From a virus: a stretch of DNA of 22,652 nucleotides. The translations under genes and the position numbers were made by a program. The notes beneath the pieces are model-generated. The model did no database searches, was not told the origin of the DNA, and saw only the letters and a list, made by a program, of their open reading frames with translations. The stretch is from positions 1 through 22,652 of IMG/VR virus record IMGVR_UViG_3300006641_000193; one strand, given 5' to 3'. Every line of letters starts with the position of its first letter. The stretch's first letter is position 1. This document shows, in pieces, positions 1-22,652 of this stretch.

Positions 1-146
1 TGACTTGCTCCATGTTCCTTTGCTACTTCATGTACCTTATTCACTACGGCCTCATGGCCGTTTGTGATCGGATTCATGCGGCCGAATGCTAGGACATGAT
101 GAGACTTGACTGCAGCTTCTTGTAAGAATTGTTTGAATGATTTCAT
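1..146 (-). CDS. Nucleotidyltransferase (cytidylyltransferase/NMNAT fold), N-terminal part
   Basis: The first 48 residues of a gene that runs off the left edge. Residues 21-31 read FGRMNPITNGH, the first strand and TxGH nucleotide-binding signature of the HIGH-type nucleotidyltransferase superfamily (NMN adenylyltransferase, cytidylyltransferases), which transfers an NMP from an NTP. The start is fixed by an ATGA overlap with the stop of the upstream ligase-like gene. It therefore lies in the same late-promoter transcription unit. The first ten residues, MKSFKQFLQE, resemble the capsid-targeting peptide of T4 internal head proteins (IPIII begins MKTYQEFIAE), including an L-x-E site of the kind cut by the prohead protease gp21. 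The fold is seen in the sequence; packaging into the head is inference. The substrate cannot be told from this fragment. Confidence 0.75.
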   Translation of the reverse strand, partial: MKSFKQFLQEAAVKSHHVLAFGRMNPITNGHEAVVNKVHEVAKEHGAS

Positions 147-1330
147 CCGCGACTTCTGAGTAGGTTTGCTCTGGCGAATTCAGCACGGTTGACGAGCTTG
201 GTTGGCTCCTCATGACCTGTGGCTGGTTTGTGATTAATCACGAATCCTTCTGGCTTGGACTTCTTTCCATCAATATGGTGCTCAAGTCCGCCCTCATGCT
301 TCTCGAGATTCTTGACCAAAACGTTCTTGGCCTGCTGGAGATGATGATGCATGGACAGCAGGTTACCGTAATGCTGTGAGTGCTTCTCGATGTGAGCCAC
401 ATGTTTGGCACCTTCTTGTCTCCTCTGCTGAGCCAGAGCTGGAGTCTTTAGTTTGCCGGCTACGCGCTCGTGCTGAGCCGTGACGTGCTGTTGTAGACCT
501 TTGACCGAAGGAGTATCTCCGGTTCGGACGGTATGATTGATATACGTCGAGAGGTGACCGGCTTCTCCAGAATGAGGAGCTACGGCAGAATACATCTTGG
601 CTCCACCTTTGTCATGGATTGCCTTGGCGGCGTCCATGTGCTTCTTGAAGGTCGCCTGATCCTTCTTCGGATAATCGATCTTTGAGGTGTCGTGCTCGGC
701 CGTCTTCAGGTGAACATCCGGATGAGACTTAAAGTTGTGAGTATCCGGATGAGCATTGACCGACATGTGCTCAAGTCCTCCGCCAGCGGTATGAGGCTTA
801 TATTGCTGGTGAACTACCACTCCGACCTTAGACTTCTTGACCTGCTCGGCTTCTGCGCCGTGCGCGGTATATGTGATGGTATTGGGCTTAAAAGAAACTG
901 ATCCGCTCTTATGGTGAACGTGATCTTCTGGAGTGTGCAAAAGATCACCTTGATAGACCCCTTTCTTTGGGGCAACCTTTGGAAGGTGATGCAGTGCGGA
1001 CTTTAACTTACTGACCAATCCAGGGGAATGCCCATGATTTGCCTGAATATCGGAATCGCTATAATTAACTTTTGGGCTCTTGTTGAAAGCTGACTTCGTG
1101 GCCACGAAAAACTTCTTGGTCGTAGGATGGTGTCCGAATACGATTGATGGCGACCCATCGTACTTCATGGTCAACGATGAGTCATGCTTGCCGGCGACCA
1201 TGTGCTCATGGGCGTGTGTCAGTGCCGAATGAGCATGCTCAAATCCCTTGCTGCCGTGAAGAAGTGGCCGATCCTCAGCATGATGGATGTGCTTTAATTG
1301 CTGAGGAGATTCTGAAGTAGTTTCTGGCAT
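143..1330 (-). CDS. His-rich DUF6267-like protein with nucleotidyltransferase (ligase-like) motifs
   Basis: A 395-residue protein, unusually rich in histidine throughout. It resembles the DUF6267 family of T4-like phages as I remember it. Residues 56-59 read KYDG, matching motif I (KxDG, the adenylated lysine) of ATP-dependent DNA/RNA ligases. GVYQGDL at 124-130 could be motif III, EGFVI at 361-365 matches motif IV (EGxV), and KLV at 378-380 could be motif V. A His/Lys-rich, probably helical stretch of about 170 residues separates the core halves, longer than in standard ligases. The gene sits 15 nt downstream of a perfect late promoter and overlaps the next gene by ATGA, so it is probably made late with the capsid genes. 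A role in end joining or head maturation is inference; family membership rests on motif reading only. Confidence 0.65.
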   Translation of the reverse strand: MPETTSESPQQLKHIHHAEDRPLLHGSKGFEHAHSALTHAHEHMVAGKHDSSLTMKYDGSPSIVFGHHPTTKKFFVATKSAFNKSPKVNYSDSDIQANHGHSPGLVSKLKSALHHLPKVAPKKGVYQGDLLHTPEDHVHHKSGSVSFKPNTITYTAHGAEAEQVKKSKVGVVVHQQYKPHTAGGGLEHMSVNAHPDTHNFKSHPDVHLKTAEHDTSKIDYPKKDQATFKKHMDAAKAIHDKGGAKMYSAVAPHSGEAGHLSTYINHTVRTGDTPSVKGLQQHVTAQHERVAGKLKTPALAQQRRQEGAKHVAHIEKHSQHYGNLLSMHHHLQQAKNVLVKNLEKHEGGLEHHIDGKKSKPEGFVINHKPATGHEEPTKLVNRAEFARANLLRSRG

Positions 1331-1345
1331 AAATTAGGGTTTCTC

Positions 1346-1353
1346 TATTTATA
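1346..1353 (-). promoter_or_regulatory. T4-type late promoter TATAAATA
   Basis: The minus strand reads TATAAATA, identical to the T4 late promoter -10 element recognised by the gp55 sigma factor. It lies in the 34-nt gap between the SprT-like gene and the ligase-like gene. The ATG is 15 nt beyond the box, which leaves a leader of roughly 8-10 nt. It is the only perfect match I noticed in a gap of this window, and it separates a putative late unit from the early-type operons. Confidence 0.75.
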
Positions 1354-1364
1354 CCAGAAAAACC

Positions 1365-1847
1365 TCATGTGTAATCGTAGTCCTTGTACCAGCGCTTCTT
1401 CGTGAAGCGTTTGGCGGCCACAAACCGTTCGAATAACCCGACCTCCATCCCATAAGCCTCGCGCTCCCATGGAAGGTCATAGTAGTGGTGTTTCCTCACA
1501 TCCCAGGCTTTGCCCTTCCAGATGTTATGGAAGGCAGAGTTCCCATCCCTGAGATGCCGTTTCTGATACTGACTGACGTGAACACATTCGTGCGCTAGAC
1601 ACCGAAGGATTGCCGGGATGTGCATCTTACTGTCAATGCGAATCTCGAACTCACGGAAGTCGTCGTCCTCGTCTAGAATGAGGCAATCCGCCTTGCAGCC
1701 GTACTTCTGAAAGAGGTACGGCTTCAGACGAATCGTCAACAAAAGCTGACCCGGAGCTCCCATGAGAAAGTTTACATAGTAGCAGGCAGCACTGTGAACT
1801 AGTTTCTTCTGGAGCTCGGTTCCTCCGGTAATGTCAACCTCAGTCAT
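1365..1847 (-). CDS. SprT-like zinc metallopeptidase
   Basis: A 160-residue protein with HECVH at residues 86-90, the HExxH zinc-binding and catalytic motif. About 40 residues later PWEREAYGMEV supplies a glutamate (E128 or E130) suited as third zinc ligand. Its size and motif placement resemble SprT/minigluzincin domains found in many tailed phages; substrates are unknown. The start is the ATG at 1847, preceded by AAAGGAGC five bases upstream, rather than the in-frame ATG six codons earlier. It is the last gene of the operon that begins at 3044, overlaps the upstream membrane-protein gene by 8 nt, and is followed by the late promoter. There is no signal peptide, so it probably acts in the host cytoplasm. 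Confidence 0.7.
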   Translation of the reverse strand: MTEVDITGGTELQKKLVHSAACYYVNFLMGAPGQLLLTIRLKPYLFQKYGCKADCLILDEDDDFREFEIRIDSKMHIPAILRCLAHECVHVSQYQKRHLRDGNSAFHNIWKGKAWDVRKHHYYDLPWEREAYGMEVGLFERFVAAKRFTKKRWYKDYDYT

Positions 1848-2046
1848 TCTGCTCCTTTGGATCATGAAGAGCCATGGAGAGAATCAACCAGGTAACACAT
1901 AGCAGCATCTGATAATATGCTTCTAGACGGCTTTGCTTTGTGCCAACCCAAAGGTTCATTACGCACAGACTTCCCCATAAGAAGCAAAGCCCCACAGGAA
2001 GGTTGTCTAAAATCCAAATGCCGATTTTCTTGAGAGAAGATTTCAT
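1840..2046 (-). CDS. Small membrane protein, two predicted transmembrane helices
   Basis: A 68-residue hypothetical protein. A short basic start (MKSSLKK) is followed by a hydrophobic stretch at about residues 8-32 (GIWILDNLPVGLCFLWGSL onward) and a second at about 45-60 (YYQMLLCVTWLILSMAL). It ends in a charged tail. I do not recognise a family. The chosen ATG is one base past the stop of the upstream gene, consistent with translational coupling; a longer reading from a TTG would overlap that gene and looks less likely. It is probably an inner-membrane protein of the infected cell. It is one of five short membrane proteins in the window. Confidence 0.6.
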   Translation of the reverse strand: MKSSLKKIGIWILDNLPVGLCFLWGSLCVMNLWVGTKQSRLEAYYQMLLCVTWLILSMALHDPKEQND

Positions 2047-2047
2047 G

Positions 2048-2272
2048 TTAGTTGCTAGTGTCAATGGTTAGGAATACTGTGGATTGTTGGACCTCGCCAT
2101 CGTATTCGAAGGTGACGACGTCTCTTCCATAAAGATCCTCGCTGATGTCGAGGAACTTGACGGCTCGAAGTGGGACATCAAAAGTATCCGTAGATCCTGC
2201 CGGATGGGCGTACACGTGTGGGACACGCGGATCTAACGCAAAGTCAAATTCCTCCTCGGGTTCAATGTTCAT
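2048..2272 (-). CDS. Hypothetical acidic protein, 74 aa
   Basis: A 74-residue acidic protein starting MNIEPEEEFDFAL, with no membrane segment and no motif I recognise. The second half alternates hydrophobic and polar residues (VVTFEYDGEVQQSTVFLTID), which suggests a small beta-rich domain. The start codon overlaps the stop of the upstream gene as ATGA and its own stop lies one base before the next gene, so it is a coupled member of the 3044-1365 operon. Function unknown. Confidence 0.6.
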   Translation of the reverse strand: MNIEPEEEFDFALDPRVPHVYAHPAGSTDTFDVPLRAVKFLDISEDLYGRDVVTFEYDGEVQQSTVFLTIDTSN

Positions 2273-2445
2273 TTCGAGAGTTTGGTGAGTTCAGTCGGTT
2301 TGACAGTGATTATCTTTCCTTCGTATCGGATCATGTAAGCCGCCGGCTTATCGGACTCTGCAAGGCGGAACTCGGCCCCTACGATAGGCACCTCGATCTT
2401 TCGATAGATGCCTCGATTGGCAAATTTCAGCTCAGTAGTGGTCAC
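2269..2445 (-). CDS. Hypothetical small protein, 58 aa, GTG start
   Basis: The reading frame stays open back to 2577, but the upstream part overlaps the 62-residue gene in another frame and looks like a shadow. I place the start at the GTG at 2445, with GGAAG just upstream, giving a 58-residue protein beginning (V)TTTELKFANRG. An ATG at 2487 is the alternative. The body (KIEVPIVGAEFRLAES, MIRYEGKIITVK) suggests a small beta-strand-rich basic protein. It overlaps its upstream neighbour by 14 nt and its downstream neighbour by ATGA. I do not recognise the family; the start is uncertain. Confidence 0.5.
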   Translation of the reverse strand: MTTTELKFANRGIYRKIEVPIVGAEFRLAESDKPAAYMIRYEGKIITVKPTELTKLSK

Positions 2446-2620
2446 GGCTTCCGATATAGTTGAAATCGTTGAGCAGCTCTTCAGCATCGACCTCGTCACG
2501 ACAGATGCGGCCACGAGAGGCCCACGGCTGATGAGGATCCTCGAAGATGAAGCGTGTCTCGTCCAACGAGGCGTCACGAATCTCCTGAGAGTGCGTATCG
2601 GGAATGTTCGAGTAGTCCAT
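2432..2620 (-). CDS. Hypothetical acidic protein, 62 aa
   Basis: A 62-residue acidic protein starting MDYSNIPDTHSQEIRD and ending FNYIGSRDHY, without membrane segments or recognisable motifs. I chose this frame over the competing long minus-strand frame because its composition is ordinary for a soluble protein and it starts four bases after the stop of the upstream membrane-protein gene. Its end overlaps the following GTG-started gene. Function unknown. Confidence 0.55.
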   Translation of the reverse strand: MDYSNIPDTHSQEIRDASLDETRFIFEDPHQPWASRGRICRDEVDAEELLNDFNYIGSRDHY

Positions 2621-2624
2621 AGGA

Positions 2625-2834
2625 TTATTTGTGGCTAGCGGCTTTGATCGAGATAGGAGTCACGAGGCTGACAAACATCATTATCTTCCAGGTCGTCCAG
2701 AGTCCAATTTCTTTGGCACCAAACAGATCCGGAAACGTGCTGTTCCATAGCCACATGACCGGAAATGAGATGACGACCGAAACAATGAAGGCGACCGCCA
2801 ACGTGAAGAAGGCATTACGAAGAACGCTGGTCAC
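2625..2834 (-). CDS. Small membrane protein, two predicted transmembrane helices, GTG start
   Basis: A 69-residue protein with one hydrophobic helix at about residues 7-31 (AFFTLAVAFIVSVVISFPVM onward) and a second at about 44-62 (LWTTWKIMMFVSLVTPISI), and a short basic C-terminus (KAASHK). The GTG start at 2834 has a good Shine-Dalgarno, GGAGG, eight bases upstream inside the end of the preceding gene. That is ordinary SD-led initiation, in contrast to the first gene of this operon. No family recognised; probably an inner-membrane protein. Confidence 0.65.
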   Translation of the reverse strand: MTSVLRNAFFTLAVAFIVSVVISFPVMWLWNSTFPDLFGAKEIGLWTTWKIMMFVSLVTPISIKAASHK

Positions 2835-2837
2835 TGT

Positions 2838-3044
2838 TCAGTCCTCCGAGGTGTTGATGAAGTTGTCGGCGTTGTAACGGCTCATCTCGCGAGCCTCGGT
2901 GGCAACCTCGCGGTCGGAGACCGGAAGGAGACCAGGGAGCTCGACACCCTTGCGCTCCTTGCGGAGCTGCATGAGGCGCTCGATGACCGCAGCCTTGTTG
3001 ACCTGGAGACGACCGTTAGGGAGTTTCTTAGTGAGTTTCATCAT
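2838..3044 (-). CDS. Hypothetical basic protein, 68 aa, first gene of operon
   Basis: A 68-residue protein starting MMKLTKKLPNGRLQVN, with a central Lys/Arg/Glu-rich, probably helical segment (AAVIERLMQLRKERKG) and a polar tail. No motif recognised. Two consecutive ATGs (3044 and 3041) could start it. The -10 box of its promoter ends only seven bases upstream of the first ATG, so the predicted transcript starts at or next to that ATG. It heads a seven-gene unit of short genes ending with the SprT-like peptidase. Confidence 0.6.
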   Translation of the reverse strand: MMKLTKKLPNGRLQVNKAAVIERLMQLRKERKGVELPGLLPVSDREVATEAREMSRYNADNFINTSED

Positions 3045-3050
3045 GAGGAT

Positions 3051-3078
3051 ATCCTAGCAAATTGCAGTGAAAAGTAAA
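3051..3078 (-). promoter_or_regulatory. Early-type promoter TTTACT-N16-TAGGAT
   Basis: The minus strand carries TTTACT (3078-3073), 16 nt, then TAGGAT (3056-3051). The last base of TAGGAT is seven bases before the A of the ATG at 3044, where a sigma70-type start would fall, giving a leaderless message. An alternative reading is that AGGA acts as a Shine-Dalgarno. The shared upstream element lies exactly 7 nt before TTTACT. Confidence 0.6.
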
Positions 3079-3085
3079 TCTCGAA

Positions 3086-3106
3086 GAATTACCTAAGTTG
3101 TTGATA
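3086..3106 (-). repeat. Three-copy promoter-upstream element, copy 1 (shortened)
   Basis: The minus strand reads TATCAACAACTTAGGTAATTC, directly after the stop of the 90-residue gene and 7 nt before the TTTACT box. It matches copies at 3422-3450 and 15758-15785 but lacks their outer GTTGG, so it cannot form their small hairpin. Confidence 0.7.
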
Positions 3107-3107
3107 C

Positions 3108-3380
3108 TCAGGAGAGGCGAACTTGCAGCGCATATCCCTTGGACTGCAGGATCGGGAGAGGAGCCTCGCCGGCATTGAGGCGGGTGAAGTACTCCTCAGG
3201 CGTAAAGTTGGCCGTCAGGAACTTGAGGAATCCGGCCTTCCGACTGCGCTGGGCAGCGTACTTGAACCGAGCCACAAACTTCTCGTCACTGGAGAAGTAC
3301 TGGCCATAGGTCAGATAGCCGGACTGGTAGTTGAAGAGAGAAGTGTTCCAGCCGTTGATCGTGGTAGCGTTATTCATCAT
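3108..3380 (-). CDS. Conserved phage-type hypothetical protein, 90 aa
   Basis: A 90-residue protein with an Asn/Thr/aromatic-rich N-terminus (MMNNATTINGWNTSLFNYQ) and a basic middle (FKYAAQRSRKAGFLKFL) followed by TPEEYFTRLNAGEAP. It looks like a small helical protein. I recognise no function, though similar short proteins occur in T4-like phages. It is the only gene between its own promoter and the next promoter element. The -10 TAGGAT ends seven bases before the first ATG (3380), so initiation is predicted to be leaderless; a second ATG follows immediately. Confidence 0.6.
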   Translation of the reverse strand: MMNNATTINGWNTSLFNYQSGYLTYGQYFSSDEKFVARFKYAAQRSRKAGFLKFLTANFTPEEYFTRLNAGEAPLPILQSKGYALQVRLS

Positions 3381-3386
3381 GACACA

Positions 3387-3414
3387 ATCCTACAAAGTCC
3401 AACGAAAATGTACA
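3387..3414 (-). promoter_or_regulatory. Early-type promoter TGTACA-N16-TAGGAT
   Basis: The minus strand has TGTACA (3414-3409), 16 nt, TAGGAT (3392-3387). The -10 ends seven bases before the ATG at 3380. The upstream repeat element ends 7 nt before TGTACA, the same spacing as at 3051 and 15723. Confidence 0.6.
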
Positions 3415-3421
3415 GCTCTAA

Positions 3422-3450
3422 GAATTGCCTAAGTTGTTGATTACCAACAA
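3422..3450 (-). repeat. Three-copy promoter-upstream element, copy 2
   Basis: The minus strand reads TTGTTGGTAATCAACAA followed by CTTAGGCAATTC. The first part can fold as a 6-bp hairpin (TTGTTG/CAACAA). A 13-nt inverted copy of CAACAACTTAGGC sits in the loop of the neighbouring terminator at 3471-3483. Confidence 0.75.
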
Positions 3451-3455
3451 AAGCA

Positions 3456-3496
3456 AAAGTGGTTGGCCACCAACAACTTAGGCAGCCAACCACTTT
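3456..3496 (-). terminator. Probable intrinsic terminator after the winged-helix gene
   Basis: A perfect 11-bp inverted repeat (AAAGTGGTTGG / CCAACCACTTT) with a 19-nt loop lies 35 nt after the stop at 3531. On the minus strand it is followed by TTTTGCTTTTG, an interrupted U tract. The loop contains the inverted copy of the promoter-upstream element. Confidence 0.6.
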
Positions 3497-3530
3497 GATG
3501 ATAGGATGGCAGAGAAGCCATCCAGCCGCA

Positions 3531-4055
3531 TTAGGCGCGCTTCTCGATCTGGTACAGCTTAGCCACCTTGCCGCGCTCACCCGGCTGCTTAGGAGCGTTT
3601 CCAACAACCTTGGCGTTGGTCTTGATGTACGTGCTGACGTACCAGTGGTTGATGCCGGTACCGAGCAGGACCTCCTTGATCGTAAACGGACGATCCGGGA
3701 AAGCGTAGTTGTGGACAATGTCCATCGCTTCCTGCTTCTTGACGCCCGAACGGAGGTCCGAGTACGTACGCGGAGCCGACGTCGGCTTGCTGGAGACGGC
3801 CGCGGTGGCGGTCGTGCTGTTGGTCTTGGTGCTAGTGTTAGCGCTGTTCTTCATGTTGTTATTGTTTTGAGAGGTCATCATGGCAAGGTTGAACGCGGTT
3901 GAAGGAGTCGCTTCGGCCGGCTGAGCCTGAGGGGCATCATCCGGCGTGACGACCGTGCAGAAACCGCCATCAGCGTAGGTGTACTTGACCACCTTCACCT
4001 TCGGCTGCTTCTTAGCACTGCGTTCAGTTTGTTTCTCCTTGGTATTTTTGACCAT
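3531..4055 (-). CDS. Putative winged-helix-like regulator with low-complexity linker
   Basis: A 174-residue protein in three parts. Residues 1-25 are strongly basic (KNTKEKQTERSAKKQPKVK). Residues about 40-98 are a low-complexity Ala/Thr/Ser/Asn/Pro linker, including NNNN. Residues about 105-172 form a compact domain (FTIKEVLLGTGINHWYVSTY, then KVAKLYQIEK) whose pattern suits a small winged helix: helix, recognition helix, two-strand wing. DNA binding is therefore likely but not proven by a named motif. It is the only gene between its promoter and a terminator, and an inverted repeat overlaps its -10 box, compatible with autoregulation. The start ATG is seven bases after TAGGAT. Confidence 0.6.
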   Translation of the reverse strand: MVKNTKEKQTERSAKKQPKVKVVKYTYADGGFCTVVTPDDAPQAQPAEATPSTAFNLAMMTSQNNNNMKNSANTSTKTNSTTATAAVSSKPTSAPRTYSDLRSGVKKQEAMDIVHNYAFPDRPFTIKEVLLGTGINHWYVSTYIKTNAKVVGNAPKQPGERGKVAKLYQIEKRA

Positions 4056-4061
4056 GCCAAG

Positions 4062-4089
4062 ATCCTACCAAATAGGATGTCAAAGTAAA
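4062..4089 (-). promoter_or_regulatory. Early-type promoter TTTACT-N16-TAGGAT with inverted repeat
   Basis: TTTACT (4089-4084), 16 nt, TAGGAT (4067-4062); the -10 ends seven bases before the ATG at 4055. The -10 is one arm of a perfect inverted repeat ATCCTA-N5-TAGGAT (4078-4062), a possible operator. Just upstream AACTCA-N4-TGAGTT (4104-4089) overlaps the thyX stop and could be a weak terminator stem. Confidence 0.6.
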
Positions 4090-4102
4090 ACTCATAATTG
4101 AG

Positions 4103-4810
4103 TTACTTTGTAAGATCTTGGGAATCAACGGCTTGTGCCGCAACAAAGTCAGAGATAAGTGGAAAGACAGGAGCAATTGCGAAGGCAATCTTGCGGGCAA
4201 CATCCATATGCTCAGCCTGAGTTCCGTTGGCAGTTCGGACCTCCACGTAGTGGACGAACGACCGCAGAGTTCCGGCCATGTAAAGACGGGACATCGTGTT
4301 ACCTTCAGGGAGGATCGCTCGAGCCTGTTCCTTGGCAATTCCGTGCATGATCGCCCATTCGTACGTATTCTTTGCCATCACGATCATCTGATTCTGCCGA
4401 CGATCCCACTCGTTCAGCAGAACTTGGTCATCGGTCTGAACACTATTCTGGCGGTTCTTGGCGTCTTGCAGCCGAGCATCACGGGTCACAAAGTCCAGAG
4501 CCGCTGTGGGATCGGCATACCTTTGAGAAAACTCCTGGAAAGCGAACGACCGATGACGGAGCATCTGCCGAGCAATGTCTCGTGTGGTTTCGATCTCGAC
4601 CGTTGCCGAAACCATTTCCAGCGGAGACCAATGCTTATGCTTGACCAGATACCTGACCAGCTTTTCAGAGGTCTGGTGATTGTTCTGGTTTGCTGGATTG
4701 CTGACTCGAGCACAGTAGGCCACAAGCTCCTGTGGTGTCGAAGATATCCCTGAAGAAAGGACACCGGTGCTGTGGTTTACAAGCTCGACTTTTTGGTGAT
4801 CAAAGTTCAT
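4103..4810 (-). CDS. thyX: FAD-dependent thymidylate synthase ThyX
   Basis: A 235-residue protein that converts dUMP to dTMP with FAD, NADPH and methylene-tetrahydrofolate. The ThyX signature RHR-x7-S is present at residues 85-95 in RHRSFAFQEFSQRY, and length and layout fit the family: N-terminal strand, central helical bundle, and RTANGTQAEHMDVARKI-like substrate-binding helix near the end. The start overlaps the upstream stop as TAATG. It is the last gene of the seven-gene unit beginning at 6796. dUMP would come from the dCMP deaminase encoded at 12943-13464, so the phage holds a complete dCMP to dTMP route alongside hydroxymethyl-dCMP synthesis. Confidence 0.95.
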   Translation of the reverse strand: MNFDHQKVELVNHSTGVLSSGISSTPQELVAYCARVSNPANQNNHQTSEKLVRYLVKHKHWSPLEMVSATVEIETTRDIARQMLRHRSFAFQEFSQRYADPTAALDFVTRDARLQDAKNRQNSVQTDDQVLLNEWDRRQNQMIVMAKNTYEWAIMHGIAKEQARAILPEGNTMSRLYMAGTLRSFVHYVEVRTANGTQAEHMDVARKIAFAIAPVFPLISDFVAAQAVDSQDLTK

Positions 4811-5220
4811 TACGATTTGTCGCTCAGACGATGGGTCAGGTAGTAGCCCAGCTTTTCAAGATTAGATTTCTTGTACGGAATCGGATCGGATAAGATCTTC
4901 CCATGCTCATCGATGTATTCCTCACTGAAGCCTTCCATTGACATAGCTCTGGCCAGACCTAAGTTGACCACGACGGCTGCCGCAGATGCTTTGACAAAGT
5001 TCGGCAGGATAATCACGCATCCAAGATCCGTCTTGACGTAGATCCGGCGCGAGTGCTTTGTTTCGTCCGTGTTATTGACGAGATCGTCATGGGTCTCTAT
5101 CTTTTTGTCAGGATAGTTTTTTGATACCCATTCGCAGATCTCATTTGCGTACTTCTCGACCGCCGAATCGGCGTCAGGATCCAGGGTAGTACCCCAGCCT
5201 CCGGTATCTGGCATGTTCAT
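4810..5220 (-). CDS. Hypothetical protein, 136 aa
   Basis: A 136-residue soluble protein. The N-terminal half is acidic and polar (LDPDADSAVEKYANEICEWV). The middle has a beta-like hydrophobic stretch (IYVKTDLGCVIILPNFVKA) and a small-residue run (SAAAVVVNLGLARAM). I do not recognise a family. The start overlaps the upstream stop as ATGA and the stop overlaps thyX as TAATG, so it is tightly coupled to both neighbours. A second ATG two codons in is possible. Confidence 0.6.
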   Translation of the reverse strand: MNMPDTGGWGTTLDPDADSAVEKYANEICEWVSKNYPDKKIETHDDLVNNTDETKHSRRIYVKTDLGCVIILPNFVKASAAAVVVNLGLARAMSMEGFSEEYIDEHGKILSDPIPYKKSNLEKLGYYLTHRLSDKS

Positions 5221-5435
5221 TTTTGAATCCAGTTCTCAAACCAGATCATGGCATCGTCAATCTTAGCTACAATGCCAAAGAGAATCAAAAACGCCCAGAG
5301 AATCGGGCCTGCTGCAAAGAGCAGGATCAACCTCTTTGCAGCTTTGATATTCTCGTTCTCGTGGTTACGATACCATAGAAATAATCCAAGCAGTGACCAG
5401 AGTACTGAGAATAGAATTAGAGATAAGACGATCAT
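5217..5435 (-). CDS. Small membrane protein, two predicted transmembrane helices
   Basis: A 72-residue protein with hydrophobic helices at about residues 1-21 (MIVLSLILFSVLWSLLGLFL) and 36-57 (LILLFAAGPILWAFLILFGI), joined by a charged loop (YRNHENENIKAAKR). That loop probably faces the cytoplasm. The start overlaps the upstream stop as ATGA and the stop overlaps the next start in the same way. No family recognised. Confidence 0.65.
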   Translation of the reverse strand: MIVLSLILFSVLWSLLGLFLWYRNHENENIKAAKRLILLFAAGPILWAFLILFGIVAKIDDAMIWFENWIQK

Positions 5436-5794
5436 TTGATGTGTGAATGAGAGATAGATTCCAGAAGAGCTTCGATGCGCCGGCGGCCGACTGGGTTCAT
5501 GCTGTGAACTTTCCAGACCGGAAGTGACTCGCCTTTGCTGACACAGTAATCACAGAGCCAAAGGGCACAATCATATCCCGTCTTCGTCACCTGATGAGAA
5601 GTAGGATTTGCGTAATGCTCCGGAGCCAGATCATGGTCAAAACTCACGAAGTTAGGAATGCCTTTCAGGAGAATCGTCTCCTGGAAAGAAACGAAACTGC
5701 GAACAGTCACCCATTCAAGGCGTGTTTGGAATTCAGTATCCGGATAGACTGAGGTCCTTTCACGGACATCATCTAAGAATAGCTGGTAGCTCAT
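5432..5794 (-). CDS. Cyclic-phosphate-processing receiver-domain (cREC) protein
   Basis: A 120-residue single-domain protein. LFLDDVR at residues 5-11, SFDHDLAPEH at 51-60 and VHSMNPVG at 96-103 are the three conserved blocks of the receiver-like family named cyclic-phosphate processing receiver domain by comparative genomics. The paired aspartates (D8/D9, D53/D55) and the His-Ser-x-Asn-Pro block would form the active site. From family knowledge, it is predicted to act on cyclic or terminal phosphates of RNA or nucleotides; I know of no proven reaction. It is coupled by ATGA overlaps to small membrane proteins on both sides. Confidence 0.7.
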   Translation of the reverse strand: MSYQLFLDDVRERTSVYPDTEFQTRLEWVTVRSFVSFQETILLKGIPNFVSFDHDLAPEHYANPTSHQVTKTGYDCALWLCDYCVSKGESLPVWKVHSMNPVGRRRIEALLESISHSHIK

Positions 5795-5931
5795 GACTTT
5801 TTGTCTTTTTCGTTTCCGTAGTGAAACCCATCTTCATCCTCATATCCGTCGACAGTATTGACGAGCGCATATGCCATAAGGATGAAACTAATTGCCATCA
5901 GAATACTGATGCAAATGAGCACGGTTTTCAC
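5791..5931 (-). CDS. Very small membrane-anchored protein, 46 aa, GTG start
   Basis: A 46-residue protein filling what would otherwise be a gap. It starts MKTVLICISILMAISFILMA, one hydrophobic helix of about 20 residues, followed by an acidic then mixed tail (NTVDGYEDEDGFHYGNEKDK). Its GTG start overlaps the upstream stop as GTGA and its TGA overlaps the start of the cREC gene as ATGA, which is strong support for a real gene. The helix is either a signal anchor or a cleavable signal. No cysteine lipobox is evident. Function unknown. Confidence 0.65.
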   Translation of the reverse strand: MKTVLICISILMAISFILMAYALVNTVDGYEDEDGFHYGNEKDKKS

Positions 5932-6218
5932 GATTCTGCCGTCTCTGGAGCTGGCTCGCGGTTCAGGCTTGTGTTGACGATTGGCTCTGCAAAGTAGTGC
6001 AGCGTGTCAATGGTCAGACGGCGCGACTCTTCGAGTGCACGCTTCTCCTTGTCCTTCGAGGAGGCGGTGGACTTCAGTGGAGGAAGCTTGCCTTTCGGAA
6101 GCTTGCCGTGGATTCCACGGACCGTCTTAGTCATCTCCACCATACGCTTGATGGTCTGGCGGTAGATGGGCGAATTGAACTTCTTCAACTCTTCAGAGTT
6201 GCGAGTAGGATTGCTCAT
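5928..6218 (-). CDS. Hypothetical basic protein, 96 aa
   Basis: A 96-residue protein starting MSNPTRNSEELKKFNSPIYR. The middle is lysine-rich (KLPKGKLPPLKSTASSKDKE) and the C-terminal third looks helical (RALEESRRLTIDTLHYFAEP). The frame stays open further upstream, but the ATG at 6218 overlaps the upstream stop as ATGA and gives a normal junction. I recognise no domain; nucleic-acid binding is possible from the charge but not supported further. Confidence 0.6.
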   Translation of the reverse strand: MSNPTRNSEELKKFNSPIYRQTIKRMVEMTKTVRGIHGKLPKGKLPPLKSTASSKDKEKRALEESRRLTIDTLHYFAEPIVNTSLNREPAPETAES

Positions 6219-6796
6219 GGTATTTTGTAGGAAAGTGATGAGATTGCATTGCCGAGCCAGTTCAGGCCGCGACCAAGATGAAATGCAAAACGCCGCCAAG
6301 GACGAGTGTGAAAGATGAATCGATTATACCAGAGTGAGTTCTCTCTCTGGATTCTTTCCATAAACTCTTTATCTCTTGCTTTGCGTTCAGAGTTATCTCG
6401 TTTCTCAAACTCAAATAGTCGAACGTTCTGCGGAACTCCGCGGATGATTTCCACCTCAAATTCTACGGAAACGTCCCATTTATCCTGGACGTCTTGTCTG
6501 TAATCGTACATTCGAATCGTCTTAGTTCCAAGATCGACTTCTTCTTCATATGGACCATCGTGATCCATATGACCAAGGCGATCCATGAGATCCTTGGCCT
6601 TTGGATCTCCATCCACCCAACGTTCATTCTTGTATTTGATCACAAAGATCCTCTTGCCTTGAACGATGTAATGCGCCAAGACGCAATCAAGATCTTTTGT
6701 CTGAAATTCCCAATTGTTTTTATTGAGACCGAGCTCAACCATTTCTGGTGAGAAAGGCAGAGGATCTGCCCAGCTAATTGAATCGAACATTCCCAT
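6215..6796 (-). CDS. Conserved phage hypothetical protein, 193 aa, first gene of operon
   Basis: A 193-residue protein starting MGMFDSISWADPLPFSPEM. From memory it resembles a conserved hypothetical protein of many tailed phages that shares this start, the FQTKDLDCVLAHYIVQG segment and a WYNRFIFHTRPWRR-type end. The N-terminal two thirds look beta-rich and acidic; the last 40 residues are basic with aromatic residues. No function is known to me. It heads the operon leading to thyX. The -10 of its promoter ends 10 nt before the ATG at 6796, so its leader would be only about 3 nt; a second ATG lies two codons in. Confidence 0.65.
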   Translation of the reverse strand: MGMFDSISWADPLPFSPEMVELGLNKNNWEFQTKDLDCVLAHYIVQGKRIFVIKYKNERWVDGDPKAKDLMDRLGHMDHDGPYEEEVDLGTKTIRMYDYRQDVQDKWDVSVEFEVEIIRGVPQNVRLFEFEKRDNSERKARDKEFMERIQRENSLWYNRFIFHTRPWRRFAFHLGRGLNWLGNAISSLSYKIP

Positions 6797-6805
6797 AATT
6801 CTTAA

Positions 6806-6833
6806 ATCCTAACATGGATATTGAGGTTGTAAA
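6806..6833 (-). promoter_or_regulatory. Early-type promoter TTTACA-N16-TAGGAT
   Basis: TTTACA (6833-6828), 16 nt, TAGGAT (6811-6806) in the 45-nt gap after gene 41. The -10 ends 10 nt before the ATG at 6796, predicting a leader of about 3 nt. Confidence 0.6.
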
Positions 6834-6841
6834 CAAAAAAG

Positions 6842-8212
6842 TTAACTGAATTTGAAGTCTGAGTAATCAGCTTCTTCTTCGGAAGAAGGACGTGCGGTCG
6901 GTTCTTTGCTGAGATTCTGAGCCTTGATCTCCACGTCATACAACCGCATCTTGGACCGATCGATACCGACCACAAACCTCTTGTTGGAGGTCGGATCATT
7001 GTAACGGTTCTTCAGCTGCTTCACGATGATCTGATTCAGACGATCAAGTTCCTCGGTGGCAATCAGAGCAAACATCAGATCTGCAGTGGCAGGAAGACCG
7101 AAAGACTCAGAGGTATCAGTCAGTTCAACATCGGATGAGGCAAAACCTGAGCGAGTTGTCTGAGTGGCCGAGAAGATCGGCACATTGAATTCCACAGCCA
7201 GACCACGAATTTCTTCAGCGATCGCCTTGATGAAGGAGTATGTGTTGATGGCACCGCCGACTCCCTTCATTCGGGCCGAAGCACAGATGTTGAGATAGTC
7301 GATGAAGATCACATCAGGAGTAAAGTCCTTCTTCAGCTTCAGCTCGTTGAGCAAGGCACGAAAGTGCCCAGCATGAGCTGAAGCAGTGGGGTACTCTTTG
7401 ATGATTAGCTTGCCAACTGTGTTACCAGCGATCTTCTTGACCTTCGTGGTAAACATGTCCTTGGCCAGATTTGCCAGTTGATCGATCTGGACGTTCATGA
7501 GGTTAGCATCGATACGCTCGGCGATACGTTCCTCAGACATCTCGAGTGTGATGTACAGGACATTCTTTCCTTGTGCCAGGGACGAAGCAGCCACATGGCA
7601 CATGAACAGAGACTTACCCACACCAGTACCGGCGAGAGCAATGTTCAGGGTCTTGCGAGGAACACCACCTTTGGTGATGGTGTTGAACATCTCAAGATCA
7701 AAGGGCAGGCGATCCTCGGTTCGATGATAGAAGTCATATCGCTTCTCGAAGTCTACGATGTAATCATGGCCGACGCTATTGTCAAAGTTGATGGCCAGAG
7801 CCTTCTGGAGGATGTCTGGAATACCATCACGGGAAGCATCCTTGCGCTTGCCATCAATGATCTGAACAGACTCCAGGATAGCAAGGTGCAAAGCTCGATC
7901 TTTGCACCACTTCTCGGTGTGGTCTAAAAGCCAAGACTCTTCGACCGTCGGATTCTGGTCGATAGACTCGATGATGCGGACTGCGTGAGGATAGATCTCC
8001 TCGGTGACCTTGTCATCAGCCTGGAACTCGATCTCCAGAGCTGACTTGGTCGGCAGCTTGTTATACTTCGAGATGAAGTCTAGAACTATACGATAAACTG
8101 TCTTGTGAGCTGCATCGAAATACTCGGACTTGATGAATGGTAGAACCTTGCGACAATAGTTCTCGTCATTGACGAGTTTCTGAAGTATTGTCTGCTGGAG
8201 TTGATTGGACAT
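6842..8212 (-). CDS. 41: Replicative DNA helicase, DnaB-like gp41
   Basis: A 456-residue hexameric 5'-3' helicase of the replisome. An N-terminal helical domain (residues 1-150) is followed by a RecA-like motor with Walker A GTGVGKS at 195-201, Walker B VIFIDYL at 301-307 and the downstream SATQTTR sensor region. It aligns throughout with T4 gp41 as I remember it (ALNIxFD...VGHD, ITKGG, NELKLKK, SESFGLPATAD). The ATG at 8212 overlaps the preceding small gene by 47 nt in another frame; no internal start would keep the N-terminal domain. It is the third gene of the uvsX operon, the same order as T4 uvsX-40-41. Confidence 0.95.
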   Translation of the reverse strand: MSNQLQQTILQKLVNDENYCRKVLPFIKSEYFDAAHKTVYRIVLDFISKYNKLPTKSALEIEFQADDKVTEEIYPHAVRIIESIDQNPTVEESWLLDHTEKWCKDRALHLAILESVQIIDGKRKDASRDGIPDILQKALAINFDNSVGHDYIVDFEKRYDFYHRTEDRLPFDLEMFNTITKGGVPRKTLNIALAGTGVGKSLFMCHVAASSLAQGKNVLYITLEMSEERIAERIDANLMNVQIDQLANLAKDMFTTKVKKIAGNTVGKLIIKEYPTASAHAGHFRALLNELKLKKDFTPDVIFIDYLNICASARMKGVGGAINTYSFIKAIAEEIRGLAVEFNVPIFSATQTTRSGFASSDVELTDTSESFGLPATADLMFALIATEELDRLNQIIVKQLKNRYNDPTSNKRFVVGIDRSKMRLYDVEIKAQNLSKEPTARPSSEEEADYSDFKFS

Positions 8213-8534
8213 TTGAAGTGTTATCTGGAGTACCGATCTGGTAGTTTCCTGAATCGAAAGCGTCTTGAATTAGATGGGAAAGGACATCGCCAACTAGGCG
8301 TGAAAATTTGGAATCGGAATTAAGAGCAGCCTTGTCGCCTTGTATGACTTCATACTTGAATGACATCTTGGCCGTTTCCTTGTCTTCAGATACTGTCAAG
8401 AGCACTTTTCCATACGCTACGACGATTCCGTCGTAAGGTGCGACCTTGAGCTTTACAACATAGATGGCAGTCTTGTCAGAGGTATCTATGTCTGGAACGA
8501 GCTCGTATGAGTCTTTGGTGATTTTATTCGTCAT
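8166..8534 (-). CDS. Hypothetical protein between uvsX and gene 41
   Basis: A 122-residue protein. Residues about 20-65 suggest a beta-rich core (AIYVVKLKVAPYDGIVVAYG), 80-95 a helix (FSRLVGDVLSHLIQDAF), and the last 25 residues are a polar tail rich in Thr, Asn and Ser that overlaps the start of gene 41. In T4 this position between uvsX and 41 is held by gene 40, of similar size, but I see no convincing sequence match, so I do not assign it. It starts inside the last codons of uvsX (11-nt overlap), so it is translationally coupled. Confidence 0.6.
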   Translation of the reverse strand: MTNKITKDSYELVPDIDTSDKTAIYVVKLKVAPYDGIVVAYGKVLLTVSEDKETAKMSFKYEVIQGDKAALNSDSKFSRLVGDVLSHLIQDAFDSGNYQIGTPDNTSNVQSTPADNTSETRQ

Positions 8535-9567
8535 CTTCGGAAGTTTCTGTTTCTAGTTGTTGAATTGCTGAACGGTATCCCACGGTGTACTTATCCTTGA
8601 CGAATTGCTTAAACTCGTCGGACTTTAAGACAGGATCCCAGAATGTTGCAGTGTAAGTCTCGGCCTCACGATATTTGTCGGTCTCGCCCTTCTTCGAGTA
8701 CCAACCAACGGTCGGCTTGGTGACGAAACCGCCCTCGAGGGCGATCTCAAGCAGACCTGAGTACTTCTCAACGCCACCATTGAAGGAGACCGAGATCGGA
8801 ATCTTAGACTTCTCCTTCACGAAGCGAGACTTGTCGATGTTGATGATGAAGTGATAGCCGTTAAGACCATCATCATCCTTGTCCTGCTGACGGCCGAGCA
8901 TCCAGACGGCATTTGCCGAATAGTAGATGCCAGTACCGCCAGACATAACGTCCTTCGAGTACATCTCGAGCGTCTTGTAGCTGTGGTTGATTGCCACGAG
9001 AGGAATGTTCTTCAGGGTCAGGTACGGAGTGACCATACGGAATAGACCCTTCAGAGCCTTGGCTCGAGACATGTCGGCTACAGACTTCTCGTTCATTGCA
9101 TCCTCGACTTCCTTCTTGGAAGCCAGATTGCCGATGGAATCGATGACCACGATGACCTTCTCGCCCCTCTCGAGGTTGTTCATCTGGTTGACCAGATCAA
9201 ACTTTAGTTCCTCAACGTTGGTGATAGGAGTGTGAAGGACTCGAGCCACGTCGATCCCAAACGTCTTGAAGTACTGCTGTGGAGAACCGAACTCGGAATC
9301 ATAGAACAGCATGATCGCCTCGGGATACTTCTTGAGGTATGCCGCCGCCATGATGAGCGAATAGCTAGACTTAAAGTGCTTTGACGGTCCAGCCAGGACA
9401 GTCAGACCGGACGTGAGACCTCCATCCAGAGATCCAGACAACGCTACGTTGAGCATTGGGATCTCAGTAGGAATCATGTCTTTGTCGTTGAAGAGCGCGG
9501 ACTTATCCAGTACCTCGGTCTGTTCGATCTTCGAATTCTTCTTCAGCTTTGCGAGTAGTGATGACAT
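8524..9567 (-). CDS. uvsX: RecA-like recombinase UvsX
   Basis: A 347-residue strand-exchange recombinase that coats single-stranded DNA and drives recombination-dependent replication and repair. Walker A is GPSKHFKS at residues 60-67, the UvsX-type variant (T4 has GPSKSFKS), and the next strand carries LFYDSEFG at 87-94. Walker B is IVVIDSIGN at about 139-147. An acidic tail (ETETSEDDE) is typical for binding control. It is the first gene of its operon. The candidate -10 AATGAT ends seven bases before the ATG, and no Shine-Dalgarno is visible, so it too may be leaderless. Confidence 0.95.
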   Translation of the reverse strand: MSSLLAKLKKNSKIEQTEVLDKSALFNDKDMIPTEIPMLNVALSGSLDGGLTSGLTVLAGPSKHFKSSYSLIMAAAYLKKYPEAIMLFYDSEFGSPQQYFKTFGIDVARVLHTPITNVEELKFDLVNQMNNLERGEKVIVVIDSIGNLASKKEVEDAMNEKSVADMSRAKALKGLFRMVTPYLTLKNIPLVAINHSYKTLEMYSKDVMSGGTGIYYSANAVWMLGRQQDKDDDGLNGYHFIINIDKSRFVKEKSKIPISVSFNGGVEKYSGLLEIALEGGFVTKPTVGWYSKKGETDKYREAETYTATFWDPVLKSDEFKQFVKDKYTVGYRSAIQQLETETSEDDE

Positions 9568-9573
9568 AGTTAG

Positions 9574-9602
9574 ATCATTTCAAGGTTTGAGCCAGAAGTA
9601 AA
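9574..9602 (-). promoter_or_regulatory. Early-type promoter TTTACT-N17-AATGAT
   Basis: TTTACT (9602-9597), 17 nt, AATGAT (9579-9574), whose last base is seven bases before the uvsX ATG. The -10 is the poorest of the set and spacing is 17 rather than 16, so this is the least certain promoter. Confidence 0.4.
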
Positions 9603-9604
9603 TC

Positions 9605-10639
9605 TTAAACGGGACGCTTGCTCGGCAATTTGTTGTGCCAACCATAACCTTGCCAGTGCGGATACGCTCCTCGAGAAAGGTGAACCGACTGAGGTTTTTC
9701 CATGTGCTCGAAATCAAGTTCGCCTGCTTCATTCAGAAGCCGATCGGTCCACTTGAAGACTGAGACGTTGCCTGAGCACAAACGATCGAGTTCTTCGATG
9801 AAGACGCCGCGCGCTTCGTTTCGCTGAGCCCACGTTCCGTAGAACGGTGTTCCTTTGTAATAGCCGGTCTTCGGTAGCTTTCGAGATTCGTTCTCGATAG
9901 GTAACGGTTCCCAAATCTTGATATCGGAGAATGGAAGAGACTTTGCTTGTTCGACATATCGCCTCACGAGTTCCTTCGTGGCTGCAAGAGGATCTGGTTG
10001 ACGACAGAGATGATGCCGAATGTCGATGTTTCCAAAGTAGAATTCTGCATGTGTGAACTCTCCTACGGGAATGAACGACTTCAGACCAAGCTCTAGAGCT
10101 CCATAAAGAGTCTTGTAAGGTACCGAGTTGATCTTCCACCCGTGGCGGTACATGGAAATTCCATGCGAATCCCCTACTGCGATATTGCTTCCAGGAACAA
10201 AATCATTGGGATACTTAGTGATTGCGAGATTTTCAATCGTATTTAAGTATTCCCAATCGACCTGCTTCCAGTCAGGATGTGCTGCAGGATCTTTGTCGAC
10301 CCGCGGCTTGATCATCTTCGAATACTCCGGAAAATGAATATCCAGAGACCAGACTTCCCCTTTGAACTTTGAGAGTCTAGCGAGTTGATCGATGTTGCCG
10401 AATGCTTTGACTCCGCCGAACATGTTGACTGTGCCACCCCAGTCATTTCCATGGTATACCGCCACGATATCGTATTCGTTATAGTCTTCTGCAATTCCGC
10501 CAAAGTTAACAGTAACATCCCATCCTCCATATGCAGATGCAATTTGATCAGCATAGATGACGGCCTGTGCCGCGCGATGAGACGCAATTCGCTCCGAGAT
10601 TGGAGCCATTGGAGTAGTTATGAGTATTCTGTGGTTCAT
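9605..10639 (-). CDS. SGNH/GDSL hydrolase-like protein in the modification operon
   Basis: A 344-residue protein. GDSH at residues 156-159 fits block I of SGNH hydrolases with S158 as nucleophile. YFGNIDIRHH at 201-210 fits block III (N204, G203 as oxyanion residues), and SVHLS at 318-322 could give the catalytic H320. The N-terminal 150 residues form a separate region (HRILITTPMAPISERIASHR, GEVWSLDIHFPE), possibly a Rossmann-like or glycan-binding domain. SGNH enzymes are esterases or acyltransferases; the substrate here is unknown. The ATG at 10639 overlaps the PLP-enzyme stop as ATGA. As last gene of the gp42 operon, it may add or remove an acyl group on a modified base or its precursor; that is inference. 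Confidence 0.6.
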   Translation of the reverse strand: MNHRILITTPMAPISERIASHRAAQAVIYADQIASAYGGWDVTVNFGGIAEDYNEYDIVAVYHGNDWGGTVNMFGGVKAFGNIDQLARLSKFKGEVWSLDIHFPEYSKMIKPRVDKDPAAHPDWKQVDWEYLNTIENLAITKYPNDFVPGSNIAVGDSHGISMYRHGWKINSVPYKTLYGALELGLKSFIPVGEFTHAEFYFGNIDIRHHLCRQPDPLAATKELVRRYVEQAKSLPFSDIKIWEPLPIENESRKLPKTGYYKGTPFYGTWAQRNEARGVFIEELDRLCSGNVSVFKWTDRLLNEAGELDFEHMEKPQSVHLSRGAYPHWQGYGWHNKLPSKRPV

Positions 10640-11523
10640 TCGTTTGCAGTCTTCTTTGGCCAATCACGATAGGACTTGGTGTTAGCAATAATGCTAGGAT
10701 CTTTTAGCTGAGGTTCTGTGCCAACATTCCACATCAAGATCTTCTTTCCGCTCTTGTTCTTTGGAATGTATTTCCAGACCTTGGCATCGTATGTATTGAC
10801 CGTAGGGAATGGCGGAAGATTCTCCTTCTTCTCAGCGGCAGTGAAATCCAACGGTTCTGTAATGACCTCGGCGCGCCCGAGCTCTCCGGCCTTTAGATTA
10901 CGTGCCACGGCAACGCAGTGGAACTTGGCGTTCGGCCAAGCGATCTGAAGAGCGCGAGACAGCACTCCGGTCGAGATCGCGACGTAGACCTCATCTGGTT
11001 CTGGAATAGTCAGAGCTGCATGAATGATTCCTGCAGTGGCCAGCTCATGCTTCAGACCGAGCGGAACGAAGAAGGCTCCATTCTCCTTGGCCCAGATCTC
11101 TGCCTTTCGATTTAGGTTCGGCATTGCCGCGATGCGCTCAAAGTAGGCCGTAGCGCCACGCTCGATGCAGCAAGCCTGATGGTGTGAGATCTCCTTCGAG
11201 GAAGGCATGAACAGGACGACGTCCTTGTTGTGCCGTTTCGCCACATCGGCGATCGATACACCGGCCAACCCAACTCGCGGTTGGCAGTACACGATCGTCT
11301 TTAGCGGCGCTTTTGCAGCCAGAAGATCGCCGGCGCGCGTCTTTGTTCCGACGATCAAGTCGTCGCGCACCACCTGAACACCTTCGTGTTCGATGACGAC
11401 AGGAGCCGGATTGTACGGCTTCCATCCTTCACAGAGACCGAGATAGTAGTCCTTGGCATCGGCCCAGGACATCCCCCTGAGATCTTTATTGATACCATCA
11501 ACGACGTGATTATCGTGAGCCAT
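10636..11523 (-). CDS. PLP-dependent fold-type-II enzyme (lyase/deaminase-like)
   Basis: A 295-residue protein of the tryptophan-synthase-beta fold. VVRDDLIVGTKTRAGDLL (51-68) matches the region of ACC deaminase-type enzymes where a lysine, here K61, forms the Schiff base with pyridoxal phosphate. AISTGVLSRAL (182-192) is the phosphate-binding turn. Similar proteins in phages are often labelled PLP-dependent lyase/thiolase. In phages with hypermodified thymine, PLP enzymes trim an amino acid attached to the base, so its place right after an amino acid:DNA transferase-like gene is suggestive. It starts 14 nt inside that gene. The exact reaction (decarboxylation, elimination or other) is not visible. 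Confidence 0.7.
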   Translation of the reverse strand: MAHDNHVVDGINKDLRGMSWADAKDYYLGLCEGWKPYNPAPVVIEHEGVQVVRDDLIVGTKTRAGDLLAAKAPLKTIVYCQPRVGLAGVSIADVAKRHNKDVVLFMPSSKEISHHQACCIERGATAYFERIAAMPNLNRKAEIWAKENGAFFVPLGLKHELATAGIIHAALTIPEPDEVYVAISTGVLSRALQIAWPNAKFHCVAVARNLKAGELGRAEVITEPLDFTAAEKKENLPPFPTVNTYDAKVWKYIPKNKSGKKILMWNVGTEPQLKDPSIIANTKSYRDWPKKTANE

Positions 11524-12673
11524 AGAGTTCTTTCACTTTGTTCTTGTATTCCGTAACAGTCATTCCAGCCCTAGACAATACATAGTCATCGGACGGATGT
11601 ACATCCAAATCGTTGAAGGATTTGATGAGTCCTAGTTCTAGCATTGGCTTCTGGCGACCGTACGGGTGATCGTGAATCTTGTGCGAGGACCATATCTTAT
11701 CTCGGTCCAGATGCTGGTAATCTGCTCCAGGACGTACGTAGTTCTCGACCCAGCGGATGAAATCACAGCAGACGTCCTCAGCATTGTAAGGAACAGAACC
11801 AGTGTCTCGAAAGATCTGCTCCATCACGGCATCTAAGAACTGCTCTTCCTTGCCGCGCCCGAGAGGCTTCGCCAGATATGAGATGCATTCGACAGCATTA
11901 GATCCGTAGTAGAAGTGACTGTCACGATTTACGAACTCAGGATACCAATCCGCAATGTCGGCGATGAATGCCGCGTACTGGAATCGATAGGCACGAAGAT
12001 TGTGATCTTTGTTCCATTTGAACATCCATTCACCAATCTCTCGTAGATCTTTCTTTCCGCCTTTTCGGAGGAAAACAGAAAGATCGCTAACAAGCTTTGG
12101 CGCGTATTCAACCAAATAGAAGTCACCTCCACGTTTGAATTTCGATCCGGCCGGTGGCTTTGGGAAAGCAGGAAACTGATAGCCAACTGATGTGTAGAAC
12201 GACTTCGGATACGTCATGACCATCTTCGTCATCTCCTGGATGTTCTTGCACTTGTAAAGTTCGAAGAGCAACGTATTGTGGTAACCTGACGGCTTCGTCG
12301 CATAGTTGATGCCGGATCCGCAGACACGATGCAGAAGAAAGACGTACAGCCATTCTTGCAGATTAAATTCTGCATTCTTACCAGTCCAATTTGTGGCAAC
12401 GATCTTGCGCTGCGCAGTATGATGACCTGCCTTCATCTTGTGCCAGTACGGATGCTTGTCCGTCCAACCATAGAAGACATCGTTGACGATCTGCGAGAAT
12501 CCAGCCAGCTTTCTCTCGACCACATCATACAACTCGACGTTCTCCATGAGATCGTCGTTCATCTGAGACTGCAGATACGGCGTCGTGCCAAGATTGCACT
12601 TGGCTTGCTGGTCTTCCGCCATCTTGTAGTAGCGGATGAATTCCGGGTAATAGTGAGTGAGTTCAATCTTCAT
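11510..12673 (-). CDS. Amino acid:DNA transferase-like protein (aGPT-Pplase family), putative
   Basis: A 387-residue, mostly helical protein without a Walker motif. Conserved-looking blocks are LLHRVCGSGINY at residues 113-124, GYHNT at 130-134, ADIADWYPEFVNRDS at 238-252 with YYGSNAVECI at 255-264, and EDVCCDFIRW at 299-308. From memory these recall the alpha-glutamyl/putrescinyl thymine pyrophosphorylase group, now known to include amino acid:DNA transferases that attach an amino acid to a phosphorylated hydroxymethyl base in phage DNA. This is pattern recognition without an alignment. Support comes from the operon: gp42 upstream and a PLP enzyme directly downstream. The partner kinase that activates the hydroxymethyl group is not in this window. 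The start overlaps the glycosylase-like gene by 11 nt. Confidence 0.5.
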   Translation of the reverse strand: MKIELTHYYPEFIRYYKMAEDQQAKCNLGTTPYLQSQMNDDLMENVELYDVVERKLAGFSQIVNDVFYGWTDKHPYWHKMKAGHHTAQRKIVATNWTGKNAEFNLQEWLYVFLLHRVCGSGINYATKPSGYHNTLLFELYKCKNIQEMTKMVMTYPKSFYTSVGYQFPAFPKPPAGSKFKRGGDFYLVEYAPKLVSDLSVFLRKGGKKDLREIGEWMFKWNKDHNLRAYRFQYAAFIADIADWYPEFVNRDSHFYYGSNAVECISYLAKPLGRGKEEQFLDAVMEQIFRDTGSVPYNAEDVCCDFIRWVENYVRPGADYQHLDRDKIWSSHKIHDHPYGRQKPMLELGLIKSFNDLDVHPSDDYVLSRAGMTVTEYKNKVKELYGSR

Positions 12674-13037
12674 GCAGATAGTTATAGCACTGACGGAGTA
12701 CAGTTTTTTCGTAGGTTGGATCGTTTAGCTTCCGGTTGAGAGGGCTCGGATGTGGTAATTGGAAGTGTGAAATAGATATACGAGTGAGAGCCGAAGAAGC
12801 AAACTGTCCTAGTGCTACGATCTTAGAATAGCCTCTGGCTAATTCTAGGACTTCCCAGTTCACTGAATCGTGAGTGGCAATATCCGCATACGAGGCGTTG
12901 ATGAATGACCAACGCTCAACTCCTAGCTGCGTCATCCAACTGTCAAGCCGTTTTAATGACGGACTTGACCGGTTCCCACGGGTTAGGTTCGAAGGATTCT
13001 GACCCACCACTATCGGATACGAGATCAATTTGGACAT
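12663..13037 (-). CDS. Uracil-DNA glycosylase-superfamily protein
   Basis: A 124-residue protein, much shorter than classical UDGs (about 200-230). VVGQNPS at residues 10-16 fits motif A (water-activating loop GxxP) and LPHPSPLNR at 94-102 fits motif B (HPSP, DNA-intercalating loop); KIVALGQFAS at 72-81 is the usual strand between them. The fold assignment is good, but the usual catalytic Asp of motif A is replaced by Asn (N14), so it may be a divergent or non-excising member. The ATG at 13037 has GAGGA five bases upstream. This creates a 95-nt out-of-frame overlap with the dCMP deaminase gene. In this operon it may excise or handle unwanted or modified bases. Confidence 0.65.
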   Translation of the reverse strand: MSKLISYPIVVGQNPSNLTRGNRSSPSLKRLDSWMTQLGVERWSFINASYADIATHDSVNWEVLELARGYSKIVALGQFASSALTRISISHFQLPHPSPLNRKLNDPTYEKTVLRQCYNYLHED

Positions 13038-13464
13038 GGGCTTCCTCACACATTCTTCGGCTTAACTGCCACGATTCTTTCCACTTCTCAGGAACTTCCT
13101 GAGCTGGCATCACGATACGTTTGATGCCAACCTGGATCAGGCCCTTCGTGCATTCGGAGCAGCACGGCAGACCATGAACATACATCGTGGCCCCGTTGAG
13201 TGAGACACCAGCCAAACTTGCGTTGTAGATGGCATTCATCTCGGCGTGCACGATGTACCGGTACTTCAGTTCACGGTTTGCCAACCTTTCAGGATTGTCA
13301 GAGATTCCACGAGGGAATCCGTTGTAACCCTGAGAGAGTACCTGACCATGATCTCCAACCGCGACAGCACCGACCTTCGTGGAAGGATCCTTTGACCAGG
13401 ATCCAACCTCTTTGGCTAGGTGGATGTACCGCTTATCCCACTTGAGATGTTGCTCGGTCGGCAT
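12943..13464 (-). CDS. cd: dCMP deaminase
   Basis: A 173-residue zinc-dependent deaminase converting dCMP to dUMP. HAEMN at residues 73-77 provides the zinc-binding His and catalytic Glu, and PCCSEC at 100-105 the zinc-binding cysteines (C102, C105); GYNGFPRGISDNPERL is the typical substrate region of phage dCMP deaminases. The ATG at 13464 lies one base after the upstream stop; the open frame continues farther upstream but would overlap that gene. The C-terminal 30 or so residues (SDSGGSESFEPNPWEPVK) are encoded in DNA that also encodes the start of the glycosylase-like protein. Its product feeds ThyX; gp42 competes for the same dCMP pool. Confidence 0.92.
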   Translation of the reverse strand: MPTEQHLKWDKRYIHLAKEVGSWSKDPSTKVGAVAVGDHGQVLSQGYNGFPRGISDNPERLANRELKYRYIVHAEMNAIYNASLAGVSLNGATMYVHGLPCCSECTKGLIQVGIKRIVMPAQEVPEKWKESWQLSRRMCEEAHVQIDLVSDSGGSESFEPNPWEPVKSVIKTA

Positions 13465-13466
13465 GC

Positions 13467-13784
13467 TTATTTCGTGTATGACGTTCCATCGTTGATCGTC
13501 ATCAACCCAAAGTGGAGGTCGAGTTTCAACCATGGTCCATCTTCATCTTCGTCTTCGACGAGTGCTGCAGTAAATCCGCCGGTGCAGGAGTATCCGGTAG
13601 CAGCTGCCTGTTTCAGGCGTTCACGCGCAGATCGACGAATCTCATAGATATCCGGCACTCTTGCTTGGCCATCCATATTGCCCCATTTCCAGTCGGAATG
13701 CAGCATCCAGGAATGGACCTCCTCAAAGTCGAAGGTGTCCATGATCTCATCAATCTGATGTTGAATTGCTTCTTGGCGTGTCAT
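13467..13784 (-). CDS. Conserved phage-type hypothetical protein, 105 aa
   Basis: A 105-residue protein beginning MTRQEAIQHQIDEIMDTFDF, with SWMLHSDWKWGNMD, a helix (IYEIRRSARERLKQAAATG), a CTGGFTAAL segment and a final beta-like stretch. From memory this order (helix, DWKW, basic helix, GGF, strand) occurs in a small hypothetical protein common in tailed phages; no function known to me. The start overlaps the gp42 stop as ATGA and the stop is two bases before the deaminase start. Confidence 0.6.
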   Translation of the reverse strand: MTRQEAIQHQIDEIMDTFDFEEVHSWMLHSDWKWGNMDGQARVPDIYEIRRSARERLKQAAATGYSCTGGFTAALVEDEDEDGPWLKLDLHFGLMTINDGTSYTK

Positions 13785-14458
13785 TTGATTAGGTCGAAGT
13801 GGCGTTCGTAAACGTGCAAGGAACCGACCTGCCAGGTCAAAGTTCCCATACCATAGCGACAGTCGCCCTTGGAATTCAGATCGTCAAGGAGCCGGCTCAT
13901 GACCTCATGCTGCCAAGCACGATCATTCTTGTAACCGAAGACGACGTCATTGGAACGCATCTGAACCACAGCATGAAGGTTGTCATTACGGATCATGTAC
14001 TGGACCGCATTAGTGCACATAAAGTCCGACATGCCGTCACGGTTGTAATCTGTGTGCATGGTCGGACGGGTGTAGATCATCACAGCACGGCGACTGTTGG
14101 GATTTGCCAACAGCTCAAGCATGACCGACCAGTACTGCTTATGGTTCTGAGAAGAATAGATGGCCCAACCATAGTTGGAATTGATCTCGCCATTCTTGCT
14201 GGAGACCATTTGCCAGATCTTAGGAGCACCACCACGGATATCAGTGACCTTCAGAGACTGAGAGTCATACCATTCAATCTCGCGCTGGACATAGTCCCAG
14301 TTGACGTCTCCGAAGATAGCATCTTCGTCAGCAACGAACGAGGCACCGACCAGTTCAATGGTCTTGACGCCGGTCTTGTCGATGACGAAGTTGCCGTTAG
14401 CCAGAGCAGTCTTGAAGTGCTCTCGGATGTCTTTGACTTTAAGAGTTGGCAGTAGCAT
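13781..14458 (-). CDS. 42: Deoxycytidylate (dCMP) hydroxymethylase gp42
   Basis: A 225-residue enzyme of the thymidylate synthase fold that makes 5-hydroxymethyl-dCMP from dCMP and methylene-tetrahydrofolate. The match to T4 gp42 is close through most of the length: FVIDKTGVKTIELVGASFVA (24-43), GEINSNYGWAI (90-100), MIYTRP (127-132) and GMSDFMCTNAVQY (142-154). The catalytic cysteine is C148 and the residue that selects cytosine over uracil is D179 in GYKNDRAWQ, the same numbers as in T4; thymidylate synthases have Asn there. The protein stops after VYERHFDLIK, so the last 20 or so residues of T4 gp42 are missing. The start at 14458 lies within the end of the upstream gene. Confidence 0.95.
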   Translation of the reverse strand: MLLPTLKVKDIREHFKTALANGNFVIDKTGVKTIELVGASFVADEDAIFGDVNWDYVQREIEWYDSQSLKVTDIRGGAPKIWQMVSSKNGEINSNYGWAIYSSQNHKQYWSVMLELLANPNSRRAVMIYTRPTMHTDYNRDGMSDFMCTNAVQYMIRNDNLHAVVQMRSNDVVFGYKNDRAWQHEVMSRLLDDLNSKGDCRYGMGTLTWQVGSLHVYERHFDLIK

Positions 14459-14798
14459 CGGGCTTCTTTCGGTTAGGACGGTTGAGGAAGTCGCGCTTGG
14501 GATCCTGGCCATCGATGCCACCGCGGATGAACGAGACGGCAAAGGATGAGTAATTGATCAGATCTTTAGCGGAGTCTTCGAGAGACTCGAAGTTAGGATT
14601 GTAGTTTGGATCGTTTTCCATCGCTTCGAGAACAGAACGCATACGAAGGATCTTGGTATGCATGATGTCAAGGATGGAAGCAAAGCCGCGCGGATAGTAG
14701 TCAGCCTGGCGGATCGTGCTGTTAGGATTCTGATAGTCGTTAGACTTCTTGAGTTGCAGCTCGGCACACTCGTGGAGAACTTTGATGGATTCCTTCAT
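14439..14798 (-). CDS. DUF1599-like (nucleotide modification associated domain 1) protein
   Basis: A 119-residue helical protein. KKSNDYQNP at residues 17-25, DIMHTKILRMRSVLE at 44-58 and SLEDSAKDLINYSSF at 71-85 resemble DUF1599/Nmad1, a MazG-like helical family found beside base-modification genes in phages. The family reaction is not established. It is the first gene of the eight-gene modification operon, directly upstream of gp42 with a 20-nt overlap. The -10 of its promoter ends nine bases before the ATG, so the leader is about 2 nt and no Shine-Dalgarno is present. The family label is from memory of the pattern. Confidence 0.6.
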   Translation of the reverse strand: MKESIKVLHECAELQLKKSNDYQNPNSTIRQADYYPRGFASILDIMHTKILRMRSVLEAMENDPNYNPNFESLEDSAKDLINYSSFAVSFIRGGIDGQDPKRDFLNRPNRKKPDATANS

Positions 14799-14806
14799 AA
14801 GCTTAG

Positions 14807-14834
14807 ATCTTAAACAGTGCGGGACAAAAGTAAA
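14807..14834 (-). promoter_or_regulatory. Early-type promoter TTTACT-N16-TAAGAT
   Basis: TTTACT (14834-14829) lies inside the last codons of the PD-(D/E)XK-like gene, and TAAGAT (14812-14807) overlaps that gene's stop. Spacer 16 nt. The -10 ends nine bases before the ATG at 14798. It would drive the hydroxymethylase and modification operon. Confidence 0.6.
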
Positions 14835-15277
14835 TCACTTTTGATGAATTTTGAATTAGAATCTGCTCGGAGAGACTTCGCCAATTCTGGATTGACTTCA
14901 GAGTGAATCAGGTTCATCTCGGAGATCGGCAAGCAATACATGCGCCGCCCCTTTGATGTTGTGGATGTCCACCCTCCTCGGCGGTCAACGCATTCATACA
15001 CCTTAATCACGTCGTTCCTGGGTATTTCCACAAAGATCAGACGATCGACTTTCATGCATTTGTCGAAATTAGTCTTCTTGGCCAGATCTAAAGTGAATGC
15101 GTTTTCAGCATACCACGGTACTTGAGTCTTGACTTCGACTTCGGTTCCATCCGCTGTCGTCATATCCTTCTCGGAGTCATACTTATTCATCGAACGAATT
15201 GCGTTGAGCAATTGCGCCACGAAATCTTCTCCTCGATCTCCGTTTCTTTCGAGATTCGTTTTGCTAGATGAGTTCAT
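14810..15277 (-). CDS. Putative PD-(D/E)XK-type nuclease, 155 aa
   Basis: A 155-residue protein. RNGDRGEDFVAQLLNAI at residues 11-27 supplies a helix with an acidic residue (E17), followed by D43 and EVK at 48-50 in TADGTEVEVKTQ: the order helix-Glu, Asp, ExK is the metal-binding signature of the restriction-endonuclease-like fold. After it come strands (RLIFVEIP, VIKVYECVDR) as that fold expects. The start ATG is one base past the upstream stop. Alternatives are a non-nuclease member of the fold or an unrelated alpha/beta protein. A role in host-DNA breakdown or repair is inference. The frame remains open far upstream, but that part is a shadow of the previous gene. Confidence 0.5.
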   Translation of the reverse strand: MNSSSKTNLERNGDRGEDFVAQLLNAIRSMNKYDSEKDMTTADGTEVEVKTQVPWYAENAFTLDLAKKTNFDKCMKVDRLIFVEIPRNDVIKVYECVDRRGGWTSTTSKGRRMYCLPISEMNLIHSEVNPELAKSLRADSNSKFIKSDLLLSRTV

Positions 15278-15278
15278 A

Positions 15279-15716
15279 TTAGACGTAGGAACGGGGAGTC
15301 CAGCCGTTAAGACGGCGGGGAAGACCGAGAGCGCTGCGCACTTGATCGTCAGATGCCACGTAGGTCTTGCCGTCTTCATTGCAGCGAAGGCTGAACGGCT
15401 TCGAGTAACGAGCCTTCTTGTAACCAGCCAGCTTGAACGTCTTGCCACCGATCGCGATCGTCTTCTCGAGGTGCTCAGGAAGCAGGCCGAGGTTGATGAT
15501 GTTGCGGCGGAGCATTGAAGCCTCGCTGTCAATGACCTCGCCGTTCGAGGCGACGGTCGCGATCTCGATCTTCAGGTTGGCCGAGGAGCTGCTGTACCGG
15601 CAGCCACCAGTCTTGATGACGATGCCGTAGCGGTTCTCGATATCCTTGAGGGCGAGGGCGATTTCGACGCGAAGAGTCTCGACGTTCTGAGCAGTGAGGG
15701 TGGTAATCTTAGGCAT
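15279..15716 (-). CDS. Conserved phage-type hypothetical protein, 145 aa
   Basis: A 145-residue basic protein. The N-terminal half has a helix (NVETLRVEIALALKDIENRY) and a strand (NLKIEIATVA). The second half contains RNIINLGLLPEHLEKTI, GGKTFKLAGYKKARYSKPF and a C-terminal SDDQVRSALGL. I recall similar hypothetical proteins in T4-like phages but no function. It is the first gene of a two-gene unit with its own promoter carrying the third copy of the upstream element. The -10 (TACTAT) ends seven bases before the ATG, and no Shine-Dalgarno is visible, so leaderless initiation is the simplest reading. Confidence 0.65.
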   Translation of the reverse strand: MPKITTLTAQNVETLRVEIALALKDIENRYGIVIKTGGCRYSSSSANLKIEIATVASNGEVIDSEASMLRRNIINLGLLPEHLEKTIAIGGKTFKLAGYKKARYSKPFSLRCNEDGKTYVASDDQVRSALGLPRRLNGWTPRSYV

Positions 15717-15722
15717 GAGAAC

Positions 15723-15750
15723 ATAGTACTAAGTCCTCTGCAAATGTACA
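15723..15750 (-). promoter_or_regulatory. Early-type promoter TGTACA-N16-TACTAT
   Basis: TGTACA (15750-15745), 16 nt, TACTAT (15728-15723). The -10 ends seven bases before the ATG at 15716. TACTAT cannot serve as a Shine-Dalgarno, so here the box is best explained as a promoter. Confidence 0.65.
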
Positions 15751-15757
15751 GTACTTT

Positions 15758-15785
15758 GAATTACCTAAGTTGTTGATTACCAACA
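15758..15785 (-). repeat. Three-copy promoter-upstream element, copy 3
   Basis: The minus strand reads TGTTGGTAATCAACA then ACTTAGGTAATTC, 10 nt after the stop of the primase-like gene and exactly 7 nt before the TGTACA box. It matches copy 2 except for one Y position and its ends. Confidence 0.75.
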
Positions 15786-15795
15786 GTTGTGTAAG

Positions 15796-16749
15796 TCATT
15801 GATGGGCAGTGCGATAGGCGTACTCAATGGCACGTTCTGCCTCGGTCTTCAGCGGTCGGTTCTGATAGATCCTCGAGGTCTCAGCATCAAGCTGTCGGAC
15901 TAATTCTGCCACCTCACCGGACGAGATTGGGTACTTCTGTCTGACGGCGTTGCAGGCAACACTCGTCATGATCTTGTAGATCATCAGGTAGCGTCCAGAT
16001 CCATCCGTATTGGCGATGGTGCGGTACTGGTTAACGAGCTTGCGGTTCATGAACGGACAGTCTCGGTAGGACGTCCAGCTCACGTCGCGATTTGTCATCT
16101 TCTCCTTTTCCATCTCAAGGATAGCCTTCTGAATGCTGTCAGGAAGTCGTTCCATGAAAGACTTCCCTTGCTTGTTGATGTACGGGTAAAACGACATGAG
16201 TTCATGCGGATTCATGAATTTACCAGGATTGGTGAAGATGAAATTGTGAGCATTCGGATACTGAGCCGGTACGTAGTACATGCGGCTCAGATCCTTTGTT
16301 TGCTCATCGGCCATTCCACCGAAGTGCTTGTTGAGAGCGTACCAGAAGTGGCGTATGTCCTTATTCCCGACAGGAGACTCCAGCGGAAACACCACTCGGA
16401 ACTTTGGCTTCTCCTCGGTTGAGGAGGCAGTGGAATAGCAGACAAAGTAGAAAGGCCGATAAGGCTCTAGCATTTCATCCAGAGACTTATCGGCACGGTC
16501 TACGTCCAGAGCAGCCCAACCAGCCCACTCGACCACGTTCGCATTTGCACGCGTGGTGTTTACAGTGTAAACAGCAGGAGAGATGAGAGGAGAAGCTTTC
16601 TTGCTTCTCTCACCCTTCTTAGGCTTTCGGCCGGGTTGCTTCGAGAGCTGGTAAAGAAGCTTCTCGAAGCTAGCCCAGTCGGCAAAGTCCATTCTCTTCT
16701 CGGTCTTGTTGTCGAAGATCGAGTTGAAGATGGTCAGGCTATAGGTCAT
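15796..16749 (-). CDS. Putative primase-polymerase (AEP/PrimPol-type) protein
   Basis: A 317-residue protein. WAALDVDRADKS at residues 78-89 carries a DxD pair (D82, D84) at the end of a strand. VCYSTAS (103-109), KPKFRVVFPLESP (114-126) and DLSRMYYVPAQYPN (153-166) follow in the order seen in archaeo-eukaryotic primase-like (RepB/PrimPol) domains, where the acidic pair binds metal and the later Ser-Arg helps bind nucleotide. The C-terminal third is helical, possibly a PriCT-type domain. If right, this phage pairs a DnaB-like helicase with an AEP primase rather than the DnaG-type gp61 of T4. Whether gp61 is also encoded elsewhere cannot be told. The start overlaps the MazG stop as ATGA. Confidence 0.5.
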   Translation of the reverse strand: MTYSLTIFNSIFDNKTEKRMDFADWASFEKLLYQLSKQPGRKPKKGERSKKASPLISPAVYTVNTTRANANVVEWAGWAALDVDRADKSLDEMLEPYRPFYFVCYSTASSTEEKPKFRVVFPLESPVGNKDIRHFWYALNKHFGGMADEQTKDLSRMYYVPAQYPNAHNFIFTNPGKFMNPHELMSFYPYINKQGKSFMERLPDSIQKAILEMEKEKMTNRDVSWTSYRDCPFMNRKLVNQYRTIANTDGSGRYLMIYKIMTSVACNAVRQKYPISSGEVAELVRQLDAETSRIYQNRPLKTEAERAIEYAYRTAHQ

Positions 16750-17144
16750 TCTAGACGATGGAGAAGACCGACGTTATCGCGGTGTGACGGTGCAGTCCAG
16801 CCTTCAGGCTTGACCAGATCCGGCAAACCAAGAGGATTCGGTCTGCTGGCTTTGATGCCAACCTGCTTTGCCATGTTTGCAGCATGAACGCGGTCCCACG
16901 CGATGTAAGGATCGATGTCCAACGCATTCAGAGTTCCAATGGCGACCACGCAGAGATCGATCAGCGCGTCCGTGACGTCTTCCATCTCATTCGTGTTCTT
17001 CATCTCATCCAGTTCCTCCTGTAGGAACCGAATACGGAACTCTAGAAATGCCTTGAGCTTCTCAGGATCCATCTCGCGTACGACTTCGTTCACACCAAAC
17101 TTGGTGTGCATGTCGGCGATATCTTGTGGCCAGTTCTTAGACAT
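16746..17144 (-). CDS. mazG: MazG-like nucleotide pyrophosphohydrolase
   Basis: A 132-residue all-alpha NTP pyrophosphatase. EELDE at residues 43-47 and EDVTDALID at 55-63 form the ExxE...ExxD magnesium-binding signature, placed in two adjacent helices as in MazG. MazG-type proteins cleave (d)NTPs to monophosphates. In a phage that makes hydroxymethyl-dCMP, a dCTPase activity like that of T4 gp56 would be useful, but specificity cannot be read here. The ATG at 17144 is chosen because upstream sequence in this frame is a shadow of the previous gene; overlap with that gene is then 8 nt. Confidence 0.8.
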   Translation of the reverse strand: MSKNWPQDIADMHTKFGVNEVVREMDPEKLKAFLEFRIRFLQEELDEMKNTNEMEDVTDALIDLCVVAIGTLNALDIDPYIAWDRVHAANMAKQVGIKASRPNPLGLPDLVKPEGWTAPSHRDNVGLLHRLE

Positions 17145-17472
17145 TTGCAGATCCCTTTGGCTCCTCTGGGAGATCGGAGCTGAAATTGAATTCAGTCTGG
17201 ACATTCGGAGTTGGATCTGTCGTCTGTGTGTCAGGCTCTGGCTGATCATCCTGAGGATAATCTTGGTCGATGTCGTCATTCTCGACGAACTGAATCGTTC
17301 CGTTGTCAAGGTAGAAGCCGCAGCCCTTCAGGAAGTCCTGAAAGGATGCACAAAGCTGATCTACTGTGAGATCATCTACGTCTAGTTCGAGTGTGACGGT
17401 CTTGGGTGGAGAATAATAGTCTCCATCCCAGCTCTTGCGCTCTGGTGTGGTTAGTGTGAATATGTAGGACAT
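17137..17472 (-). CDS. Hypothetical acidic protein, 111 aa, first gene of operon
   Basis: A 111-residue protein in two parts. Residues 1-67 are a small alpha/beta domain (TVTLELDVDDLTVDQLCASF, then FLKGCGFYLDNGTIQFVEND). The rest is an Asp/Gln/Thr/Pro-rich low-complexity tail (DQPEPDTQTTDPTPN) ending FNFSSDLPEEPKG. No function recognised. The acidic tail could mimic DNA or bind a replication protein, but this is speculation. The -10 TAAGAT ends seven bases before the ATG, so translation is predicted from a leaderless transcript. It precedes mazG and the primase-like gene. Confidence 0.6.
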   Translation of the reverse strand: MSYIFTLTTPERKSWDGDYYSPPKTVTLELDVDDLTVDQLCASFQDFLKGCGFYLDNGTIQFVENDDIDQDYPQDDQPEPDTQTTDPTPNVQTEFNFSSDLPEEPKGSANV

Positions 17473-17478
17473 ATTGGT

Positions 17479-17506
17479 ATCTTATTTGGTTGTGGTTGGA
17501 TGTAAA
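17479..17506 (-). promoter_or_regulatory. Early-type promoter TTTACA-N16-TAAGAT
   Basis: TTTACA (17506-17501) directly follows the gene 43 stop; 16 nt later comes TAAGAT (17484-17479), ending seven bases before the ATG at 17472. Confidence 0.65.
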
Positions 17507-20032
17507 TCAAGAAAAGAAATCTTCGAGACTGGATGTTTGCTCGCGCTTCCAGCCGATTGCATCGAAGATGATTTCCAGAGGATCGAGGTACGTCTTCTCG
17601 AACTGAGTGTCATAGTCGATGTAAGTGTGAAGCCCGAGTTCCTTCGGAAGGATGTCCGAGAATGAGATGACGTTCTCCTGGATCGGATTCGGAGTTCGAA
17701 GGTAGATGAACTTGATCTTCTCGCCGTTCTTCAGGAGTTGGTACTTATTCTCTAGCCCACGATCTCTGAGCATTCGGTTGAACAACAGGCAACCGCGAAT
17801 GTGGATCGGTGTACCGGAGGCATAGATGTCTGTCACACGAGCATATCCAGAAATGTCTGAGGCCGATCGAGGGAAAGCCACGTCCTCGGGAGGTAGACTA
17901 AAGAAGTGTTCACGGAACTTAGCCACCTCTTCTTGCGCTTCAACCTCGGTCTTCGTCATGATTACCTCGAACATCTTCTTGAGAGCATCACGGCAGACAC
18001 CAGGGGTCGACGACTTGACGGCTTCGATACCCATCACCTTGATCTTCGGCTTGGCATACTGGACACCCTCGTTGTTGTGAACGTTCAGGATGTAACGCTT
18101 CTTGGCAGTCCAGATGCCACGATCGGCGATCGCCTCGCGCTTCATTCCCATACGGTTCTCAGGACAGTTCATCTTCTTGGCCAACTCGTCGTAGGCCTTC
18201 TTGAAGATCGGCTCCATTCCCTTACCGCAAAACTCATCGAGGAACTTGACAGGATTCTTCGGTGAGAACATCTGAATGACACGATCCATCGAGACGTACA
18301 CTGAGTCGGTGTCAATGGCCACCACAAAGTCGATCGGTTTATCGTTAGTTCCCAGGACGTCATTGAGGTACTCGTTGACAGCCTTCTCAGCCCAACGAAT
18401 TGCTAGCTGACCAGATAAGGTCACAGCCTCTGCCACACGAAGGTCAAAATAACGGAAGTGCTTGTTGCCGAGAGCACCGTAAAGTGAGTTCAGCAAGATC
18501 TTCACTGCCATCTGCTGGTTCTCCAGGCGAGTGATGTTCTTCTCACAATCGACTCGTGCAGACTTGTCATCCTTGGAGATCGTCTCAAGACGCTTCTTCT
18601 CGGAGATCATCTCCTTCTTGAGGCGAACACGGCGGTCGTAGATCTCGCTGATGATTCGCGGAATGACGCCTTTCTTCTCTGGAGAGAAGTGAGTGCCATT
18701 GGCAGCGATGATGGCGTTCGAGATGTCACCGCTGTATGGCCGATTCTCTAGGATCACATCAGGATTCATGTCAGGGATGAGAACCGGTAGAATGGTCTCA
18801 GGAGACATGTTGTACTGAATGATCAGGTTCGGGTACAGAGAGTTGAGGTCGAACGAGCAGATCCAGTTGTGCATGCCGACCTTCGGATCCTTGACGTAAC
18901 CGCCGGCGAACTGAGTCTTGGCTTGCTCTTTGGACTGAGGGATCGTGATGGCCTTTCTGGCGAGGTCACGGAAGATGATGGAGTCCCAGATCGCAGTCGT
19001 TCCAAGTGTGTCAGAATAGTTCACACCGCCCATGTACGCCAGAGTCATGACCAGCGTAATGAGGCCGAGCTTGTCTTCCAGGCGGTCAACGATGTCTACG
19101 TCCTTGATGTTGTAATCGACAAACTTCTGAAAGTTGTGTTCGTACAGATTGGCCAAAGATCCATACTCGGCATAGGATAACTTGGCATCACCTAGGACGA
19201 CGTGGGCGATGTGGCCGAGTTTGTAAGACTCCTGCTGACCATACGTGTTAAGCGTGAACTTCTGAAACAGATCGAGATAGTCAAGCTGTGAGATACCAAG
19301 AATATCGAACATCTTGACCTGACGACCCTTGATCGAGACCTCACGAGGCTCGACTGAACCCCAAGGGGAAAGCTTCTTCGTCATGTCAGGACCGAAGACA
19401 CGCTCGAGGCGATTCACGATGTACGGAATGTCGAAGAGGCGAGTGTTCCAACCTGTCAAGATGTCAGGTGTATTCTGAGGAGTCGAGAACCAAACCACAA
19501 AGTTGGCCAACATGTCCTTCTCAAAACGGAACTGCCGGTACTTGACTTTTCCCTTATAGATCGACTGCTCCTCGTCAAACTCCTTGAGACCCCAGATGTG
19601 AAAGATGCCGTCAATGTTGTTCTTGATGGTGATCGTGCTGATCGCATGAGCAGCATCCTCGGGCTTCGGAAATCCGTCATTGGAGATCACCTCGATGTCA
19701 AGCGAGGCAACGTTGATGATGGATCGATCAAAGTGGATCTCGTCAGGGAACTTCTCCTGCAAGAACTGGCAGATGTACCGAGTATTCCCAAAGATCTTGA
19801 ACGTGTCGATTCCCTCGTACTTCTCAATGAACTCCTTGGCATCCTTCATCGAATCAAACTTATGAGGCTCGACCGGCGTTCCGTCAAGGGCAGTCCAGGT
19901 CGTCTTCTTTAACTTAGAAGGCAAGAACAAGGTAGGCTTGAACCTGACCTTCTCCTGAACTCGGTTACCGTCCTTGTAACCACGGTAGAGGATATTCGAA
20001 CCGAATCGACTGACGTTGGTGTAGAAATTCAC
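17507..20032 (-). CDS. 43: Family B DNA polymerase gp43
   Basis: An 841-residue replicative polymerase with 3'-5' exonuclease. Exo I is SLDIEV (D112, E114), Exo II TGWNTRLFDIPYI (about 193-205) and Exo III YNIKDVD (Y307, D311). Polymerase motif A is DLNSLYPNLI (D395), motif B KILLNSLYGALGN (about 511-523) and motif C AIDTDSVYV (D574, D576). All catalytic residues are present and the gene is uninterrupted. The open frame begins at a GTG at 20050, but that codon is upstream of the -10 of the overlapping promoter. The GTG at 20032 gives MNFYTNVSRFG, the usual start of T4-like polymerases of cyanophage type. It is transcribed alone after a terminator. Confidence 0.97.
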   Translation of the reverse strand: MNFYTNVSRFGSNILYRGYKDGNRVQEKVRFKPTLFLPSKLKKTTWTALDGTPVEPHKFDSMKDAKEFIEKYEGIDTFKIFGNTRYICQFLQEKFPDEIHFDRSIINVASLDIEVISNDGFPKPEDAAHAISTITIKNNIDGIFHIWGLKEFDEEQSIYKGKVKYRQFRFEKDMLANFVVWFSTPQNTPDILTGWNTRLFDIPYIVNRLERVFGPDMTKKLSPWGSVEPREVSIKGRQVKMFDILGISQLDYLDLFQKFTLNTYGQQESYKLGHIAHVVLGDAKLSYAEYGSLANLYEHNFQKFVDYNIKDVDIVDRLEDKLGLITLVMTLAYMGGVNYSDTLGTTAIWDSIIFRDLARKAITIPQSKEQAKTQFAGGYVKDPKVGMHNWICSFDLNSLYPNLIIQYNMSPETILPVLIPDMNPDVILENRPYSGDISNAIIAANGTHFSPEKKGVIPRIISEIYDRRVRLKKEMISEKKRLETISKDDKSARVDCEKNITRLENQQMAVKILLNSLYGALGNKHFRYFDLRVAEAVTLSGQLAIRWAEKAVNEYLNDVLGTNDKPIDFVVAIDTDSVYVSMDRVIQMFSPKNPVKFLDEFCGKGMEPIFKKAYDELAKKMNCPENRMGMKREAIADRGIWTAKKRYILNVHNNEGVQYAKPKIKVMGIEAVKSSTPGVCRDALKKMFEVIMTKTEVEAQEEVAKFREHFFSLPPEDVAFPRSASDISGYARVTDIYASGTPIHIRGCLLFNRMLRDRGLENKYQLLKNGEKIKFIYLRTPNPIQENVISFSDILPKELGLHTYIDYDTQFEKTYLDPLEIIFDAIGWKREQTSSLEDFFS

Positions 20033-20040
20033 GCTCTCAG

Positions 20041-20069
20041 ATCCTAGCACAAAAAAGGCCGGTCGTACA
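20041..20069 (-). promoter_or_regulatory. 43: Candidate gene 43 promoter TGTACG-N17-TAGGAT inside the terminator region
   Basis: TGTACG (20069-20064), 17 nt, TAGGAT (20046-20041), nine bases before the GTG at 20032. The -35 lies within the 3' half of the terminator hairpin. It matches the promoter set except for one -35 base and one base of spacer. Confidence 0.5.
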
Positions 20070-20089
20070 CATAAAAGTGCCGACCGGCC
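20051..20089 (-). terminator. Strong intrinsic terminator between hsp20 and gene 43
   Basis: The minus strand has GGCCGGTCG, a 15-nt apical part, CGACCGGCC and then TTTTTT. The 9-bp GC-rich stem can be extended by CAC/GTG within the apical part. It lies 21 nt after the hsp20 stop and 19 nt before the gene 43 start. An autogenous gp43 operator is a less likely alternative. Confidence 0.9.
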
Positions 20090-20109
20090 AGGTTATTTAC
20101 TTAGACGAG

Positions 20110-20559
20110 TCAGTCCTTCAGAAAACCCTTCTTGGTCTTCACTGGAGTATTGATCTCGATTTTCTTCGGGCGTTCATCCTCCGGCACAACACGCTCGAGG
20201 TTGACGGCGAGAATTCCGTCTCCCAAGTTTGCGCCTGTGACCTGGACGTGTTCACCCAGGGTAAACGTGCGGACAAACTCACGGGAAGAGATTCCCTTGT
20301 GAGCGTATTCGCGCGTATCTTCTTTCTTGCCAGTCACAGTCAGGATGGAATCCTTTAGCTGGATATCCAGATTTTCCTGCTTGAAGCCTGCAACCGCAAG
20401 CTCGATGATGTAGTTGTCATCATCGATTTTTACCACATTGTGTGGCGGATAGTTGTTCTGAGCACCGAGCTGAGCTCGTGTAAGCTCATCGAACAGTCTA
20501 TCGAATCCCACGAAATTTGCACGTGGGAAGTTAAACGAGGTTGTCGTGTATTGTGTCAT
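20110..20559 (-). CDS. hsp20: Small heat-shock protein (Hsp20/IbpA family)
   Basis: A 149-residue alpha-crystallin-domain chaperone. The N-terminal part (SFNFPRANFVGFDRLFDELT) resembles IbpA. The domain covers residues about 42-130, with the conserved YIIELAVAGFKQENLDI, LTVTGKKE, REFVRTFTLGEHVQV and GILAVNLER blocks, the last fitting the GxLxxxxP-type strand. The tail IEINTP carries the I-x-I motif used in oligomer formation. Such genes occur in many cyanophages and other T4-like phages, probably to protect folding of virion or replication proteins. The ATG at 20559 follows GGAGGAAACTAAG, a very good Shine-Dalgarno; an in-frame ATG five codons earlier would lie across it. Its leader is structured. 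Confidence 0.95.
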   Translation of the reverse strand: MTQYTTTSFNFPRANFVGFDRLFDELTRAQLGAQNNYPPHNVVKIDDDNYIIELAVAGFKQENLDIQLKDSILTVTGKKEDTREYAHKGISSREFVRTFTLGEHVQVTGANLGDGILAVNLERVVPEDERPKKIEINTPVKTKKGFLKD

Positions 20560-20567
20560 CTTAGTTT

Positions 20568-20646
20568 CCTCCAATTAAGCGAGGTTATGTTCTGTCTCCG
20601 CTGACCCCAATCGGGCATCAACGGTTGTTAGCGGGATTGCCAACAA
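20568..20646 (-). promoter_or_regulatory. Structured hsp20 leader: two hairpins and a possible SD-masking stem
   Basis: Three possible stems in the minus-strand RNA. TTGTTGGC-N6-GCTAACAA (20646-20625) has one G-U pair. CCGTTGA ... TCAGCGG (20624-20598) has one G-U pair and an inner CCC/GGG stem with a GATT loop. CCTC-N9-GAGG (20584-20568) covers part of the GGAGGA Shine-Dalgarno. None has a U tract, so they are not typical terminators. RNA-thermometer control is known for bacterial small heat-shock genes; here it is inference. Confidence 0.45.
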
Positions 20647-20648
20647 AC

Positions 20649-21035
20649 TTATTTATCTGACTTTGTGTTGCCAATAGAATACTTTGGCAACAGTTCCCAG
20701 TTAGCCTTCTCCCTGTGCGGGATGATCTTGATCTGTCTCAGGGGAGCCTTATCCTTAGACTGATCTGGATTTACGATTGAAACCAGACCCCAATCAGAAA
20801 GCAGAGTAGCAATAGTGTTTCTCCGTTGGAGATCATTGACTGTGAGATTGGACGGCTTGCCATCCAATAGAAAAAGTTCTTTGAAGTGGACAATGAAGTA
20901 TCTCCCTTGTTTGTGAAGGATGTGACAGGATTGGTAGAGCTTGTTCGTTTCTTTACGAGACGCCACACCGATGCGAGTGAGAGTTTCTCTAACTTTAAGA
21001 AAATCATCTGGCTCAGACAACGTGATCTCCAGCAT
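20649..21035 (-). CDS. regA: RegA translational repressor
   Basis: A 128-residue RNA-binding protein that represses translation of early phage mRNAs by covering their initiation regions. It matches T4 RegA (122 aa) closely: EITLSEPDDFLKVRETLTRI at residues 3-22, KLYQSCHIL at 32-40, RYFIVHFKEL at 45-54, SDWGLVSIV and KYSIGN near the end. The frame is open to 21107, but the ATGATG at 21038/21035 gives the RegA N-terminus and lies 13 nt after the gene 62 stop, so I place the start at 21035. Both ATGs lie in or at the loop of a 7-bp hairpin. The gene order 44-62-regA-43 is as in T4 except that hsp20 is inserted before 43. Confidence 0.95.
   Translation of the reverse strand: MLEITLSEPDDFLKVRETLTRIGVASRKETNKLYQSCHILHKQGRYFIVHFKELFLLDGKPSNLTVNDLQRRNTIATLLSDWGLVSIVNPDQSKDKAPLRQIKIIPHREKANWELLPKYSIGNTKSDK
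20650..20657 (-). promoter_or_regulatory. Possible late promoter GATAAATA upstream of hsp20
   Basis: The minus strand reads GATAAATA across the last codons and stop of regA, one base different from TATAAATA and fitting the looser NATAAATA form reported for T4-like cyanophages. It would start transcription about 85 nt before hsp20. It could be chance in A-rich coding sequence. Confidence 0.35.
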
Positions 21036-21046
21036 CATAGCTGGAG
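21027..21046 (-). promoter_or_regulatory. Hairpin presenting the regA start codons
   Basis: The minus strand reads CTCCAGC-TATGAT-GCTGGAG, a perfect 7-bp stem with a six-base loop that contains one ATG and the first bases of the second. It is positioned where RegA autoregulation would act. The 5' arm is repeated (ACTCCAG) 17 nt upstream, which could allow alternative pairing. Confidence 0.6.
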
Positions 21047-21051
21047 TCCAT

Positions 21052-21471
21052 TCAACTGGAGTCTCCTCGATGCTTAGATTTGGCTGTGTTGGTTTGCTGG
21101 TTTCCACCTGTGTTTAGTTTACGTTTGAGATCTTCGATTTGCGAAGCACTCAAGATCGACAGGGCAGCTTTGGCCTTTTCATTACTGTAGCCATAGTATT
21201 CCTTAACAATCAAGAGGTCATCGTGCTCGTGGGGTTTAAGCCACTTGCTGAAGCGTTTCCGCTTACGAACACTATTTATGCAGAAGTCGAATTGGAGGCG
21301 GTTATCCAGGTGATGGTTCCGGTTCATCTCATTTGCGATCAGGATGGTGTCTACGAAATAGGACAGACCTCGGTTGACCATGAATGGAAGGTATTGCTTC
21401 TCGGCAATGTCATCCACCATGATATCCTTCTTGGTATCGTTGATGCTGTTGAGGTATTCGAATGGATTCAT
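21052..21471 (-). CDS. 62: Clamp loader small subunit gp62
   Basis: A 139-residue protein beginning MNPFEYLNSINDTKKDIMVD, the start typical of gp62 in cyanophage-like T4 relatives. It has FMVNRGLSYFVDTILIANEM and then the basic stretch RKRKRFSKWLKPHE, which corresponds to the PRGKRYGKW region of T4 gp62. It is shorter than T4 gp62 (187 aa), as in cyanophages. With gp44 it forms the clamp loader that puts the sliding clamp on DNA. The start overlaps the stop of the 49-residue gene as TAATG. Confidence 0.9.
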   Translation of the reverse strand: MNPFEYLNSINDTKKDIMVDDIAEKQYLPFMVNRGLSYFVDTILIANEMNRNHHLDNRLQFDFCINSVRKRKRFSKWLKPHEHDDLLIVKEYYGYSNEKAKAALSILSASQIEDLKRKLNTGGNQQTNTAKSKHRGDSS

Positions 21472-21620
21472 TACCAGTGACGGATTACACCTGCCACAAT
21501 AAACGCATTGGTGACCATGTAAACCACTAAGATGGCGGTGCGAATGATTGCAACTACGTCTGCTTCCTTGTTATCAGGTGATGATTTTTCCCCCAGTGCT
21601 TTAGCCCAGAGTCTCCACAT
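21471..21620 (-). CDS. Conserved small membrane protein between genes 44 and 62, 49 aa
   Basis: A 49-residue protein, MWRLWAKALGEKSSPDNKEA for the first 20 residues, then one hydrophobic helix at about residues 22-45 (VVAIIRTAILVVYMVTNAF onward), ending GVIRHW. A protein of this size, with the MWxLWAKALG start and an HW or NW end, occurs at this place in other T4-like phages as I remember. The ATG lies one base after the gene 44 stop and the TAA overlaps the gene 62 start, so all three are coupled. It could tether or help assemble clamp-loader components at the membrane; that is speculation. Confidence 0.8.
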   Translation of the reverse strand: MWRLWAKALGEKSSPDNKEADVVAIIRTAILVVYMVTNAFIVAGVIRHW

Positions 21621-21621
21621 G

Positions 21622-22566
21622 TTACTTCCATTCGACCGAAGCCATGAGCTCGGTCATACAAGCTACAGTGTTCAGTTCGTGATCGGCCACAAAAGCATCC
21701 TTGTACTGGTAGTCTGCCAGGATCAGAACGATCTGCGGGATCGACTGAGGTTTAGCATACTCCGACATGCTGTCGTAGATCTTTCGGAACAGTGTGGCCG
21801 AATCAGTCGAGGCATGCTCAACTACCCATGACCGCATGTCCTTGAAGTTCTTCTCTTTCAAGGCAGTGATAAGAGACTTAAGATTCTGGTCTCCTAGATT
21901 TGCCAGGATACCGCTGTCGATTGCTCCGCTTGCAGCATAGCGCTGGCACTCGTTTAAGATTCGGCGCCAGTCCGGAGCAAACTGAGAGATGATCTCGACC
22001 AGGACCTTAACGTCATACTGAACACCTTCAGCCTTCAGTATTCCGGTCAGGCGCTTGTGAAACTTTGCGCACAGGCCGACCAAGGTGGATTTGTCCGAAT
22101 TGAATTCGATGACCGCACACCTTGAATGTATTGGTTCGATGATTCGGTTCTTGAAGTTACAGGTCAAGATGAACCTGCAGTTGTTCGAGAACTCCTCGAT
22201 GAAGCCACGTAGAGCAGGCTGAGTTGACTGCGCATTGAGATAGTCAGCCTCGTCGAGGATCACGACCTTAGGACCGTCCGAACTCAACGAGACTGTCGAG
22301 GCAAACTGCTTGATCTTGCTCCGCAGGACGTCGATGCCGGATTCTTCCGATCCATTGATCAGCAGATAGTCCAGATTCAGTTCGTTGCACAGAGCACGTG
22401 CAACAGTGGTCTTGCCAAGACCGGCAGTACCGGTCAAAAGCATGTTGTGAAGCTTACCGGACTTGACGATTCCGGCAAACAACGCCTTCAGATCTTCGGG
22501 CAATATGCACTCGTCGATCCTACTTGGCCGGTATTTCTCAACCCAGAGGAATTCAGTTTGACTCAT
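21622..22566 (-). CDS. 44: Clamp loader large subunit gp44 (AAA+ ATPase)
   Basis: A 314-residue AAA+ ATPase, the motor subunit of the clamp loader. EFLWVEKYRPSRIDECILP at residues 4-22 is the usual N-terminus. Walker A is GTAGLGKTT (46-54), Walker B VVILDEAD (101-108), and SRC at 148-150 carries the arginine finger that senses a neighbouring subunit's ATP. The C-terminal 90 residues form the helical collar. The frame starts at a TTG at 22575, but I prefer the ATG at 22566 (MSQTEFLW); no strong Shine-Dalgarno is visible for either. It heads the 44-(small protein)-62-regA cluster. Confidence 0.95.
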   Translation of the reverse strand: MSQTEFLWVEKYRPSRIDECILPEDLKALFAGIVKSGKLHNMLLTGTAGLGKTTVARALCNELNLDYLLINGSEESGIDVLRSKIKQFASTVSLSSDGPKVVILDEADYLNAQSTQPALRGFIEEFSNNCRFILTCNFKNRIIEPIHSRCAVIEFNSDKSTLVGLCAKFHKRLTGILKAEGVQYDVKVLVEIISQFAPDWRRILNECQRYAASGAIDSGILANLGDQNLKSLITALKEKNFKDMRSWVVEHASTDSATLFRKIYDSMSEYAKPQSIPQIVLILADYQYKDAFVADHELNTVACMTELMASVEWK

Positions 22567-22581
22567 GTGGACCAAATGCTA

Positions 22582-22652
22582 TCAAGCGGTTTGGTTCTTG
22601 TACACACCAGAGATCGCTCCGTAAAGCTCTTTGACTTCGGAGGTCTCGTTCT
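22582..22652 (-). CDS. C-terminal end of an unidentified gene
   Basis: The last 22 residues of a gene entering from the right edge, ending LYGAISGVYKNQTA before a TGA. Of the three frames it is the one with the most protein-like composition and a stop just before gene 44. In T4 the gene here is 45 (sliding clamp), but this tail does not look like the gp45 C-terminus I remember, so I leave it unassigned. Confidence 0.45.
   Translation of the reverse strand, partial: NETSEVKELYGAISGVYKNQTA

Follow-up and report, generated by a model that had tools for sequence, protein, structure and literature searches.

A candidate modular pathway for hypermodification of hydroxymethylcytosine in a T4-like phage and its uncultured relatives

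The window analysed here is a 22,652-nt stretch of the virus record IMGVR_UViG_3300006641_000193, in which eight abutting or overlapping ORFs run along the minus strand from 14798 to 9605. In reading order they encode a DUF1599-like protein, a gp42-type dCMP hydroxymethylase, a 105-aa orphan, a dCMP deaminase, a UDG-fold protein, a 387-aa protein (X387), a PLP fold-type-II enzyme, and Y352, a chimera of a lobe resembling T4 beta-glucosyltransferase (BGT) and an SGNH domain (Table 1). The order in T4 is 42 - b-gt - segA - uvsX, and the Y352 gene occupies the b-gt slot, between 42 and uvsX; the source phage is T4-like. An earlier, sequence-only reading of this DNA had described the same eight genes, all of which we recovered, and had placed them behind one promoter. 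The latter claim did not hold up: a sigma-70 promoter for the run was rejected, as no sigma-70-type site was found upstream of 14798, promoter-like sites were fewer than expected by chance (3 versus 7.6), and the preceding ORF stops 11 bases ahead.

Table 1 Features of the locus, with positions in the window and the evidence for each.
Feature	Position	Strand	Evidence or remark
UvsX	8524..9567	-	Right-hand border of the slot occupied by b-gt in T4; synteny across relatives
Y352 chimera, 352/344 aa	9605..10639	-	BGT-like N-lobe and SGNH domain
Y352 SGNH domain (Ser158, His320)	about 10198-9605	-	Foldseek 1.8e-6
Y352 N-lobe, T4 BGT-like	about 10639-10199	-	hhalign 93-95%, E 3e-7 to 5e-8
PLP fold-type-II enzyme	10636..11523	-	phrog_7093 1e-36; cysteine synthase profile match 3e-5
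X387, predicted hmC-DNA transferase	11510..12673	-	AF2 model resembles amino acid:DNA transferases, aGPT-Pplase, and HMUDK helical proteins in Foldseek
UDG-superfamily protein	12663..13049	-	PF03167 8e-5, just under cut-off
dCMP deaminase (HAE...PCxxC)	12943..13533	-	PF00383 5e-22; phrog_174 7e-45
105-aa orphan protein	13467..13784	-	No family match (Pfam, PHROG); conserved only in closest relatives
gp42-type dCMP hydroxymethylase	13781..14458	-	phmmer vs 1b49 (T4 gp42), E 7.5e-89
DUF1599 / nucleotide modification associated domain 1 protein, 119 aa	14439..14798	-	PF07659 E 0.002 (sub-threshold in Pfam); phrog_18404 1e-12

The hydroxymethylase aligns with T4 gp42 over 222 residues and retains both residues that mark T4-type dCMP hydroxymethylases, C148 and D179, as had been claimed; it is 61% identical to gp42 of Salmonella and Citrobacter phages, and although its ORF is open from 14542, translation probably starts at the ATG at 14458. 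The DUF1599 assignment, also made earlier, is weak in Pfam and backed by the PHROG match; the gene adjoins that of gp42 in many relatives, and its product is possibly a counterpart of MazG-like dCTPases. The orphan recurs in four relatives (L002, L003, L004, and L006). The deaminase gene had been left unnamed in the earlier reading.

Several observations bear on which base is modified. The hydroxymethylase carries the D-type (dCMP) residue in all 14 X387 records first checked and in 59 of 59 readings from loci of the same cassette type (type A, defined below), and a D-type enzyme is found in every large record of either cassette type that has a TS-family gene; the canonical TS of phages 44RR and 25 reads N at this position. 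A dUMP-type (Asn) hydroxymethylase, a hallmark of 5-hmdU systems, was not found in any X387 record that could be read. This sequence evidence supports hydroxymethylcytosine (hmC) as the base acted on, as proposed previously. The accompanying prediction of a kinase elsewhere in the genome fared less well. The 5-hmdU DNA kinase family PF18748, which we detected in ViI and M6, was missing from all ten X387 records scanned (the longest 168 kb, and possibly incomplete). Apart from dNMP kinases with GKD motifs, the P-loop clusters of eight large records yielded nothing beyond proteins of the recombination, PhoH-like, AAA, and clamp-loader types. Given the absence of PF18748 and the finding that hmC is not phosphorylated by the commercial 5-hmdU DNA kinase (PMC6457204), the kinase prediction lacks support.

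X387 has no match in Pfam, PHROG, or NCBIfam and none among 50,697 phage records, yet at least 470 contigs of IMG/VR carry it. Its HRVCGSG and ADIADWYP blocks, both noted previously, are largely conserved across 52 relatives. An AlphaFold2 model (pLDDT 80) had no fold match in the PDB; in Foldseek searches of BFVD it matched A0A6J5LCY1, named as an amino acid:DNA transferase (ADDT), and aGPT-Pplase clade 1 (each E 4.9e-3, probability 1.00), the SP10 5-hmdU kinase (E 0.087, probability 1.00), and RSL1 HMUDK_hel (probability 0.89). Among the ten best matches, the named non-self ones were mostly ADDT, aGPT-Pplase, or HMUDK_hel proteins (probability 0.89-1.00, E 5e-3 to 0.7), such that the predicted model has the fold of this superfamily. 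Placement by sequence failed. No PF18723 or PF18724 match was obtained with hmmscan for any of 52 members at E values up to 10; in hhalign, using several alignments, the best match to ADDT/HMUDK_hel had E 0.033, close to the reversed control (0.08; X387 alignment Neff 1.8), and bridging through Z395, an HMUDK_hel-family protein of related loci, was also unsuccessful. Because no sequence-profile test was significant, the proposed kinship of X387 with the helical family of amino acid:DNA transferases and 5-hmdU kinases is supported by predicted fold only.

The PLP enzyme, identified as fold type II in the sequence-only reading, bears out that assignment: the Schiff-base Lys61 (G-x-K) and the phosphate loop A-x-S-T-G are each present in 26 of 26 sequences. 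Its proposed kinship with hypermodification enzymes was likewise borne out by a match to the PLP enzyme of phage M6 (hhalign 95%, 2e-8), which is encoded beside the M6 ADDT gene and belongs to a family that is a hallmark of 5-hmdU hypermodification systems.

Y352 proved to be more than the SGNH-like protein described earlier, although its SGNH fold was recovered. Its N-lobe matched T4 BGT with E values as low as 5e-8, compared to E values of at least 0.038 for control families and a reversed profile in hhalign. No BGT match was found in the C-terminal half, where the UDP-glucose-binding C-lobe is absent and an SGNH fold takes its place. The position aligned with Asp100, the catalytic base of BGT, is not conserved. 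Within the SGNH domain S158 and H320 are invariant (45/45), and this combination of fold and invariant Ser/His places Y352 in the SGNH hydrolase superfamily; block III has Asn in 38 of 45 sequences and Ser in seven, and block V has an invariant Glu314 where Asp is usual. Y352 is found with gene sets for inositol and galactofuranose as well. An acyl step by this protein, as suggested before, is possible, but the BGT-like lobe and this co-occurrence mean that Y352 is not dedicated to a final aminoacyl step, and a role as a mere aminoacyl trimmer was dropped.

In every one of the 64 loci that could be tested, X387, the PLP enzyme, and Y352 lay together, each time with a dCMP-type hydroxymethylase, and their linkage holds in relatives with diverged polymerases and a different gene order (L011-L017); the set is common to hundreds of uncultured phages. 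Two cassette types could be distinguished, type A with X387 and the PLP enzyme and type B with a myo-inositol-1-phosphate synthase (MIPS, passing PF01658) and Z395 (passing PF18723). They are mutually exclusive: the 96 type A loci contain neither MIPS nor Z395, and the 60 type B loci contain neither X387 nor the PLP enzyme (a few contigs being counted twice in these totals), while Y352 is kept in both. The UDG-superfamily gene, whose earlier naming agrees with a match slightly short of the cut-off, is a backbone gene that is also retained with both types and therefore probably does not belong to either cassette in particular. MIPS alone is not diagnostic, since neither Mendera nor Cr30, two cultured phages that carry it, has an HMUDK_hel or Y352 match. 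We also rejected p358, encoded beside UDP-galactopyranose mutase in phage 25, as an X387 relative; it gave a weak Y352/GT-B-like signal only.

Taken together, we consider it probable (roughly 0.6) that these phages hypermodify the hmC of their DNA through a modular pathway and that the locus encodes its donor-specific part. In this reading hmC is recognised by Y352, and the substituent comes either from X387 and the PLP enzyme or from the inositol pair, the chemistry itself being inferred. The view draws on the fold matches of X387, the M6 kinship of the PLP enzyme, the constant linkage of the three genes, the D-type hydroxymethylases, the exclusivity of the two cassettes, the family matches of Z395 and MIPS, the BGT-like lobe and b-gt slot of Y352, and the Aeromonas phage data given below. 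Counting against it are the lack of a significant sequence-profile match of X387 to ADDT or HMUDK_hel, the absence of a known DNA kinase for activation, the non-conserved position aligned with Asp100, and the departures from SGNH blocks III and V. By homology with T4, gp42 makes hm-dCMP, and hmC would then be incorporated into DNA. The BGT-type lobe of Y352 may recognise hmC in duplex DNA, with Ser158-His320 of the SGNH domain acting on the hydroxymethyl oxygen, most likely by transferring an acyl group that would activate or cap it. Judging from fold and context, X387 could then attach an amino acid or amine to the 5-methylene, and the PLP enzyme, by analogy with its M6 relative, could remodel that amino acid once it is in place, with decarboxylation and elimination among the conceivable reactions. 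Sister phages would replace these last two steps with inositol-1-phosphate synthase and the HMUDK_hel-family protein, yielding an inositol-derived group. We tentatively suggest that Y352 might be a new DNA enzyme that joins an hmC-reading lobe to SGNH catalysis and activates hmC by acylation, where hmU is activated by a kinase; this would let interchangeable transferases (X387 with the PLP enzyme, or the HMUDK_hel-like protein with inositol synthase) put groups derived from amino acids or inositol onto cytosine.

Alternatively, the thymidine scheme could be copied exactly, with an unrecognised kinase phosphorylating hmC, X387 serving as an ordinary amino acid:DNA transferase, the PLP enzyme trimming, and Y352 adding or removing a final acyl group. 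The predicted fold of X387, the M6 kinship of the PLP enzyme, and the SGNH fold of Y352 all fit this scheme, but we regard it as unlikely given that PF18748 is lacking in the ten related records, that the widely conserved small P-loop proteins are only PhoH-like, recombination, and clamp-loader proteins, and that Y352 has a BGT-like lobe and occurs with inositol and galactofuranose genes. That the genes instead modify cell-surface glycans or free nucleotides would be in keeping with the frequent presence of SGNH proteins, UDP-galactopyranose mutase, and inositol synthase in glycan metabolism; the close linkage to gp42 and uvsX, the HMUDK_hel and BGT homology, and the consistent D-type hydroxymethylase make such a target improbable. 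Finally, a match of the X387 model to endonuclease III (Foldseek probability 0.69) and the nearby UDG-fold gene could point to an HhH-type DNA glycosylase or repair-like protein with incidental neighbours, which we consider very improbable because the better fold matches all fall in the transferase/kinase-helical family and the linkage to the PLP enzyme and Y352 is invariable.

The proposed hmC pathway resembles the thymidine hypermodification systems of ViI, M6, phiW-14, and SP10 in its TS-family enzyme making a hydroxymethylpyrimidine, in the predicted transferase fold of X387, and, for M6, in the family of the PLP enzyme, whose M6 member is encoded next to the transferase. It differs in that the base is cytosine (Asp rather than Asn), Y352 is added, and the X387 genomes lack members of PF18748, PF18723, and PF18724. 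With T4 glucosylation it shares gp42, the order 42 ... uvsX, and the Y352 N-lobe, whereas an SGNH domain stands in place of the sugar-binding lobe of BGT; in related genomes no hit to PF09198 exceeded the cut-off and AGT went unmatched, although the AGT control was silent too.

The suggestion that a cytosine series would be new holds in part. Amino-acid-type chemistry on hmC is apparently undescribed, but a glycine-bearing cytosine, 5-glycylcarboxymethylcytosine (5gcxmC), was published in December 2025 (PMC12783734). In phage S-B43 (CmoA/CmoX/CmoY) the amino acid is likewise on C5 of DNA cytosine, but the route does not pass through hmC and relies on a homologue of C5-methyltransferases together with Cx-SAM and on an ATP amide ligase (PMC12783734). 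A phage enzyme also modifies hmC further in the case of 5-carbamoyloxymethylcytosine, found by MetaGPA (PMC8670742), but that enzyme is a carbamoyltransferase, distinct from X387, the PLP enzyme, and Y352. The locus would mark a widespread lineage of uncultured phages in which hmC is decorated along a route reported neither for T4 nor for hmU phages, with an additional inositol branch, and new hmC-modifying enzymes would be useful for detecting hmC. It also offers a candidate substitute for glucosylation in the Aeromonas phages 44RR, 31, and 25, which have gene 42 and no glucosyltransferases, a question open in 2010 (Petrov 2010, PMC2993671). ORF233c of the cultured Aeromonas phage 44RR2.8t is a Y352 homologue (34% identity) fused to an HMUDK_hel-like domain, with no X387 or PLP gene alongside, and renders part of the model testable.

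The window is an entire IMG/VR record from an uncultured T4-like phage and, at 22,652 bases, is too short for a complete genome. As the sequence-only reading had described, eight overlapping or abutting minus-strand genes run from a DUF1599-like gene to that of Y352, a 352-aa protein, with UvsX beyond. Its identification of gp42, the T4-type dCMP hydroxymethylase, was likewise borne out (7.5e-89 to the T4 enzyme, the catalytic residue C148 and the specificity residue D179 both being present), and the separate ThyX gene leaves gp42 free for this role. The dCMP deaminase call stands, as do the DUF1599-like and UDG-fold assignments, both only under Pfam cut-offs; the single promoter that had been proposed found no supporting match in a promoter search.

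Features of the window discussed here
Feature	Coordinates	Strand	Remarks
ThyX	4103-4810		By eye; conserved in relatives
UvsX	8524-9567	-	One flank of the eight-gene run
Y352	9605-10639	-	352 aa
PLP fold-type-II enzyme	10636-11523	-	
X387	11510-12673	-	387 aa
DUF1599-like gene	14439-14798	-	First of the eight; match below Pfam cut-off
Small heat-shock (Hsp20-like) gene	20110-20574		By eye; between polymerase and RegA-like gene; conserved in relatives

X387, the PLP enzyme and Y352 form a cassette and not a chance cluster: all three are present in every one of the 64 loci whose downstream sequence runs to 3.3 kb or more, and they stand in the order Y352-X387-PLP in L011-L016, where the polymerase is about 26-31% identical over partial stretches. 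The cassette is real, conserved and functionally coherent, and probably belongs to DNA pyrimidine hypermodification, with a predicted chemistry. Readable TS-family genes near such cassettes were all of the Asp (dCMP) type (59/59), as were those of all large X387 records. A fourth gene of about 330 aa, absent from the window, lies between X387 and PLP in 55 clustered loci (e.g. L106:9155-10135, L079:9149-10162); it has no Pfam match, and its blocks are colinear with HMUDK_hel at a non-significant E of 0.06.

No family model and none of 50,697 cultured phage records matches X387; 470 or more IMG/VR stretches encode it, as do four contigs assigned to bacterial genome bins. The AlphaFold2 model of X387, built from 52 sequences (pLDDT 80), is nearly all-alpha, and Foldseek against viral models returned, past near relatives, proteins that bear the names amino acid:DNA transferase, aGPT-Pplase clade 1, the SP10 5-hmdU DNA kinase and the RSL1 and PhiW-14 HMUDK helical proteins, endonuclease III being the other recognisable fold; E-values were modest (5e-3 to 2), and matches named as unrelated proteins had probabilities below 0.1. 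The best match (61% identity) bears the UniProt name amino acid:DNA transferase; the name is taken as a lead, because none of the 52 members matches PF18724. Since profile-profile comparisons gave no significant match, we say that X387, judged from its model, probably works like an amino acid:DNA transferase, not that it is one.

The PLP enzyme matches phrog_7093 (1e-36) and, by profile, cysteine synthases (3e-5), with the G-x-K lysine and phosphate loop invariant (26/26). In phage M6 the gene adjoining the amino acid:DNA transferase encodes a fold-type-II PLP protein with the same terminal PFP-YD-KAW-WN signature, to which our family aligns with 95% probability (E 2.2e-8). Its other nearest relatives in cultured phages have a ParB/methylase context; those of Microcystis and Erythrobacter phages (L021:8384-10702, L022) adjoin or are fused to ParB/methylase-type genes, where they may serve a different kind of DNA modification. 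In some otherwise near-identical cassettes (L004:1858-2739, L009:7881-8759, L006) the usual PLP enzyme gives way to one of a second subfamily (37-39% identity), so that the PLP step itself has been exchanged.

Y352 (model pLDDT 90.5) has a C-terminal SGNH domain (2hsj, 1.8e-6) with invariant Ser158 and His320, and over its first ~147 residues it matches the N-lobe of the T4 beta-glucosyltransferase. Of 45 members, 18 matched PF09198, more than matched any other family, the best E of 0.008 falling short of the cut-off; in genome scans PF09198 matched six type A records (those with the X387-PLP-Y352 cassette), all five matches checked falling within Y352. HMM-HMM comparison of the lobe with the T4 enzyme gave 93-95% probability (E 3e-7 to 5e-8), the reversed profile and eleven other control families all giving E 0.038 or worse. 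The T4 order is 42 - b-gt - segA - uvsX, and in the window Y352 directly precedes uvsX. From the lobe match and this position, Y352 has the place and DNA-side lobe of the hmC glucosyltransferase; by sequence and model it is a chimera in which an esterase/acyltransferase-type catalytic domain replaces the sugar-nucleotide lobe. The N-lobe would then read hmC, and the protein may be new in kind. A relative in Tenacibaculum phage PTm1 (L355:8566-9585), aligned over the SGNH half only, lies between ribonucleotide reductase genes. A C5-cytosine DNA methyltransferase (PF00145) follows Y352 in L050 (12087-13286) and relatives, in both cassette types.

A search with the C-terminal half of ORF233c from Aeromonas phage 44RR2.8t, a protein with Y352 as its N-terminal half, uncovered the second type, B. 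The 60 type B loci combine Y352 with myo-inositol-1-phosphate synthase (PF01658, 3.6e-24) and Z395, which clears the PF18723 HMUDK_hel cut-off of 25 bits with scores as high as 31 (family alignment 97%, E 5e-10). Counting a few contigs fetched twice, the 96 type A loci held no Z395 or inositol synthase (Y352 in 86), and the 60 type B loci no X387, PLP or fourth gene (Y352 in 59). Several loci (L279-L288, L335) keep the DUF1599-gp42-dCMP deaminase-UDG backbone and differ only in the slot before Y352; of the large type B records, nine carry a TS-family gene, in every case D-type. Mapped on the Y352 tree, the type labels imply a minimum of three to four changes, and hence different sets have been swapped in around Y352. 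The type B gene set suggests an inositol-derived hmC modification. In these cassettes (L279:2496-6063; L284, L285, L288, L299, L305, L320) the synthase is followed by a HAD-like protein of ~132 aa (by eye) and, in many cases, an FkbM methyltransferase, with the HMUDK_hel-like protein last; L320 also contains a T4 beta-glucosyltransferase-like protein within the cassette (3856-4890; PF09198, 5e-6). The cultured phages Mendera (L338, 28852-30102) and Cr30 (L339, 54208-55389) have the synthase without Y352 or HMUDK_hel. In 44RR2.8t (L020:9190-13170) a sodium:solute symporter gene immediately precedes the Y352-HMUDK_hel fusion and no inositol synthase was found in the phage, so it might import the donor.

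Aeromonas phage 25 and IME13 pair Y352 with a third set, UDP-galactopyranose mutase and a GT-B-like gene, making galactofuranosyl-hmC possible in these cultured phages; there the mutase and the 358-aa GT-B-like gene adjoin an unfused Y352 (L044:4767-8035, L045).

Phages with hmU in their DNA activate it with a kinase of its own, and the sequence-only reading had placed such a kinase elsewhere in the genome. PF18748 was not found in ten X387 records, nor were PF18723 and PF18724, an absence that is only suggestive because these records may be incomplete (all three families were found in ViI and M6, PF18723 and PF18724 also in phiW-14). The commercial 5-hmdU kinase is inactive on hmC (PMC6457204). 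As the sole enzyme common to all three donor sets, and with its hmC-type lobe, Y352 is favoured as the enzyme acting on the hydroxymethyl group. The boldest reading has it activate that group by acylation; a conservative one has it add a final acyl cap.

A search of an open-access collection, from which most subscription journals are absent, yielded no description of hmC modified via an X387-fold transferase, of an inositol set or of an enzyme built like Y352. Glucosylation and arabinosylation of hmC are already known. So are 5-carbamoyloxymethyl-C (PMC8670742) and 5-glycylcarboxymethyl-C (PMC12783734). Petrov et al. 2010 noted that 44RR, 31 and 25 have gene 42 and no known glucosyltransferase, and left open other hmC decoration in such phages (PMC2993671).
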